From positions 62,001-126,000 of the forward strand of contig NZ_LXKA01000011.1 in NCBI RefSeq assembly GCF_001645125.1: a stretch of DNA of 64,000 nt, read 5' to 3'. Within the stretch, counting starts at the first letter, position 1. Every line of letters starts with the position of its first letter. The position numbers and the translations under genes are program-made. Of the stretch, positions 1 through 64,000 are shown in pieces. Origin of the DNA: Paraburkholderia ginsengiterrae. GTDB taxonomy: Bacteria; Pseudomonadota; Gammaproteobacteria; Burkholderiales; Burkholderiaceae. The notes below the pieces were generated by a model that was not told where the DNA came from, made no database searches, and saw only the letters and a program-made list of their open reading frames with translations.

Positions 1-90
1 GCCGCTCGTGTGCATCAACTCTGCGCCCAATAGCATGCTGAACGGCTGGGCATGCAGTGCGCCGCGCGCCCGGTCGAGGAGGTCGGTCAT
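1..90 (-). CDS. PaaI/YbgC-type acyl-CoA thioesterase, N-terminus only (runs off window)
   Basis: Only the first 30 codons lie in the window. They begin at the ATG on the minus strand at 88-90, with an AAGGAA ribosome site just upstream. The visible peptide starts MTDLLDRARGALHAQPFSML and continues LGAELMHTSG, which resembles the N-terminal helix and first strand of PaaI-family hotdog thioesterases (hydrolysis of aryl- or acyl-CoA thioesters). The catalytic residues are outside the window, so the assignment rests on this short N-terminal resemblance. It is transcribed away from the chemoreceptor gene, and the 259-base gap would hold both promoters. Confidence 0.55.
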   Translation of the reverse strand, partial: MTDLLDRARGALHAQPFSMLLGAELMHTSG

Positions 91-289
91 TGTGATTCCT
101 TCGGGCGTAGCCCGCAGTGGCAATCTGCACTGGCCTGCGTCGTGCAGTCCCTACCCACTCTAGGAAGCGCTCCCGCACCGCGTCAAGGTGAATCGGCAAA
201 TTGCGCGGCGCATTGTTGCGCCAAACGATTGCAATAGCGAAGTTGGCCGCTGAAAAGGGGGTGTAAGACGATCTTTGATGGAATGGGTC

Positions 290-316
290 TTAAGCCGCAC
301 GCGCATATGCCGTTAA
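290..316 (+). promoter_or_regulatory. Sigma-28 (FliA)-type promoter of the chemoreceptor gene
   Basis: TTAA at 290-293, exactly 15 bases, then GCCGTTAA at 309-316. The FliA consensus is TAAA-N15-GCCGATAA, so each box differs by one base. A transcript would start near 323 and reach the ATG at 350. The -10 box overlaps GTTAAC (312-317). Position and downstream gene type both fit flagellar/chemotaxis class-3 control. Confidence 0.65.
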
Positions 317-349
317 CGCTGAGGTCGCTCCCGTTATTAGGTATTCACG

Positions 350-1972
350 ATGTTCAGCAAGATCAAGGTCGCCTCCGGCCTGTTGTGTGTTTTGGCCGCG
401 TTCTGCGTTTTCCAGCTCGTCACGGTGGGTTTGGGGTTCTGGTCGCTTACGCGCACACACGATGACGTGGGTGATCTGTCGAGCATCGCGTTGAAGCAGG
501 TGGATGCGGTCAATGAAACGACCCAGCATTTGATGGACGCGCGCATCAACCTCTCGCGCGCTGGTACACGCATGGTGCGCGGCGGCGCCGAGCCGAGCGA
601 CATCGTGCAGCACGCCCGCGAGCAATTGACGGCCGCTGACGAGTCGTTCGCGGCCTTCATGAGTGCACCAAAGACGAACGACGAAAACAGTGCCCGTGCC
701 GCCGCGCTCGCTGAGCGCTACAAGAAGCTGCACGACGCGCTGGGAGAACTGGTGCAGTATCTCGACTCGAACAATATCCAGGCGTTTCTCGACCAACCGA
801 CCCAGTCGTTCCAGGACGCGTACCTCGGCGAGTCGCACAATTTCGTGCTGTTCGGCAAGGCGGCGAGCCGTGCGTCGCTCGATTCGATCGATGCGCGCAT
901 GGTGACATTTCGCGCTGTCAGCATCGTGATCCTGCTGGCGCTGGTGGCCGGCACGGTCGGCGTGTACACGGCGCTGCGCCGTGGCGTGGTGGCGCCATTG
1001 GAGGAAGCCGGCCGGCACTTCGACCGCATCGCGCAAGGGCGCCTAGACGAGCCGATCGCCGCACGCGGCACCAATGAAATCGGCCGCCTGTTCTCAGGCC
1101 TCGCGAAGATGCAGGCAAGCGTAGCGCGCACGGTGCAGACGGTGCGCGAATCGGCCGATTCGATCCACCTCGGCGCCGATGAAATTGCCACCGGCAACGC
1201 CGATCTGTCGGCGCGTACGGAAAACCAGGCGGCGTCGCTCGAAGAGACCGCGTCGAGCATGGAGGAGCTGACGGCCACGGTCCGCCAGAACGCCGATCAC
1301 GCCCGCGCAGCCAATGCGCTTGCCGAGACCGCGCTCGAGGCGACCTCGCGCGGCAGTGAAGTGGTCAACGAGGTGGTCGACAAGATGCGCGGCATCGCGC
1401 AGAGCTCGGACAAGATCGCCGAGATCATTTCGGTGATCGACGGGATCGCGTTCCAGACCAATATTCTCGCGTTGAACGCGGCCGTCGAAGCGGCGCGCGC
1501 GGGCGAGCAGGGGCGCGGTTTTGCGGTAGTGGCAGGCGAGGTGCGCGGTCTTGCCCAGCGCAGCGCGCAGTCGGCGAAGGAAATCAAAACGTTGATCAGC
1601 GAATCGGTCGCCGAAATTCAGGGCGGCTCGGCGCTGGTCGAACATGCCGGTGAAGCGATGAGCAACGTGTCCGCTTCGATTTCGCGGGTCACGCAGATGA
1701 TGGCGGAAATCAGCGCCTCGTCGCTCGAGCAGAGCACGGGCATCGAACAGGTGAACCAGGCGGTGGTGCAGATGGATGAGATGACGCAGCAGAATGCGGC
1801 GCTCGTCGAGCAGGCCGCGGCAGCGGCGGCTTCACTGCATCAGCAGACGCAGCAATTGAAGCAGGCAGTTTCCGTGTTCGAAATTTCGGAATCTGTATTA
1901 CGCACGCAACATTTCGACGGAGCACATGAGCAGCCGGCGGATTTCGCGTTGCCGGGGATGCGCGCGATCTGA
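350..1972 (+). CDS. Methyl-accepting chemotaxis protein
   Basis: A 540-residue transmembrane chemoreceptor that would pass ligand signals to the CheA/CheW array. Hydrophobic segments lie at about residues 10-30 and 188-209 and bracket a roughly 155-residue periplasmic four-helix-type sensor. A HAMP domain follows (about 210-263), then a long cytoplasmic coiled coil with the invariant signalling tip (about 358-402, containing DGIAFQTNILALNAAVEAAR and GRGFAVVAGEVRGLA). Glutamine/glutamate pairs in the flanking helices are likely methylation sites. No C-terminal NWETF-type CheR/CheB tether is present; the protein ends FALPGMRAI. It stands alone, with no che or fli genes beside it. The ligand cannot be inferred. 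Confidence 0.95.
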   Translation: MFSKIKVASGLLCVLAAFCVFQLVTVGLGFWSLTRTHDDVGDLSSIALKQVDAVNETTQHLMDARINLSRAGTRMVRGGAEPSDIVQHAREQLTAADESFAAFMSAPKTNDENSARAAALAERYKKLHDALGELVQYLDSNNIQAFLDQPTQSFQDAYLGESHNFVLFGKAASRASLDSIDARMVTFRAVSIVILLALVAGTVGVYTALRRGVVAPLEEAGRHFDRIAQGRLDEPIAARGTNEIGRLFSGLAKMQASVARTVQTVRESADSIHLGADEIATGNADLSARTENQAASLEETASSMEELTATVRQNADHARAANALAETALEATSRGSEVVNEVVDKMRGIAQSSDKIAEIISVIDGIAFQTNILALNAAVEAARAGEQGRGFAVVAGEVRGLAQRSAQSAKEIKTLISESVAEIQGGSALVEHAGEAMSNVSASISRVTQMMAEISASSLEQSTGIEQVNQAVVQMDEMTQQNAALVEQAAAAAASLHQQTQQLKQAVSVFEISESVLRTQHFDGAHEQPADFALPGMRAI

Positions 1973-2008
1973 CCGGCGCAGATGCTCAGCAAGAAACATC
2001 AGACAAAG

Positions 2009-2036
2009 AAAATGGCCCGCTTTCGCGGGCCATTTT
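2009..2036. terminator. Bidirectional intrinsic terminator between MCP and csp genes
   Basis: A 12-bp perfect stem, AAAATGGCCCGC / GCGGGCCATTTT, around a TTTC loop. A/T runs on both sides let it serve the converging chemoreceptor (+) and cold-shock (-) transcripts. Confidence 0.85.
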
Positions 2037-2083
2037 GCATTAGACGCAAACGCCTAAATGTGCCTCAAGATACCTGTTGGTAC

Positions 2084-2287
2084 TTAGGCCGGCGTGATGT
2101 TCGCAGCTTGCTTGCCCTTCGGGCCTTGCTTAACTTCGAACGACACCTTCTGGTTTTCCTGCAGGGACTTGAAGCCGCTGCCTTGAACTTCCGAAAAGTG
2201 TGCGAACAGGTCTTCGCCGCCGTCGTCCGGCGTGATGAAGCCAAAGCCCTTTGCATCGTTAAACCACTTCACAGTACCTGTTGCCAT
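2084..2287 (-). CDS. cspA: Cold-shock domain protein (CspA family)
   Basis: A 67-residue single cold-shock domain (OB fold), the usual family length. Both RNA-binding motifs are intact: KGFGFI (RNP1, about residues 13-18) and DLFAHF (RNP2, about 26-31). CspA-type proteins bind single-stranded RNA or DNA and melt RNA secondary structure in the cytoplasm. About 240 bases of AT-rich sequence lie upstream before any other gene, room for the long structured 5' leader typical of cold-inducible csp genes, although no leader structure was proven here. Whether this copy is cold-inducible or constitutive cannot be told. Confidence 0.95.
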
Positions 2288-2636
2288 TTTTAATCCAGTA
2301 AATGTTGTGTGTTGCGTTCGCGCCCGCTATTTCTCAACACGAGATTGAAGCGCGAAGTACGATTTGTATCACGTCTTTAAGATGGACGCCAACCAACCCG
2401 TATTCGGGTATTCCCCGCTTCGGCCGTTTTTGAAGCCTGGAAAGCGATTGAAAAAGTGCCCGCGGGGCTAGGATAAATTGCTTCTATTACATTTCCAGGA
2501 AAAGTATTGATCTTGCATATTTAAGATCAATTTGCTTTGCTCTGGAGTTGTACGGCACGCAATTTACCGATATTGGAGTCTAAATCACCTCTTACTGCTC
2601 GCTTCCGGAAGGCGCCTCCGGCCCGTTCTGCCTCAT
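2288..2636. other. Intergenic region upstream of csp; AT-rich with an 8-bp hairpin
   Basis: No gene is supported in these 349 bases. Base composition is clearly more AT-rich than the flanks, especially 2470-2540. An inverted repeat TTGATCTT (2507-2514) / AAGATCAA (2523-2530) with an 8-base loop could be the 3' hairpin of the upstream AGE-family gene or an operator. The remainder presumably carries the csp promoter and 5' leader on the minus strand. Confidence 0.5.
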
Positions 2637-3761
2637 TCAGGCCGGCAAGGCCGCATAGGCCGTGGCGAGGTGGTAGGGCGTGGTCGACGGCATGTCGGCG
2701 CGCGCCACTTCTCCCGTTTGCGTCTTGCATTCGAACCAGCCTTGCGGGCGCAGGAAGCGTTGCTGGAACCGCTCAATTTGCCGCGGCAGCGCGGCAAGTG
2801 CCTCTGGTTCGTCGTGGCTGGCCAGCGCGCGCAGATATTCGGTCTGGGCCCAGATCCGCTGGATGGCGTCCTTGATCCGGCCGGTTTCATCGAGCGAGGC
2901 GCACACGCCGCCGGTTTCCCGGTCCACGCCATGCTGTTGCGCGAAGCGGAACGCACGGGGCAGGGCTTCGGCGAGTCCCGAGCCCTCGAACACGGCGTCC
3001 GCCTGCTTGACCAGCCAGAACCATTCGAACTGGTGTCCGGGTTCCAGGCGGTTATCGTCCGTGCCGATTGGCAATTCGGCGATGCAACCCGTAGGTTCAT
3101 GCACGAAGTGACGTGCAACTGCGTCGGCCAGACGCCGCAACGCGGCGTCGAAGGTTTTGTCACGCGTGACTTCGCGGGCAGCCAGCCAGGCTTCGGTCAG
3201 GTGCATCAGCGGATTCTGGATCGGCGTACCCGTGACGCTGGCGAAGTCCGCGCTCAGTGCGGCGTTGAACAGATCGCCGTCGGCGGCGAAGCGCGACTGA
3301 ATCAGTTCCGACGTGCTGTGCACGACGTCCAGCGCGGCGCGATTACCGGAGCGCCGGCCGTACTCCGCGCAGGCAAACACGACGAATGCGTGCGTGTATA
3401 GGTCTTTGGTGGTGTCGAGCGGCGCGCCTTGCGCATCCACGCTATAAAACCACCCGCCGTGGCGCGCGTCCTGAAAGGTATGCACCAACGAGTCGAACAG
3501 CACCTGCGCATGGGCTGCGTCGCCTGCTTGCGAGAACACGAACAACTGCCGCGCGCAGGCCATTGCCCGGTAGCGTTCGGCGGGGAGCGGCTGCTGGTCC
3601 TCGCCACCGAGCGCTTCGTAGGGCAGTTTCAGGGCGGTGTTGAAACCCGGTCCGCGCCACATGGGCAGCACCGCGCCGGCGAAGTGATCGCGCAGCGTGC
3701 TGGCGAGTGCGATCGTCGAAGTGGCGGAAGGGGGCGTGCTCTGCATAGTCAAATTGGTCAA
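2637..3761 (-). CDS. AGE-family sugar epimerase/isomerase (mannose isomerase-like)
   Basis: A 374-residue protein of the N-acylglucosamine 2-epimerase superfamily, an (alpha/alpha)6-barrel fold; length fits. Family-type segments are visible: the DTTKDLYTHAFVVFACAEY helix pair (near residue 120), NPLMHLTEAWLAA (about 185) and the late EPGHQFEWFWLV segment (about 240), which carries a putative catalytic histidine. Members interconvert mannose/fructose/glucose or N-acyl-glucosamine/mannosamine, and the substrate cannot be fixed from sequence. Met6 (3746) is an alternative start. The gene stands alone, divergent from the unknown membrane protein at 4072. Confidence 0.8.
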   Translation of the reverse strand: MTNLTMQSTPPSATSTIALASTLRDHFAGAVLPMWRGPGFNTALKLPYEALGGEDQQPLPAERYRAMACARQLFVFSQAGDAAHAQVLFDSLVHTFQDARHGGWFYSVDAQGAPLDTTKDLYTHAFVVFACAEYGRRSGNRAALDVVHSTSELIQSRFAADGDLFNAALSADFASVTGTPIQNPLMHLTEAWLAAREVTRDKTFDAALRRLADAVARHFVHEPTGCIAELPIGTDDNRLEPGHQFEWFWLVKQADAVFEGSGLAEALPRAFRFAQQHGVDRETGGVCASLDETGRIKDAIQRIWAQTEYLRALASHDEPEALAALPRQIERFQQRFLRPQGWFECKTQTGEVARADMPSTTPYHLATAYAALPA

Positions 3762-4071
3762 ACAAGGTAAGTCGGCGCATCCACGGACTTTGTCGATGTC
3801 CGTCGCGCGAGTTGCGGCGTGGGGCCTGGCCGAGCGCCCTGCTGGGCGGCGTGCGGCCTAGCATAATGCAAACGGGTTCCGATGATACTCCGGCGCGGAT
3901 CGCGGCCGTCTCTGCCGGCGGTTTTGCCGATGCGTTCAAAAACGGAAAATCCTCGGCGAATGGCTTCGGCGGGGGCGTGCGGCCATGCGACAATGCGGTC
4001 TCGAAAAATTCCAATGGCATTGACGAGCGGTGCTCGGCGCCCGCTTCCCGGCGACGACCGCTTTTTTATCT
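3762..4071. other. Divergent intergenic region
   Basis: These 310 bases separate the AGE-family gene (-) from the Ala-rich membrane protein gene (+). No ORF is supported. AT-leaning -10-like strings occur near 3860 (GCATAAT) and 3890 (GATACT), but neither has a convincing -35 partner. Confidence 0.4.
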
Positions 4072-5382
4072 ATGGCAGATTCCGTAGCATCCACGCAGTC
4101 CCGGCCTCCGCGCGCCGCTTCAAAGAAGCGGCGTCAGGCCACCGTCTCGACCGAAACTGAAAACAAGCTGGCGCGCGCCGCGCGTTCGGCACAACGCCTT
4201 GCCCAACTGAGCGGTGCGTCCCGCGACGACAGCACGCTCGACCTGTTCCCCGACGATCCCACCCGCGCCACGCTGGAAGCGATGAACATCGACATCCGGC
4301 AAGGCACGTTGCACGGATTCGAATTACCCGATGTGGTGCTGGCAGCGGTCGGCGCGATCGACGCCGGCGACGGCGCGTCACTGGATTCGCGCGCTGCGCG
4401 CCGCGCGCCCCGCGCTGCGAAGTCCGACGAGCCGGTGCCGGTCAACGCCCAACTGAGCGGGCTCGAAATCGAGCCGGTGGTGGCGGCTTCATCGGCTGGC
4501 GAGCTGGCTTTGGGTGACACGAAGCAGGCGGCGACCGCGGAAGAGAAGGCGGCGGCATCGACGCCGGTCACGTCGGCCATGGCGGCCGCAACCGTCGCAC
4601 GCAGCGTGACCGCGCTGCGTCAGTCGGCGGAATCGGGTGCTGCGACGAGCGACGCAGCGGGTCAATCGACCTCACGTGACGGCAATGCGCCGCAACGCGC
4701 CTCCGCGACTTCAGCGGAGGCGGCCTCGGCTTCGCGGGACACGGCGGAAGCCGCAGCCGAACCCGTCAGCGTGGCGGAAGAGCGGATATCGGCGGAATCG
4801 GACGCTACGCCTGCCGAGCCAAAGCCGGGCGCGGAGACACCTACGACTCAAGCAGCCTCCGCAGCGCAGGCCGGCACCGCGTTTGCCGCGCCATGGCGGG
4901 AAGCGCAACGAGCCGAAGCGGCCGCGGCTGCGCTGCGCGCCGCGCCGGAACTCGATCGGGCGAGGGCAACCGCGTTCGCCGATACCGTCGACGCGCTATA
5001 TGGGGTGATCGCCGATCAGCGCCGCGCCGCGACCGACCATTCGCGCCGCATGAAATGGATGCTGTCGATCGTGGTGGGCGCCTTGCTGATGACGGTCGCC
5101 ATCGGCATTACGCAAACGCTGCTGCTGATGCGCCTGACGCGCGAGACCACGGCTCAGCAGCGCCGCATCGAACAGATGATGCAGAACCAGCAAGCGGCGA
5201 TGGCCAGTTTGCTCGACACCCACATGGCGATGGCGAACGCGGCGGCCGCGAATGCCGCTTCCGATGCGGTGGCAGCAGCAGCGCCCGCTGCGTCTCAGCC
5301 AGCCGCCGCGGCCCCGGCGCATGCAAAGCGCGCCGCGCGAGCGCAGCACTCGCATAAGCCGAAAGTGGTCAATCCGCACTGA
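4072..5382 (+). CDS. Unknown Ala-rich single-pass membrane protein
   Basis: A 436-residue protein starting MADSVASTQSRPPRAASK; the in-frame start 14 codons earlier has poorer context. Residues 1-60 are basic. A long low-complexity Ala/Ser/Glu/Thr region follows (about 110-310). One strong transmembrane segment (about 328-350, SIVVGALLMTVAIGITQTLL) is preceded by an Arg/Lys-rich stretch. A short Gln-rich coiled coil comes next (RRIEQMMQNQQAAMASL), then an Ala/Pro tail ending in basic residues. It is probably an inner-membrane protein with a large disordered cytoplasmic part. No family is recognised and no function is proposed. Codon usage matches that of its neighbours. Confidence 0.75.
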   Translation: MADSVASTQSRPPRAASKKRRQATVSTETENKLARAARSAQRLAQLSGASRDDSTLDLFPDDPTRATLEAMNIDIRQGTLHGFELPDVVLAAVGAIDAGDGASLDSRAARRAPRAAKSDEPVPVNAQLSGLEIEPVVAASSAGELALGDTKQAATAEEKAAASTPVTSAMAAATVARSVTALRQSAESGAATSDAAGQSTSRDGNAPQRASATSAEAASASRDTAEAAAEPVSVAEERISAESDATPAEPKPGAETPTTQAASAAQAGTAFAAPWREAQRAEAAAAALRAAPELDRARATAFADTVDALYGVIADQRRAATDHSRRMKWMLSIVVGALLMTVAIGITQTLLLMRLTRETTAQQRRIEQMMQNQQAAMASLLDTHMAMANAAAANAASDAVAAAAPAASQPAAAAPAHAKRAARAQHSHKPKVVNPH

Positions 5383-5734
5383 TAGCAGGCAAGCGCCGCA
5401 CCTGCTGTGAACCGGCTGCGGCGCTCCGCCAGGTCACGTGGCGCCTGACGCCGCCGTGACCAATCCCCGCAGAAGCGTGGCAAGCACAAAGCCCACGCGC
5501 AGCAAAAGCCGATGTCGACCGCGCGGCAACAGACAGGAGCTGACGGCTCCTTGCGACCCCAAGTTTAAAAAAACAGGGACGTTGTCATGATGCAACGCAC
5601 CATGTCTGCCAAAGCCTGTGACAACACACCACACTCGAAAAATGCTGCATCGCACTAGCTTTTGCCTAGGGAAAACCCTATAATTCATCTTAAGGGAAAA
5701 CCCTAGCTAATGCAGTAATCAACCGGGAGTCGCC
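5383..5734. other. Intergenic region upstream of a small-protein gene
   Basis: 352 bases with no supported gene apart from the promoter at its right end (listed separately). A short hairpin GGAGC-tgacg-GCTCC near 5536-5550, followed some 25 bases later by an A run, may be the 3' end of the upstream transcript, though it lacks a T tract. Confidence 0.4.
5668..5706 (+). promoter_or_regulatory. Promoter with paired AGGGAAAACCCT operators around a TATAAT box
   Basis: AGGGAAAACCCT occurs at 5668-5679 and again at 5693-5704, 25 bases apart. Each is a 4+4 dyad around AAAA. A perfect -10 box TATAAT (5679-5684) overlaps the last base of the first copy, so one copy occupies the spacer and the other the start-site region. 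No good -35 is seen, which would fit activation, or repression by occlusion. A third near-copy lies upstream of gntR at 35555. Confidence 0.6.
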
Positions 5735-5893
5735 ATGAGCTTCATTTTTGCTTTGTTCCAAAAGGTCAGCGACCTCTTTGCGTCGCCCCATCTGCCGCTG
5801 GATGCGGACTACTCGTACGAAGCGCGTAGCCGCGAAGCGGACCGTATGCGCCGTGCGCAAGCAACGTTGTTCGGCATCAAGCTGAGCGACTAA
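5735..5893 (+). CDS. Small protein of unknown function (52 aa)
   Basis: Reads MSFIFALFQKVSDLFASPHL, then a tail rich in Arg/Asp/Glu (residues 25-45) ending FGIKLSD. A good ribosome site (CGGGAG, ending 6 bases before the ATG), a strong -10 box upstream and a terminator downstream make this a real transcription unit despite its size. The N-terminal 18 residues form a hydrophobic/amphipathic helix and the middle is a charged helix. Short proteins with this layout are common in Burkholderiaceae, but I do not recognise a named family with confidence. Confidence 0.7.
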   Translation: MSFIFALFQKVSDLFASPHLPLDADYSYEARSREADRMRRAQATLFGIKLSD

Positions 5894-5979
5894 TAACGAG
5901 GTCGTACCGGCCTGAGCGCGGAATACCGCGCATGGCCGCGCACTTCGGGTGCGCATTGCATCATTAAAGCCACTGTTTT

Positions 5980-6023
5980 AAAGCCACTGTTCGCGAAATG
6001 CGTACCGTGGCTTTTGTCTTTTT
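5980..6023 (+). terminator. Intrinsic terminator with a duplicated left arm
   Basis: AAAGCCAC (5980-5987) pairs with GTGGCTTT (6007-6014), followed by TGTCTTTTTG. The left arm is duplicated at 5966-5973, so either copy can pair with the single right arm. It ends the small-protein transcript. Confidence 0.75.
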
Positions 6024-6323
6024 GACGCCTGGTCGGCTCGCAATTCGCCTTACCGAATATTTCCCGCCCGAAATGGATGTAACGGCGCCTCACACCCTGC
6101 CCTGGCGCCATAGGGTCGAACCACTGCGCATAGCGTTGCAGCGGACGCAGAGCGCTAAATCGCGCACCGATAATCTGTCCCCAAGTCTGAAATGTGCGCT
6201 TACAAGTGCTCACGTCTTCACGCGGTTTGCGCCGCTAAAGTTGGTCTCAAGCGTACGGCGTCTGGTGCGAGTCGAATCCAGCACGGACGCCGGCTCGAGA
6301 TAACACTTTGACGGGAGGTCGCT
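6024..6323. other. Intergenic region upstream of the His-rich exported protein
   Basis: 300 bases with no supported gene on either strand. A GGGAGG ribosome site at 6312-6317 serves the ORF at 6324. No convincing promoter could be picked out by eye. Confidence 0.4.
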
Positions 6324-6626
6324 ATGAAAACCTTTAACAAGATATCGCGTTCGATCATCGCGACTCTGCTGGCGGGCGGCGCGTTGCTCGCGGGCGGCGG
6401 CGCTTTTGCTCAGGAACGCGGAGGTGTCGAATATGGTCCGGGGCCGGCGGTTTACGGTCAGCCGCACATGAGGCCGGTGGATGTCCACGTGAATATCGGC
6501 TGGCACGGCGACCGCTACTACGACGGTCACCGCTACTGGGAGCATGACGAGTGGATGCGCCATCATCCGCGCGACTACGATCCGCATCACCACGACGACC
6601 ATCGTCCGCCGCCCCCGCGCTACTAA
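6324..6626 (+). CDS. Small exported His/Pro-rich protein
   Basis: A 100-residue protein with a clear Sec signal peptide: basic start, a hydrophobic core rich in Ala/Gly/Leu (about residues 9-27) and an AFA-Q cleavage site near residue 29. The mature part is about 70 residues, rich in Tyr, His, Gly and Pro, with HHPRDYDPHHHDDHRPPPP at the end. This composition suggests metal binding or a cell-envelope role, but that is inference from composition only. The start is supported by a strong GGGAGG site. It is followed by a terminator, so it is monocistronic. Confidence 0.75.
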   Translation: MKTFNKISRSIIATLLAGGALLAGGGAFAQERGGVEYGPGPAVYGQPHMRPVDVHVNIGWHGDRYYDGHRYWEHDEWMRHHPRDYDPHHHDDHRPPPPRY

Positions 6627-6668
6627 TCCGCGCGACATATGCGCCGCACATCGCGGCGCGAAGTCCAC

Positions 6669-6702
6669 AAAGCCGGTCCCTCCTCACGGAGGACCGGCTT
6701 TG
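6669..6702 (+). terminator. Intrinsic terminator after the His-rich protein gene
   Basis: A 10-bp stem AAGCCGGTCC (6670-6679) / GGACCGGCTT (6691-6700) with a short following T stretch (TTTGT). Confidence 0.75.
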
Positions 6703-6775
6703 TCACGTTCGGTCTTGCGAAACGGCGTGCTGCGCTATGCTTGAAAGCTTTTATCGACGGCAGCAGGAGAGCGGC

Positions 6776-7690
6776 GTGAACAAGGCAGTGACAGGCGTGG
6801 TGGGCACGGGGTTGATGGGTGTCGGCATAGCAACGCAGAGCGCGCTGCACGGACACAGGACGATCGTTCACGACGTCGATCCCGCGCGTCTCGCGAGCGT
6901 CGCGCCGAAAGCGGCCGCGGTGCTCGACGAACTGATCGACGCCGGCCGCATCGACCAGGCGGCCAAGCAGGCAGCGCTGGCGCGTATCGAAACCCATGCG
7001 CGGCTCGACGTCATGGCGTCGGCGCAATTCGTGATCGAGGCCATTCCGGAGGTGCTCGAGCTGAAGCGTCGCCTGTATGGCGCGCTGACCGAACTGCTGG
7101 CCGATGACGCGATCCTCGCGAGCAACACCAGCGGCTTTACGCCCGATCAACTGGCCGCGCCATTGCGCGCGAAAGAGCGCTTTGTGATCGCGCATTTCTG
7201 GAATCCGCCTCACATGATTCCGCTGGTCGAAGTCGTGCCGGGCACGGCGACGGCGCCGGAAGTGACTCAGCAGACCGCCGCGCTGATGAGCGCAATCGGC
7301 ATGGAGCCGGTGGTGCTGACGAAGGCTATTCCCGGTTTCGTCGGCAACCGGCTGCAGTTCGCGGTGTTGCGCGAGGCGCTGAATATCGTCCGCTCCGGGG
7401 CGGCGACGCCGGACGTGGTCGATCGGGTGATGAAGGCGTCGCTCGGGCGCCGCTGGGGGATCGTCGGGCCGCTCGAAGGCGCCGACATGGGCGGACTCGA
7501 CACGTTCCTCGACATCTCCGCCCATCTGATGCCGGAACTGGCCAAGGACGAAGACGTGCTCGATCTCTTGCGTGAGCAGGTCGAGGCAGGACGGGTCGGT
7601 GTGCGCAGCGGCGCGGGCTTCTATGAGTGGGACGAGGCGCATCTCGCGCAGGTGAAGGAAGGGCGCAAACGCGTGATTAGCCGCGGCTAG
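6776..7690 (+). CDS. 3-hydroxyacyl-CoA dehydrogenase family protein
   Basis: About 304 residues from a GTG start at 6776. That start is preferred over ATG 6737 because AGGAGA lies 5 bases upstream and the nucleotide-binding motif then falls at the N-terminus. An N-terminal Rossmann domain carries GVVGTGLMGVGIA, with NAD-selective Asp in VHDVD. Catalytic segments are SNTSGFTPDQ and HFWNPPHMIPLVEVV, and the C-terminal 3HCDH domain carries PGFVGNRLQ. The NPPH variant of the usual HFFNPV motif and the single C-terminal domain place it near lambda-crystallin/carnitine or L-gulonate dehydrogenases, so the substrate may not be a CoA ester. It stands alone with its own terminator. Confidence 0.85.
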   Translation: MNKAVTGVVGTGLMGVGIATQSALHGHRTIVHDVDPARLASVAPKAAAVLDELIDAGRIDQAAKQAALARIETHARLDVMASAQFVIEAIPEVLELKRRLYGALTELLADDAILASNTSGFTPDQLAAPLRAKERFVIAHFWNPPHMIPLVEVVPGTATAPEVTQQTAALMSAIGMEPVVLTKAIPGFVGNRLQFAVLREALNIVRSGAATPDVVDRVMKASLGRRWGIVGPLEGADMGGLDTFLDISAHLMPELAKDEDVLDLLREQVEAGRVGVRSGAGFYEWDEAHLAQVKEGRKRVISRG

Positions 7691-7744
7691 CGGAAGTTCT
7701 CGCCCGCGGTGGCATAACGGCAGACTGGCTCGCTTGATGCTTGC

Positions 7745-7770
7745 AAACGACGCTCCAACGCGTCGTTTTT
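7745..7770 (+). terminator. Intrinsic terminator after the dehydrogenase gene
   Basis: AAACGACGC (7745-7753) / GCGTCGTTT (7760-7768), a 9-bp perfect stem with a 6-base loop running into TTTTT. Confidence 0.85.
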
Positions 7771-7800
7771 CATTGGCGGTCACTCTCCAGGAGCGCGATC

Positions 7801-8235
7801 ATGTCCACCGAATTTGCCACGCAGTTCAGCCATGTTCGTCCGCAAGACACGTCTTACGTGGATCAAGGCTTACGCGACTTTTTTCTGTACCGCGATCTGG
7901 GCATCGCGCAGGCGACTGGCGGCAAGGTACTCGCGCAACTCGTCAAGGCGCATCACGCACCAGAGCAAGGCACCGGCTGGCACCGTCATGAGGCCGATTT
8001 CCATATTGTGATCATGCTGAAGGGCTGGGCGCGCTTCATGTACGGCGACAAGGAGACGCTCGTCGCGGCCGGCGATTGCGTGCACCAGGCGCCGGGCATC
8101 GTTCACTACCTGTTCGATTACTCGGAAGACATGGAGTACATCGAAATCGTCGCGCCGGCCGATTTCAAATCGATCGAAGTCGAGGGACCGTGCGAGGTGC
8201 CGGCCGTTACGCCGTGGAAGAGTGCCACGGTGTAG
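7801..8235 (+). CDS. Cupin-domain protein
   Basis: A 144-residue single-domain cupin starting MSTEFATQFS, with CAGGAG 8 bases upstream of the ATG. The conserved metal-site motif 1 is visible as WHRHEADFHIVIMLKGWARF (about residues 60-79), with the His pair and Glu. Motif 2 appears as GDCVHQAPGIVHYLFDYS (about 90-107), with the final His. Such small cupins may be enzymes or sensors and no substrate can be assigned. It converges with phaZ across a 67-base gap. Confidence 0.85.
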   Translation: MSTEFATQFSHVRPQDTSYVDQGLRDFFLYRDLGIAQATGGKVLAQLVKAHHAPEQGTGWHRHEADFHIVIMLKGWARFMYGDKETLVAAGDCVHQAPGIVHYLFDYSEDMEYIEIVAPADFKSIEVEGPCEVPAVTPWKSATV

Positions 8236-8302
8236 CGAGAGCGGAGCGGCAGCCCGGGGTAGCGCGAACGCCACGCAAACGGCCGCTCGTTGAATCAAGC
8301 GC

Positions 8303-9754
8303 TCATTGCGTTGCCGGCGGCCGCTTGCGGGCAGCACGGGAAGCTTGCGGCGTGGCGACGGCAGCGTCGGTCTTTGATCCATTCGCTCCGGTCTTCGCCG
8401 CCACCGCTGCCACTTCCACGTCGACCACCGCCGCAGCGGCCGGTGCGGCCGCCGTAACCTCGACGGCCGTGGCCGCGGGCACCGGGCGGATCGCGCCCGC
8501 CCGTGAACTCACGACCACGGCACGCGGCTCGTTGTCGTAAATCACGGCCCGCACGCGCGGATAAATTTGCCGCTCCCAGCGGTGTCCGTTGAACACGCCG
8601 TAGTGTCCGACACCGGTTTGCACATGATGCGTCTTCAGATACGGCCGCAGCTTGTCGCACATGTCCTGCGCGGCGAGCGTCTGACCGACCGCGCAGATAT
8701 CGTCTTTTTCGCCCTCGACCGTGAGCAGCGCGGTGCGGCGAATTTTCGACGGCTCGACGAGCCGCCCCTGCACTTCGAGGGTGTGCAACGGCAGTGCGTG
8801 CCGCTGAAAAACCGTGTCGACAGTTTCCAGGTAGAAGTCGGCTGTCAGGTCCATCGTCGCGAAGTATTCTTCATAGAACGCGCGAATCGTTTCGGCCTTC
8901 GCCGGGTCGCCTTTGGCGCGCTCGTGATACATCGTCTCGAACGATTCCAGATGACGCTCGAGGTTCATCGACATGAACGCGCTCAACTGCACGAAGCCCG
9001 GATAGACGCGCCGGTGCGAGCCGGCGAAGCCGAACGGCACTGCGCTGATCAGATTCTGCTCGAACCATTCGATCGGTTTGCTCATGGCGAGCTCGTTGAC
9101 GCGCGTGGGGTTGATGCGCGTGTCGAGTGGGCCGGCCATCAGCGTCATGCTCGCGGGCTGCGCGGGATGGTCGTCGGCGGCCATCAGCGCGACCGCGGCC
9201 AGCGCGGCGACGATCGGTTGGCACACGGCCAGAAGATGGGCGCCGGGCCCGATCGTCTCGGTGAAGTCGATCACATGCTGAACAAATTCGTCGAAACCGA
9301 AGCGTCCGTAGCTCAAGGGCACATCGCGCGGGTTGTGCCAGTCGGTAATGTAGACGTCATGTTCGGCCAGCATGGTGCGCACGGTGCCGCGCAACAGCGT
9401 CGCGAAGTGGCCCGACATCGGTGCGATGACCAGCACGCGCGGTTGCGGAGTCGAAGGCTGGGTGTCCTTACGGAAATGCAACAGCGAACAGAACGGCGTA
9501 TGCGCCACGACTTCCTCGGCGATCGCCACGGACTGGCCTTCTGTCACCACGCTGTCGATGCCGAACGGCGGCCGCACGGGCGTGAGGCCGGCCAGCATCA
9601 ACAGTTCGCAGGCCGCGCGCATCGAGCGCCCACGCGATGTTTCGCCGAACTCAGCCCAGGCGTCGAGCGAATGATTCACCAGCGCCGCACCGTGCCGCAT
9701 CGGCAGCATCATGTCGGCGAAAGCCTGGTAGGAGGAGTATGCGAACAGGTTCAT
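8303..9754 (-). CDS. phaZ: Intracellular polyhydroxyalkanoate depolymerase
   Basis: A 483-residue alpha/beta-hydrolase of the granule-associated PhaZ family, which mobilises stored poly-3-hydroxybutyrate. The N-terminus MNLFAYSSYQAFADMMLPMR is typical. The nucleophile elbow reads HLLAVCQPI with Cys178 in place of the lipase Ser, as known for Ralstonia intracellular depolymerases. The catalytic Asp/His candidates lie in VEGEKDDICAVGQT and VGHYGVFNG. The family ends near residue 415; the last 65 residues are an Ala/Val/Pro-rich tail ending in basic residues (ASRAARKRPPATQ), probably disordered. No pha synthesis genes are in the window. Confidence 0.93.
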   Translation of the reverse strand: MNLFAYSSYQAFADMMLPMRHGAALVNHSLDAWAEFGETSRGRSMRAACELLMLAGLTPVRPPFGIDSVVTEGQSVAIAEEVVAHTPFCSLLHFRKDTQPSTPQPRVLVIAPMSGHFATLLRGTVRTMLAEHDVYITDWHNPRDVPLSYGRFGFDEFVQHVIDFTETIGPGAHLLAVCQPIVAALAAVALMAADDHPAQPASMTLMAGPLDTRINPTRVNELAMSKPIEWFEQNLISAVPFGFAGSHRRVYPGFVQLSAFMSMNLERHLESFETMYHERAKGDPAKAETIRAFYEEYFATMDLTADFYLETVDTVFQRHALPLHTLEVQGRLVEPSKIRRTALLTVEGEKDDICAVGQTLAAQDMCDKLRPYLKTHHVQTGVGHYGVFNGHRWERQIYPRVRAVIYDNEPRAVVVSSRAGAIRPVPAATAVEVTAAAPAAAAVVDVEVAAVAAKTGANGSKTDAAVATPQASRAARKRPPATQ

Positions 9755-9797
9755 AACCTTCGCACGAATGCTTGAAAATGAAGGAGCCCGAACAGAG

Positions 9798-9864
9798 GCA
9801 AGTCACATGCCAATCATAACTGCCCACGGTCCCGCCCGTATGTGCGGATTGGCACATGACTTGC
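9798..9864. repeat. 18-bp inverted repeat in the phaZ/GST intergenic region
   Basis: GCAAGTCACATGCCAATC (9798-9815) and its near reverse complement (9847-9864) match at 16 of 18 positions across a 31-base spacer. A separate perfect 12-bp palindrome CGTGCATGCACG lies at 9902-9913. Both sit between divergent phaZ and GST promoters and look like regulator sites, but could form an RNA hairpin. Confidence 0.6.
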
Positions 9865-9974
9865 GCGGGTCCTGGGAGCGGGCCGGAATTGCCACCCTTT
9901 GGTGCGTGCATGCACGACAACGTGCACGCGCGGTATCCGGTGTCGGCTGAGTACCTCATCTGGAGGAGAACTGT

Positions 9975-10628
9975 ATGGCGAATACCACGCTTACTATCAG
10001 CAGCAAGAACTACTCCTCATGGTCGTTGCGCGGCTGGCTGCTGACCCGGTTCAGCGGTTTGCCTTTCGAGGAAATCGTGATGCCGATCGACGATCCCGCG
10101 GCGCGCGCCGAACTGTTGCTGCTGTCGCCGTCGATTCTGGTGCCGTGCCTCTTTCACGACGGCATCAAGATCTGGGACACGCTCGCGATTGCGGAGTATC
10201 TGAACGAATTGAAACCGGACGCGGCTCTGCTGCCGAAAGACCCGCACGCCCGAGCGCATTGCCGCTCGATTTGCGGCGAGATGCATTCAGGTTTCAGTTC
10301 GTTGCGCTCGGCTTTGCCGATGAACCTCAAGGCCCATTTTCCGGGTTTCAAGGTGTGGGCGCGGGCTCAGTCGGATATCGACCGGATCGTGACGATCTGG
10401 GGCGAGTGCCTGCAGCAGTACGGCGGCCCGTTTCTGTTTGGCGAGCGTACCGCGGCGGACGCGATGTACGCGCCCGTGGTGACGCGTTTCGTGACCTACG
10501 ACGTCAAACTGGATCCGGAGATTGTCGAATACGGACAGCGCATCATGGCAATGCCCGAGATGCAGGAGTGGATCGCCGATGCGCAGCAGGAAGTGGAGGA
10601 GATCGACGAGCTGGATGTGGAGTTTTGA
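9975..10628 (+). CDS. Glutathione S-transferase family protein
   Basis: A 217-residue protein of canonical GST length. The N-terminal thioredoxin-like domain starts TLTISSKNYSSWSLRGWLL, with the Ser/Tyr catalytic region, and continues into SPSILVPCLFHDG (cis-Pro) and the GSH-binding IWDTLAIAEYL. A helical C-terminal domain follows (about 85-205). It would conjugate glutathione to electrophiles in the cytosol; no specific substrate is implied. The AGGAGAA ribosome site fits the ATG. The gene converges on copA with only 13 bases between stop codons. Confidence 0.92.
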   Translation: MANTTLTISSKNYSSWSLRGWLLTRFSGLPFEEIVMPIDDPAARAELLLLSPSILVPCLFHDGIKIWDTLAIAEYLNELKPDAALLPKDPHARAHCRSICGEMHSGFSSLRSALPMNLKAHFPGFKVWARAQSDIDRIVTIWGECLQQYGGPFLFGERTAADAMYAPVVTRFVTYDVKLDPEIVEYGQRIMAMPEMQEWIADAQQEVEEIDELDVEF

Positions 10629-10641
10629 CGCATCCGTCTGG

Positions 10642-13011
10642 TTAGCGCCCCGAACGATCCTGCGCGCCTCGCCAGGTGCGCAGCAGCAGCGCGTTGGTGA
10701 CGACGCTGACGCTCGAAAATGCCATGGCCGCGCCGGCGAGCATCGGGTTCAGCAGGCCAAAGCCGGCGAGAGGAATGCCGATCAGGTTGTAGACGAACGC
10801 CCAGAACAGGTTCTGCTGGATCTTGCGCCAGGTCCTGCGCGAAATGTCGATGGCGTCGGCCACGAGCGCCGGGTCGCCACGCATCAGCGTGATGCCGGCT
10901 GCGTGCATGGCGACGTCGGTGCCTGTCGCCATGGCGATGCCGATGTCGGCGGCGGCCAGCGCCGGAGCGTCGTTGATGCCGTCGCCCGCCATCGCCACGA
11001 TGCCGGCGCTGCGGATTTTCAGATCGTGGATCACGCGCGCCTTTTCGTCGGGCAGGACTTCGGCGTGGAATTCGTCGATGCCGAGCGCCTTGGCGACGCT
11101 CGCCGCGCTGCCCCGGTTGTCGCCGGTGACGAGCACGCTTTTCACGCCCATTTGCGCGAGCCGTTCGACGGCCGCGCGTGCGGTCGGTTTGACCGTGTCG
11201 CCGAAAGCGATCAGAGCGAGCGCCGTGGTCGCGTGCGAATCGCGTTGCATGAGCCAGGAGACGGTGTTGCCGGCGGCTTCGAGCTCCTGCGCACGCGCCG
11301 CGAGCTCCGGCGGCAGTTCGACGCCGAGTTCGTTGAGCCAGCGTGTGCTGCCTAACGCCAGCGTGCGTCCGTCGACGTCTGCTTCGACGCCGCGGCCCGC
11401 CACCGCGCGGGCCGCGCTCGCATGACGGACAGGCGCAACGACTTCGCCGCTGCTCGCCGACGCGCTGTTTGCCGCGCTATCGACGCCGCCGGCTACCGGC
11501 GAGCGGCTCGGCGCCGCTGCTTCATACGCCTTGACCACCGCCCGCGCCAACGGATGATCGCTGTGACGCTGCACGACGGCGGCCAACTCCAGCGCGTCGT
11601 CGCGGCCGATGCCGCCAATCGGTTCGAACGCCGTCATCGACGGCTGACCGAGCGTCAGCGTACCGGTCTTGTCGAAGGCGACAATCGTGACCCGGTGCGC
11701 CGTTTCTAGCGCCTCGGCATCCTTGATCAGCACGCCGTGCCGCGCGGCAACACCGGTGCCAGCCATGATGGCGGCCGGTGTCGCCAGTCCGAGCGCGCAA
11801 GGACACGCTATCACCAGCACTGCGACCGCGTTCAGGATCGCAGTTTCGCCGCCCGCGCCGGCAATCAGCCAGCCCACCAGCGTCAGTGCCGCGATCGCCA
11901 GAATCGCCGGCACGAAGATTTCGCTAACCCGGTCGACCAGGCGCTGGATCGGCGCCTTCTCGGCCTGCGCGCTTTCCACGAGGCGAATGATTCGCGCGAG
12001 CGTGGTTTCCGCGCCGATCGCCGTGGTGGTCACGGCAATCGCGCCTTCGCCGTTGATCGAGCCGGCAGTGACCGCATTGGCCACCTGTTTCGGCACAGGG
12101 AGACTTTCACCGGTGATCAGCGATTCGTCGATATGTGTGCGGCCTTCGAGCACCGCGCCGTCGACCGGCACGCGCTCGCCGGGGCGCACGATCACCACCG
12201 TGCCGACTCGCACCTGCGCCAGCGGCACCTCGCGCTCGCCGGCGCCGACGCGGATTCGCGCGCGATCGGGGCGTAGCGCGTTGAGCGCGCGGATGGCGTC
12301 GGTCGTCTGGCGTTTGGCGCGCGCTTCGAGCCACTTGCCGAAGCGCACCAGCGTAATGACTACCGCCGACGCTTCAAAGTACAGATGCATCACGTCGCCC
12401 GGATGGGTTGCCAGTTCATAGACACTGATGCCGTACGCCGCCGAGGTGCCGAGCGCCACCAGCAAGTCCATGTTGCCGGCGCCGGCCCGCACGGCGCGAT
12501 ACGCCGCGCGATAGAAGCGCGCGCCGAACGCGAACTGCACGATCGAGGCGAGTCCGAGTTGCAGCCAGGGCGGGAGCATCGCGTGCAAGCCGAACCATTC
12601 ACCCACCATCGGTGCGACGAGCGGCAGTGTCAGTACGGCGGAGGCGAGCACCGCCGCCAGTTCCCGGCGGGTCTGGTTGCGCTTGCGGCCACTGGAGTCC
12701 GCTGGGTTGGCATCGTCGGCCACGGCCGCTGCCGGAGCGTCCGGCGGCGCGATCAACGTCGCTTCGTAGCCCGCCTTCTTGACCGCGGCGATCAGCGTGT
12801 CCGCGGTGGTGTCGGCACCGGTCAGATCGACAGTGGCCGTTTCAGTGGCCAGATTCACCGACGCGCCCGCGACGCCAGGCACCTTCGCCAGCGCTTTTTC
12901 GACGCGCATCGCACACGAGGCGCAAGTCATGCCGCCGATGTCGAGTTCGGCCTTATGGGTGTGCTGGGCAACAAGGTCCGTGGGGCGCAGAGGGTTAGCA
13001 AGTTCGGTCAT
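10642..13011 (-). CDS. copA: Copper-translocating P1B-type ATPase
   Basis: About 789 residues from Met at 13011 ([10 protein letters not shown]); an alternative ATG lies at 13035 and neither start has a strong ribosome site. One N-terminal heavy-metal domain carries GMTCASC (about residues 28-34). Eight membrane helices follow, with the transmembrane copper site CPC in [12 protein letters not shown] (about 400), the phosphorylated Asp in DKTGTLT (about 445), the P1B signature HP in [12 protein letters not shown], and the hinge [10 protein letters not shown] (about 675). A low-complexity Ser/Ala insert lies in the nucleotide domain. It exports Cu(I) from the cytoplasm. The CueR-type promoter directly upstream indicates copper induction, although no cueR gene is adjacent. 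Confidence 0.95.
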
Positions 13012-13054
13012 GGTAGGCAAGGCTCGTGGCGGCATCCGGCCGCGTCATGAACCC

Positions 13055-13085
13055 AGTATTGACCTTGCCATAATGGGAAGGTCAA
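13055..13085 (-). promoter_or_regulatory. CueR/MerR-type copper-responsive promoter of copA
   Basis: On the minus strand: -35 TTGACC (13080-13085), a 19-bp spacer, and -10 AATACT (13055-13060). The spacer and its edge form the dyad ACCTTCC-CATTATG-GCAAGGT (13062-13082), which matches the classical CueR operator. The 19-bp spacing is the hallmark of MerR-family activation by DNA distortion. The predicted start site is near 13048. Confidence 0.88.
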
Positions 13086-13412
13086 GAACGGATTGCACGG
13101 GAGGCCTTAACCTGGCCACGTCACCTCGATCGCGATCCCGGCAATCGCCTAAGCACGGTTGCAATGCAATTGGCGGGAGCGCCACGGCAGACGTCAAAAA
13201 GAGTCAACCGTACCGCAAATGAACTGCTCGTGCGCACGATCCGGCGCTATTCCTGAAATGCGCTTGCCTGGTGAGCAAGGATACGATACAACCCGGTGTT
13301 GTCGGCATTGCGAACCGCAGCCTGGCTGTATTGTTGCTTGGGGGGCCACCCAGGCAGGTTTCGCCGCGCACCGGCGCCTCCCTTAGGACCGCACGTTCCG
13401 CCACCTGAACGA
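13086..13412. other. Intergenic region between copA and the DUF1254 lipoprotein gene
   Basis: 327 bases without a supported gene. The stretch around 13280-13295 has -10-like strings (ATACGATACAA) that could start the lipoprotein transcript, but no paired -35 stands out. No MerR-family ORF is present here. Confidence 0.4.
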
Positions 13413-14822
13413 ATGATAAAAAATCGCCGAGAACTGTTTTCGATTCACTGGACCTGCGCATCGCTCGCAGGCCTCGCATTTCTGGCCGGTTGCGCGTCGA
13501 CGCCGAGCTCGACGCAGAAGTCCACCGGCTGGATCAAGGACGAAGTCGCTGACTCGTACGTATTCGGCTATCCGCTGGTTCTGATGGGTGTTGCGCGCGA
13601 CGCGGCGGTCGGTACCGATCCGGGGCAGGCGCCGCTCAATACGCTGCGCCATGCGCAGGCGGCGCCGCCGGTCGGCGCGTCCAATCCGCTTCAGCCGAGC
13701 CTCGACACGCTGGATTCGACCGGCTGGCTGGACGTCGGCAGCGAGCCGGTGATCGTTTCTCTGCCCGACTCGCATGGCCGCTACGTCGACGCTCGTGTGC
13801 TCGACATGTGGACCAACGTGGTGTGGTCGACCGGTTCGCAGTTCGCCACTCATGCGGCGGGCATCAAGGCGCAGACCATCGCCTTCGTGGGCCCGGGCTG
13901 GCAGGGCGATCTGCCCAAGGGCGTGAAGCGCGTCGACGTGCCGACCCGCAACGCGTGGGTGAGCGTGCGGATTCAGTCGAACGGCACGCGCGACCTGACG
14001 GCGGTCCGCAAGTTGCAGCGCGCGATTCGTGTCGCGCCGCTGAGCGCCTACGCAGGCGACACCCGCTCGGTGTCGATTACGCCGCCGCGCAGCAATGCGG
14101 CCGTTCCCGCTTCCGGCACGGCGGCCGCCCAGGTCGCGGCGCTCGACGCGAACGGCTTCTTCAGCCGGCTCGCACAGGCTTTGCCCGACAATCCGCCGAC
14201 ACCGGCGGATCCGCATGCGCTCAAATTCCTCTCGGACCTCGGCGTGGCGCCCGTCGAGCCGGTCAAGCTGCCGAACGCGCCTGAGGCCATCGCGGCCGGT
14301 CTCGCTGACGGTCATGAGCGCGTCGTCACGCCGCCGTCGAATCTGCTGAACGGCAACGGCTGGAGCTGGTTCGGCGACGGCGTGGGTGCCTACGGTCCCG
14401 ACTACGCGCTGCGCGCTTATGCCGCTTATGCGCAACCGGGCATTGGCACGAAAGACGACGAAGTGCGCGCGGTCGTGACTCAGGACAGCGACGGTCACGC
14501 GCTCAACGGCGCCAACCGCTACGTGATCCATTTCGCGCCGAACCAGTTGCCGCCGGTGCGCGGCTTCTGGTCGATCACCGCCTACACCAAGGAAGGCGCA
14601 TTGGGTGAAAGCGCGCCGGCGCGCGTGGCTGTCGGCGATCGCAACGCCGCGCGCCGCAATCGCGACGGCTCGCTCGACGTGGTGGTGTCGTCCGCGCGCA
14701 GCAAGAACGGCAACTGGCTGCCGGCGCCGCGCGCCGATATGCAACTGGTGCTGCGCTTGTACGCACCAAAGCCGCAAGCCACCGACGGCAGCTGGCAACC
14801 ACCGGCGGTAGTGCGCCAGTGA
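13413..14822 (+). CDS. DUF1254/DUF1214-type exported lipoprotein
   Basis: A 469-residue protein starting MIKNRRELFS. A lipoprotein signal peptide ends in LAFLAGC (lipid-modified Cys at about residue 29). The N-terminal half matches the DUF1254 pattern (YVFGYPLVLMGVARD, near 45-60, and LPDSHGRYVDARVLDMWTN). The C-terminal half carries the DUF1214 pattern (YVIHFAPNQLPPVRGFWSIT, then DGSLDVVVSS and NWLPAP). Members are widespread two-domain envelope proteins with no established reaction. It is alone in its orientation unit. Confidence 0.85.
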   Translation: MIKNRRELFSIHWTCASLAGLAFLAGCASTPSSTQKSTGWIKDEVADSYVFGYPLVLMGVARDAAVGTDPGQAPLNTLRHAQAAPPVGASNPLQPSLDTLDSTGWLDVGSEPVIVSLPDSHGRYVDARVLDMWTNVVWSTGSQFATHAAGIKAQTIAFVGPGWQGDLPKGVKRVDVPTRNAWVSVRIQSNGTRDLTAVRKLQRAIRVAPLSAYAGDTRSVSITPPRSNAAVPASGTAAAQVAALDANGFFSRLAQALPDNPPTPADPHALKFLSDLGVAPVEPVKLPNAPEAIAAGLADGHERVVTPPSNLLNGNGWSWFGDGVGAYGPDYALRAYAAYAQPGIGTKDDEVRAVVTQDSDGHALNGANRYVIHFAPNQLPPVRGFWSITAYTKEGALGESAPARVAVGDRNAARRNRDGSLDVVVSSARSKNGNWLPAPRADMQLVLRLYAPKPQATDGSWQPPAVVRQ

Positions 14823-15054
14823 TCCATGGCCGAAGCGTGACAGCCGCGCTTCGGTGATGTCAGTGACAACAGGATGACGCATCCATCCACGCATGTCCGC
14901 CGCTCCCCGCGACGGGCATGCGCTATGACCGCGCGGACGATTGTGTAAGCCGCGGCTTACATTCCTATCTCACCGGTGATTCACGACTTATACTGCCGCT
15001 TGCGGGATTTTCGTTTTCGCGGCGGGCTTGCTGCCGCACTACCCAAAACCGAGC

Positions 15055-18000
15055 ATGGCAAGCCTCAATAAAGCATCGTTAGCTTCTTCCATGCAGACCG
15101 TGCGCAATGTCGCGCAGTCGCGCCGCACCCGGCGCGTCATCACCGGCCTGCTGATCTTCCTCGTATTGTTCGGTCTGCTGGGCTTTTTCGCGGCGCCTCC
15201 ACTGATTCGCCATCTTGCCGAACAACAGCTCAGCAAACAGCTCGACCGCCCCGCCACCATTGGCCGTATCGCGCTCAACCCGTACACGCTCAAACTCGAA
15301 GCCGATCGTGTGCATATCGGCGAGCGCGGCGGCGCGGGCGACTTCGTGGACATTTCGCGGCTCATCGTGCAGGCGTCGTGGAGTTCGCTGTTTCGCGGAG
15401 CGCCGATCGTCGACGAAGTGCAGCTCGATTCGCCGCGCTTTCACATTGTTCGCTTTGATCCGCAACGCTTCAATTTCACCGATCTGATCGACAAGTTCGC
15501 GAAGCAGCCGTCCAAGCCTAACAGCAAGCCGGCGCAGTTCGCCGTCTCGAACATCCGCCTCGAAAACGGCCAGATCATATTCGACGACAAGCTGCTCGGC
15601 GCGACGCATGTGATCGATCAATGGAAGCTCGGCATTCCGTTTATCGCCACGCTGCCTTCGAAAACCGATATCTTCGTCGAGCCGTTGCTGCGTGCGCGGA
15701 TCGACGGTAGCCCGCTTGCCATCGACGGCAGGACCAAGCCGTTTGCTGCGTCGCGGGAATCGGAAGTGTCGTTGCGCTTCGAAGGGCTCGACGTGCCGCG
15801 TCTCATGTCCTACGTGCCGACCAAATTGCCGGTGGTCGTTCAGTCCGGCAAGCTGTCCACCGATCTGAAGCTGAACTTCGTGATGGCCAACGACGCACCT
15901 TCGTTGCGCGTGGCGGGCACCGTCGATATGAACGACGTCGACGTGCAGGATCAAAGCAAGGCGCCGTTTTTCGCGGCGCGCGCGGTGCACGTGGCCGCCG
16001 CGACGCTCGAGCCGCTGAAGAGCCTCTATCACTTCGACGATATCCGTATCGACGCCCCGAGCGCCAGTCTCGCGCGCGACAAGGACGGCGTACTGAGCGT
16101 CGAGAAAATGTTCGCACCCGCGCCTGCGGCTGCAACTTCTTCAGCCGCGTCCGAACCGGCCGCGAGCGCCCCGGTTGCGGCCTCCGGCGCCACCGCCACG
16201 GAGAAGGCCGCTCCGCCGCTCGATCTGTCGATCAAACGCTTCGCGCTCAATGACGGCACCATCAATGTCCGCGACTACGCCGCCTCGCGTCCGATCGACG
16301 CCGGCCTGCAGAAGCTCAATGTCACGCTCACCGATTTTTCGACCTTGGGTTCAGCGCCCGCGCACTACACGCTCAACACCGACTTCAAGGATAGCGCCGG
16401 CTCCCTCGGCGCGGCGGGCGAGTTTGGCCTCGTCGCGAAGACCGCCAATTCGAAGGTCGATCTGAAGTCACTGAAGCTGCCGCTGGTGCAACCGTACATC
16501 GACACCGCGACCGCGGCGCAAGTAGTGGACGGCGAGCTGTCCGCCACGGCGAACGTCGGCGCGAACTGGTCGAAGTCGCCGGTGGCTGTCATGGTCAACG
16601 ATACGCAACTGGACCTGCAATCGTTGAAGCTGGCGGCGCGCGGCAGCAAGGCGCCGATGATCTCGCTCGCGCAAGGCCGCGTGACACTCAAACAGGTCGA
16701 CGTGGCGGCCCGCATGGCCGAGATCGCCAGCGTCGACACGACCGGTCTCGCGGTCGACGCACAGCGTCTGAAAAACGGCAGCATCAACCTTGCTTCGCTT
16801 GCGGCCGAGCACGAAGCCGCGTCGGAGCGTAGCGCGGTCCACGCGGTCAAGAAGGCGCAGGCGGAAGGGCCCGCGTGGCATTACAGGATCGACGAGTTGA
16901 ACCTGAAAGACGCCACCGTCAATTTCACCGACAACACCACGCCTCAGCCGGTGAAGCTGAGCATCACGCCGCTGCAATTGAAAGTGCAGCAGATCAGCGA
17001 CGACTTGAGCCGTCCGCTGCCGGTCGATTTGCAGGCGACGCTGAACAAGAAAGGCACGCTCGGCCTCAAAGGCGACGTGACGGCGACGCCGCTCAAGGTG
17101 GCCGTCAAGGTGAACGCCAACCGGCTCGACGCTGCGGCTTTGGAACCGTACTTCGGCAGCCAGCTGAATGCGGTGATCGCGAGTGCGTTGCTCAATGCGA
17201 GCGGCGATCTCGCGCTGAGTCAGGCGAAGTCGTTGAAAGCGAGCTACCGCGGCGACATGGCGCTCGTCGACGTCCGCATGCTCGACAAGGCGACCTCGGA
17301 CCCGTTCGCGGGGTGGGGCTCGCTCGCCTTGTCCAACCTCAAGGCCACTTACGACGAGCAGGGAACAGTCGTCGACGCGGGCCGTGTCACGTTCACGAAG
17401 TTCTACGGACGCGTGCTGCTCGACGCGCAGGGCAAGCTCAACCTCAAGGACGTCGTGGCGCACGAAAGCGGCGCCCCGCAATCGCTGACGCGCGACAAGA
17501 GCGGTGCCGAACCCGTGCCGCTGACGCCGCAGGCGGCCTCCGCCGTGGCGGCTGCGCCTGTGGCACCCGCGTCGGCTACGCCCGCCACGGTTACCGCCGC
17601 GACGCCGCCGCAAAGCCCGGTCAAGATGCACTTCGGCCAACTGGTGCTGCAGCAGGGCCGCGTGACCTACACGGACAACTTCATCAAGCCGAATTACACG
17701 GCGGACCTGGTCAGCATTCAGGGCACGGTCGGCGCGTTCGGCACGCAATCGACCACGCCCGCACCGGTGGACGTCGCGGCGAAACTGGCGGCCAATGGCC
17801 CGCTGTCGATCCGTGGCACGATCAATCCGCTGATCGCGAAGCCGGCGCTCGATCTGACCGCGAGCGCGCACGATATCGAGCTGACCAATCTCACGCCGTA
17901 TTCAGCGAAATATGCCGGGTATCCGATCACCAAGGGCAAGCTGAACGTCGATCTGCACTATAAGCTCGACAACGATCAGTTGAACGCCGACAACCATCTG

Positions 18001-18807
18001 TTCATCGATCAGCTCACGTTCGGCGATCACATCGAGAACGATACGGCGACCAAACTGCCGGTGCGTCTTGCCATCTCGCTGCTGAAAAATTCACGCGGCG
18101 AGATTGATGTCAATCTGCCGGTGTCGGGGTCGCTGTCGAATCCGGAGTTCAGCATTGGCGGCCTGATCTGGCATGCGGTGCTCAACCTGCTGCAGAAGGC
18201 GGTGACCGCGCCGTTCTCGCTGATCGCCAACGCGTTCGGCGGCAAGGGCGAGGAGTTGGGCTACGTCGAATTCGAGCCGGGTTCGGCGAAACTCACCGAC
18301 ACCGACAACCAGAAACTCGATGCGATCGTGAAGGCGCTGGCCGACAAGCCGTCGATCAAGATGGATCTGATTGGCCGGGTCGATCCGGCGGTCGATGAAC
18401 CCGCCTTGCGTACACGCTACGTCGATCGCCTCGTCAAGCAGCAGAAAATCAAGGACGTGGTAGGCAACGGTGAGAGCGTCGATCTGTCGACCGTCACGGT
18501 CGATCCGAAGGAATACGACAAGTATCTGACCAACGCGTACAAGTCAGCGGACTTCAAGAAGCCGCGCAATTTTGTCGGCCTGACCAAGAGCCTGCCGGAC
18601 GACGACATGAAGAGCGCACTTGCCGCCAATGCGCCGATCGACGACGCCAGCTTGCGCGAGCTCGCTCAACGGCGGGCGCAGAGCGTGCAGCAGTATCTGG
18701 ATGGCAAGATCGACAGCAGCCGCGTGTTTGTCGTCGCGCCGAAGCTGAACGCCGACGGCATCAAGGACAAGGGTGCAACGACGCGGGTCGATTTCGGCCT
18801 GAAGTGA
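15055..18807 (+). CDS. DUF748 family (AsmA-like) envelope protein
   Basis: About 1250 residues from ATG 15055; an in-frame TTG at 15028 is less likely. An N-terminal membrane anchor (about residues 34-55, RRVITGLLIFLVLFGLLGFF) is followed by a very long beta-rich periplasmic region of repeated DUF748 modules: IGRIALNPYTLKLEADRVHI near 80, and similar segments near 390, 620 and 875 beginning KRFALNDGTINV, DELNLKDATVNF and GQLVLQQGRVTY. Two Ala/Pro linkers (about 360-390 and 830-865) split the repeats. AsmA-like proteins are proposed bridge-like lipid carriers or outer-membrane assembly factors, and the repeated groove-type modules would fit. No partner genes are adjacent. Confidence 0.85.
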   Translation: MASLNKASLASSMQTVRNVAQSRRTRRVITGLLIFLVLFGLLGFFAAPPLIRHLAEQQLSKQLDRPATIGRIALNPYTLKLEADRVHIGERGGAGDFVDISRLIVQASWSSLFRGAPIVDEVQLDSPRFHIVRFDPQRFNFTDLIDKFAKQPSKPNSKPAQFAVSNIRLENGQIIFDDKLLGATHVIDQWKLGIPFIATLPSKTDIFVEPLLRARIDGSPLAIDGRTKPFAASRESEVSLRFEGLDVPRLMSYVPTKLPVVVQSGKLSTDLKLNFVMANDAPSLRVAGTVDMNDVDVQDQSKAPFFAARAVHVAAATLEPLKSLYHFDDIRIDAPSASLARDKDGVLSVEKMFAPAPAAATSSAASEPAASAPVAASGATATEKAAPPLDLSIKRFALNDGTINVRDYAASRPIDAGLQKLNVTLTDFSTLGSAPAHYTLNTDFKDSAGSLGAAGEFGLVAKTANSKVDLKSLKLPLVQPYIDTATAAQVVDGELSATANVGANWSKSPVAVMVNDTQLDLQSLKLAARGSKAPMISLAQGRVTLKQVDVAARMAEIASVDTTGLAVDAQRLKNGSINLASLAAEHEAASERSAVHAVKKAQAEGPAWHYRIDELNLKDATVNFTDNTTPQPVKLSITPLQLKVQQISDDLSRPLPVDLQATLNKKGTLGLKGDVTATPLKVAVKVNANRLDAAALEPYFGSQLNAVIASALLNASGDLALSQAKSLKASYRGDMALVDVRMLDKATSDPFAGWGSLALSNLKATYDEQGTVVDAGRVTFTKFYGRVLLDAQGKLNLKDVVAHESGAPQSLTRDKSGAEPVPLTPQAASAVAAAPVAPASATPATVTAATPPQSPVKMHFGQLVLQQGRVTYTDNFIKPNYTADLVSIQGTVGAFGTQSTTPAPVDVAAKLAANGPLSIRGTINPLIAKPALDLTASAHDIELTNLTPYSAKYAGYPITKGKLNVDLHYKLDNDQLNADNHLFIDQLTFGDHIENDTATKLPVRLAISLLKNSRGEIDVNLPVSGSLSNPEFSIGGLIWHAVLNLLQKAVTAPFSLIANAFGGKGEELGYVEFEPGSAKLTDTDNQKLDAIVKALADKPSIKMDLIGRVDPAVDEPALRTRYVDRLVKQQKIKDVVGNGESVDLSTVTVDPKEYDKYLTNAYKSADFKKPRNFVGLTKSLPDDDMKSALAANAPIDDASLRELAQRRAQSVQQYLDGKIDSSRVFVVAPKLNADGIKDKGATTRVDFGLK

Positions 18808-18895
18808 GAGTCGCGCGTTGATCGTGCCGCCGCCGTGCGCCGTGCGCCGTGCCTGCGGCGGCAGGCGCACCCGCCGCTCATGCCGCACCCGCCGC

Positions 18896-20443
18896 TTACG
18901 CCGCGCGGGTCGGCACTTTCAACGCGGTTTGCTCGATTACGCGTGCGAGCGTGTCGAACGCGGGAGCGATCTTCTCGTTCGGCACGCACGCATAGCCCAG
19001 CAGCAGTCCGCGCCGCGATGGCGTGTCGCTGCTGTAGTAGCTGGCGAGCGGGCGCACGATCACGCCGGCATCGTAAGCGGCGGCCGTCACCGCGCGATCG
19101 TTCGCGTGATCCGGCAGGCCCAGCACCAGATGCAGGCCGGCTTCGTCGCCCATGACGGGCAGTTCGGTGCCGAAGCGCGCGGTAATGGCGTCGATCAGAA
19201 TCTGCCGGCGTTCGCCGTACAGCGCACGCATACGCCGGACGTGCGACGTGAGATGGCCGTCCATGATGAAGTCGGTCATCACCGCCTGCTGCATCAACTG
19301 GCCTTCGCGATACAACTCGGCGACGCCGGTGCGGAACGTGTCCACCAGATGCTCCGGTGCGATCATGTAGCCGATCCGCAAGCCGGGAAACAGCATCTTC
19401 CCCAGACTGCCGACGTAGATCACCTGGCCCGCGTCGTCGAGTCCTTGCAGCGAGGCGAGCGGTCGGCTGCCGTAGCGGAATTCGCTGTCGTAATCGTCTT
19501 CGATGATCCACACGTTGTGCTGGCGCGCGTATTCGAGCAGCGTGCGGCGGCGCGCGAGACTCATCACCATGCCGAGCGGATACTGATGCGACGGCGTGAC
19601 GAGCGCGAGCCGCGGCGGCTGTTGCAGGTCCTGTTCGCGCGGATTCAGACCTTCGTCGTCGACCGGCACCGGCACCAGGGTGATCCCTGACGATTGCAGT
19701 ACGCTGCGCGCGCCCCAATAGCAGGGTTCCTCGACCCACGCGCGATCGCCGACATCGGTCAACAGGCGCACGGCCAGATCGATCGATTGATGGATGCCGG
19801 TGGTAATGATGATCTGATCCGGCGTACAGTTCACCGAGCGGGCCACCCGCAGGTAATCCGACAACGCCCGCCGCAATGGCCGGTAGCCGCCGCCGGGCGC
19901 GTAGGTGAGCAGATCGGGATTGGCTTCTTTCCACAGCCGCGCTTGCAGGCGGCTCCACGTGCGCGCCGGAAACTCCGCGACGTCGGGCACGCCCGGCATG
20001 AACGCGCCCCACTGTTTGGCGGACACGCCGGCCTTGTCGATCAGGCGCCGTCCGCGCATGGACAGGTCGTCCGGACCGTGCTTTGGCGGTTTCGGGGTTT
20101 CCGTGGTCGCGCTGCTCGCCATGTCGACGCCCGCCACGGCGGGCTTCCCGCGCGTATTCACCGCGGCCGTGTCCGGCCGCGTGTCGGCGACATAAGTGCC
20201 GCTGCCGGTGGTCGAAATCACGTACCCTTCAGCGGTGAGCTGATCATAAACGTGCAGCACCGTATTGCGCGCGATGCCGAGGTCTTCGGCGAGCGTGCGC
20301 GAACTGGGCAGCTTGGTGCCCGGCGGCAACTGGCCGGTCAGGATGGCCTGTTGCATGAGTCGCAACGTCTGACGATAGACCGGTTCGGCAGCCGTGCGCT
20401 CGAGCCTCGCGGCGAGCCAGTCCGACAAAATCACCGTGTCCAA
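18896..20443 (-). CDS. MocR/PdxR-type transcriptional regulator (GntR winged helix fused to aminotransferase fold)
   Basis: A 515-residue protein, typical for MocR. It has an N-terminal GntR helix-turn-helix (about 20-85, LPSSRTLAEDLGIARNTVLH), a linker, then a fold-type-I aminotransferase domain. PLP-site residues are recognisable in ITTGIHQSIDLAVRLL, EDDYDSEFRYG and SLGKMLFPGLRIGY, where the Lys would form the Schiff base. The start is a TTG at 20443, with GTG 20434 as alternative; both have weak ribosome sites. Divergence from the four-gene ABC importer, with repeated GGTTCYAT sites between them, suggests it controls that transporter. The effector is unknown; PLP plus an amine or amino acid is usual for the family. 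Confidence 0.9.
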   Translation of the reverse strand: MDTVILSDWLAARLERTAAEPVYRQTLRLMQQAILTGQLPPGTKLPSSRTLAEDLGIARNTVLHVYDQLTAEGYVISTTGSGTYVADTRPDTAAVNTRGKPAVAGVDMASSATTETPKPPKHGPDDLSMRGRRLIDKAGVSAKQWGAFMPGVPDVAEFPARTWSRLQARLWKEANPDLLTYAPGGGYRPLRRALSDYLRVARSVNCTPDQIIITTGIHQSIDLAVRLLTDVGDRAWVEEPCYWGARSVLQSSGITLVPVPVDDEGLNPREQDLQQPPRLALVTPSHQYPLGMVMSLARRRTLLEYARQHNVWIIEDDYDSEFRYGSRPLASLQGLDDAGQVIYVGSLGKMLFPGLRIGYMIAPEHLVDTFRTGVAELYREGQLMQQAVMTDFIMDGHLTSHVRRMRALYGERRQILIDAITARFGTELPVMGDEAGLHLVLGLPDHANDRAVTAAAYDAGVIVRPLASYYSSDTPSRRGLLLGYACVPNEKIAPAFDTLARVIEQTALKVPTRAA

Positions 20444-20445
20444 GT

Positions 20446-20502
20446 GGTTCTATCCAGAATAATGAAATGGTTCCATATTGTAGAACCGTAACGGTCTATA
20501 GT
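20446..20502. promoter_or_regulatory. GGTTCYAT direct repeats, probable MocR operator, and transporter -10 box
   Basis: GGTTCTAT (20446-20453), GGTTCCAT (20469-20476) and GGTCTAT (20493-20499) are spaced 23-24 bases apart. An inverted TAGAACC lies at 20481-20487. TATAGT at 20497-20502 is a plausible -10 for the importer operon with no good -35, as expected of an activated promoter. MocR regulators typically bind such direct repeats. Confidence 0.6.
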
Positions 20503-20572
20503 GAGCCACGCAATTGATGCAATCCCGCCGCATGACCGGGAAGCCAGCCGGACCGCAGAGGAGACTTGGACG

Positions 20573-21670
20573 ATGAAAACCGATGACGTGATCGTCAGCT
20601 TTCGAGGTGTGCGCAAGACGTACGACGGTGAAACACTGGTCGTCAAACAGCTCGACCTGGATATCTATCAGGGCGAATTTCTGACGTTGCTCGGACCGTC
20701 CGGTTCGGGCAAAACCACCTGTCTGATGATGCTGGCGGGCTTCGAATTTCCCACTGGCGGCGAAATCTGGCTCGACGGCACGTTGCTCAACACGGTGCCG
20801 CCGCATAAGCGCAACATCGGCATGGTGTTTCAGAACTACGCGCTGTTCCCGCACCTGACGGTCGAGCAGAACGTCGCCTATCCGCTTACCGTGCGCAAGG
20901 TCTCGGCCGAAGAGCGCGCGCATCGTACGAACAACGCACTCAAAATGGTGCGCATGGAGAGTTTCGCCAAGCGCTATCCGGCGCAGCTTTCCGGCGGACA
21001 GCAGCAACGTATCGCGCTCGCGCGCGCTCTGGTGTTCGAACCGAAGCTGGTGCTGATGGACGAGCCGCTCGGCGCGCTGGACAAGCAACTGCGCGAACAC
21101 ATGCAGTACGAACTTAAATCATTGCACGAGAAACTCGGCGTCACGTTCGTGTACGTCACACATGATCAGGGCGAAGCCTTGACCATGTCGGACCGCGTCG
21201 CCGTGTTCGACAAAGGCATCGTGCAGCAACTCGATACCGTGGATCGCCTGTACGAATCGCCGTGCAACGAGTTCGTGGCGAACTTCATCGGCGACAGCAA
21301 CAAGCTGCGCGGCACGATTGCGAATGTCGATGGCGAGTATTGCGAGTTCCATTTGAGCGACGGCTCGCGCCTCACCGGCCGCAATATCGGCGGCGCGCGG
21401 GCAGGCACGCCGGCGGTCGCTTGCATCCGGCCTGAGCGCATGAAGCTCGCCAACGGCGTGTCACGGCCCGGCGCCAATGCGCTGACCGGCGAAGCACGCG
21501 GTCTGATCTACTTCGGCGACCACGTGCGCATGCGTTGTGGTGTGCCGCAGCAGGACGAGTGCTTCGTCAAGGTGCCGCTCGGTACCGACGCACTCGAGTC
21601 CTTCGCGCCCGGCGCACCGGTCGCGCTGGAGTTCGCACCCGAGCATCTGCGGGTGTTCGCAGGAGCGTGA
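20573..21670 (+). CDS. potA: ABC transporter ATPase, spermidine/putrescine type
   Basis: A 365-residue ATPase starting MKTDDVIVSFRGVRKTYDGE, with GAGGAG upstream; the in-frame GTG at 20501 overlaps the operator region and is rejected. Walker A is GPSGSGKTT (about residues 40-48), the Q-loop is NYALFPH, the signature is LSGGQQQR (about 138), Walker B is LVLMDEPLGALD and the H-loop is VTHDQ. A C-terminal TOBE_2 domain (about 275-360) is typical of PotA/PotG. First gene of the importer operon. It powers uptake of a polyamine-like or related small cationic/amino solute; the exact substrate is not determined. Confidence 0.9.
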   Translation: MKTDDVIVSFRGVRKTYDGETLVVKQLDLDIYQGEFLTLLGPSGSGKTTCLMMLAGFEFPTGGEIWLDGTLLNTVPPHKRNIGMVFQNYALFPHLTVEQNVAYPLTVRKVSAEERAHRTNNALKMVRMESFAKRYPAQLSGGQQQRIALARALVFEPKLVLMDEPLGALDKQLREHMQYELKSLHEKLGVTFVYVTHDQGEALTMSDRVAVFDKGIVQQLDTVDRLYESPCNEFVANFIGDSNKLRGTIANVDGEYCEFHLSDGSRLTGRNIGGARAGTPAVACIRPERMKLANGVSRPGANALTGEARGLIYFGDHVRMRCGVPQQDECFVKVPLGTDALESFAPGAPVALEFAPEHLRVFAGA

Positions 21671-21780
21671 ATGCATTGAACATGCAACGTGTTCAACGCA
21701 AGCAGGGCAAGTCAAGACGCACATAACAAAGTCGTAACGTACTGAGCTTGAAGCACACCACCAAAGGAGAGCAACACACC

Positions 21781-22830
21781 ATGAGCAAGATCGGGAAATC
21801 GCGCTGCGCCATCGCTGTCGGTGCTGTGGCGCTCGCGCTGGGCGCCGCGCAAGTCAACGCTGCCGAACTGACGGTCGTCAACTTCGGCGGCGCGAATGGC
21901 GACGCGCAGAAGGTCGCCTTCAACCAGCCGTTCGAATCGCAGACCAGCAACAAGGTGACAGCCGTCGAATACAACGGCGAGCAGGCCAAAGTGAAGGCGA
22001 TGGTCGAAGCCAAGCACGTGAACTGGGACGTGGTGGAAGTCGAATCGGGCGATATCGGCCGTGGTTGCGATGAAGGCCTGTACGAGAAGCTCGACTGGTC
22101 GAAGATCGGCAAGAAGTCGGATCTGATTCCGGAAGCACCGCAAACCTGCGGCGTGGGGTTCTTCGTCTGGTCGACGGCGCTCGCGTACAACGCTGACAAG
22201 CTGAAGACGGCGCCGACCGGCTGGGCCGATTTCTGGGACGTCAAGAAATTCCCGGGCAAGCGGGCCATGCGCAAGGGCGCGCGCTACAACCTCGAATTTG
22301 CCTTGATGGCTGACGGTGTGGCGCCGAAGGATGTCTACAAGGTGCTCGCCACCAAGGAAGGCCAGGACCGCGCGTTCAAGAAGCTCGACGAACTGAAGCC
22401 GAATATCCAGTGGTGGGAAGCGGGCGCGCAGCCGCCGCAGTTCCTCGTCGCGGGTGATGTGGTGATGTCCACGGCGTACAACGGCCGTATCGACGCCGCG
22501 CAGAAGGAAGGCAAGAACCTCAAGGTGGTGTGGAACGGCAGCATCTACGATCTGGACTACTGGGCGATTCCGAAGGGCACGCCGAACAAGGCGCTGGCCG
22601 AGAAGTACATCGCTTATTCGATCTCGTCGAAGCCGCAGCAGGACTACGCGCACAACATCGCGTACGGTCCGGTCAACGTGGCGGCGATCAAGGCGCTCGA
22701 CGCGAAGACGCTCGCCAATTTGCCGAACTCGCCGGCTAACGGCAAGAACGCAGTGCTGCAGAACCTCGCGTTCTGGACCGACCATGGCGACGAACTGGAG
22801 CAGCGTTTTTCGTCGTGGGCTTCGAAGTAA
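21781..22830 (+). CDS. Periplasmic solute-binding protein, PotD/PotF-like
   Basis: A 349-residue protein starting at ATG 21781 with a strong AAAGGAGAG site. The signal peptide (basic start, hydrophobic core, cleavage after VNA-A near residue 27) is followed by LTVVNFGGANGDAQKVAFNQ, the class-D binding-protein opening. VVEVESGDIGRGCDEGLYEKLDW and WSTALAYNADK are characteristic of spermidine/putrescine-type receptors, as is VPIGxP-type YWAIPKGTPN near the end. It would deliver substrate to the two permeases encoded next. Two Cys (in GRGCDEG and QTCGVGF) could form a disulfide. Confidence 0.9.
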   Translation: MSKIGKSRCAIAVGAVALALGAAQVNAAELTVVNFGGANGDAQKVAFNQPFESQTSNKVTAVEYNGEQAKVKAMVEAKHVNWDVVEVESGDIGRGCDEGLYEKLDWSKIGKKSDLIPEAPQTCGVGFFVWSTALAYNADKLKTAPTGWADFWDVKKFPGKRAMRKGARYNLEFALMADGVAPKDVYKVLATKEGQDRAFKKLDELKPNIQWWEAGAQPPQFLVAGDVVMSTAYNGRIDAAQKEGKNLKVVWNGSIYDLDYWAIPKGTPNKALAEKYIAYSISSKPQQDYAHNIAYGPVNVAAIKALDAKTLANLPNSPANGKNAVLQNLAFWTDHGDELEQRFSSWASK

Positions 22831-22940
22831 CGAGTCTGGTGTTGGAAGGCGCGGCTCGCTGTATGGGTAGCCGCGCCGTATCGATGCAATGAAGCGCGCG
22901 CGGGTCCGGCGGACAGGCGCGCGCAGCCTTGGAGACAGGT

Positions 22941-24218
22941 GTGACTACGACGACGATGGCTGCCGACTCGACGCCTGAATCAAGCGGCCGACTCAAGCGC
23001 GAATTGAAGGCCGCAGAATCCAGAAAGCGGGCCATGGCCCTGCTGCTGATCGCGCCGCTCGCGATTTTCCTGCTGCTGATTTTTGTCGTGCCGATTGGCG
23101 CCCTATTGACGCGCGCCGCGCAGAACCCCGAAGTCGTCAGCGCGTTGCCGCATACGCTCGCCGCGTTGAACGGCTGGGATCGCAAGGCGCCGCCGCCGGA
23201 CGCCGCGTATGCCGCCCTCGCAGTCGACCTCACCGCGGTCGCCGACAGCGACGGTATGGGCGCGCTCGCGCGACGCCTGAACGTGGAGATTCCGGGTTAT
23301 CGTTCATTGGTCGCAAAGTCGGCGCACTCCATGCCGTTCGTGGACGACAACAACAAACCCCTGCAATTGACACCCGCCCAGGTGCACGCGAAATTCGTCG
23401 AACTGGACGAGCGCTGGAACGATGTCGCGTATTGGCAAGCCATTGCAAAGAACGCAGGCGCCTATTCGCCGTTCTATGTGCTGGCTTCGCTGGACCACAA
23501 GCAGGACGCGTTCGGCCACATCATTCCGACCGATCCTGACCAGCAGATCTATCTCGCCGTGTTCAGCCGTACCTTCGTGATCGGCGCAGCTGTGACGTTC
23601 TTCGCGCTGTTGCTCGGCTATCCGCTTGCCTACTGGATCTCGACGCTGTCCGAGCGCCGCGCGAATCTGGTGATGATTCTGGTGCTGATTCCATTCTGGA
23701 CGTCGATCCTCGTGCGGGTTGCCGCGTGGATCGTGATCCTGCAGAGCGAAGGGCTGGTGAACAAAGCGCTGATTGGCAGCGGGCTGTTGCACGATCCGCT
23801 GTCGCTGCTGTTTAACCGGACCGGCGTCTATATTTCGATGACGCACATTCTGCTGCCATTCATGATTCTGCCGCTGTACAGCGTGATGAAGTCGATCCCG
23901 CCGACCTATCAGCGCGCGGCAGTCTCGCTCGGTAGCCATCCGTTCGCGGCATTCTGGCGCGTCTACGTGCCGCAGACCTATCCGGGTATCGGCGCAGGCG
24001 CGTTGCTGGTGTTCATTCTGGCGATCGGCTACTACATCACGCCGGCGTTGCTCGGTGGGCCGAACGATCAGATGGTCAGCTACTACGTCGCGTACTTCAC
24101 CAACGTGACGATCAACTGGGGCATGGCGTGTGCGCTCGGCGGTTTGCTGCTCGCCGCGACGCTCGTGCTGTACGTGATTTACGGGCGCTTCACGCGCTCG
24201 TCATTGAGCCTTGGCTGA
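22941..24218 (+). CDS. ABC transporter permease, PotB-like with a large periplasmic insert
   Basis: About 425 residues from GTG 22941 (GGAGAC site 4 bases upstream); the more upstream TTG is less likely. TM1 lies at about 35-58. A 140-residue hydrophilic region (about 65-205) follows before the five permease helices, whereas ordinary PotB is about 280 residues. The EAA coupling loop is AAVSLGSHPFAAFWRVYVPQ (about 330). The insert, rich in Asp/Ala with no obvious domain signature, would face the periplasm and might engage the binding protein. Third gene of the operon. Confidence 0.88.
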   Translation: MTTTTMAADSTPESSGRLKRELKAAESRKRAMALLLIAPLAIFLLLIFVVPIGALLTRAAQNPEVVSALPHTLAALNGWDRKAPPPDAAYAALAVDLTAVADSDGMGALARRLNVEIPGYRSLVAKSAHSMPFVDDNNKPLQLTPAQVHAKFVELDERWNDVAYWQAIAKNAGAYSPFYVLASLDHKQDAFGHIIPTDPDQQIYLAVFSRTFVIGAAVTFFALLLGYPLAYWISTLSERRANLVMILVLIPFWTSILVRVAAWIVILQSEGLVNKALIGSGLLHDPLSLLFNRTGVYISMTHILLPFMILPLYSVMKSIPPTYQRAAVSLGSHPFAAFWRVYVPQTYPGIGAGALLVFILAIGYYITPALLGGPNDQMVSYYVAYFTNVTINWGMACALGGLLLAATLVLYVIYGRFTRSSLSLG

Positions 24219-24233
24219 ACGGAGTCTATCGCG

Positions 24234-25073
24234 ATGAAACTTGCCAAGCCTCTCTTTGCGCCGCATACCTCGTGGGTCGAGCGCGTCTGGTATTTCGCGC
24301 TGCGCGGCCTTGCCGTGCTGACGCTGCTGTATCTGATTCTGCCGGTGTTGGCGATCGTGCCGCTGTCGTTTTCATCGAGCACGTTTCTCGTGTACCCGAT
24401 TCCGGGCTGGTCGCTGCGTTGGTATCAGAATCTGATTGCATCCGATGAATGGCGCATGGCGGCCAAGAACAGCTTCATCGTCGCGCCCTCGGCGACGGTG
24501 GTCGCAACCGTGCTCGGCACGTTGGCGGCAATCGGACTCACCAAAGCGAACTTCCGCGGTAAAGGGCTGCTCATGGCGATCCTGATCTCGCCGATGATCG
24601 TGCCGGTGGTGGTGGTCGGCGTCGGCATGTATCTGTTTTTTGCGCCGCTCGGGTTGGCCAATACGTATATTGGGCTGATTCTCGCGCATGCGTCGCTTGG
24701 CGTGCCGTTTGTCGTGACGACTGTGGCGGCGACGCTGCAGGGTTTCAATTACAACCTGGTGCGGGCGAGTTTGTCGCTGGGTGCGAATCCAGTGAAGACG
24801 TTCTTTCGCATTACGTTGCCGGTGATCGCGCCGGGGGTGATTTCAGGCGCGTTGTTCGCGTTTGCGACTTCGTTCGATGAAGTCGTTGTGACCTTGTTCC
24901 TCGCGGGTGCGGATCAGACTACGCTGCCGCGGCAGATGTTCACCGGCATACGCGAGAACATCAGCCCGACCATTGCGGCGCTGGCGACGATTCTGATTGT
25001 CTTTTCCACGAGCCTCTTGCTGGCGCTTGAGTGGCTGCGTGGACGAAACGCGGCGCGAGCGGTCAAGGCTTGA
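24234..25073 (+). CDS. ABC transporter permease, PotC-like
   Basis: A 279-residue permease of standard length with six hydrophobic helices (first at about 22-44). The conserved EAA motif reads ASLSLGANPVKTFFRITLPV, followed by APGVISGALFAFATSFDEVV, a PotC/YdcV hallmark. It starts 15 bases after the PotB-like gene, in the same operon, and would form the heterodimeric channel with it. It is the last gene of the importer unit; the following 148 bases have no clear terminator. Confidence 0.92.
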   Translation: MKLAKPLFAPHTSWVERVWYFALRGLAVLTLLYLILPVLAIVPLSFSSSTFLVYPIPGWSLRWYQNLIASDEWRMAAKNSFIVAPSATVVATVLGTLAAIGLTKANFRGKGLLMAILISPMIVPVVVVGVGMYLFFAPLGLANTYIGLILAHASLGVPFVVTTVAATLQGFNYNLVRASLSLGANPVKTFFRITLPVIAPGVISGALFAFATSFDEVVVTLFLAGADQTTLPRQMFTGIRENISPTIAALATILIVFSTSLLLALEWLRGRNAARAVKA

Positions 25074-25221
25074 ATACCACCGGAGGGGTGCCGTTTTATT
25101 TGACGCGCACCATGTCCACAACTTTCTAACGATATTCTAAGAGTGCTCCCATTCCCTGTGCACTGGGCTGTCTTCATACTCGTAGCTCTCGATAAGAAGA
25201 TGCGCTTGCCGCAGAGAATCA

Positions 25222-25563
25222 ATGAAAATCCAGCAAATGGCGCTTGTGCGCGCGCTGGCCTTCGGAGGTTGTGCGAATCACGCCGCGCGTGACCGGCTCG
25301 CCTTCGGAGACGCCACAGTACTGCAAACCGGCCTCGGCGCCACACAGGACGAAGCCGCGGGCGCGCCCAATTCGCCGTCGGTCACAACCTACACATCGGT
25401 CGCAAATAGCCACACGGCATTGACATCGTTACAGACGCGGTGCGATCGGCTGTCGGCTGAAGCGAACTGCTATTTTCACGCCAAGGCACTCGAGAATGGG
25501 GCGCCTCTATCCGCCGCCAATCCGGCACTACGCGCCGTGCCCACGGTGGGTCCCGATCTGTGA
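25222..25563 (+). CDS. Possible small lipoprotein (doubtful)
   Basis: A 113-residue ORF starting MKIQQMALVRALAFGGCANH. GGC followed by Ala/Asn looks like a lipobox, but the hydrophobic core is short and interrupted by Arg, so export is uncertain. The rest (ARDRLAFGDATVLQTGL, then Ala/Pro/Thr-rich sequence and a Cys pair near residues 73 and 82) resembles no family I know. It sits in the gap between the importer operon and the response regulator, in the regulator's direction. It may be a decayed or fast-evolving gene. Confidence 0.4.
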   Translation: MKIQQMALVRALAFGGCANHAARDRLAFGDATVLQTGLGATQDEAAGAPNSPSVTTYTSVANSHTALTSLQTRCDRLSAEANCYFHAKALENGAPLSAANPALRAVPTVGPDL

Positions 25564-25663
25564 AAAATCTTTAACACCATCTAGAACTTGTTGTCGCGGT
25601 TTCTTAGCGTGCACGCATCGAAGGCAAGCTCAGTACCGCAAGGCGTGTGTTCAAGAGGGAAAA

Positions 25664-26299
25664 ATGTCAACCATTCTGATTGTCGATGATCATCCCGCAT
25701 TCCGGATGATCATCAAGCTGCAACTCATGCAATTGCTGGGCGTTGAAGAGGTCATCGAGGCCGATAACGGACAGACCGCTGTCGAATTGGCCCGCCAACA
25801 CACACCGGAACTCGCCATACTGGACCTCGATATTCCGCGCATTAGCGGGCTCGATGTGATTCCGCGTCTCAAGCTTGCCCATCCGTCGATTCGCGTGCTG
25901 GTGCTGTCCGGACATGACGCGGCCACGTTCGCGCCTCGCGCAATGCGATCAGGTGTGCACGGCTTTGTCGGCAAGTCGCAGGAAATGAAGGAAATCATGC
26001 GCGGCGTGGAGGCGGTACTCGCCGGTTACACGGTTTTTCCTGTGACATCCAAGGGTACTGGCATGGTGCCTGCGTTGGGCCTGGGAGATGAAGCGGAAAG
26101 GATCACGCTGCTGTCGGACAAGGAAGTCGTTATCCTGCAGATGCTATCGAAAGGTATGTCGAATAAGCTGATTGGCGAGGCGCTGTTTATTAGCGACAAA
26201 ACCATCAGTACTTACAAGGGCCGTCTGCTGGAGAAGCTCGGTATTTCGTCGCTGGCAGGGTTAATCGAGTTTGCAGCTGTGCACCGTTTGAGCGATTAG
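25664..26299 (+). CDS. LuxR/FixJ-type response regulator
   Basis: A 211-residue two-domain regulator starting MSTILIVDDHPAFRMIIKLQ, with GAGGGA 7 bases upstream. The receiver domain (1-120) has the acidic pair DD at 8-9, the phospho-acceptor Asp in LAILDLDIPR (about 54) and the Lys in FVGKSQ (about 105). The C-terminal LuxR HTH (about 148-205) reads LSDKEVVILQMLSKGMSNKL and ISDKTISTYKGRLLEKLGI. The layout is BvgA/EvgA-like. No sensor kinase is adjacent; an HPt protein gene follows after 12 bases, implying phosphorylation through a relay from a hybrid kinase encoded elsewhere. Confidence 0.93.
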   Translation: MSTILIVDDHPAFRMIIKLQLMQLLGVEEVIEADNGQTAVELARQHTPELAILDLDIPRISGLDVIPRLKLAHPSIRVLVLSGHDAATFAPRAMRSGVHGFVGKSQEMKEIMRGVEAVLAGYTVFPVTSKGTGMVPALGLGDEAERITLLSDKEVVILQMLSKGMSNKLIGEALFISDKTISTYKGRLLEKLGISSLAGLIEFAAVHRLSD

Positions 26300-26311
26300 G
26301 CTTGGTGGGTT

Positions 26312-26737
26312 ATGAATACTGACAGCCTGACTCGTTCTTCCGCATGCACATGGAATCAAACCGGCGCACGGCGGCCAGGAGACAACTCCGTCGGCACTTC
26401 CTGTGAGCCCATTGAACACTTCGAACTCCGCTATCTACATGCACTATCCGATGAGGGTGTCGACCTTCACGCGTTTCTGGACAGCTGGCGCCGGGCGATG
26501 GAAGACGACCTTGAGCACCTCGCTGAGTTGCGTCGGGAAGGCGGCGTCGATCGTCTTCGCGATCTGTTGCATAGGTTGAGTGGCGCCGTAGGTCTGGTCG
26601 GCGCACACAGCTTGATGGAAGCGCTGCGGCGTGCGAGTGCTGCGCCGCTGGAACACAACGCAAGCGCCATTGAAGGACTGATGGAGCGTGCGCGAACTCT
26701 CGTCGCGCAACTCGAGAGAGCGGTCAACACCAACTGA
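26312..26737 (+). CDS. HPt (histidine phosphotransfer) domain protein
   Basis: A 141-residue protein: about 35 residues of polar N-terminus and then a helical HPt domain. The active-site helix is LRDLLHRLSGAVGLVGAHSL, with phospho-acceptor His87, which lines up with the HPt consensus AHxLKGxAxxLGA. It probably carries phosphate between a hybrid sensor kinase and the response regulator encoded immediately upstream in the same transcript. A terminator follows 10 bases after the stop, closing this two-gene unit. Confidence 0.82.
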   Translation: MNTDSLTRSSACTWNQTGARRPGDNSVGTSCEPIEHFELRYLHALSDEGVDLHAFLDSWRRAMEDDLEHLAELRREGGVDRLRDLLHRLSGAVGLVGAHSLMEALRRASAAPLEHNASAIEGLMERARTLVAQLERAVNTN

Positions 26738-26747
26738 TGGCAAAAAA

Positions 26748-26770
26748 AAGCCCGACCAATGGTCGGGCTT
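26748..26770. terminator. Bidirectional terminator between the HPt gene and acnA
   Basis: AAGCCCGACC / GGTCGGGCTT with a 3-base loop, preceded by A7 on the plus strand. It can therefore end the minus-strand acnA transcript strongly (T run) and the plus-strand HPt transcript. Confidence 0.85.
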
Positions 26771-26841
26771 CAAAGTCGGCTGCGTCCTCCACAGGACGCA
26801 GCCCCTGCAAAACGGCCGGGCCGTTTGCGTTACCGCCAGGC

Positions 26842-29559
26842 TTAAGCAGCCAGCAGCGAACGCAGCACGAACGGCAGAATCCCGCCGTGCTTGTAGTAGT
26901 CGACTTCGATCGGCGTGTCGATACGCAGCAGCACCGGCACGCGCTTTTCCTTGCCGTCCTTGCCGCGGATCACCAGCGTCACTTCCTGTTGCGGCTTGAA
27001 GTCGTCGCCCAGGCCTTCGATGTCGTACGTTTCTTCGCCGGTGATGCCGAGCGATTGCACGCTATCCGAGCCCTTGAACTGCAGCGGCAGAACGCCCATG
27101 CCGACCAGGTTCGAACGGTGAATCCGCTCGAAGCTGCGTGCGACCACGGCCTTCACGCCCAGCAGTTGCGTACCCTTCGCAGCCCAGTCACGCGACGAGC
27201 CCGTGCCGTACTCTTCGCCCGCGAACACGATGGTCGGCGTGCCGGCGTCGATGTACTTCATTGCTGCGTCATAGATCGACTCTTGTTCGCCGCTCGGCTG
27301 ATGAATCGTCAGGCCGCCTTCCACGCGCGAGCCGTCTGCCTTCGCCGGAATCATCAGGTTCTTGATCCGGACGTTCGCGAACGTGCCGCGCATCATCACG
27401 TCGTGGTTGCCGCGGCGCGAGCCGTAGCTGTTGAAGTCGGCCTTCTGCACGCCGTTTGCCTTCAGCCACTTGCCTGCCGGCGAGTCTTCCTTGATCGAGC
27501 CAGCCGGGCTGATGTGGTCGGTCGTGACCGAGTCACCGAAGATGCCCAGTGCGCGCGCGTTCTTCACCGCTGCGATGCTGTCAGCCGGCGTCATCGAGAA
27601 GTCGCTGCCGAAGAACGGCGGCTCAGCGATGTAGGTCGACTTCGGCCAGTCGTAGACCTGACCTTCTTCGCCTTCAATCTTGCTCCACAGGTCGCCCTTC
27701 TTGGTCAGCGACGAGTAGTTCTTGCGGAACGCGTCTGCGTCCAGTGCGAACTTGAGCAGCGCGTCGACTTCTTCGCTGGTCGGCCAAATGTCGCCCAGGT
27801 AGATGTCGCGGCCGCCTTTGCCCTTGCCGACCGGTTCGGTCATCAGGTCGCGCGTGATGTTGCCGGCGATCGCGTAAGCGACGACCAGCGGCGGCGAAGC
27901 CAGGAAGTTGGCGCGGATATTCGGGTGAATACGCGCTTCGAAGTTACGGTTGCCCGACAGCACTGCCGCCGCGACGATGTCGTTCTTCGTGATCGCTTCG
28001 TTCAGCTCCGGCGTCAGGTCGCCCGCGTTACCGATACAGGTCGTGCAACCGTAAGCGGCCAGCGTGAAGCCGAGCTTGTCCAGGTACTTCATCAAGTCGG
28101 TCTTCGTCAGGTATTCCGTGACGATACGCGATCCCGGAGCCAGCGAGGTCTTGATGTGCGGAGCGACTGTCAGGCCGGCTTCGACAGCCTTCTTCGCCAG
28201 CAGGCCGGCGGCCAGCAGCACGCTCGGATTCGAGGTGTTCGTGCACGACGTGATCGCGGCGATCAGCACATCGCCGTTCTTCACATCGACGCCGTTGGTC
28301 GTCGTGTATTGCGTGTCCAGATCGGCTTCTTTCTTCGCAAAGCCGTTCTCGGCCACCGGCTTCGAGAACAGGTCGCTGAAGGTCGACTTCACATGACCGA
28401 TTTCGATACGGTCTTGCGGGCGCTTCGGACCTGCCAGCGACGGCGTCACCGTGCCGAGGTCCAGCGTGACGACCTTGGTGTAATCGATCTGGCCAGCCTT
28501 CGGAATACCGAACAGACCTTGCGCCTTGAAGTAGTTTTCGAAGGCGGAGATTTCTGCGTCGGTGCGGCCCGTGCCCTTGAAGTAGTCGATGGTTTTTTCG
28601 TCGACCGGGAAAAAGCCCATGGTTGCACCGTATTCCGGCGCCATGTTGCCGATCGTCGCACGATCCGGCAGCGACAGCGACTTCGTGCCTTCGCCGAAGA
28701 ACTCGACGAACTTGCCGACAACCTTTTCCTTGCGCAGCAGTTCGGTCACGGTCAGGACCAGGTCGGTTGCCGTCAAGCCTTCGCGCAGCTTGCCCTTCAG
28801 TTCGACGCCAACCACGTCCGGCGTCAGGAAGTACACCGGCTGGCCGAGCATGCCGGCTTCCGCTTCGATACCGCCCACGCCCCAGCCCACCACGCCGATA
28901 CCGTTGATCATGGTGGTGTGGCTGTCGGTGCCGACCAGCGAATCCGGGTAGTACACCGTGTCCGAGCCGTCAGCCTTCTTGTGCACGCCGCGTGCGAGGT
29001 ATTCCAGGTTCACCTGGTGAACGATACCGACGCCCGGCGGCACGACCTTGAACGTGTCGAATGCCTGCATGCCCCACTTCATGAACTGGTAGCGCTCGTT
29101 GTTGCGCTGGAATTCCAGTTTCATGTTCAGGTCGAGCGCGTTCTTTTCGCGGAAGTGATCGATCTGCACCGAGTGGTCGACGACCAGATCGACCGGGACC
29201 AGCGGCTCGATCGACTTCGGATCCTTGCCCATGTGCTTCGCGACACCGCGCATGGCAGCGATGTCGGCGAGCAGCGGCACGCCGGTAAAGTCTTGCAGCA
29301 CGACGCGCGACACGACGAACGGGATTTCGTCGACGCGGGAGGCGGTCGGCTTCCAGTTCGCCAGTTGCGTGATGTGTTCTTCGGCGATCTTCTTGCCGTC
29401 GTAGTTACGCAGCACCGATTCCAGCACGATACGGATCGAAACCGGCAGGCGGTCGATCTTGATGTTCAGTGCCTTGCCGAGTTGCGGCAGGGAGTAGAAC
29501 TTGCCTTTGCCGGAACCGCTGTCGAATTCCTTGAGCGTTTTGTGGAGGTTGTGGGCCAT
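26842..29559 (-). CDS. acnA: Aconitate hydratase A
   Basis: A 905-residue monomeric aconitase of the AcnA/IRP type, interconverting citrate and isocitrate. The [4Fe-4S] cysteine ligands are in [11 protein letters not shown] (about residue 437) and [11 protein letters not shown] (about 503 and 506). Substrate-binding stretches include [19 protein letters not shown] and, in the C-terminal swivel domain, [16 protein letters not shown]. Together with prpD and prpC upstream in the same direction, it may also hydrate 2-methyl-cis-aconitate, but a separate AcnB/AcnD could exist elsewhere. Last gene of the minus-strand run, ended by the terminator at 26748. Confidence 0.97.
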
Positions 29560-29604
29560 GGTGTTTTCCTTGGTTTGATCGCGGAACTACAGTACTTAAC
29601 TTGA

Positions 29605-31056
29605 CTAGATGACGTACAGATCGACGTACTCATTGACCGGCATGGCTTCGAGTCGTGCCTGATCCAGCGACACGTCGAGAATCGCCAGTTGTTGCCTGAC
29701 CGGAAAGCGGCGCGCGAGGTTGGTCCTGAACTTCTCGACCAGCAACGGAATCCCGTCTTCGCGACGACGCTTATGACCGATCGGGTATTCGACTACGACT
29801 TCGTCGAATGACGACCCATCGTTGAATTCGATCGTCAGTGCATTGGCGATCGAGCGCTTCTCCGGATCGTGGTAATCCTTTGTGAACTGCGCGTCTTCGA
29901 CACATTCCATCTTCGCACGCAGCACATCGATGCGCGCGTCCTGCGCGATCGAATCTTCATAGTCCGCGGCCGTCAGGCGGCCGTGGATCAGCGGCACGGC
30001 GATCATGTACTGAATGCAGTGATCGCGGTCGGCCGGATTGTTCAGCGGACCTTTTTTGTCGATGATGCGGATCGCGGCCTCGTGCGTGCGGATCGTGATC
30101 TTGCGGATGTCTTCCACGCGGCGGCCGGCGGCGCTCAGCTGCGCATGCAGCGTCATCGCGGCTTCCACGGCGGTTTGCGCGTGGAATTCCGCCGGGAACG
30201 AGATCTTGAACAGCACGTTTTCCATCACATACGAGCCATACGGCCGCTGGAACCTGAACGCGTTGCCCTTGAAGAGCACGTCGTAAAAGCCCCACGTCTT
30301 GGCCGTCAGCACCGACGGATAACCCATCTCGCCGGTCTTCGCGATCAGCGCGAGGCGCACCGCACGTGAGGTCGCGTCGCCCGCCGCCCACGATTTACGC
30401 GAGCCGGTATTCGGCGCGTGGCGGTACGTGCGCAGCGCGTGCCCGTCGACAAACGCCTGCGACACCGCGTTGATCAGCTCGTCGCGCGTGAGGCCGAGCA
30501 ACTGGCCGACTACCGCCGTCGAGGCCAGTTTCACCAGCAATACATGATCGAGCCCGACCTTGTTGAAGGAGTTTTCGAGCGCGATACAGCCTTGAATTTC
30601 GTGCGCCTTGATCATGGCGATCAACAAGTCTTTCATCGCCAGCGGCTTTTTGCCCGCTGCGATGGCACTGCGCGAGAGCCAGTCGGCCGTCGCCAGAATC
30701 CCGCCGAGGTTATCGGACGGATGGCCCCATTCGGCGGCCAGCCATGTGTCGTTGAAGTCGAGCCAGCGGATCATGGCGCCAATGTTGAAGGCGGCCTGAA
30801 CCGGATCCAGCTGGAACGACGTGCCCGGCACCTTGGCGCCGTTGGGGACGATCGTGCCGGGCACGATCGGTCCCATCAGCTTGGCGCAGGCGGGGTAGGT
30901 CAGCGCCTCGAGTCCGCAGCCGAGCGTATCGATCAGACAGTGACGCGCGGTTTCCAGCGCGAGCGCGCTGTCGATCTGATAATCCAGAACGTAATCGACG
31001 ATATCGACCAGGACTGCGTCCGGGTCGGGTCGTACGTTGGAAATCGGAGCGGACAT
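29605..31056 (-). CDS. prpD: 2-methylcitrate dehydratase (MmgE/PrpD family)
   Basis: A 483-residue, Fe-S-independent dehydratase of the methylcitrate cycle, converting 2-methylcitrate to 2-methyl-cis-aconitate during propionyl-CoA breakdown. Typical PrpD stretches are visible: [36 protein letters not shown] (about 95-115), [19 protein letters not shown] and [20 protein letters not shown]. The length is standard. It lies 45 bases upstream of acnA and 25 bases downstream of the MliC-like gene, in an apparent operon with prpC. No prpB (methylisocitrate lyase) or prpR is in the window. Confidence 0.95.
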
Positions 31057-31081
31057 CGGGGTGCTTTCCTGATGTAACGGA

Positions 31082-31576
31082 TTAGTTGGTTTTGTTGATC
31101 GCGTTCGATTGCGTCGGAGCCGGCGCGCCTTGCGTCATGGCTGCCGTCTTGCACTCGTCGGCCAGACGCGAGCTGTCCTTGTCCGAGAACAACATGGCCT
31201 TCGTCGGGATCACGACGAGGTCCATGCCGGTAGCGGCGTCGTGGAAGCGGTCAGCGCCCGTGGTGGTCGATTCACGCGGCAAATTGTAGTTCTTGTTCGC
31301 CCAGTGAACCGTCACGATCTGGTCACGCTTCATGTCGCCCTTCAGGTCGAAAGACAGGCCTTCGTTGCACGACCATTTTTCCGCGCCGTCCGGCACCGGA
31401 TCGACCTTCGCTTCCTTGGCCGGATTCGGCTTGCGCTTGATCAGGCGTTTCGGTTGCGGGCGCTTGGCCACCGGTTTCGTAGCGGTGGTCGTCGTTTGTG
31501 CGGCGGCTTCAGTCGCGACAGTCAGCATCGTCGTGGACAGGGCGCCAATCACGGCGGCGATCATCAGCTTTTTCAT
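31082..31576 (-). CDS. Exported protein with an MliC-like domain
   Basis: A 164-residue protein with a signal peptide (residues 1-26, cleavage after AAA-Q). A Thr/Pro/Lys-rich basic linker follows (about 28-58, [14 protein letters not shown]), then a 70-residue beta-rich domain. That domain ([37 protein letters not shown] and ADECK) has the spacing of Cys, Gly and hydrophobic residues seen in MliC/PliC lysozyme inhibitors. Two Cys could form the usual disulfide. The family call is by pattern only. It lies inside the prpC-prpD run, 103 bases after prpC and 25 before prpD, so it is probably cotranscribed despite having no obvious metabolic link. Confidence 0.7.
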
Positions 31577-31679
31577 GGAGAAAACCTTTCTATCTAATTT
31601 CAGTTAAACATGACGCGGGCTACCGGTCCTGGCGACCGCGTGGTTGAACTGCACGCGCTTTGGAAGCGCACAGCGACCG

Positions 31680-32867
31680 CTATTTTCTCCTATTTAGCGG
31701 CAGGAACTTTAAATTCTCGGGGCCTGTGTAATTCGCGCTCGGACGGATGATCTTGTTGTCGATGCGCTGCTCGATAATGTGCGCGCTCCAGCCTGCAGTG
31801 CGGGAGATCACGAAGAGCGGCGTGAACATCGCGGTCGGCACACCCATCATGTGATACGAAACCGCGCTGAACCAGTCGAGATTTGGAAACATCTTTTTCA
31901 CATCTGCCATCACTGTTTCAAGTCGCTCGGCGATATTGAACAGCTTGAGGTTGCCTGCTTCCTTCGAGAGCTTCTTCGCGACTTCCTTGATGACCTTGTT
32001 GCGCGGGTCCGAAATCGTGTACACCGGGTGGCCGAAGCCGATCACCACTTCCTTGTTCTCCACGCGCCGGCGAATATCCGCCTCGGCTTCGTCCGGGCTC
32101 TGGTAGCGCGACTGGATCTCGAACGCGACCTCGTTGGCGCCGCCGTGCTTCGGCCCGCGCAGCGCGCCGATCGCGCCGGTGATCGCCGAATAGATGTCCG
32201 ATCCCGTGCCCGCGATCACGCGGCCGGTAAAGGTCGACGCGTTGAATTCATGCTCGGCGTACAGGTTCAGCGACACGTGCATCGCGTCGACCCATGCCTT
32301 CGACGGCTCCACGCCGTGCAGCAGATGCAGGAAATGGCCGCCGATCGAGTCGTCGTCGGTTTCGACTTCGATACGCTTGCCGTTGTGCGAGTAGTGGTAC
32401 CAGTACAGCAGCATCGAGCCGAGCGAGGCCATCAGCTTGTCGGCGATGTCGCGCGCGCCCGGCAGGTTGTGGTCGTCCTTCTCCGGCAGCACGGTGCCGA
32501 GCACCGAGACGCCGGTGCGCATCACGTCCATCGGGTGGGCGGCGGCCGGAATCCACTCGAGCGCGGCCTTCACGTTCGCGGGCAGGCCGCGCAGCGCCTT
32601 GAGCTTGGTCTTGTAGGCGCTCAGTTCGGCCGGGGTCGGCAGCTTTTCGTGCACCAGCAGGTAGGCGATCTCCTCGAATTCGCAGGCGCCTGCGAGGTCG
32701 AGAATGTCGTAGCCGCGGTAATGCAGGTCGTTGCCGGTCTTGCCGACCGTGCACAACGCCGTGTTGCCCGCCGTCACGCCGGACAGGGCGACGGATTTCT
32801 TCGGTTTGAAGCCGCCTTGGGGTTCGTTACCGCCTTGTGCACCGGCGGTTTGCGTTGTCTCGCTCAT
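31680..32867 (-). CDS. prpC: 2-methylcitrate synthase
   Basis: 395 residues from ATG 32867 ([13 protein letters not shown]), with GGGAGA upstream. The frame extends upstream across the neighbouring gene but that part is not credible. Citrate-synthase-fold enzyme condensing propionyl-CoA with oxaloacetate. Catalytic His regions are [17 protein letters not shown] and [11 protein letters not shown], with the Asp/His loop [13 protein letters not shown]. The dimeric PrpC-type opening [16 protein letters not shown] distinguishes it from the hexameric GltA encoded at 40304. It lies 25 bases downstream of the CitE-like gene. Confidence 0.94.
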
Positions 32868-32892
32868 CTCCCGCAATCTCCTTTGTGCCTGC

Positions 32893-33900
32893 TCATTGCG
32901 CGTTAGCGCCCACTTTCGAAAAAAGCGGCGCGGCGTCTTGGGGGACGGCACGCCCGGTAGCCTGCGCGCGGCGCAGCACCGACCAGTAGTAGCGATAGCT
33001 GGCGCGGTCGTGCAAGGTGTCGCGATGGCGTGTCGGCCCCCATTGCGCGGACTGCGCGGCCAGCAGGATCTCGGTAGCCGTGGCGATTTCTTCGTCGCGT
33101 GGCGCGAATGCGGCGACGATCGCCTCGATCTGCGCCGGGTGGATGCTCCACATGCGCGTGTAGCCGAACTCGTTGCGCGCGCGCGTGGCGTCGTTCGCGA
33201 CCACGCTCATATCGCGCACTTCCGTGCTGACGTTGTGCGACGGCACTTTGCCGTGTGCATGACAAGCCGCCGAGATTTCCAGCTTCGCGCGCCGCACCAG
33301 CGGATGATCGAACTGGCCGGGCGAGCGCATGGCCGTATCGGGAATCGCGCCGTCGTGCGCCGAGACGAAATCCATCAGGCCGAAGCTCAGTGCCTCGACA
33401 CCCGGCAGCGCGGCCAGATCGAACACGCGCGCGAGCGCGCTGTGGGTTTCGATCAGCAATTGGACCGGCACGGGTTGCGTGATGCCGAGCTCGCGGCGCG
33501 TCGCCTCGATGAACGCGAGCATTTCGGCGGCGTCAGGGACGTTGCGGATTTTCGGCAGGGTGATGTAAGCAGGCGCTCGCTTCGCAGCGCGCAGAATGAG
33601 GCGGACGTCGTCGCGCCAGTGCACATGAGCGAAGTCGTGAATCCGCACACCGACGCGGCCAAAGCGGTCATGCTCGCTGCCCAGCAGCGAGGCGACCAGT
33701 TCCGCGTGTTCCGCCTCGCGGCCGACCTGCGCGCCGTCTTCGCAATCGAGCGTGATATCGAACACCGGGCCGAGTTGCTGCTGCAGCGCGAGCGATTTCA
33801 ACATCAGCTTCTCGCTGCCGGCGTAGTGATCGCAGGCAGGCAGCACAGCGGGCGGCACTTCGCCGTCAAACAGCACTTCGGCGGGTGTGAGGGCGCGCAT
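32893..33900 (-). CDS. HpcH/HpaI aldolase / CitE-like lyase
   Basis: A 335-residue TIM-barrel protein of the citrate lyase beta-subunit/malyl-CoA lyase family. The metal and CoA-site features are visible: [11 protein letters not shown] (about residues 47-57), ITLPKIRN (about 112), [10 protein letters not shown] (Glu ligand, about 147) and [14 protein letters not shown] (about 170), with [12 protein letters not shown] near 245. No citrate-lyase alpha or gamma genes accompany it, so it is more likely a free-standing CoA-ester lyase or thioesterase (malyl-, citramalyl- or methylmalyl-type) than part of citrate lyase. First gene of the prpC/prpD/acnA run. Confidence 0.85.
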
Positions 33901-33944
33901 CTTCGGCGTCAGGAGTGTGGGTAGTGTTTAGGGAAATCGGATTC

Positions 33945-33980
33945 GGGCGCGCTCTGCTGACACCTCAGCAAAGCGCGCCC
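33945..33980. repeat. 16-bp hairpin between mdh and the CitE-like gene
   Basis: GGGCGCGCTCTGCTGA (33945-33960) / TCAGCAAAGCGCGCCC (33965-33980) pair with one mismatch around a CACC loop. There is no T tract on either side, so this is a strong stem of unknown role in the 229-base gap, perhaps a transcript-stabilising or attenuating structure. Confidence 0.6.
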
Positions 33981-34068
33981 GGATCAGATGCGAACGCCGG
34001 CACTGGCGTGGCACATGACGGATTGAACCGCAAGATGCCACGTCGTACTGCTTGTACTGCATTCGCAC

Positions 34069-34113
34069 GAAAAAAACCGGAACCCGCCGCTGTGATGCTT
34101 CGGAGCTCCGGTT
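34069..34113 (-). terminator. Intrinsic terminator of mdh
   Basis: On the minus strand AACCGGA (34107-34113) pairs with TCCGGTT (34075-34081) and runs directly into a T7 tract (34070-34076). It lies within 60 bases of the mdh stop. Confidence 0.75.
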
Positions 34114-34129
34114 CGTCTGCATCAGCGGC

Positions 34130-35113
34130 TTAGCCGAGCAGGTGTTGAACGCCCTCGCGCTCTTCCAGCAGCTCGTTCAGCGTGCCGTCCATCTTCTCGC
34201 GCGAGAACGCGTCGATTGCCAGACCTTCGACGCGCTTGTACTCGCCGTTTTCGCACGTGACCGGCACACCGTAGATGATGTCTTCCGGAATGCCATACGA
34301 ACCGTCCGACGGGATACCCATGGTGACCCACTTGCCGTTCGTGCCGAGCACCCAGTCACGCACGTGGTCGATCGCAGCGTTAGCCGCCGACGCTGCCGAC
34401 GACAGGCCGCGCGCTTCGATGATCTCCGCGCCGCGCTTGCCGACGGTCGGGATGAACGTGTTGCGGTTCCACTCTTCGTCGTTGATCAGCTTGGTCAGGT
34501 CTTGACCTTCTGCTGTGGCGACGCGGAAGTCCGGGTACATGGTCGGCGAGTGGTTGCCCCACACCGCGAGCTTTTCGATCGAAGCGACCGGCTTGCCCGA
34601 CTTGGCTGCCAGTTGCGACAGCGCGCGGTTGTGGTCCAGACGCAGCATGGCGGTGAAGTTCTTCTTCGGCAGATCCGGCGCCGACTTCATGGCGATGTAC
34701 GCGTTCGTGTTGGCCGGGTTGCCGACCACCAGCACCTTCACGTCGCGGCTGGCGACGTCGTTCAGCGCCTTGCCCTGAACCGTGAAGATTTCCGCGTTGG
34801 CCGACAGCAGGTCCTTACGCTCCATGCCTTTCGAACGCGGACGCGCGCCGACCAGCAGGGCTACGTCTGCATCCTTGAATGCAACCTTGGGGTCGTCGGT
34901 GATCACGACGCCCGACAGCAGCGGGAATGCGCAATCATCCAGTTCCATCACGACGCCTTTGACGGCGCCTTGCGCTTGCGGCAGGTCGAGCAGTTGCAGG
35001 ATAACCGGCTGGTCCTTGCCGAGCAGATCGCCATTGGCGATGCGGAACAACAGGGAGTAAGCGATTTGACCTGCGGCGCCGGTGACGGCAACGCGCTTTG
35101 CGGGCTTAGCCAT
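34130..35113 (-). CDS. mdh: Malate dehydrogenase
   Basis: A 327-residue NAD-dependent malate dehydrogenase, oxidising malate to oxaloacetate. The N-terminal nucleotide motif is [20 protein letters not shown]. Substrate Arg residues lie in [15 protein letters not shown], and catalytic His is in [11 protein letters not shown] (about residue 190). GAAGQI with the long cMDH-like body places it in the betaproteobacterial/eukaryotic-cytosolic clade rather than the lactate-dehydrogenase-like clade. It faces away from gntR across a 487-base gap and has its own terminator, so it is separate from the CitE-like/prpC unit downstream. Confidence 0.97.
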
Positions 35114-35528
35114 TGAGAAATCTCCAGGACGATGCGTTAGACGCTAGGAAAAACGCCATTCTATATGCGCGTTCAGCGAAGCGTTGTGAAACACGGCGGA
35201 AATCACTCTTCGCGGACGGACTCGTAATCTGCCGGGCCCGAGTGGCGCGTTGCGGCGAGACCGCCGTGCCGGAAACCTGTACTGCCGAGCGGGAGGGCGG
35301 GCGCCGGGTAGCCGCTGCACGGTGCGGGCTCCTGCAAACAGCGCGTTTCGGCATGCGTCTGACCAGCGAATGGCGGCGAATCGAAACCTGAACTGCGTGG
35401 GAACAGCATGGTGCAGAGTGGCTGCCGGTGCGTCGCGGCGCTGCGTTCAGCCGCCTTCAAAAAACCCGCAAACCCTTGCTCGACAGGGAGTGTAGGAGTC
35501 GTCAGGCACAAAGTCAACATTATCTTAT

Positions 35529-35546
35529 GTCTTATATAAGACATAT
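35529..35546. promoter_or_regulatory. Perfect 18-bp palindrome, probable GntR operator
   Basis: ATGTCTTATATAAGACAT is a perfect 18-base dyad, 55 bases upstream of the gntR start, in an AT-rich island of an otherwise GC-rich region. Position and symmetry suit a GntR dimer and autoregulation; it could also reach the divergent mdh promoter. I saw no second copy immediately upstream of sdhC. Confidence 0.7.
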
Positions 35547-35554
35547 CTATTGAG

Positions 35555-35567
35555 GGAAAAACCCTAG
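35555..35567. promoter_or_regulatory. AGGG-A5-CCCT dyad near the gntR promoter
   Basis: AGGGAAAAACCCT, one A longer than the pair found at 5668 and 5693, followed here too by TAG. It is 34 bases upstream of the gntR start and 9 bases from the 18-bp palindrome. Presumably it is the site of a shared regulator. Confidence 0.5.
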
Positions 35568-35600
35568 ACGCATCCTAGCCCTTTATGATGAAATGCGCGC

Positions 35601-36401
35601 ATGAATGCGAACCCGGCGAACACGACGAATCCGAGCGGCCCGGCGGTCGCGGGAGAGGGTGTACCCGCTGCCGCCCCGGCCACCGCGCCTACTTTCAGCC
35701 CCTTGTACCAGCAGATCAAGGGGTTGATTACACAGAGCCTGGAAAGCGGCGAGTGGAAGCCCGGCGAGATCATTCCTAGTGAAGTCGAATTGGCGGCGAG
35801 ATTCAAGGTCAGCCAGGGAACGGTGCGCAAAGCGATCGACGAGCTGGCTGCCGACAACCTGCTGGTGCGCCGCCAGGGCAAGGGTACTTTTGTTGCGACG
35901 CACAACGAAGATCGCGCCCAGTTTCGCTTCCTCCGCTTACTGGCTGACGATGGTGCGGAGCACCCGCACGTCAGCCGCCTGCTTGAATGCCGGCGCTTGC
36001 GCGCTTCGGCGGACATTGCCCGGCAACTCGATCTGAAGCCGGCCGACCCGGTTGTGCTGATCAAGCGTTTGCTGCAGTTCGACGGCGAAGTGACCGTGCT
36101 CGATGAAATCTGGCTGCCCGGCGCGGTGTTCCGCGGGCTCACGCTCGAGCGCTTGTCGGAGTATAAAGGTCCCCTCTACGCGATGTTCGAGACGGAGTTC
36201 GGCACACGCATGATCCGCGCAACGGAGAAGATCCGCGCGGTGGCAGCCGAGCCGTCCGTAGCCGACCTGCTGAATGTGCCCGCTGGTTTTCCATTGCTGT
36301 CGGTCGAGCGCGTGTCCTATACATATGGAGACCGGCCGGTTGAGGTGCGCCGTGGTTGGTATGTCACAACCGGGTATTACTATCAGAACGATCTAAGCTG
36401 A
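35601..36401 (+). CDS. GntR-family regulator, HutC/FarR type, upstream of sdh
   Basis: A 266-residue protein with a Pro/Ala-rich N-terminal tail of about 30 residues. A GntR winged helix follows (about 35-100: PLYQQIKGLITQSLESGEWK, IPSEVELAARFKVSQGTVRK, RRQGKGTFVA), then a UTRA ligand-binding domain (about 120-260: HVSRLLECRRLRAS, PLYAMFETEFG, YYYQNDLS). It sits immediately before sdhCDAB in the same direction and divergent from mdh, so a role in sensing a TCA or related carboxylate is likely but unproven. The ATG at 35601 is chosen by the lack of a better internal start before the HTH. Confidence 0.9.
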   Translation: MNANPANTTNPSGPAVAGEGVPAAAPATAPTFSPLYQQIKGLITQSLESGEWKPGEIIPSEVELAARFKVSQGTVRKAIDELAADNLLVRRQGKGTFVATHNEDRAQFRFLRLLADDGAEHPHVSRLLECRRLRASADIARQLDLKPADPVVLIKRLLQFDGEVTVLDEIWLPGAVFRGLTLERLSEYKGPLYAMFETEFGTRMIRATEKIRAVAAEPSVADLLNVPAGFPLLSVERVSYTYGDRPVEVRRGWYVTTGYYYQNDLS

Positions 36402-36517
36402 GTGTGACTGTGTGAGGGCGCCACATCCCACGTGCGCGCCTGTTTGAGGGCGCCTTTATCGCGCTTGCTGTAACGGACCTGTGGTGGTTTTCGCTGCAGC
36501 GCGATATAAAAAGGCGC

Positions 36518-36523
36518 TAAAAT
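36518..36523 (+). promoter_or_regulatory. Possible -10 box of the sdh operon
   Basis: TAAAAT at 36518-36523, 35 bases before the sdhC ATG and within an AT-rich patch (ATATAAAAA just upstream). The -35 region has no good match, so this is a weak call. Confidence 0.35.
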
Positions 36524-36558
36524 TGCGGATTAGTGTGACTACATAGTAGGGGTCTAGC

Positions 36559-36975
36559 ATGGCTGAAGCCGTAAAAAAACCGAGGCCGGAATTCCGGAAC
36601 ATCGGTATCGGGCAGATATTGACGGCATACCGTCTCCCGCTAGCGGGGCGAGTGTCGATCTTGCACCGCGTGAGCGGTGGTCTGCTTTTTGTTTTTCTTC
36701 CGTTCCTGCTGTACCTCTTCGATCAGAGCCTGACTTCCGAACTTAGTTTCGAAGTCTTCAAAGGTTTCCTCTCCAACATCGTCGTCAAGCTCATCACGCT
36801 CGTTCTCGCGTGGGCCTTCCTGTTCCACTTCTGCGCCGGTATCCGTCACCTCGTGATGGACACGAACCACAACGCAGTGACGAAGGAAAAGGGCAAGTCG
36901 ACCTCCATCGTCGTTCTCGTCGTGTCGTCGCTGCTCACCATCGCATTCGCGGCAAAACTGTTCGGAGCATTCTAA
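36559..36975 (+). CDS. sdhC: Succinate dehydrogenase cytochrome b556 subunit
   Basis: A 138-residue membrane subunit of complex II. It has the conserved opening RPEFRNIGIGQILTAYRLPL and the SdhC signature LAGRVSILHRVSGG (about residues 29-42), and three hydrophobic helices (about 43-60, 72-95 and 112-132). The heme-coordinating His region is HFCAGIRHLVMD. It begins the sdhCDAB-sdhE-gltA run and is separated from sdhD by 3 bases. Confidence 0.96.
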   Translation: MAEAVKKPRPEFRNIGIGQILTAYRLPLAGRVSILHRVSGGLLFVFLPFLLYLFDQSLTSELSFEVFKGFLSNIVVKLITLVLAWAFLFHFCAGIRHLVMDTNHNAVTKEKGKSTSIVVLVVSSLLTIAFAAKLFGAF

Positions 36976-36978
36976 AAA

Positions 36979-37347
36979 ATGTCATCAAATAACCGAATCG
37001 GTTCGAAGCGTCTGGTCGTCGGCGCGCATTACGGCCTGCGCGACTGGCTGGCGCAGCGCATCACCGCCACCATCATGGCGGTCTACACGGTGATCCTGCT
37101 CGCGTGGTTCTTCGGCGCGCGCGATTTCTCGTACGACGGCTGGGCGTCGATCTTCGCCACGCAATGGATGAAGCTCGCCACGTTCGTCACGCTGCTGTCG
37201 CTGTTCTATCACGCGTGGGTGGGTATCCGTGACATCTGGATGGACTATGTGAAGCCCGTTGGCACGCGTCTGTTTCTTCAGGCGCTGACGATCGTCTGGC
37301 TGCTCGCGTGTGCGGGCTACGCTGCGCAGATTCTCTGGAGAGTGTAA
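36979..37347 (+). CDS. sdhD: Succinate dehydrogenase membrane anchor subunit
   Basis: 122 residues with three transmembrane helices. The SdhD signature [17 protein letters not shown] (about residues 75-91) carries the second heme/quinone-site residues, and [14 protein letters not shown] is the N-terminal quinone-pocket helix. It lies 3 bases after sdhC and 4 before sdhA, consistent with translational coupling. Confidence 0.95.
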
Positions 37348-37351
37348 AAGA

Positions 37352-39127
37352 ATGGCTGCAATCAAAAATTCTCTGCCGCGTCGCAAGTTTGACGTGGTTA
37401 TCGTCGGCGCAGGCGGCTCGGGGATGCGCGCTTCGCTGCAACTCGCGCGCGCGGGCCTGTCGGTCTGCGTGTTGTCCAAGGTGTTCCCGACGCGTTCGCA
37501 CACGGTCGCAGCGCAAGGCGGCATTGGCGCCTCGCTCGGCAACATGAGCGAAGACAACTGGCATTACCACTTCTACGACACGATCAAGGGTTCCGACTGG
37601 CTCGGCGACCAGGACGCGATCGAGTTCATGTGCCGCGAAGCACCGAATGCCGTCTACGAGCTGGAACACATGGGCATGCCGTTCGACCGCAACGCGGACG
37701 GCACGATTTACCAGCGCCCGTTCGGCGGCCACACCGCGAACTACGGCGAAAAGCCGGTGCAACGCGCCTGCGCGGCGGCTGACCGTACCGGTCACGCACT
37801 GCTGCACACGCTGTACCAGCAAAACGTGGCGGCCAAGACGCAATTCTTCGTCGAATGGATGGCGCTGGATCTGATCCGCGACGCCGACGGCGACGTGCTT
37901 GGCGTGACCGCGCTGGAAATGGAAACCGGCGACGTTTATATCCTCGAAGGCAAGACCACGCTGTTCGCCACGGGCGGCGCGGGCCGGATCTTCGCGGCGT
38001 CCACCAATGCGTTCATCAACACCGGTGACGGCCTGGGCATGGCCGCGCGCTCGGGCATCGCACTGCAGGACATGGAATTCTGGCAATTCCACCCCACCGG
38101 CGTGGCCGGCGCGGGCGTGCTGATTACCGAAGGCGTGCGTGGTGAAGGCGGCATTCTGCGTAACTCGAACGGCGAGCGTTTCATGGAACGCTACGCGCCG
38201 ACGCTGAAGGACCTGGCGCCACGCGACTTCGTTTCGCGCTCGATGGACCAGGAAATCAAGGAAGGCCGCGGCGTGGGTCCGAACAAGGATCACGTGCTGC
38301 TCGACCTGTCGCACATTGGCGCCGAGACGATCATGAAGCGTCTGCCGTCGATCCGCGAAATCGCCATGAAGTTCGCGAACGTCGACTGCATTAAAGAGCC
38401 GATCCCGGTTGTGCCGACCATCCACTATCAGATGGGCGGCATTCCGACGAACATCAACGGTCAGGTTGTCGGTACGCCGAAGGGCCACGAAGAAGTCGTC
38501 AACGGTTTTTACGCAGTGGGCGAATGCTCGTGCGTGTCGGTGCACGGTGCAAACCGTCTCGGCACGAACTCGCTGCTCGACCTGGTGGTGTTCGGCCGTG
38601 CAGCCGGCAACCACATCGTCAAGCACGTGAAGGACATGAAGGAACACAAGCCGCTGCCGGCGGATGCAGCCGACTTCGCGCTGTCGCGTCTGGCGAAGCT
38701 GGATAACTCGTCCTCGGGCGAGTACGCGCAATCGGTCGCCAACGACATCCGCGGCACGATGCAGGCACACGCCGGCGTGTTCCGTACGTCGAAGCTGCTG
38801 GCTGAAGGCGTCGAGCGCATCCGCGAAGTGGCTGACCGTGTCGACAACATCCATCTGAAGGACAAGTCGAAGGTGTTCAACACGGCCCGCATCGAAGCGC
38901 TGGAAGTGGCGAACCTGATCGAAGTGGCACGCGCCACGATGGTTTCCGCTGAAGCGCGCAAGGAAAGCCGTGGTGCGCACGCGCAGAACGACTTCGAACA
39001 TCGCGACGACGAAAACTGGCTGCGCCATACGCTGTGGTTCAGCGAAGGTGATCGCCTCGACTACAAGCCGGTTCACATGAAACCGCTGACGGTCGAATCG
39101 GTTCCGCCGAAAGCACGGACCTTCTAA
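37352..39127 (+). CDS. sdhA: Succinate dehydrogenase flavoprotein subunit
   Basis: 591 residues from ATG 37352 ([20 protein letters not shown]). It oxidises succinate to fumarate at covalently bound FAD. It shows the dinucleotide motif [18 protein letters not shown], the FAD-linking His in [15 protein letters not shown] (about residue 50), the substrate-binding segment [20 protein letters not shown], and the catalytic region [20 protein letters not shown]. Length and motifs match the enterobacterial enzyme. Covalent flavinylation would be helped by SdhE, encoded two genes downstream. Confidence 0.98.
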
Positions 39128-39151
39128 GGCACAAGTCAAAGGAATTCAGAA

Positions 39152-39856
39152 ATGGCAAAGCGTACATTTGAAATTTACCGCTACGATCCGGACAAGGACG
39201 CAGCGCCGCGCATGCAAACGTACGAGATCGAAATCGACTCGCACGAACGCATGCTGCTCGACGCGCTGCTCAAGCTGAAGGCGATGGACGAAACCTTGTC
39301 GTTCCGCCGTTCGTGCCGCGAAGGCGTGTGCGGTTCGGACGCAATGAACATCAACGGCAAGAACGGTCTGGCCTGCTTGCAGAACATGAACGACCTGCCG
39401 CAGAAGATCGTGCTGCGTCCGCTGCCGGGCCTGCCCGTCGTGCGCGACCTGATCTGCGACTTCACGCAGTTCTTCAACCAGTATCACTCGATCAAGCCGT
39501 ACCTGATCAACGATACGCCGCCGCCGGAAAAAGAACGCCTGCAGTCGCCGGAAGAGCGCGACGAGCTCGACGGCCTGTACGAATGTATTCTGTGCGCCAG
39601 CTGCTCGACGTCGTGCCCGAGCTTCTGGTGGAATCCGGACAAGTTCGTCGGCCCGGCCGGCCTGCTGCAAGCCTACCGTTTCATCGCGGACAGCCGCGAC
39701 GAAGCGACGGGTGAGCGCCTCGACAACCTGGAAGATCCGTACCGTCTGTTCCGTTGCCATACCATCATGAATTGCGTCGACGTTTGCCCGAAGGGCCTGA
39801 ACCCGACCAAGGCAATTGGCAAGATCAAGGAATTGATGGTTCGCCGCGCTGTCTAG
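39152..39856 (+). CDS. sdhB: Succinate dehydrogenase iron-sulfur subunit
   Basis: 234 residues with all three clusters. [2Fe-2S]: [21 protein letters not shown], where Asp replaces one Cys as in E. coli SdhB (quoted motif: CREGVCGSD, then NGLAC). [4Fe-4S]: [16 protein letters not shown]. [3Fe-4S]: [14 protein letters not shown]. It passes electrons from the SdhA flavin to the quinone site. Last structural subunit of the operon, 24 bases after sdhA. Confidence 0.97.
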
Positions 39857-39887
39857 GATGAATAAGCGCCGCGCTCCCTATCGTTCG

Positions 39888-39906
39888 CTGCCCCCCGAGG
39901 GGGCAG
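39888..39906. repeat. GC-rich hairpin (CTGCCCCC / GGGGGCAG) between sdhB and sdhE
   Basis: An 8-bp stem with a CGA loop, followed by a G/C-rich tail but no T tract. GC-rich dyads of this kind are, to my knowledge, frequent intergenic elements in Burkholderiales. It may tune expression of sdhE relative to sdhCDAB. Confidence 0.55.
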
Positions 39907-39940
39907 TCAGTACGGTTGGGGCGGCCCGGCGCGTACTGAC

Positions 39941-40213
39941 ATGAACGAAACATCGCATCAGTCCGACCCTCTCCGCCGCGCGCGCCTGCGTTGGCGCGCG
40001 CGGCGGGGCCTGCTGGAAAACGATCTGATCTTTGAACGTTTCTTCAGCCGATATGAGCATGACCTCAGCGATGCCGATGTGGGCGCACTCACGCGCCTGC
40101 TCGAGCTGAGCGATAACGACCTGATGGACTTGCTGCTCGCGCGCAAGGAACCGGAGGGCGAGCTGGCCGACCCGGACGTGATCCGGGTGCTGGAGCTGCT
40201 GCGAAACGCTTGA
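39941..40213 (+). CDS. sdhE: FAD assembly factor SdhE
   Basis: A 90-residue protein of the YgfY/Sdh5 family, which promotes covalent FAD attachment to SdhA. The diagnostic RGxxE motif appears as RRGLLENDLIFERFF (about residues 24-38). The helical C-terminal half contains LLELSDNDLMDLLLARKEP. Position within the sdh cluster supports the function strongly. It lies 84 bases after sdhB, across the GC-rich hairpin. Confidence 0.93.
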   Translation: MNETSHQSDPLRRARLRWRARRGLLENDLIFERFFSRYEHDLSDADVGALTRLLELSDNDLMDLLLARKEPEGELADPDVIRVLELLRNA

Positions 40214-40303
40214 TTGGCTTGACCGGCTAGAGCGTCGCGAGTCCGTTGTTCCAGGCGTGCAATTATCGAAACCCTGTTTCCATACTTCGATTGAGGATGT
40301 GCT

Positions 40304-41605
40304 ATGACCCCGTCAGATGTTAAAGCCACGCTATCGTTCAGCGACAATTCGCCGAGCGTTGAAATGCCGATTTACAAGGGTACTCTCGGCCCGGACGTGA
40401 TCGACATCCGTAAGCTGTACGGTCAGACCGGCAAGTTCACGTACGACCCGGGCTTCATGTCGACGGCGTCTTGCAATTCGGCGATCACCTACATCGATGG
40501 CGACAAGGGCGAACTGCTGTACCGCGGCTACCCGATCGATAACCTCGCCCAGAACGCCGACTTCCTCGAAACCTGCTACCTGTTGTTGAAGGGCGAACTG
40601 CCGAACGCGCAGCAGAAAGAAGAGTTCGTGAAGACCGTCACGAATCACACGATGGTGCACGAGCAGATGCACTTCTTCTTCCGCGGTTTCCGTCGCGACG
40701 CACACCCGATGGCGATTCTGGTCGCCGCGGTCGGCGCGCTGTCGGCGTTCTATCACGACTCGCTCGACATCAACAATCCGCGCCATCGTGAAGTGTCGGC
40801 TATCCGCATGATCGCGAAGCTGCCGACGCTGGTGGCAATGGCCTACAAGTACAGCATCGGCCAGCCGTTTGCGTACCCGCGCAACAACCTCTCGTACAGC
40901 GCGAACTTCATGCACATGATGTTCTCGAACCCGTGCGAAGAGTACAAGGTCAACGACGTGCTGGTGCGCGCGCTCGACCGTATCCTGATCCTGCACGCTG
41001 ACCACGAGCAGAATGCGTCGACTTCGACGGTGCGTCTGGCCGGTTCGTCGGGCGCGAATCCGTTCGCGTGTATCGCAGCCGGTATCGCGTGTCTGTGGGG
41101 CCCGGCGCACGGCGGTGCGAACGAAGCCGCACTGAACATGCTGGAAGAGATCGGCTCGGTGGACAACATTCCTGAGTTCATCAAGCAGGTGAAGGACAAG
41201 AACTCCGGCGTGAAGCTGATGGGCTTCGGTCACCGCGTCTACAAGAACTACGATCCGCGTGCGAAGCTGATGCGCGAAACCTGCCACGAAGTGCTCGAAG
41301 AACTGGGCCTGCACGACGACCCGCTGTTCAAGCTGGCCATGGCACTGGAAAAGATCGCGCTGGAAGACGAATACTTCGTGTCGCGCAAGCTGTACCCGAA
41401 CGTCGACTTCTATTCGGGCATCGTGCAGCGCGCGCTGGGCATCCCGACCTCGATGTTCACGTGTATCTTCGCGATGGCACGTACGGTGGGCTGGATTGCA
41501 CAGTGGAACGAAATGATCGCCGATCCGGAACAGAAGATTGGCCGTCCGCGCCAACTGTTCGTGGGCGACACGCCGCGTGAAGCCAAGCCGATCGCGCAAC
41601 GCTGA
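40304..41605 (+). CDS. gltA: Citrate synthase (type II, hexameric)
   Basis: A 433-residue citrate synthase of the NADH-sensitive Gram-negative type. It has the N-terminal beta domain with [20 protein letters not shown] and [20 protein letters not shown]. Active-site His are in [20 protein letters not shown] and [13 protein letters not shown], and Asp in [15 protein letters not shown]. The extra N-terminal domain and overall length separate it from PrpC at 31680. It starts 90 bases after sdhE and ends at a clear terminator, completing the plus-strand TCA block. Confidence 0.97.
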
Positions 41606-41672
41606 TCGAGTTTGAATCCTCCAGGGTCGTCGTAGTGGGTCTGCGTCGAACGGGTGCGGATTCTGGCTGATA

Positions 41673-41708
41673 AAAGACGCCTCAACGGGTTCACCGTTGG
41701 GGCGTTTT
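41673..41708 (+). terminator. Intrinsic terminator of gltA
   Basis: AAAAGACGCCTCAACGG / CCGTTGGGGCGTTTT around GTTCA, a long stem with one mismatch and one wobble ending in TTTTG. It isolates the TCA block from the leu genes. Confidence 0.85.
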
Positions 41709-41898
41709 GCTTTGCGGCGCAGTGTGCGGCCGTCGCGCCTGCTTGCCGGGTGCCACCAATACAGGTATCGCCACTACCACCCAACTCCCTGTTTTTTATC
41801 GGTTTTTTCCTTGTTTGAGCGGCCCAAAGCGGGAAGCTGCGTGGCATAATCGACTGACACGGTCAGCCCGCAGTCCAGTCATTACTACCCCGCATACC

Positions 41899-43308
41899 AT
41901 GGCACAGACTCTCTACGACAAATTGTGGAACACCCACGTGGTCCACACGGAAGAAGACGGTACAACGATTCTCTACATCGACCGTCACCTGCTGCACGAA
42001 GTCACCAGCCCGCAGGCGTTCGAAGGCCTGAAGCTGGCTGAGCGCCCGGTGTGGCGCATCAGCGCGAACCTGGCTGTCTCGGACCACAATGTCCCGACCA
42101 CGGATCGCAGCCACGGCATTGCCGATCCGGTCTCCAAACTGCAGGTGGACACGCTCGATTCGAACTGCGACGCCTATGGCATCACGCAGTTCAAGATGAA
42201 CGACCTGCGTCAGGGCATCGTGCACATCATCGGGCCGGAGCAGGGTGCCACGCTGCCGGGCATGACGATCGTCTGCGGCGACTCGCACACCTCCACTCAC
42301 GGCGCGTTCGGCGCGTTGGCGCACGGCATCGGCACGTCTGAAGTCGAGCACGTGCTGGCCACGCAAACGCTCTTGCAGAAGAAGAGCAAGAACATGTTGG
42401 TGAAAGTCGAGGGCCCGTTGCCGCGCGGCTGTACCGCGAAAGACATCGTGCTGGCCATCATCGGCAAGATCGGCACGGCAGGCGGCACCGGCTATGCCAT
42501 CGAATTCGGCGGTTCAACCATTCGCGCGCTGTCCATGGAAGGCCGTATGACGGTCTGCAACATGGCGATCGAAGCGGGCGCGCGCGCCGGCATGGTCGCG
42601 GTCGACAACACCACCGTCGAATACCTGAAAGGCCGCCCGTTCTCGCCGGAAGGCGTCGAGTGGGATCATGCGGTCGAATACTGGAAGCAGTTCACGTCGG
42701 ACGAGGGTGCGCACTTCGACCGCGTGGTCGAGTTGAATGCCGCGGAAATCGTCCCGCAAGTCACGTGGGGCACTTCGCCGGAAATGGTCACGGCCGTGGA
42801 CGGCCGCGTGCCGGATCCGGAACGCGAAAAGGACCCGGTCAAGCGCGACGCGATGGAGCGCGCGCTGAAATATATGGCGCTCGAACCCAATGCGCCGATC
42901 GAGTCGATCAAGCCGGATAAAATCTTCATCGGGTCGTGCACCAACGCGCGCATTGAAGACATTCGCGCCGCGGCTTACGTCGTGAAGAAGCTGGGCCGCC
43001 GCGTGGCGTCGAACATCCGTCTGGCCATGGTGGTGCCGGGTTCGGGTCTCGTGAAGGCGCAGGCGGAACGCGAAGGCCTCGACAAGGTCTTTACCGATGC
43101 CGGATTCGAATGGCGTGAACCCGGTTGCTCGATGTGTCTCGCCATGAACGCCGACCGGTTGGAGCCTGGCGAGCGTTGCGCGTCCACGTCGAACCGTAAT
43201 TTCGAGGGTCGTCAGGGCGCCGGTGGCCGTACCCACCTCGTGAGCCCCGCAATGGCTGCGGCCGCTGCCATCGAAGGGCATTTCGTCGATATTCGCAAGC
43301 TTGGATGA
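41899..43308 (+). CDS. leuC: 3-isopropylmalate dehydratase large subunit
   Basis: 469 residues from ATG 41899 ([15 protein letters not shown]), the family's normal start; the open frame extends upstream but without homology. With LeuD it isomerises 2- to 3-isopropylmalate. [4Fe-4S] ligands lie in [17 protein letters not shown] and [30 protein letters not shown] is the aconitase-type active-site segment. Its stop codon overlaps the start of the entericidin-like gene (ATGA), so the two are translationally coupled. Confidence 0.97.
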
Positions 43309-43469
43309 ATCGCATGATGAAGAACATGAATCGCACCACTCTCCTGCGCCGCGTCGCGCTCGGCGCGCTGGCTGGCCTACTGTTTGGCCTGGCCGGCTGC
43401 AACACTGTGCACGGGTTCGGGCAAGACATGTCACATCTCGGCAATTCGATCAGCAATCACGCTGAATAA
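43305..43469 (+). CDS. Entericidin-like small lipoprotein, embedded between leuC and leuD
   Basis: A 54-residue ORF whose ATG overlaps the leuC stop (ATGA); in-frame Met codons at 43314 and 43317 are alternatives. A basic N-terminus and hydrophobic core (about residues 15-30, [15 protein letters not shown]) end in a clear lipobox with Cys at about 31. The mature peptide is only about 24 residues, [20 protein letters not shown] plus AE. This matches the EcnA/EcnB pattern GCNTxxGxGxDxxxxGxxI. Entericidins are antidote/toxin-like envelope lipopeptides in enterobacteria; here the role is unknown. It sits inside a leucine operon. Confidence 0.85.
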
Positions 43470-43557
43470 AGCGGTTTTTTGATTTTTGCCGGTCATGCGT
43501 CTGGCGGCTTTCCTGCCGTCACGCGCATGACGCGGTCTCGAAACAGGCGCAAGCGTC

Positions 43558-44211
43558 ATGGATAAATTCATCGTACATACCGGCGTCGTGGCGCCGCTCG
43601 ATCGCGAAAACGTCGATACGGACGCGATCATTCCGAAGCAATTCCTGAAGTCGATCAAGCGCACGGGTTTCGGTCCGAACGCATTCGACGAATGGCGCTA
43701 CCTCGACCACGGCGAGCCGGGTCAGGACAACTCGAAGCGTCCGCTCAATCCGGACTTCGTGCTGAATCAGCCGCGTTATCAAGGCGCCTCCGTGCTGCTG
43801 ACGCGCCAGAACTTCGGCTGCGGCAGCTCGCGTGAGCACGCGCCGTGGGCGCTGCAGCAATACGGCTTTCGCGCGATCATCGCGTCGAGCTTCGCCGATA
43901 TTTTCTACAACAACTGCTTCAAGAACGGCCTGCTGCCCATCGTGCTGACCGAGCAGCAAGTCGATCACCTGTTCAACGAAACCTACGCGTTCAACGGCTT
44001 CCAGCTGACGATCGACCTGGAAGCGCAAGTGGTGCGCACGTCGGACGGCAGCGCTGAGTATCCGTTCGAAGTCGCGGGTTTCCGCAAGTACTGCTTGCTG
44101 AATGGTTTCGACGACATCGGTCTGACGCTGCGCCATGCGGACAAGATTCGCCAGTTCGAAGCCGAGCGCATCGCGAAGCAGCCTTGGCTGGCACACCGTA
44201 TCGTCGGTTAA
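43558..44211 (+). CDS. leuD: 3-isopropylmalate dehydratase small subunit
   Basis: 217 residues, the swivel-domain partner of LeuC. Characteristic segments are [20 protein letters not shown] at the N-terminus and the substrate-recognition loop [15 protein letters not shown] (about residues 84-98), followed by [19 protein letters not shown]. Length is standard. It is separated from leuC only by the entericidin-like gene and 88 bases, and precedes leuB by 79 bases. Confidence 0.97.
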
Positions 44212-44290
44212 GGGCGTAAGCGTGTTCAGGCACGTTCGCTGATTCAGGCTCAGAAGCCTCAAAGAACAGAACAATCATCAAGGAATTCGC

Positions 44291-45358
44291 ATGAAGATCG
44301 CAGTGTTGCCGGGCGACGGCATCGGTCCCGAAATCGTCAAGGAGGCCGTCAAGGTCCTGAACGTACTCGGCGAAAAGTTCGAACTCGAAGAAGCGCCGGT
44401 TGGCGGCGCAGGCTACGAAGCAAAGGGCCATCCGCTGCCCGATTCGACGCTGGCGCTGGCGAAGGAAGCCGACGCGATCCTGTTCGGCGCCGTCGGCGAC
44501 TGGAAGTACGACAGCCTCGAACGCGCGCTGCGTCCGGAGCAGGCCATTCTCGGCCTGCGCAAGCACCTGCAGCTGTTCGCGAACTTCCGTCCGGCCATCT
44601 GCTATCCGCAACTCACCGGTGCGTCGTCGTTGAAGGAAGAAATCGTTTCGGGCCTGGACATCCTGATCGTGCGCGAATTGAACGGCGACATTTACTTCGG
44701 CGCGCCGCGTGGCGTGCGCGAAGCGCCGGATGGCCTGTTCGCCGGCTCGAAGGAAGGCTTCGACACGATGCGTTATTCGGAACCCGAAGTGCGCCGTATT
44801 GCGCACGTCGCGTTTCAGGCGGCGCAAAAACGCGGCAAGAAGCTGACCTCGGTCGATAAGGCCAACGTGCTCGAAACGTCGCAGTTCTGGAAAGACGTGA
44901 TGATCGACGTGTCGAAGGAATACGCGGACGTCGAGCTGTCGCACATGTACGTGGACAACGCCGCCATGCAGCTGGTCAAGGCGCCGAAGTCGTTCGATGT
45001 GATCGTCACCGGCAACATGTTCGGCGACATTCTGTCCGACGAGGCCGCCATGCTGACGGGCTCGATCGGCATGCTGCCGTCGGCGTCGCTCGACAAGAAC
45101 AACAAGGGCCTGTACGAGCCTTCGCACGGTTCCGCGCCGGATATCGCCGGCAAGGGCGTGGCGAATCCGCTGGCCACCATCCTGTCGGCCGCGATGATGC
45201 TGCGTTATTCGCTGAACAAGGCGGAACAGGCGGACCGGATCGAGAACGCGGTGAAAAAGGTGCTCGAACAGGGCTATCGCACGGGCGACATTCTCACGCC
45301 GGGTTGCAAGCAGGTGGGCACGGTCGCCATGGGCGACGCGGTGGTTGCGGCGCTGTAA
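44291..45358 (+). CDS. leuB: 3-isopropylmalate dehydrogenase
   Basis: A 355-residue NAD-dependent oxidative decarboxylase producing 2-ketoisocaproate. It has the N-terminal [16 protein letters not shown], Arg-rich substrate loops ([20 protein letters not shown]), catalytic Tyr in [17 protein letters not shown], the Lys in [14 protein letters not shown], metal Asp in [13 protein letters not shown], and the NAD-binding [24 protein letters not shown]-type site precedes the ATG. A 12-bp hairpin follows its stop. Confidence 0.97.
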
Positions 45359-45405
45359 AACGCGCCGGAATGAAGCGTAGTTAGGTCGTCAAACGGCCTT
45401 TAAAG

Positions 45406-45437
45406 CGCGAATCGGCCTTGAAACAGGCCGATTCGCG
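45406..45437 (+). terminator. Strong hairpin after leuB without a T tract
   Basis: CGCGAATCGGCC (45406-45417) / GGCCGATTCGCG (45426-45437), a perfect 12-bp stem with an 8-base loop. No T run follows, so it may stabilise the leu mRNA 3' end or slow polymerase before the asd leader rather than terminate alone. Confidence 0.5.
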
Positions 45438-45503
45438 TGCAATACGGACGACAGCGGCGGACATTGGCGTCGCCGGATTCCGGTTTTCGTGTATATTGTG
45501 GCG

Positions 45504-45623
45504 ATGGCACTCTCGGCTCAAATCTCCTCGATTTCGAAACTGCACGGCAAAACGGCCCGTGTGGTTGAGCTCGCCATTACTACCACCAAAACGATTACCC
45601 CGAAAACGATCACGAAGCGCTGA
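45504..45623 (+). CDS. Candidate Thr/Ile/Lys leader peptide of asd (39 aa)
   Basis: The ORF begins MALSAQISSISKLHGKTARV and ends with residues 25-39 ITTTKTITPKTITKR. In residues 25-38, 13 of 14 are Thr (7), Ile (3) or Lys (3). Asd makes aspartate semialdehyde, the branch point to lysine, threonine (hence isoleucine) and methionine, so these are the end products expected to control it, as in thrL of E. coli. There is no strong ribosome site; TATATT at 45492-45497 would place a start site near the ATG, allowing leaderless translation, and an in-frame GTG lies 6 bases upstream. Hairpins consistent with attenuation follow. No experiment or homologue was checked. Confidence 0.6.
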   Translation: MALSAQISSISKLHGKTARVVELAITTTKTITPKTITKR

Positions 45624-45633
45624 TCGTCCGTCG

Positions 45634-45686
45634 TGCCCGCTCATCTTCCCCGCGCGGTCACTGCGGGCAAAGATGCGGGGAAGTTT
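45634..45686 (+). promoter_or_regulatory. Putative transcription attenuator upstream of asd
   Basis: Two interleaved, mutually exclusive stems. Stem A: TGCCCGC (45634-45640) with GCGGGCA (45663-45669). Stem B: CTTCCCCGC (45645-45653) with GCGGGGAAG (45675-45683), followed by only TTT. Stem A's left arm starts 11 bases after the leader stop codon, so a ribosome at the stop would mask it and permit stem B, while stalling at the Thr codons would free it. The short T tract is the weak point. Confidence 0.5.
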
Positions 45687-45707
45687 CCATTCGAAGGGTA
45701 TGAAGTC

Positions 45708-46829
45708 ATGAACGTAGGTCTCGTAGGTTGGCGCGGCATGGTCGGCAGCGTCCTGATGCAACGTATGCAGCAGGAAGGCGATTTCGACTTGATCGAACCG
45801 GTGTTTTTCAGCACCAGCAACGCGGGCGGCAACGCGCCGTCGTTCGCCAAAAACGAGACCAAGCTCAAAGACGCGACAAGCATCGAAGACCTGAAGAAGT
45901 GCGACGCGATCATCTCCTGTCAGGGCGGTGACTACACGAACGAAGTGTTCCCGAAGCTGCGCGCGGCGGGCTGGAACGGCTACTGGATCGACGCGGCTTC
46001 GTCGCTGCGCATGAAGGACGACGCGGTCATCATTCTCGACCCGGTCAACCTCGACGTGATCAAGAACGCGCTGGTCAAGGGCCAGAAGAACTTCATCGGC
46101 GGCAATTGCACTGTCAGCCTGATGCTGATGGCGCTCGGCGGCCTGTTCCGCGAAAACCTCGTCGACTGGATGACGGCCATGACGTACCAGGCCGCTTCGG
46201 GCGCGGGCGCGCAAAACATGCGCGAGCTGCTGTCGCAAATGGGCACGCTGCACGGCGCGGTGAAGAACGAACTGGCCGACCCGGCTTCGGCGATTCTCGA
46301 CATCGACCGCCGCGTGCTCGAAGCCATGAACAGCGACAGCATGCCGACGGACCACTTCGGCGTGCCGCTCGCCGGCTCGCTGATTCCGTGGATCGACAAG
46401 GACCTCGGCAACGGCATGTCGAAGGAAGAGTGGAAGGGCGGCGCCGAAACCAACAAGATTCTCGGCAAGCCGGCCATGGGCACGCCGGGCTCGATTCCGG
46501 TCGACGGCCTGTGCGTGCGGATTGGCGCAATGCGCTGCCATTCGCAGGCGCTGACCATCAAGCTGAACAAGGATGTGCCGCTGGACGAGGTGAACAGCAT
46601 CCTCGCGTCGGGCAACGACTGGGTGAAGGTCGTGCCGAACGAGCGCGAAGCGTCGATGCGCGATCTGTCCCCGGCGCTCGTCACGGGCACGCTGACGGTG
46701 CCGGTCGGCCGCGTGCGCAAGCTCGCGATGGGCGGCGAATATCTGTCGGCGTTCACGGTCGGCGATCAGCTGCTGTGGGGTGCCGCGGAGCCGCTGCGTC
46801 GTATGCTTCGCATTGTGCTCGACAAGTAA
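45708..46829 (+). CDS. asd: Aspartate-semialdehyde dehydrogenase
   Basis: 373 residues from ATG 45708 ([20 protein letters not shown]); the open frame continues upstream through the leader hairpins. It reduces aspartyl phosphate to aspartate semialdehyde. NADP-binding Rossmann motif at residues 4-12. Catalytic Cys is in [15 protein letters not shown] (about residue 135), and the active-site region is [16 protein letters not shown]. His/Arg are in [16 protein letters not shown]. Length and the long C-terminal half match the Gram-negative type. The 349-base gap after leuB holds a candidate leader peptide and attenuator. Confidence 0.97.
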
Positions 46830-46866
46830 AGTAAACTACGCGGTTACGACGCGTAGAAAAATCCAG

Positions 46867-46894
46867 AAGCGTCGCGCTTGCGCGGCGCTTTTTT
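46867..46894 (+). terminator. Intrinsic terminator of asd
   Basis: AAGCGTCGCG (46867-46876) / CGCGGCGCTT (46881-46890) with a CTTG loop and one wobble pair, running into TTTTTT. Confidence 0.85.
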
Positions 46895-46968
46895 CATTGT
46901 GTGCTCCGAATATCTTGTCTCTTTCCAACCGCAAAAAAGGGCTGCGCGCTGACGCGGCTGGAGTCTCG

Positions 46969-49446
46969 ATGAACCTTCGACTCTCATCCCTTCGGGTCAT
47001 GTTCAATTTCAAAGGCACGGACCGTCTGGCCGTTGCCGCTGTGGCGCTTGCATTGACGGCTGCCGGCATGGGCAGCGCGGCTGCCGCGCCGGCCGATGCG
47101 GCGAGCGCGCCGGATGCCGCTTCCGTTTCGTACGCGAACGGTGGCCAAATCACGGTGCGGCCGGGGCAGTCGTTGAACGACCTGGCGATTGCCGTCACGC
47201 AGTCGCGCGACCGCGCGACGCTCGCACGCGCTTCGCGCGCGCTGTTCGACGCGAACCCGAACGCCTTCATGAGCCATGATCCAAGCCGGATGCGCATGGG
47301 CGCGGTGTTGACGGTGCCGGTGCTGGATGCGTCGGGTGCTTTGGCCGCTTCGTCGTCGGCGGCGGGTTCTGCTTCGTCGTCTGCACCTGCTTCCGCGCCG
47401 AACGCGGCGGCAACGGCGGAAGCGGCGAGCGGTGCGGCACAGGGCAGCGCGGCGGCGGCAAGCGCCGCAAGTGCTGCGGCTCATGCGGTGGCGCCTGCTA
47501 TGCCCGCAGTTTCGGCGGCAGCGAGTGCAGCCGTTGGGGCAAGTTCGGTGGCGCCAGCCGCCATCACGGCTTCATCGGCGCCGGTTGCGGGTTCGCAGAC
47601 GGCAGCCGCGCCGGCCAGCGGTGCGCATGAGTGGTCCGGCTCGATTCAACCTTCGGCTAGCGAGGCTGCCGAAGGCGCTTCGGCATCGGGTGCCGCAACA
47701 ATGCCTGCGACGACCGCCGCGCAGCCGGCATCGCAACCGCGTGTGCAGGTCTCGAGCTTGCAGCAGTTGCTCGCGCTGAAAAATCGCGTGCTGATGGAGT
47801 TGCAGAAGCATGGTATCGGCGGGAAGCCGGTAGCCACGGGCGCTCCGTCTGCCAATGTCGCGCAGCCGGCCGCCGGCGTGTCCGCAACGGCCGTGGCGCC
47901 TGCGCACGCAGCTGCGCCGGCGGGCTCAACGTCGAATGATGTCGACCTGTCGCAGACAGAATTGAGCATAGCGGCGGCGGTTGGCGCGGCGCTGGTTGCA
48001 TTGTTGGCGGCGTGGCGTATGCGTCGGCGGAAGCGCGAGCGTGTCGCGGCAGAGAATGCGGCGTCGGCGGGGCGCGACGACGCGGTGGCGCAAAATGCGG
48101 CGGCGCTGGCGCCTGTGAAGCATGAAACGGAGGGCGCTGCGGAAGCTGGCGCTGCGGACCGCGCGGCAACGGAGCAGGAAGACGCGGAACGAGCCGCCGC
48201 CGAGCAAGCTGCTGAAGAGTGGGCTGCGGCGGAACACGCTGCAGCGGAACACGCAGCAGCGGAGCGCGCGGCGGTAGAACGGGCGGAGACCGAGAGAGCC
48301 GCTGCGGAGCGTGCTGCAACTGAGCAGGCCGCTGCAGAGCGAGCGGCAGCCGACCAGGCGGCAGCTGAGCATGCCGCAGCTGAGCGGGCCGAAGCGGAAC
48401 GTACCGCAGCGGCGGAACGTACCACAGCGGAACAGGCAGCAGCAGAACAGGCTGCGGCAGAGCATGCAGCAGCGGAACGTGCAGAAGCAGAGCACGCGGC
48501 ATCGGAACAATCCGCAACCGGCAGCGAAGCCGCGTCTCACCCAGCCATCCCCGCACCCGATCTCACCCTACCCCAGCACGTCTGGCAGGAGCGCCCGGCA
48601 GCGCCCGCTTCATTTGAACCTGCACAAGCGGATCCAAACCTCGCCGGGTCTACGCCGAGCGCGTTCGCGCCCGAACCGCTTTCCCCCGCCCATCACGACA
48701 ACCTCGATGGAGCGACCACGGCGGCCAGCCTTGCCGCCGCCGCCGAGCTCGGCGCCGAAGCGTTGCCGCTGACGTCGCTCGAGCCCGTCGACGAACCCGC
48801 GCCGCACGAGGCGCCCGCGCACGGTCTGCAATGGGATGACGAGCCGGTCGCGCGACTGGAACCGTCGATTGAGCCGCAAGATCATTTGCGCACACCGCAG
48901 CACCTCGAGCCGCCACCGGTAGCACACGCCCCGTCCGTGCCGACCGAATTCCCGCGCGACGCCGTCGACGCGTTCGGCAGCCTGGACATGCCGCTGCCGC
49001 CGCGCATGGACTCGCCCGCCGATACCGTGCATGCTCCCGCTTCGCTATCGACCCAGCCGGTGGCATCGCCGGAAGCGACTGCGCAGCAAGCTGCGCTGCC
49101 CCACCCGGACGAGGAATCGTATATCGCCGACGAAATCGCCGCCGGCACTGCGGGCCACGCCGCGGTAGCGGGCTTGGGCGCCGGCTTCGGTGCGTCCGGC
49201 TTCGGCGCGCTGAAACTCGATTTCGACCTCGAATTGCCGCCTAGCCCGGCTCAGCCGTTGCCGGCATTTACGCAGGCCGATCTCGGCCGCATCGCCCGCA
49301 ACAAGCTTGATCTGGCTGCCGAGTACATCGAACTCGGCGATCTTTCTGGCGCGCGTGCGCTCATCAACGAAGTGATCGAGACGAACGATCCCGCAACGCG
49401 CACCGAGGCTCGCGCGTTGCTGTCGACGCTCGCCCCGTTGTCGTGA
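46969..49446 (+). CDS. fimV: FimV/HubP-like polar peptidoglycan-binding protein
   Basis: 825 residues from ATG 46969. It has a signal peptide (cleavage near AAA-A, about residue 42) and a LysM-type segment ([20 protein letters not shown], about 60-105). A long Ala/Ser/Pro linker precedes a single transmembrane helix ([20 protein letters not shown], about 334-355). The cytoplasmic side has a 111-residue pentapeptide repeat (about 407-517), a Pro-rich acidic region and the conserved FimV C-terminal domain [20 protein letters not shown] (about 782-815). This architecture matches FimV/HubP, polar landmark proteins linked to type IV pili and twitching. Its position ahead of truA is conserved in many gammaproteobacteria and betaproteobacteria. 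Stop overlaps the truA GTG. Confidence 0.9.
48187..48519 (+). repeat. 22-copy pentapeptide (15-bp) tandem repeat in fimV
   Basis: Units follow the pattern E-[R/Q/H]-A-A-A, 21 of five residues and one of six (ERTAAA). Copies differ at the DNA level by synonymous changes, so the array is old or selected for protein sequence. It would form a highly charged helix next to the inner membrane and is a candidate for length variation between strains. Confidence 0.85.
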
Positions 49447-50255
49447 AGCGTATCGCGTTAGGCGTCCAGTACGACGGCTCGGCGTTTTGCGGTTGGCAGT
49501 CGCAACCGCATGGCAACACCGTGCAGGACGAACTCGAACGAGCGCTGCGCGAGTTCGCGCAAACGCCCGTGCACACGGTCGTCGCGGGCCGCACGGACAC
49601 GGGTGTGCATGGTCTCGGACAAGTCGTTCATTTCGACACGGAGCTCGAACGCGCGGACATTTCGTGGGTTCGCGGCACCAACGCGTTCTTGCCGAAGACG
49701 GTCTCGGTGCAGTGGGCCAAGCCGATGCCCGACGAGTTCCACGCACGTTTCTCGGCGTTCGAGCGGACCTATTACTACGTGCTGTATGTCCATCCCGTAC
49801 GCTCGCCGATGCTGGCGACACGGGCCGGCTGGGTGCACGCCACGCTAGACCTCGAAGCGATGCGCGCGGCCGCTGCGCTTCTGATCGGCGAACACGATTT
49901 TTCGGCGTTCCGTTCGTCGCAATGTCAGGCGAAAACGCCGATCAAGCATCTGTATCAGATCGACATCCAGCAGCAGGGCGACTTCGTCCATTTCCGCTTT
50001 CGGGCGAACGCGTTCCTGCATCATATGGTGCGCAACGTGATGGGCTGTCTGGTGTACATCGGCCGTGGCCGTCGCCCTGTCGACTGGATGGCCGAGGTAC
50101 TGGCAGGCCGCGATCGCGAGTGCGCCGCGCCGACCTTCATGCCGGACGGGTTATATCTGGCGCAGGTGGGCTATCCTGAGCAATTCGCCGTACCCGCGCC
50201 GCAGACGGGCAGCGTGCCATGGAGTACTGTATGGACCGAGCAAGCGCCAACATGA
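49443..50255 (+). CDS. truA: tRNA pseudouridine(38-40) synthase
   Basis: A 270-residue protein. GTG start overlaps the fimV stop (GTGA), indicating coupled translation. It makes pseudouridine in the tRNA anticodon stem-loop. Conserved motifs: [17 protein letters not shown] at the N-terminus, the catalytic Asp in [19 protein letters not shown] (about residue 55), [14 protein letters not shown], and [17 protein letters not shown] (about 190-206). Length is standard. Its stop overlaps the trpF start (ATGA). Confidence 0.96.
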
Positions 50256-50965
50256 AATCTCCCGAATCTCTCGTGAACGAAACCCCAGCCGGTATGCAGC
50301 AGCAAGCCGCACCTCATCGCACGCGCGTCAAGCTATGCGGCCTGTCGAAGCCGGAAGACGTCGCCCACGCGATCGATCTCGGCGCCGACGCAATCGGGCT
50401 GGTGTTCTATCCGCCCAGCCCGCGTTCGGTCAGCGTCGCCCAGGCAGTCGAACTGGTGCATGACGTGCCACCGTTCGTGTCGGTGGTCGGCCTGTTTGTC
50501 AACGCCACGCCGGACTGGATCCGCGAAGTCGTTAGCAACGTCGGCCTCACACTGTTGCAGTTCCACGGCGACGAGACCGCGGAGCAGTGCGAAGCCCTTG
50601 CCGGCGTTGCGGGTTTGCCTTGGTTGCGCGCGTTGCGCGTTGCGGCGGACACTCAGCCAGCCGATTTGGTAAAATCGGCGCTTAACTATTCAGCAGCCAG
50701 CGGCCTACTGTTCGACACCCATGTCGAAGGTTATGGCGGTGGCGGGAAGGTTTTTGATTGGTCACTTATTCCTTCAGAGCTCGCGCGTCGGGCCGTTTTG
50801 AGTGGTGGGTTGAACGCGCAAAACGTCAGTGATGCGATCCATCGCGTGCGCCCGTACGCGGTCGATGTCTCGAGCGGCATCGAAACGCCGGGCGCCAAGG
50901 GCGTGAAAGATCACGCCCGGATGGCGGCGTTCGTACGCGCGGTGCGCGCGGCAGACGCCGAATGA
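50252..50965 (+). CDS. trpF: Phosphoribosylanthranilate isomerase
   Basis: 237 residues from ATG 50252, chosen because it overlaps the truA stop (ATGA); an in-frame ATG at 50219 would add 11 residues inside truA. The body begins [20 protein letters not shown], the diagnostic TrpF beta-1 motif with catalytic Cys. The general-acid Asp is in [20 protein letters not shown] (about 165). The phosphate-binding loops are [10 protein letters not shown] and [13 protein letters not shown]. The first roughly 28 residues are a polar extension not needed for the barrel. First of the trpF-trpB-methylase-trpA group. Confidence 0.95.
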
Positions 50966-51025
50966 TTCCGGTGCCGCGGTTGTCTCGCACGAGACCCGCG
51001 CGCCACACTGAGAAGAGTGATCACC

Positions 51026-52219
51026 ATGTATAACTTGCCTGACGAAAGAGGCCATTTCGGCCAGTTTGGCGGCGTGTTCGTCGCTGAAACGCTGGTTCAC
51101 GCGCTCGACGAGCTGCGTGTCGCGTACGAGAAATATCAGAAAGACCCCGAATTCGTCGCTGAGTACGAGCGCGAATTGAAACATTTCGTCGGCCGTCCGT
51201 CGCCGATTTATCACGCACAGCGCTGGAGCGAAATGCTCGGCGGCGCGCAGGTGTACCTCAAGCGTGAGGACCTGAACCACACTGGCGCGCACAAGATCAA
51301 CAATGTGATCGGCCAGGCACTGCTGGCGAAGCGCATGGGCAAGCCGCGCGTCATCGCGGAAACCGGCGCCGGCCAGCACGGTGTGGCCACCGCCACCATT
51401 GCCGCGCGTTTCGGCATGGAATGCGTGGTCTATATGGGCGCGGAAGACGTGCGCCGCCAGGCTGCCAACGTGTACCGCATGAAGCTGCTCGGCGCGACCA
51501 TCGTGCCGGTCGAATCGGGCTCACGTACGCTCAAGGACGCGCTGAACGAAGCCATGCGCGACTGGGTGACCAACGTCGAGAACACCTTCTACATCATCGG
51601 CACGGTGGCCGGGCCGCATCCGTACCCGATGATGGTCCGCGATTTCCAGCGCGTGATTGGCGACGAATGCAAGGTGCAAATGCCCGAGATGGTCGGTCGT
51701 CAGCCGGATGCCGTAATTGCGTGCGTTGGCGGCGGTTCGAATGCAATGGGTATCTTTTACCCGTACATTGACGACACTTCGGTGAAATTGATCGGTGTCG
51801 AAGCAGCCGGCGATGGTCTTGAAACAGGTCGCCACGCCGCTTCGTTGATTGGCGGCAGCCCTGGCGTGCTGCATGGCAATCGCACGTATCTGCTGCAGGA
51901 CGAAAATGGGCAGATCATCGAGACGCATTCGGTGTCGGCGGGCCTCGACTATCCGGGCGTCGGCCCTGAGCACGCGTGGCTAAAAGAGAGCAACCGCGCG
52001 GAATATGTCGGCATCACCGACGAAGAGGCGCTCAAAGCGTTCCACGATTGCTGCCGAATCGAAGGCATCATTCCGGCACTGGAATCCAGCCATGCGCTGG
52101 CCTATGCCGCGAAACTCGCGCCGACTCTGTCGAAGGACAAGGTCCTTCTGGTCAATTTGTCGGGCCGCGGCGACAAGGACATGCATACGGTCGCTGAGCG
52201 ATCGGGCATTCAGTTCTGA
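51026..52219 (+). CDS. trpB: Tryptophan synthase beta subunit
   Basis: 397 residues from ATG 51026 ([20 protein letters not shown]), the normal length; a GTG three codons earlier is rejected. PLP enzyme joining indole and serine. The catalytic Lys is in [20 protein letters not shown] (about residue 90), the indole tunnel/Glu region is [14 protein letters not shown], and the PLP phosphate loop is [14 protein letters not shown]. The Ser of [10 protein letters not shown] is near the end. It lies 60 bases after trpF. Confidence 0.98.
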
Positions 52220-52230
52220 GCGCCGCGACG

Positions 52231-53136
52231 ATGCGTGACGAGTTCGACGAGCCGCAGCCGGCGGTTGAGACCAACGTGGCCACCGGTGCAACGGCGGCCG
52301 GTGCGCCTGCATCGCTGTTGCCGCAGGTGCCCGCCGGCATCCAGCTGTTGAACCGCGATTTTCTGACCGATGTGGCGAACATTCCCGACGAGTCGATCGA
52401 CCTGATCGTCTGCGATCCGCCCTATGGGCTGGGCAAGGACTACGGCAACGACTCCGACATGCGCACCGGCGAGGAATTTCTCGCCTGGACGCGTGGCTGG
52501 CTCGAGCTGGCCATCCCGAAGCTCAAGCCGTCGGGTTCGCTCTACATTTTCTGCACGTGGCAGTACGCACCGGAAATCTTCAGCTTCCTGAAGACAAAAC
52601 TCACGATGATCAACGAAATCATCTGGGACCGGCGCGTACCGAGCATGGGCGGCACCGTGCGCCGTTTTACTTCGGTGCACGACAACATCGGCTTTTTCGC
52701 GGTGTCGAAGGATTACTTCTTCGATCTCGATCCCGTCCGCATCCCGTACGATGCCATCACGAAGAAGGCGCGTTCGCGTAAATTGTTTGAAGGCAGCAAG
52801 TGGCTGGAGCTTGGCTATAATCCCAAGGATGTCTGGTCGGTTTCGCGGCTGCATCGGCAACACGCCGAGCGGGTCGCTCATCCCACCCAGAAGCCTCTGG
52901 AAATTGTCGAGCGGATGGTGCTGGCAAGTTGTCCAAAGGGCGGGCGCGTGCTCGACCCGTTCATGGGCAGCGGCACCACGGCAGTCGCTTGCGCGCGTCA
53001 GCAGCGCGAATTCGTCGGCTATGAGATCAATGAAAGTTACTGCGCGATCGCGCGCGAACGCGTCAGCGCTGCTGCTGCTCCGTCCGCGCCGCGCCGGGCC
53101 AAGGCCAAAACGCAACGGCCGACCGAAGTGCAATGA
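52231..53136 (+). CDS. Orphan adenine-N6 DNA methyltransferase inside the trp operon
   Basis: A 301-residue beta-class amino-methyltransferase. Catalytic motif IV DPPY is at residues 62-65 (LIVCDPPYGLGKD). The target-recognition region lies between about 105 and 215 (RRVPSMGGTVRRFTSVHDNI). AdoMet motif I DPFMGSGTT lies at about 242-250, preceded by HPTQKPLEIVERMV. No restriction endonuclease is nearby, so it is an orphan, probably regulatory, methylase. It lies 11 bases after trpB and 36 before trpA and must share their transcript. From memory, the methylase in this trp position in other Burkholderia has been linked to GTWWAC; that specificity is inference here. Confidence 0.9.
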   Translation: MRDEFDEPQPAVETNVATGATAAGAPASLLPQVPAGIQLLNRDFLTDVANIPDESIDLIVCDPPYGLGKDYGNDSDMRTGEEFLAWTRGWLELAIPKLKPSGSLYIFCTWQYAPEIFSFLKTKLTMINEIIWDRRVPSMGGTVRRFTSVHDNIGFFAVSKDYFFDLDPVRIPYDAITKKARSRKLFEGSKWLELGYNPKDVWSVSRLHRQHAERVAHPTQKPLEIVERMVLASCPKGGRVLDPFMGSGTTAVACARQQREFVGYEINESYCAIARERVSAAAAPSAPRRAKAKTQRPTEVQ

Positions 53137-53172
53137 GCACGCCGCGCAGTCACTCAAATCCGAGAAAATTCC

Positions 53173-53985
53173 ATGTCCCGTATCAAGAACACGTTCGCCG
53201 CGCTGTCCGCGCAAGGTAAGAAGGGTCTGATTCCGTTCATGACCGCCGGCGACCCGGACCCGGCCCGCACGGTTGAATTCATGCACGCGCTCGCCGCCGG
53301 CGGCGCGGATGTGATCGAGCTCGGCGTGCCGTTTTCCGACCCGATGGCCGACGGCCCGGTGATCCAGCAATCGTCCGAGCGCGCATTGGCACAGGGCGTG
53401 TCGCTGCGTTCCGTGATTGCCGACGTCAAGCGCTTCCGCGAAACCAACGACACGACCCCGGTGGTGTTGATGGGCTACGCCAACCCGATCGAACGCATGG
53501 GCGCCGAAGCGTTCGCCAAGGCGGCGAAAGAGGGTGGTGTGGATGGCGTGCTGGTGGTCGACTATCCGCCGGAAGAATGCGCTAACTTCGCCGAACAGAT
53601 GCGATCTGCCGGCATCGATCCGATCTTTTTGCTTGCGCCCACCTCTACGGATGAGCGTATCGCTGAAGTCGGCAAGATTGCCAGCGGCTACGTCTATTAT
53701 GTGTCGTTGAAAGGCGTGACCGGCGCGGCAAATCTGGACGTTTCCAGCATCGCGAGTAAAATCCCGGCCATCAAGTCGCGCGTGCCCCTGCCGGTAGGCG
53801 TCGGTTTCGGTATTCGCGACGCGCAAACCGCGCGTGCGGTAGCCGAAGTGTCCGATGCCGTCGTGATCGGCAGCCGTATCGTGCAATTGCTCGAACAGGC
53901 GGCGCCCGAAACCGCCGCCGAGACGCTCACGCGTTTCGTCGACGAAGTGCGCGAGGCGCTCGATAGCGTCGCGGCTGCCCGATAA
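53173..53985 (+). CDS. trpA: Tryptophan synthase alpha subunit
   Basis: A 270-residue TIM barrel cleaving indole-3-glycerol phosphate. Catalytic Glu is in [20 protein letters not shown] (about residues 46-65, with catalytic Asp in SDPMADGP). [30 protein letters not shown] and the phosphate loop VGVGFGIRD follow in order. It is separated from trpB by the DNA methylase gene, an unusual interruption since the alpha and beta subunits form one complex. GAGAAAATTCC precedes the ATG. Confidence 0.97.
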
Positions 53986-54011
53986 CAGTTATTTTTTGTC
54001 TTCTGTAGTGT

Positions 54012-54034
54012 GAGCGGCGGGCTTGTCCCGCCGT
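54012..54034 (+). terminator. Short hairpin between trpA and accD
   Basis: GCGGCGGG / CCCGCCG around CTTGT with a following TTTG. It is a compact GC stem with a weak T tract that could partly end the trp transcript before accD. Confidence 0.45.
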
Positions 54035-54065
54035 TTGCGCGACTGTCGACCCTGAAGGATTCAAT

Positions 54066-54938
<873 letters not shown>

Positions 54939-55013
54939 GCCCAACGCCAGAGCGGAGCCGCCGCGCCTTCCCGAGCGCGGCCGCCGTCAGACAAGCGGTC
55001 AAATAAGCAGTCA

Positions 55014-55052
55014 AAAAAATAGCGCGCCGCGTGAGCAATCAAGCGGCGCGCT
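55014..55052 (-). terminator. Intrinsic terminator facing the minus strand, between accD and folC
   Basis: AGCGCGCCGC (55021-55030) / GCGGCGCGCT (55043-55052), a perfect 10-bp stem. The T run (positions 55013-55019, A on the plus strand) follows it only on the minus strand; on the plus strand the sequence after it is GTCATTT. Both neighbouring genes are on the plus strand. Confidence 0.6.
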
Positions 55053-55150
55053 GTCATTTCCAGGATAATCTCGGTCTCGTGACGCGCGAACCCGCGCACA
55101 TACTGTCATTGCCAGACCGATTCACTAGCGATCCACCCGCGATTCACCCG

Positions 55151-56461
55151 ATGACCACATTCCCCACCCTCGACGCGTGGCTCACGCACCTTGAATCCGC
55201 GCATCCGGTCGGTATCGACATGGGTCTGACCCGCATCTCCCGGGTACGCGACGCGATGCAACTGTCGTTCGCATGCCCGGTCATCACGGTCGGCGGCACG
55301 AACGGCAAGGGCTCCACCTGCGCGATCCTCGAAGCCATTCTGCTGAAAGCGGGCTTCACGGTCGGCTGCCACACGTCGCCGCACCTGCTGTCGTTCAACG
55401 AGCGCGCGCGGGTGAACGGCGAAATGGCGAGCGACGCGGATCTGCTGCCGCATTTCGAAGCCGTCGAGGCGGCGCGCCTGAGCCTCGACGAACCGGTCAC
55501 GCTCACCTACTTCGAATTCACGACGCTGGCGATCATGAGCCTGTTCGCGTCGCGCGGGCTGGATGCGGTGATTTTCGAAGTCGGTCTGGGCGGCCGTCTC
55601 GACGCGGTAAATATTCTCGATACGGACTGCGCGATCATCACCAGCATCGACATCGATCACACGGAATATCTCGGCGACACGCGCGAGAAAATTGCCTTCG
55701 AAAAGGCCGGCATTTTCCGTCCGGGCAAGCCGGCGATCTGCGCGGACCCGGTGCCGCCGCAAACGCTGATCGATCATGCCGAGAAGATTGGCGCCGAACT
55801 GTGGCTATTCGGCCGCGATTTCCGCTATGAAGGGCAGGCGGGCAGCGAGCGCCAGCAGTGGAGCTACGTCGGCCCGACCCTGCGGCGCTCGGCGCTCGCG
55901 TATCCCGCGTTGCGCGGCGCGAACCAGTTGATCAACACGTCGGCGGCGCTCGCCGGTCTCGAGGCATTGCGCGACCGGCTGCCGGTCTCGGCGCAAGATA
56001 TCCGCCTCGGCCTCGCCAACGTGGAACTGCCGGGGCGATTCCAGGTGCTGCCGGGCAAGCCGGCTATCGTGTTGGATGTCGGCCACAATCCGCACGCCGC
56101 CGCGGTGCTGACGCAAAACCTCGGCAACATGGGTTATTTTCCGTACACCTACGCGGTGTTCGGCGCGATGCGCGACAAGGACATCGCGGGCGTGCTGGCC
56201 CACCTGAAAGGCGAGATCGACCACTGGTGCGTGACGGATCTGCCGACCCCGCGGGCCGCGTCGGCGGGAGAACTCGAAACGGCATTGCGGGAGCAGGGCG
56301 TGGGTGAGGGTGCCGACAGCAGCGTGACGCGTTACGCAACACCGGCAGAGGCTTACCAAGACGCGCTAAAACGTGCGTCAGAGAATGATAGAATCGTGGT
56401 TTTCGGCAGTTTCTATACGGTAGCAGGCGTTATGGCCTACCGTAAATCGCAGCAACACTGA
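55151..56461 (+). CDS. folC: Bifunctional folylpolyglutamate / dihydrofolate synthase
   Basis: 436 residues from ATG 55151 (MTTFPTLDAWLTHLESAHPV), preferred to the upstream in-frame GTG at 55031, which adds 40 unconserved residues. Mur-ligase fold. P-loop GGTNGKGSTCAILEAIL (about residues 49-65), the SPHLLSFNERARVNG loop, EVGLGGRLDAVNI, TSIDIDHTEYLGDTREKIAFEKAGIFR with carbamylated-Lys region, and the C-terminal VLDVGHNPHAA. It attaches glutamate to dihydropteroate and folates. It begins the folC-dedD-cvpA-purF series. Confidence 0.95.
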   Translation: MTTFPTLDAWLTHLESAHPVGIDMGLTRISRVRDAMQLSFACPVITVGGTNGKGSTCAILEAILLKAGFTVGCHTSPHLLSFNERARVNGEMASDADLLPHFEAVEAARLSLDEPVTLTYFEFTTLAIMSLFASRGLDAVIFEVGLGGRLDAVNILDTDCAIITSIDIDHTEYLGDTREKIAFEKAGIFRPGKPAICADPVPPQTLIDHAEKIGAELWLFGRDFRYEGQAGSERQQWSYVGPTLRRSALAYPALRGANQLINTSAALAGLEALRDRLPVSAQDIRLGLANVELPGRFQVLPGKPAIVLDVGHNPHAAAVLTQNLGNMGYFPYTYAVFGAMRDKDIAGVLAHLKGEIDHWCVTDLPTPRAASAGELETALREQGVGEGADSSVTRYATPAEAYQDALKRASENDRIVVFGSFYTVAGVMAYRKSQQH

Positions 56462-56490
56462 ACGGGCGCCAGGCTCGAACCAAGCGATTC

Positions 56491-57417
56491 ATGGGAATTT
56501 TCTCGTTCGGCAAGAAAGACGACGCACCCACGCGGCGCGGCGCAAATACCAGTTCCAACCGGGCCGCCCGTGGTGGCGAGCGCGTGGAGCGGCGAACCCG
56601 CCGCACGGAGCGCACCGTCGACGCCGATGCGATGCTGCTCGACCCTACGTTGCCGGAAAAGCAACGTGCGCGGCGCCGGCTGGTCGGCGCCATTGCCATG
56701 GTCGTGGCGGCTGTGGTGATCCTGCCCATGGTGCTGGATTCGCATCCCAAGCCGGTCACGGACGACATCTCCATTGAGATTCCGAATCGCCCGGCGCCGA
56801 AGCTTGCCAAAGCTGACGAAGACACGCAGGCCGGCGTAGCCCCTGACAATCCCACGCCTGACACGGCACTCGCCGCTTCCGGTCTCGCACCGGCAACAAC
56901 GGCCGCCGCTCAGAGCCAGTCAGGCGCTACGAAGCAATCCAGCACGCAGACGAGTGCAGCGTCCGCGGCGAAACCGCAGGCTCCCGCTGTCGCTGCCAAT
57001 ACCGCGCCAGCGGCGTCGGCAGCATCGGCGAAATCGACCAAACCGGCGGCCAAGCCGTCGGTCACGCAAAACGCCGCGACTGCTCCCGCACCGGCCACGC
57101 CGGCACCGAGCACGGACGACACGACCACGGCCGCCGCCGCGGACGCCAATTCAGGCACCCCGGCTTCGCCCCCGGGCAGCCGTTTCGCGGTGCAACTCGG
57201 CGCGTTTGCGAACGACGCCAACGCGCGCAATTGGGCGGCGAAGTTGAAATCGGCGGGAGTACCCGCATATACCGAACATCGGAAGCAGGCTGACGGCTCG
57301 ACGCTCACGCTGTTGCGTGCCGGCCCATTCGCCGATCGCGCAGCGGCAAGCGCCGCCATTGCGAAGGTTCGCGAGGCCGGCTTGACGTCGGGCGCCAACA
57401 ACGGCACGGCACAGTAA
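56491..57417 (+). CDS. dedD: SPOR-domain division protein, DedD-like
   Basis: A 308-residue bitopic protein: a basic cytoplasmic head (1-60), one membrane helix (RLVGAIAMVVAAVVILPMVL, about 67-86), a long Ala/Pro/Thr periplasmic linker and a C-terminal SPOR domain (about 228-305, beginning RFAVQLGAFANDANARNWAA and including LLRAGPFADRAAASAAIAKV). SPOR domains bind denuded septal peptidoglycan at division. Position between folC and cvpA is the classic dedD context. It lies 29 bases after folC and 7 before cvpA. Confidence 0.92.
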   Translation: MGIFSFGKKDDAPTRRGANTSSNRAARGGERVERRTRRTERTVDADAMLLDPTLPEKQRARRRLVGAIAMVVAAVVILPMVLDSHPKPVTDDISIEIPNRPAPKLAKADEDTQAGVAPDNPTPDTALAASGLAPATTAAAQSQSGATKQSSTQTSAASAAKPQAPAVAANTAPAASAASAKSTKPAAKPSVTQNAATAPAPATPAPSTDDTTTAAAADANSGTPASPPGSRFAVQLGAFANDANARNWAAKLKSAGVPAYTEHRKQADGSTLTLLRAGPFADRAAASAAIAKVREAGLTSGANNGTAQ

Positions 57418-57424
57418 GCGAGCG

Positions 57425-57919
57425 ATGTTCACTGCCTTCGACTACGCTGTAATGGCGGTGATCGGTTTGTCGGCATTGCGCGGTACATGGCGCGGTTTTT
57501 TGTCTGAGATATTCGGGCTGATCGGCTGGATTGCGGCGTTTTTCATTGCCGGCCGCTTTGTCGGTTACGTCGTGCCGTTCATCCCGTCCACATGGCCGGG
57601 CGGCGCGTTGACCCAGTGGCTGCTGGCCTTCGCGCTGGTGTGGATCGGCGTGGTGCTGGTGGCAAGCGTGCTGAACGCGCTGTTGAGCCGCATTGTGCAG
57701 GCAACCGGCTTGAGCGGCGTGGACCGCTCGCTCGGTTTGATGTTCGGCCTCGTGCGCGGGGTCGTTCTGGTGCTGATTCTGGTCGCCCTGGCTGGCTTGA
57801 CCGAACTGCCCCAACAGGAATTCTGGCGCAACGCCTTGCTGCGGCCCTATGCGGTCGAGGGCGTGCACGTAATGAAACCGTTGCTTCCCGAACCGCTTGC
57901 TGCTTACGTCAAAGTGTGA
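57425..57919 (+). CDS. cvpA: CvpA family membrane protein
   Basis: A 164-residue protein with four hydrophobic helices (about 5-20, 26-50, 58-82 and 103-120). The family opening FDYAVMAVIGLSALRGTWRGFLSEIFGLIGW is present (first 20: FDYAVMAVIGLSALRGTWRG). VDRSLGLMFGLVRGVVLVLI is the conserved third segment. CvpA was named for colicin V production and is linked to envelope homeostasis; its biochemistry is unsettled. It precedes purF as in E. coli. Confidence 0.93.
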   Translation: MFTAFDYAVMAVIGLSALRGTWRGFLSEIFGLIGWIAAFFIAGRFVGYVVPFIPSTWPGGALTQWLLAFALVWIGVVLVASVLNALLSRIVQATGLSGVDRSLGLMFGLVRGVVLVLILVALAGLTELPQQEFWRNALLRPYAVEGVHVMKPLLPEPLAAYVKV

Positions 57920-58006
57920 CGATCAGGCGAGTGGTTAGAGGAACGCGGCAGGACTCCGGCGCAAACCGGCTGCCATCACGAATTTTGTACCTTTGAAGGA
58001 CATGCC

Positions 58007-59554
58007 ATGTGCGGCATCGTAGGCGTAGTTTCCCATTCCCCGGTCAATCAGCTGATCTATGACAGCCTGCTGCTGCTGCAGCACCGCGGTCAGGACGCCG
58101 CCGGTATCGCGACAGCGAACGGCAGCAATTTCCACATGCACAAGGCTAACGGCATGGTGCGCGACGTGTTCCGCACGCGCAACATGCGCAGCCTGCCCGG
58201 CACGACCGGGATCGGCCAGGTCCGTTACCCGACCGCCGGCTCCGCGTCGAGCGAAGAGGAAGCCCAGCCGTTCTACGTGAACGCGCCGTTCGGCATCATC
58301 CTCGCGCACAACGGCAATCTCACCAACTGGCAGCAGTTGAAAGATGAGATGTTCCGCATCGACCGCCGCCACATCAACACGAATTCCGACACGGAAGTCA
58401 TGCTCAACGTGCTCGCGCACGAATTGCAGTTGTCGAGCTCGAGCCTGCAACTGGATCCGGCGGCGCTGTTCAAGGCTGTGTCGGGCGTGCATCGGCGTGT
58501 GCGCGGGTCGTACGCGATCGTCTCGCTGATCGCCGGCTATGGCTTGCTCGGCTTCCGTGACCCGTTCGGTATCCGCCCGCTGTGTATCGGCAAGCAGGAA
58601 ACGGCGGAAGGCGTCGAGTGGATGCTGGCGTCGGAGTCGGTAGCGATTGAAGGTATCGGCTTCGAGTTCGTGCGCGACGTGGCGCCGGGTGAAGCGATTT
58701 TCATCGACCTCGAAGGCAATCTGCACTCGCAGCAGTGCGCTACGAACCCGAGCCTGAACCCGTGCATTTTCGAACTCGTGTACCTCGCGCGTCCGGACTC
58801 GGTGCTCGACGGCGTGCCGGTCTACAACGTGCGTCTGCGCATGGGCGACTACCTCGCCGAGAAGATCAAGCGTGAACTGCCCGATGTCGCGATCGACGTC
58901 GTGATGCCGATTCCCGATTCGTCCCGTCCGGCCGCGATGCAGGTCGCGAAGAAGCTGGGCGTGGAGTATCGCGAAGGCTTCTTCAAGAACCGTTACGTGG
59001 GCCGCACCTTCATCATGCCGGGCCAGGCGATGCGCAAGAAATCGGTGCGCCAGAAGCTGAACGCCATGGCCATCGAGTTCAAGGGCAAGAACGTGCTGAT
59101 CGTCGACGACGCGATCGTGCGCGGTACCACCTCGCATGAAATCGTGCAGATGGCGCGCGATGCGGGCGCGAACAAGGTGATCTTCGCCTCGGCGGCGCCG
59201 CCGGTGAAATTCCCGAACGTGTACGGCATCGACATGCCGACGCGCGGTGAACTCGTCGCCCACGGCCGCTCGGACGAAGAAGTTGCGCGCATGATCGGCG
59301 CGGACCACCTGGTCTACCAGGACGTCGACGCGCTGAAGCAGGCGGTGCGCGATATCAACCCGGCGCTGAAGGAATTCGAAGCGTCGTGTTTCGACGGCAA
59401 CTATGTCACCGGCGACGTCACCACCGAATACCTCGACCGCATCGAAACCGCGCGTCTCGCACCCGCTTCGCAATCGGACCGCGACGCCGCGAGCGAAGCG
59501 ATCGACGGCGGCCTCGCGCGCTCGCAACTGCATCTGCAGTTGTCGGTAGGTTAA
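58007..59554 (+). CDS. purF: Amidophosphoribosyltransferase
   Basis: A 515-residue first committed enzyme of purine synthesis. The N-terminal Cys2 nucleophile is exposed after Met removal (MCGIVGVVSHSPVNQLIYDS). Glutaminase features: LLLQHRGQDAAGIAT, GQVRYPTAGSAS and ILAHNGNLTN. The phosphoribosyltransferase loop is VLIVDDAIVRGTTSHEIV (about residues 364-382), followed by DMPTRGELVAHGRSDEEVA. No Fe-S cysteine pattern of the Bacillus type is apparent, matching the E. coli type. It lies 87 bases after cvpA. The SAM-II-like riboswitch for metZ follows its stop. Confidence 0.97.
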   Translation: MCGIVGVVSHSPVNQLIYDSLLLLQHRGQDAAGIATANGSNFHMHKANGMVRDVFRTRNMRSLPGTTGIGQVRYPTAGSASSEEEAQPFYVNAPFGIILAHNGNLTNWQQLKDEMFRIDRRHINTNSDTEVMLNVLAHELQLSSSSLQLDPAALFKAVSGVHRRVRGSYAIVSLIAGYGLLGFRDPFGIRPLCIGKQETAEGVEWMLASESVAIEGIGFEFVRDVAPGEAIFIDLEGNLHSQQCATNPSLNPCIFELVYLARPDSVLDGVPVYNVRLRMGDYLAEKIKRELPDVAIDVVMPIPDSSRPAAMQVAKKLGVEYREGFFKNRYVGRTFIMPGQAMRKKSVRQKLNAMAIEFKGKNVLIVDDAIVRGTTSHEIVQMARDAGANKVIFASAAPPVKFPNVYGIDMPTRGELVAHGRSDEEVARMIGADHLVYQDVDALKQAVRDINPALKEFEASCFDGNYVTGDVTTEYLDRIETARLAPASQSDRDAASEAIDGGLARSQLHLQLSVG

Positions 59555-59616
59555 GCGACTCCGCTCGCGGCGCGGCACGCCTGCACGGCACGCCGCGAGC
59601 GTGTTAGCATGAGGGC

Positions 59617-59674
59617 TTGCGTCGATTTGATCTCAGCTTGCGGACGCGGGGCAACCCGAAACAGCTAAAGCGAC
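59617..59674 (+). ncRNA. SAM-II (SAM-alpha)-like riboswitch aptamer upstream of metZ
   Basis: P1 stem GCGTC (59619-59623) / GACGC (59643-59647), loop containing GATTTG (59624-59629) and GCTTGC (59636-59641), then AAACA (59659-59663) and GCTAAAG (59664-59670). These conserved strings in this order are the signature of the compact SAM-II pseudoknot, normally found before metZ/metX/metA. Between P1 and AAACA there is an extra hairpin GGG-GCAA-CCC (59648-59657). High SAM would be expected to shut off metZ. Confidence 0.85.
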
Positions 59675-59726
59675 AGGTGGGAAAGCCGCACTCATCCGCC
59701 TCCGCTCCAGCTTTCTCCCGCACATG

Positions 59727-59762
59727 AAGCCCGCTTATGCCGACGCAAAAGCGGGCTTTTTT
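59727..59762 (+). terminator. Intrinsic terminator in the metZ leader
   Basis: AAGCCCGCTT (59727-59736) / AAGCGGGCTT (59749-59758), a perfect 10-bp stem followed by TTTTTT. It lies 56 bases after the aptamer and 80 bases before the metZ ATG, so it is the likely riboswitch expression platform; it would also end the purF transcript. Confidence 0.88.
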
Positions 59763-59842
59763 GTTGCTGCCGTCGGGCGGCGGTTCGGCTTCACTCGAAC
59801 CCCACCGAACGCAGCCATGGAACATTGGAAACCAGAACCAAC

Positions 59843-61033
59843 ATGGACGACTCCCTGAACTTCGACACGCTGGCAATCCGCTCGGGCACCGCGCGCAGCG
59901 ACTTCAACGAACATTCGGAAGCGATTTTCCTGACCTCGAGCTTCGTCTTCGCGAGCGCCGCGGACGCCGCCGAAAAATTCAAAAACTCCGAAGACAACTA
60001 CACCTACTCGCGCTTCACGAACCCGACCGTCTCGATGTTCCAGGACCGTCTGGCCGCGCTTGAAGGGGGAGAAGCGTGCATGGCCACGGCGTCGGGGATG
60101 GCGGCGATCATGTCGGTGGTGATGTCCACGCTGCAGGCCGGCGATCATCTGGTCAGCTCGCAAGCGCTGTTCGGTTCGACGCTCGGCATGTTCTCGCAGA
60201 TTTTCAGCAAGTTCGGTATTACGACCACGTTCGTCGATCCGACCGATCTGGACGCATGGAAGAACGCCGTGCGCCCCGAAACGAAGATGTTCTTCCTCGA
60301 AACGCCGTCGAATCCGCTGACCGAAGTCGCCGATATTGAAGCGATCAGCAAGATCGCGAAGGCGGCCAATGCTATCTTCGTGGTCGACAACTGTTTCTGC
60401 AGCCCGGCGTTGCAACAACCGCTCAAGCTCGGCGCGGACGTCGTGATGCATTCGGCCACCAAGTTCCTCGACGGGCAGGGCCGGGTGCTCGGCGGCGCGC
60501 TGGTCGGCTCCAGGCAGTTCATCATGGAAAAAGTGTTTCCGTTCGTGCGAAGCGCCGGGCCGACGCTGTCCGCGTTCAACGCCTGGGTGCTGCTCAAGGG
60601 CATGGAAACGCTGTCGCTGCGCGTCGACAAGCAGTCGGCGAATGCGCTGGAAATCGCACGCTGGCTCGAAACGCATCCGGCTGTGAACCGCGTGTTCTAT
60701 CCGGGGCTCGAATCGCATCCGCAACATGCGCTGGCTATGCGTCAGCAGAAGTCGGGCGGCGCGATTCTCTCGTTCGAACTGAAGGGCGACACGCCCGAGC
60801 AGATGCGCGCGAATGCCTGGCGCGTGATCGACAACACGAAGATCTGCTCGATCACCGGCAACCTCGGTGACACGCGTACCACTATCACGCATCCGGCCAC
60901 GACCACGCACGGCCGTGTGACGCCGGAAGCGCGTGCGGCGGCGGGTATTACCGAGGGCTTGATCCGTCTCGCGGTGGGTCTGGAAAACGCGGGCGATATT
61001 CGCGCCGATCTGGAACGCGGTCTGGCGGGCTGA
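59843..61033 (+). CDS. metZ: O-succinylhomoserine sulfhydrylase
   Basis: 396 residues from ATG 59843 (MDDSLNFDTLAIRSGTARSD). Cys/Met-metabolism PLP enzyme. YTYSRFTNPTVSMFQDRLAA, PLP-ring contact DNCFCSPALQQPLKLGADVV and the Schiff-base Lys in HSATKFLDGQGRVLGGALVG (about residue 208) are visible, with TTHGRVTPEARAAAGI and EGLIRLAVGLE at the C-terminus. The family fills direct sulfhydrylation (sulfide plus O-succinyl- or O-acetyl-homoserine to homocysteine). The SAM-II-like riboswitch upstream supports a methionine-biosynthetic role rather than cystathionine synthesis or lysis. Confidence 0.93.
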   Translation: MDDSLNFDTLAIRSGTARSDFNEHSEAIFLTSSFVFASAADAAEKFKNSEDNYTYSRFTNPTVSMFQDRLAALEGGEACMATASGMAAIMSVVMSTLQAGDHLVSSQALFGSTLGMFSQIFSKFGITTTFVDPTDLDAWKNAVRPETKMFFLETPSNPLTEVADIEAISKIAKAANAIFVVDNCFCSPALQQPLKLGADVVMHSATKFLDGQGRVLGGALVGSRQFIMEKVFPFVRSAGPTLSAFNAWVLLKGMETLSLRVDKQSANALEIARWLETHPAVNRVFYPGLESHPQHALAMRQQKSGGAILSFELKGDTPEQMRANAWRVIDNTKICSITGNLGDTRTTITHPATTTHGRVTPEARAAAGITEGLIRLAVGLENAGDIRADLERGLAG

Positions 61034-61097
61034 GCCGCTGCTCTTGATGCGGGAAAGCGGGCCGTCCAATCAGGCGGCTCGCGAAGTGACATGCAGC

Positions 61098-61877
61098 TCA
61101 GTGGCGCAACGCGCGCCACTGGCCGGGCGCCAGCCCGAAACGCCGCGTGAACGCGTGCGTGTAGGCGCTCTGATCGCCAAAGCCGATGTCCAGCGCGATA
61201 TCGGCCAGCGAGAGCCGCGGATCGGCGAGAAGGGTGAGCGACGTGTCGAGCCGCAGGCGCTGCAAATAGCGATGCGGCGTTTCACCGAAAGCGTCGACAA
61301 AAAGCTGATGAAAGCGACGCATGCCGAAGCCGCAATGGGCGGCGAGGTCGGCGATCCGCAAAGGCTCCGACAGGTGCGCCCTCAGCCAGCGGTCAATACG
61401 CGCAAAGTCGAGACCGGCGCCGGGCGCTTGCGCGCCCGCCGTCGTGCCTGCATCGGCCACCAGCGCTGCGCCCAGGCGCGCCGCGGCGTCCCAATGGAAA
61501 CGGCGGGTGTCCAGATCGTCGCCTTGTGCGCCGCCCGCGGCGTGCGCCGCGATGCGATGCACGAGCTGCGTCAGCGAGGTGTCGACGGCGACGGCCCGCG
61601 CGCGGTCGAACAGGCGCTCCGGCACGGCCAGCGACGAGGCCGGCAAATCCAGCACCAACTGCCGGTTCTCGCCGACGCCGGCGTAATCGTGCCGCGCACC
61701 GGCCGGAATGAGCCAGGCGGAGCCGGCGTCGATCTGCTGCGCGACGCCGTTCACCGCCATCACCATCGCGCCGTCGAGCCCGAGCACGACCTGATGAAAG
61801 TCGTGCACGTCCGACGCTTCGATCGCGCCGTAGCGGCGAAGCGAAACGCAAGGTGCGGTAACGGCGGGGTGGTTCAT
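61098..61877 (-). CDS. AraC-family transcriptional regulator
   Basis: A 259-residue protein with an N-terminal cupin-like effector domain (about 1-90, including GSAWLIPAGARHDYAG) and a C-terminal AraC/XylS double helix-turn-helix (about 160-258). The DNA-binding part contains LSEPLRIADLAAHCGFGMRR, the FGETPHRYLQRLRLDTSLTL linker and the second motif LSLADIALDIGFGDQSAYTH, ending with the FTRRFGLAPGQWR signature. No target can be deduced. It converges with metZ and is followed upstream by the FKBP gene in the same direction (45 bases apart), so the two may share a transcript. Confidence 0.92.
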   Translation of the reverse strand: MNHPAVTAPCVSLRRYGAIEASDVHDFHQVVLGLDGAMVMAVNGVAQQIDAGSAWLIPAGARHDYAGVGENRQLVLDLPASSLAVPERLFDRARAVAVDTSLTQLVHRIAAHAAGGAQGDDLDTRRFHWDAAARLGAALVADAGTTAGAQAPGAGLDFARIDRWLRAHLSEPLRIADLAAHCGFGMRRFHQLFVDAFGETPHRYLQRLRLDTSLTLLADPRLSLADIALDIGFGDQSAYTHAFTRRFGLAPGQWRALRH

Positions 61878-61922
61878 CGGTGCAATCCGGCGACGTCGCG
61901 CAAAGACAAAACTGCAAAAACC

Positions 61923-62264
61923 TTAAACGTCGAGCAATTCGACTTCGAACACGAGCGTCGCATTCGGCGGAATCACACCGCCCGCGCCGCGCACGCCGTA
62001 GCCGAGTTGCGGCGGGATGGTCAGCTTGCGCGTGCCGCCGACCTTCATGCCTTGCACGCCTTCGTCCCAACCCTTGATGACCATGCCGCCGCCCAGCACG
62101 AAAGCGAACGGGTCATTGCGGTCCTTGCTCGAGTCGAACTTCTGGCCATCGGTCAGCCAGCCGGTGTAATGCACGCTGACGGTCTTGCCGGCCACCGCTT
62201 CGGCGCCGGTGCCTTCAACGATGTCTTCATACTTCAAGCCGGATTCGGTAGTCACAGTCGACAT
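61923..62264 (-). CDS. FKBP-type peptidyl-prolyl cis-trans isomerase
   Basis: A 113-residue single FKBP domain with no signal peptide, so cytoplasmic. Active-site residues typical of FKBP12 are present: [20 protein letters not shown] (Tyr, Phe and Asp), [20 protein letters not shown] (Val-Ile and Trp), and [20 protein letters not shown] (Tyr). It lacks the IF insert of SlyD-like proteins. It would speed proline isomerisation in folding. The neighbouring AraC gene lies downstream in the same direction. Confidence 0.95.
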
Positions 62265-62419
62265 GTGTCGCTCCTCAGGTCAAAAACGTAAAAAACGACA
62301 TTGTAGGCGCGTTGGCCCTGCATCGCCGAGATTGCGGAGTTTGCCGTGATTGTCCTGCGGCACGCGGATTGCGTGCAAGTTGGCCGTCCGGCCAGGCTGG
62401 CCGCGCCGGACGGCATGCC

Positions 62420-62425
62420 TATAAT
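62420..62425 (+). promoter_or_regulatory. TATAAT -10 box upstream of the histidine-kinase-like gene
   Basis: A perfect TATAAT 44 bases before the GTG start. The upstream -35 position is poor (CTGGCC). GC-rich dyads (TTGGCCGTCCGGCC) lie immediately upstream at about 62379-62392. Confidence 0.5.
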
Positions 62426-62469
62426 GGGGCTTCATTCAATCACCCTGTACTGCCTGAGAGGGCTCGATC

Positions 62470-63276
62470 GTGACAACGCCTTCAACCGGAACGCCTGGCG
62501 CAGAACCAGCGTCTTCCGGCTTCGCGGTCTCCGAACGCACAGCGCATCTGCGCGCGGAAACCGCTCTGTTTATGCGCGACCACGTGCTGTCGCTGGTATC
62601 GCACGACCTGCGTGGGCCGTTGAACGCCATTCATAGCTGGGCGTACGTGCTTGAGCGCAAGCTCGACGCGAACGACCCCAACTCGCAGCGCGCCGTCAGC
62701 GGCATTCGCAGCGGGGTGGACCAGCAGGTGAAGCTGCTCGAAACGCTCGTCGACGCCACGCGCGCCGAAACCAGGATGCTGGCGCTCAACTATGCGCCGT
62801 TTCCGCTGCATCCGCTCATCGACGAAACCGTGGCGGAAGTCCGCTCGGGCCTCGCGCGTGCACGCGGCGTGGAAGTCGCGGTCGACTCGCGCCTCGCCAC
62901 GGAGCAGCTCAACGGCGACCGGGAGCGTCTTGCCGCCGCGCTGTGGGTGATGCTGACGTTCGCCGTCGAAGCGAGCAGCGAGGGCGCCACCGTCACACTG
63001 GCGGCGCATGCGGACGCGACGGCATGGCATGCCACCGTCACGTACGCAGCCAACGGCGCGGCGTTGGAGAATCCAGGGTTGCCTCATGTGCTGGAAGCAT
63101 TTGCCCGCAAGCAGGCAGGCGAGCCGCGCGAAGCGAAACGGATCGCGTGGGTGCTGGCGCTGTGCAAGCGCGTCGCGGAAGCCCACGGCGGCAGCTTCGA
63201 GCAGATCGATGCAACCGGCAGCGACGCGGCTAGGCTGGCGCTGCGTGTACCGCTGAGCGCGGCGGCCCCGCAGTGA
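62470..63276 (+). CDS. Histidine-kinase-like protein with a degenerate ATPase domain
   Basis: 268 residues from GTG 62470, with no membrane segment. The dimerisation/phospho-acceptor domain (about 32-100) has an intact H-box, LSLVSHDLRGPLNAIHSWAY, with His45. The ATPase part (about 105-265) keeps the overall HATPase length and the final HGGSFE / ARLALRVPL strands. The N-box position reads DRERLAAALWVMLTFAVEAS instead of the usual NLLxNAxK, and the G1 box (VTYAANGAALENP) lacks DxGxG. It may therefore be a pseudokinase or a phosphotransfer scaffold. No response regulator is adjacent. Confidence 0.82.
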   Translation: MTTPSTGTPGAEPASSGFAVSERTAHLRAETALFMRDHVLSLVSHDLRGPLNAIHSWAYVLERKLDANDPNSQRAVSGIRSGVDQQVKLLETLVDATRAETRMLALNYAPFPLHPLIDETVAEVRSGLARARGVEVAVDSRLATEQLNGDRERLAAALWVMLTFAVEASSEGATVTLAAHADATAWHATVTYAANGAALENPGLPHVLEAFARKQAGEPREAKRIAWVLALCKRVAEAHGGSFEQIDATGSDAARLALRVPLSAAAPQ

Positions 63277-63369
63277 ATGGTCCGCCAAAGCCGCTTCCTT
63301 TGCCCGTTTAAGTTTTCACCGAGCTTTCACCCTCTATACTGACAACTTTTGTTGCCGGAGCCTTTCGCT

Positions 63370-64000
63370 TTGATCCAGGTCGTCGCCCTTATCGGTGCGT
63401 TGTTTCTCGTTGCCCTCAACGGTTTTTTTGTGGCCGCTGAATTCGGTCTGGTCAAACTGCGGCAGACGCGCGTGCAAAGCCTTGCCGCCCAGCACGGCAT
63501 GCGCGGAAAACTGCTGGCAAAGGTGCATGCCCGTCTCGACGCCTATCTCTCCGCCTGCCAGCTCGGCATTACGCTGGCCTCGCTCGGGCTCGGTTGGATC
63601 GGCGAGCCGGCGTTCGCGGAACTGCTGAACCCGGTCTTCAACCTGCTTGGCGTGGAGTCGGAGAAGCTGGTCCACGGCATTTCGCTGTTCTTCGCGTTCT
63701 CGTGCATTTCGTTCCTGCACATCGTGGTGGGCGAACTGGCGCCGAAGTCGCTGGCGATTCGCGAGGCGGAGAAGGTTTCGCTGTGGGCCGCCACGCCGTT
63801 GTACGGCTTTTACTGGGCCATGTATCCGGCCATCTGGGTGCTCAATACGAGCGCCAACGCCGTGCTCAAACTCGCGGGCCTCGACGCCGACCACGGCCAC
63901 GACTCGCACTATTCGACCGACGAACTCAAGCTGATCCTGCGCGGCCGCCGCGCCAACGTCGTAACTGAACTGGGCGTTCCCGACGGCGCGTACAGCCAGG
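63370..64000 (+). CDS. CNNM/CorC (HlyC) family membrane transporter, N-terminal part
   Basis: Runs off the right edge; about 210 codons are visible from a TTG start at 63370 with CGGAG 9 bases upstream. The N-terminal CNNM membrane domain is clear: IQVVALIGALFLVALNGFFV, AAEFGLVKLRQTRVQSLA, then YLSACQLGITLASLGLGWIG, a third helix with FLHIVVGELAPKSLAIREAE, and YGFYWAMYPAIWVLNTSANA. The linker to the CBS pair begins YSTDELKLILRG. Family members handle magnesium/cobalt transport or resistance. The CBS and CorC_HlyC domains are beyond the window. Confidence 0.9.
   Translation, partial: MIQVVALIGALFLVALNGFFVAAEFGLVKLRQTRVQSLAAQHGMRGKLLAKVHARLDAYLSACQLGITLASLGLGWIGEPAFAELLNPVFNLLGVESEKLVHGISLFFAFSCISFLHIVVGELAPKSLAIREAEKVSLWAATPLYGFYWAMYPAIWVLNTSANAVLKLAGLDADHGHDSHYSTDELKLILRGRRANVVTELGVPDGAYSQ

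Follow-up and report, generated by a model that had tools for sequence, protein, structure and literature searches.

A candidate threonine/isoleucine/lysine leader peptide with alternative RNA stems upstream of asd in Burkholderiaceae and a second family of the same order

Introduction

The product of aspartate-semialdehyde dehydrogenase (Asd) is the common precursor of lysine (and of cell-wall diaminopimelate), threonine, isoleucine, and methionine. It has long been asked how one gene can be adjusted to the demand for multiple end products, and multivalent repression of asd is known in Escherichia coli. For the asd locus of Paraburkholderia ginsengiterrae, a preliminary description of the DNA had proposed that a short open reading frame (ORF) rich in Thr, Ile, and Lys codons serves as the leader peptide of an attenuator on asd. 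Does such a leader control asd, and if so, is transcription or translation the step that is adjusted?

The locus

The window analyzed here is a stretch of 64,000 nucleotides from one P. ginsengiterrae contig, and all coordinates count from its first base. It carries the gene order leuC-leuD-leuB-asd, in which we take the gene directly upstream of asd to be leuB on the basis of this setting and its sequence. Between the leuB stop at 45358 and the asd ATG at 45708 lie an inverted repeat, a -10 box, a 39-codon ORF, and two stems. The features relevant to the argument are as follows.

44291..45358, + strand: leuB (3-isopropylmalate dehydrogenase), upstream neighbor of asd, from the ORF list
45490..45497, + strand: extended -10 box TGTATATT, with a TANNNT spacing common to 101 of 102 relatives
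45504..45623, + strand: putatively leaderless leader ORF of 39 codons (ATG at 45504, stop TGA at 45621-45623), product MALSAQISSISKLHGKTARVVELAITTTKTITPKTITKR, conserved in frame with length changes among relatives
45576..45617, + strand: candidate Thr/Ile/Lys control-codon run, 13 of 14 codons
45606..45627, + strand: stem I (1:2), ACGATC (45606-45611, Lys-Thr-Ile codons) with GATCGT (45622-45627, spanning the stop codon)
45626..45668, + strand: antiterminator-like stem AT (2:3), from the alignment of relatives, pairing GTCCG (45626-45630) with CGGGC (45664-45668), GTG (45633-45635) with CAC (45659-45661), and CCGC (45637-45640) with GCGG (45654-45657)
45631..45638, + strand: candidate anti-Shine-Dalgarno segment TCGTGCCC within the 5′ arm of AT, complement of GGGTATGA at 45696-45703
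45645..45683, + strand: stem S2 (3:4), CTTCCCCGC (45645-45653) with GCGGGGAAG (45675-45683)
45693..45698, + strand: asd Shine-Dalgarno sequence GAAGGG
45708..46829, + strand: asd, aspartate-semialdehyde dehydrogenase (373 aa), the putatively regulated gene, with relatives at 99% identity
46865..46892, + strand: intrinsic terminator downstream of asd that includes a T run, from a terminator scan

Several other features of this region deserve mention in their own right. The perfect 13-bp inverted repeat at 45406-45437, between leuB and the asd promoter, has no T tract and perhaps marks the 3′ end of the leu transcript. The asd frame is open upstream to a GTG at 45633 (398 aa) and runs through S2; this open frame (45633-46829) is likely a by-product of the GC-rich sequence and constitutes an annotation trap. 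The gap between leuC and leuD holds a short lipoprotein ORF (43305-43469) that, we presume, resembles entericidin. Elsewhere in the window, the Burkholderia small RNA Bp2_287 (Rfam RF02424) matches positions 59588-59761 on the - strand at 153 bits.

A conserved Thr/Ile/Lys run

The coordinates and sequence of the ORF are as first described, with Thr, Ile, or Lys at 13 of the 14 positions from residue 25 to residue 38. LeuB of the window ends in ..MGDAVVAAL and carries no Thr/Ile/Lys tail. In 40 simulated windows with the first-order base make-up of the original, the best 14-residue stretch in any of the six frames contained 7 to 10 of these residues, and the run in the leader ORF is well above chance for the composition of the window. 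Only one other high stretch exists in the window, a Thr/Ile stretch at 6562 (11 of 14), which was rejected as a second leader because it lies out of frame inside another gene. When the regions upstream of two acetolactate synthase genes and of the homoserine dehydrogenase gene of the same genome were inspected by eye for attenuators that could serve as calibration, none was seen.

The leuB-asd gap was then compared across asd loci taken from named genomes and from further genomes of the family Burkholderiaceae. A Thr/Ile/Lys leader is present at 47 of the 49 named loci from Burkholderia, Paraburkholderia, Caballeronia, and Trinickia (one exception, L045, has no leader and the other, L048, is cut by a contig end), at all 20 Cupriavidus-like loci (the genus matching the named Cupriavidus locus L076), and at all 12 Ralstonia-like loci. 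It is absent from all 10 Pandoraea-like loci and from 29 of the 31 other named loci (L049-L080 minus L055), where the exceptions are the Cupriavidus locus and the Parvibium locus L077. The conserved leader stops 80-93 nt upstream of asd and measures 37-56 codons from its ATG. Its N-terminal sequence varies, and its frame stays open. After identical upstream regions were merged, 103 distinct leaders were available (71 from the Burkholderia group, 20 Cupriavidus-like, 11 Ralstonia-like, and Parvibium), with L048, L098, and L099 excluded because the asd motif is missing. The last 13 residues contain on average 10.3, 10.3, and 11.0 Thr, Ile, or Lys residues in the first three of these groups, respectively, encoded within the run chiefly by ACG, AAA, ATT, ACC, and ATC. 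Inspection of loci L182-L189 by eye showed an open leader in L182-L185 and in L188, an interrupted one in L189, and loss of the leader in L186 and L187. The two losses occur in small genomes of a genus (g8) represented by 8 genomes; where AT would be, L186 has a strong hairpin, and little of the element is left in L187.

Across these relatives, then, the reading frame of the run has been conserved rather than lost. The proposal of a Thr/Ile/Lys leader on asd is supported in this part, with in-frame conservation across the Burkholderiaceae accompanied by the attenuation-like alternative stems described below.

A putative leaderless start

The extended -10 box ends 6 nt upstream of the leader ATG. 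This arrangement recurs among relatives, in that 101 of 102 Burkholderiaceae leaders have a TANNNT hexamer 6-9 nt upstream of an in-frame ATG, against a background of 129 among 5121 ATGs in L001-L080. Judging from the -10 spacing alone, the leader ATG would be located at or next to the transcription start, and the box likewise speaks against a transcription start downstream of 45623. A consensus scan of the leader revealed no sigma-70 promoter (there is no -35 element) and no terminator. The preliminary description had counted the lack of a ribosome-binding site among the weak points of the proposal. The site is indeed missing, and a start that looks leaderless explains its absence. Leaderless messages have been documented in this bacterial group; asd is mentioned in neither of the two main texts concerned. 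A start-site study of Burkholderia cenocepacia screened ORFs of at least 50 residues.

Alternative stems after the leader stop

The three stems alternate in the order 1:2, 2:3, and 3:4 that is characteristic of attenuators, with the control codons in segment 1, and a short leader ORF with a codon run for amino acids of the pathway is likewise present. The predicted stability of the region is unremarkable relative to shuffled sequences (z of -0.55 for 45504-45720 and 0.04 for 45615-45720), and support for the stems must therefore come from their conservation. For this purpose, 82 of the 103 leaders were aligned (L043 and L077 were excluded and identical rows were merged). Stem I is paired in 98.2% of cells, with zero cells changed on both sides; in L189, a matched change to ACGATT/AATCGT is visible by eye. 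The AT stem takes the form GUCCG-u-(C)GUG-c-CCGC with GCGG-u-CAC-..-CGGGC (45626-45640 with 45654-45668). Together, AT and S2 are paired in 94.1% of cells and show 19 cells changed on both sides, a count that none of 500 shuffles equaled. However, 18 of these 19 cells represent one C-G to U-A pair in the Cupriavidus-like rows, which probably reflects one event, and the number of AT and S2 pairs with double changes is not unusual (170 of 500 shuffles). The outer helix of AT has no advantage over permuted partners (p 0.20), and matched replacements in some clades are apparent by eye. S2 considered separately is paired in 97.0% of cells. Its strongest support comes from L188, a locus in a small AT-rich genome, where by eye the complementary arms AUUCUAAG/CUUAGAAU have taken the place of CUUCCCCGC/GCGGGGAAG without loss of stem I or the leader.

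The two stems originally drawn, TGCCCGC/GCGGGCA (45634-45640 with 45663-45669) and CTTCCCCGC/GCGGGGAAG, are perfect complements at these positions, and ten bases separate the leader stop from the first. As a conserved antiterminator, however, TGCCCGC/GCGGGCA shows 0 double-changed cells in the 82 sequences, compared with 19 for AT and S2, and we have discarded it for this reason in favor of AT.

A second family and the LeuB-tail form

A covariance model run over 300 genomes of the order returned 5 matches, one in each of 5 genomes and all within its own family, but the filters of this search are strict and distant forms such as those of the second family (f49) were missed. A scan of 154 asd upstream loci for Thr/Ile/Lys runs located them elsewhere in 3 of 3 genomes of genus g38, in Parvibium, and in genomes G398 and G355, which both belong to f49. 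The run in G355 is the end of LeuB.

An asd match was obtained for 108 of 110 f49 genomes, and 103 upstream regions were scanned (G638, G640, G654, G697, and G700 offer no usable upstream sequence). Under the criterion of an ORF tail with at least 5 Thr, Ile, or Lys residues in 7, within its last 12, such a tail occurs in 87 of the 103 regions and is absent from 16; 0 of 515 shuffles reach 5. In 48 of the 87 loci (including L231, L301, and L302), the run is a C-terminal tail of LeuB that extends 10-21 residues past MG[DEQ]AV and lies directly before the putative asd attenuator element, and in the remaining 39 it belongs to a separate ORF. A TANNNT hexamer 6-9 nt before the ATG accompanies 35 of the 39 stand-alone ORFs (mostly as TACAAT) versus 8 of the 48 LeuB-tail loci, which suggests that leaderlessness is tied to the stand-alone form in both families.

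After the stop codon, the f49 RNA reads CCGGUUCGUC..GCGCCC..CCCCGGC..GACGAGCCGGGG, such that a single 3′ arm can be claimed either by CCGGUUCGUC, to form AT, or by CCCCGGC, to form S2. Overlap of the two stems by at least 3 bases of this arm is seen in 54 of 66 loci. In an alignment of 80 of the 87 positives (the other 7 are without the 3′ arm pattern), 93.6% of the AT cells are paired and 8 cells are double-changed (0 of 500 shuffles), and its count of double-changed pairs is not unusual (297 of 500 shuffles). S2 is paired in 81.0% of cells in these 80 sequences, with no excess over shuffles and no significant covariation. Separately, the stand-alone loci L298-L300, L303, L311, and L322 have a further hairpin after S2 and ahead of the asd Shine-Dalgarno sequence; this hairpin, ACAG..CTGTTTT, is weak and might act as a weak terminator.

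Translation or termination as the output

S2 was considered as a canonical terminator. Only TTT follows S2 in the window, and the T runs within 12 nt after S2 reach a maximum of 4 in 101 sequences from Burkholderiaceae and of 3 in 80 from f49. Measured against the terminator of asd itself, which has a T run, S2 is not a canonical intrinsic terminator because it lacks a U-tract, and this reading was abandoned. The terminator expected of a classical attenuator is therefore missing.

The alternative is that the stems govern access to the asd ribosome-binding site. In f49, the segment GYGCCC, which lies between the two arms, is complementary to the asd Shine-Dalgarno sequence (AGGGCR), and the mean energy of this pairing is -11.2 kcal/mol for loci with their own partners versus -10.2 kcal/mol (sd 0.17) with permuted partners (p 0.0002 for 87 loci, uncorrected for kinship). 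For 43 of the 87 loci, at most 5% of shuffled Shine-Dalgarno regions pair as well. The corresponding signal in the Burkholderiaceae is mixed. In a shorter fold of the window, the segment UCGUGCCC (45631-45638) is predicted to pair with GGGUAUGA (45696-45703), but once the 3′ flank to 45740 is included, the freed segment pairs with the asd coding sequence and not with the Shine-Dalgarno sequence. Comparison with shuffled Shine-Dalgarno regions is not significant for the Burkholderiaceae (medians 0.27, 0.28, and 0.42), the permutation result (p 0.0002 for 51 distinct pairs) is confounded by kinship, and the predicted pairing in the Cupriavidus- and Ralstonia-like groups is 0.01.

Folding was also performed with one or the other stem imposed. 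The mean predicted openness of the asd Shine-Dalgarno sequence with S2 versus AT imposed is 0.46 versus 0.76 in the Burkholderia group (higher with AT in 64 of 66), 0.58 versus 0.67 in the Cupriavidus-like group (16 of 20), 0.58 versus 0.68 in the Ralstonia-like group (10 of 11), and 0.41 versus 0.61 in f49 (57 of 66, with 21 of the 87 loci skipped); these folds exclude pseudoknots and pairing out of the AT loop, and the AT-state zero is partly built in. Unconstrained folding of truncated Burkholderia-group RNAs yields no switch, with S2 averaging 0.04-0.09 and with similar Shine-Dalgarno openness for a ribosome at the stall (0.54) and at the stop (0.58). In single folds from which the ribosome footprint was removed, a long AT forms when the footprint ends near the stop (for example, in L131, L112, and L033), and S2 or a related hairpin forms when it reaches further.

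On the strength of the f49 anti-Shine-Dalgarno energies and the imposed-stem folds, we judge asd translation, rather than the terminator choice originally proposed, to be the more likely output. Masking of the asd ribosome-binding site is more probable than its main rival, Rho-dependent termination. According to the latter explanation, the same leader and stems exist, but Rho (or an unusual U-less S2 hairpin) terminates transcription before asd once the leader has been fully translated, and a stalled ribosome together with AT prevents this. The topology is indeed that of classical transcription attenuators. Rho sites also tend to be C-rich and G-poor, as is the run with its post-stop segment (38-40 C versus 23-28 G per 105 nt in five loci), but this base bias is not independent evidence because Thr, Ile, and Lys codons are C-rich by themselves. 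A role for Rho was proposed for terminator-less leader peptides upstream of cys operons by Seliverstov 2005 (PMC1262725). The missing U-tract weighs against termination by the hairpin, given that the terminator of asd has one, and the complementarity to the Shine-Dalgarno sequence in f49 would need another reason. We therefore consider termination before asd possible but rather unlikely.

A different possibility is that the RNA after the stop is a riboswitch-like element that binds a metabolite or protein, with the leader ORF being incidental or auxiliary. The segment CTTCCCCGC[GA]C[AG]G is almost invariant across the Burkholderiaceae examined, which exceeds what pairing needs, and a pseudoknot could accommodate AT and S2 in part at the same time. 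Nevertheless, no + strand match to any Rfam family, including Thr_leader and the asd RNA motif RF01732, is found within 45444-45760 even at an E value of 10, the f49 element differs in sequence, and both arms of S2 have been exchanged in L188, changes that an aptamer would not tolerate; the codon run persists throughout. Collectively, these points make a binding element improbable. It is least probable of all that the leader is a functional microprotein whose Thr/Ile/Lys tail is a protein property, since its N-terminal parts are conserved within groups (..HGKTAR.. in Paraburkholderia and MFAARPF in f49) but differ wholly between them, with the run, the stop-codon position, and the stems kept, and since the shift of the run to the LeuB C-terminus in 48 of 87 f49 loci leaves a tail that is hard to explain by protein function.

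Proposed mechanism and its implications

We favor, with somewhat better than even confidence, a leader-peptide attenuator that senses the availability of Thr-, Ile-, and Lys-tRNA and acts on asd translation. Transcription would start at or next to the leaderless ATG, where the ribosome would load at the 5′ end of the RNA. A shortage of any of these tRNAs in charged form would stall the ribosome in the run, where it would occupy the 5′ arm of stem I. The arm located after the stop codon would then be free to pair forward as AT, sequestering the anti-Shine-Dalgarno segment, such that the asd Shine-Dalgarno sequence would be unmasked and asd translated. When the amino acids are plentiful, the ribosome would reach the stop codon and cover the start of AT, and S2 would form. 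Following release of the ribosome, stem I would re-form and the freed segment would pair with the asd ribosome-binding site or early coding region, turning asd off. Both the stalling and the direction of the response are what we infer from this arrangement.

The geometry of the window is compatible with these steps. Stem I has its 5′ arm 15-10 nt ahead of the stop, and the first bases of AT follow the stop by 3-5 nt; a ribosome at a stop codon extends some 12 nt beyond and would therefore overlap these first bases. A ribosome stalled in the last 4-10 codons should therefore block stem I and leave AT free. Because this geometry fits leader-peptide control, we hold it very likely that asd is controlled by Thr, Ile, and Lys through its leader. 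With about even confidence, we further propose an order-wide family of Thr/Ile/Lys asd attenuators that acts on asd translation and exists in two architectures. In one, a leaderless micro-ORF would begin with the very first nucleotide of the transcript; in the other, control codons would be appended to the LeuB C-terminus, so that LeuB would also serve as the leader peptide and would couple asd to translation of the leucine operon.

If this proposal is correct, a leader that responds jointly to three end products but not to methionine would explain, in a large group of bacteria, how expression of a single gene is matched to multiple products, and the pooling of three members of the aspartate family within the same leader would amount to a simple multivalent control of their shared branch-point enzyme. 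The LeuB-tail form would indicate that control codons can reside inside an ordinary enzyme gene, and a search that looks for short ORFs or for terminators would therefore overlook such switches. The stand-alone leaderless form, in turn, escapes gene finders that require a ribosome-binding site or at least 50 codons.

Comparison with known systems

Among the closest known systems is the thrL attenuator on the thrABC operon of enterobacteria, which is represented in Rfam as Thr_leader. The asd leader resembles thrL in its short leader ORF with Thr and Ile codons, its alternative hairpins, and its pathway logic. In contrast, thrL acts on thrA, has a terminator with a U-tract, and has a Shine-Dalgarno sequence before the leader, whereas the leader described here is located on asd, adds Lys, appears leaderless, lacks a U-tract, and in f49 often lies within the leuB frame.

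The preliminary description had suggested that the attenuator might be undescribed, and our literature search, which covered mostly papers readable without a subscription, agrees with this in that it turned up neither an account of an asd leader peptide from these bacteria nor an experiment on the response of asd. The main text of a genome-wide survey of premature terminators (PMC2965389) has no threonine, lysine, or aspartate entry, as would be expected for a U-less element. Other RNA elements directly upstream of asd are the asd RNA motif RF01732 of Lactobacillales and the attenuator-like sequence of Streptococcus mutans asd, as presented in the available text of PMC2864571; RF01732 shares this position but is found in Lactobacillales and has no match in the window.

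Related architectures come from Actinobacteria. In mycobacteria, leaderless cysteine-rich upstream ORFs have been described (PMC4633059) that likewise are short ORFs at the 5′ terminus with a C-terminal run of a pathway amino acid and are candidates for attenuation. They differ in reading one amino acid and in belonging to another phylum, and the available text of that report does not describe an AT/S2 pair. The relevant sections of a second study (PMC1262725) present a LEU element upstream of leuA along with cys leader peptides. The likeness to asd is that a leader run is combined with RNA able to pair with a Shine-Dalgarno sequence and that the cys leaders lack an intrinsic terminator. However, in LEU the codon run itself pairs with the Shine-Dalgarno sequence, no asd case appears in those sections, and the authors there doubt leader-peptide control of leuA. 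For parts of the idea, these two reports provide precedents in Actinobacteria.
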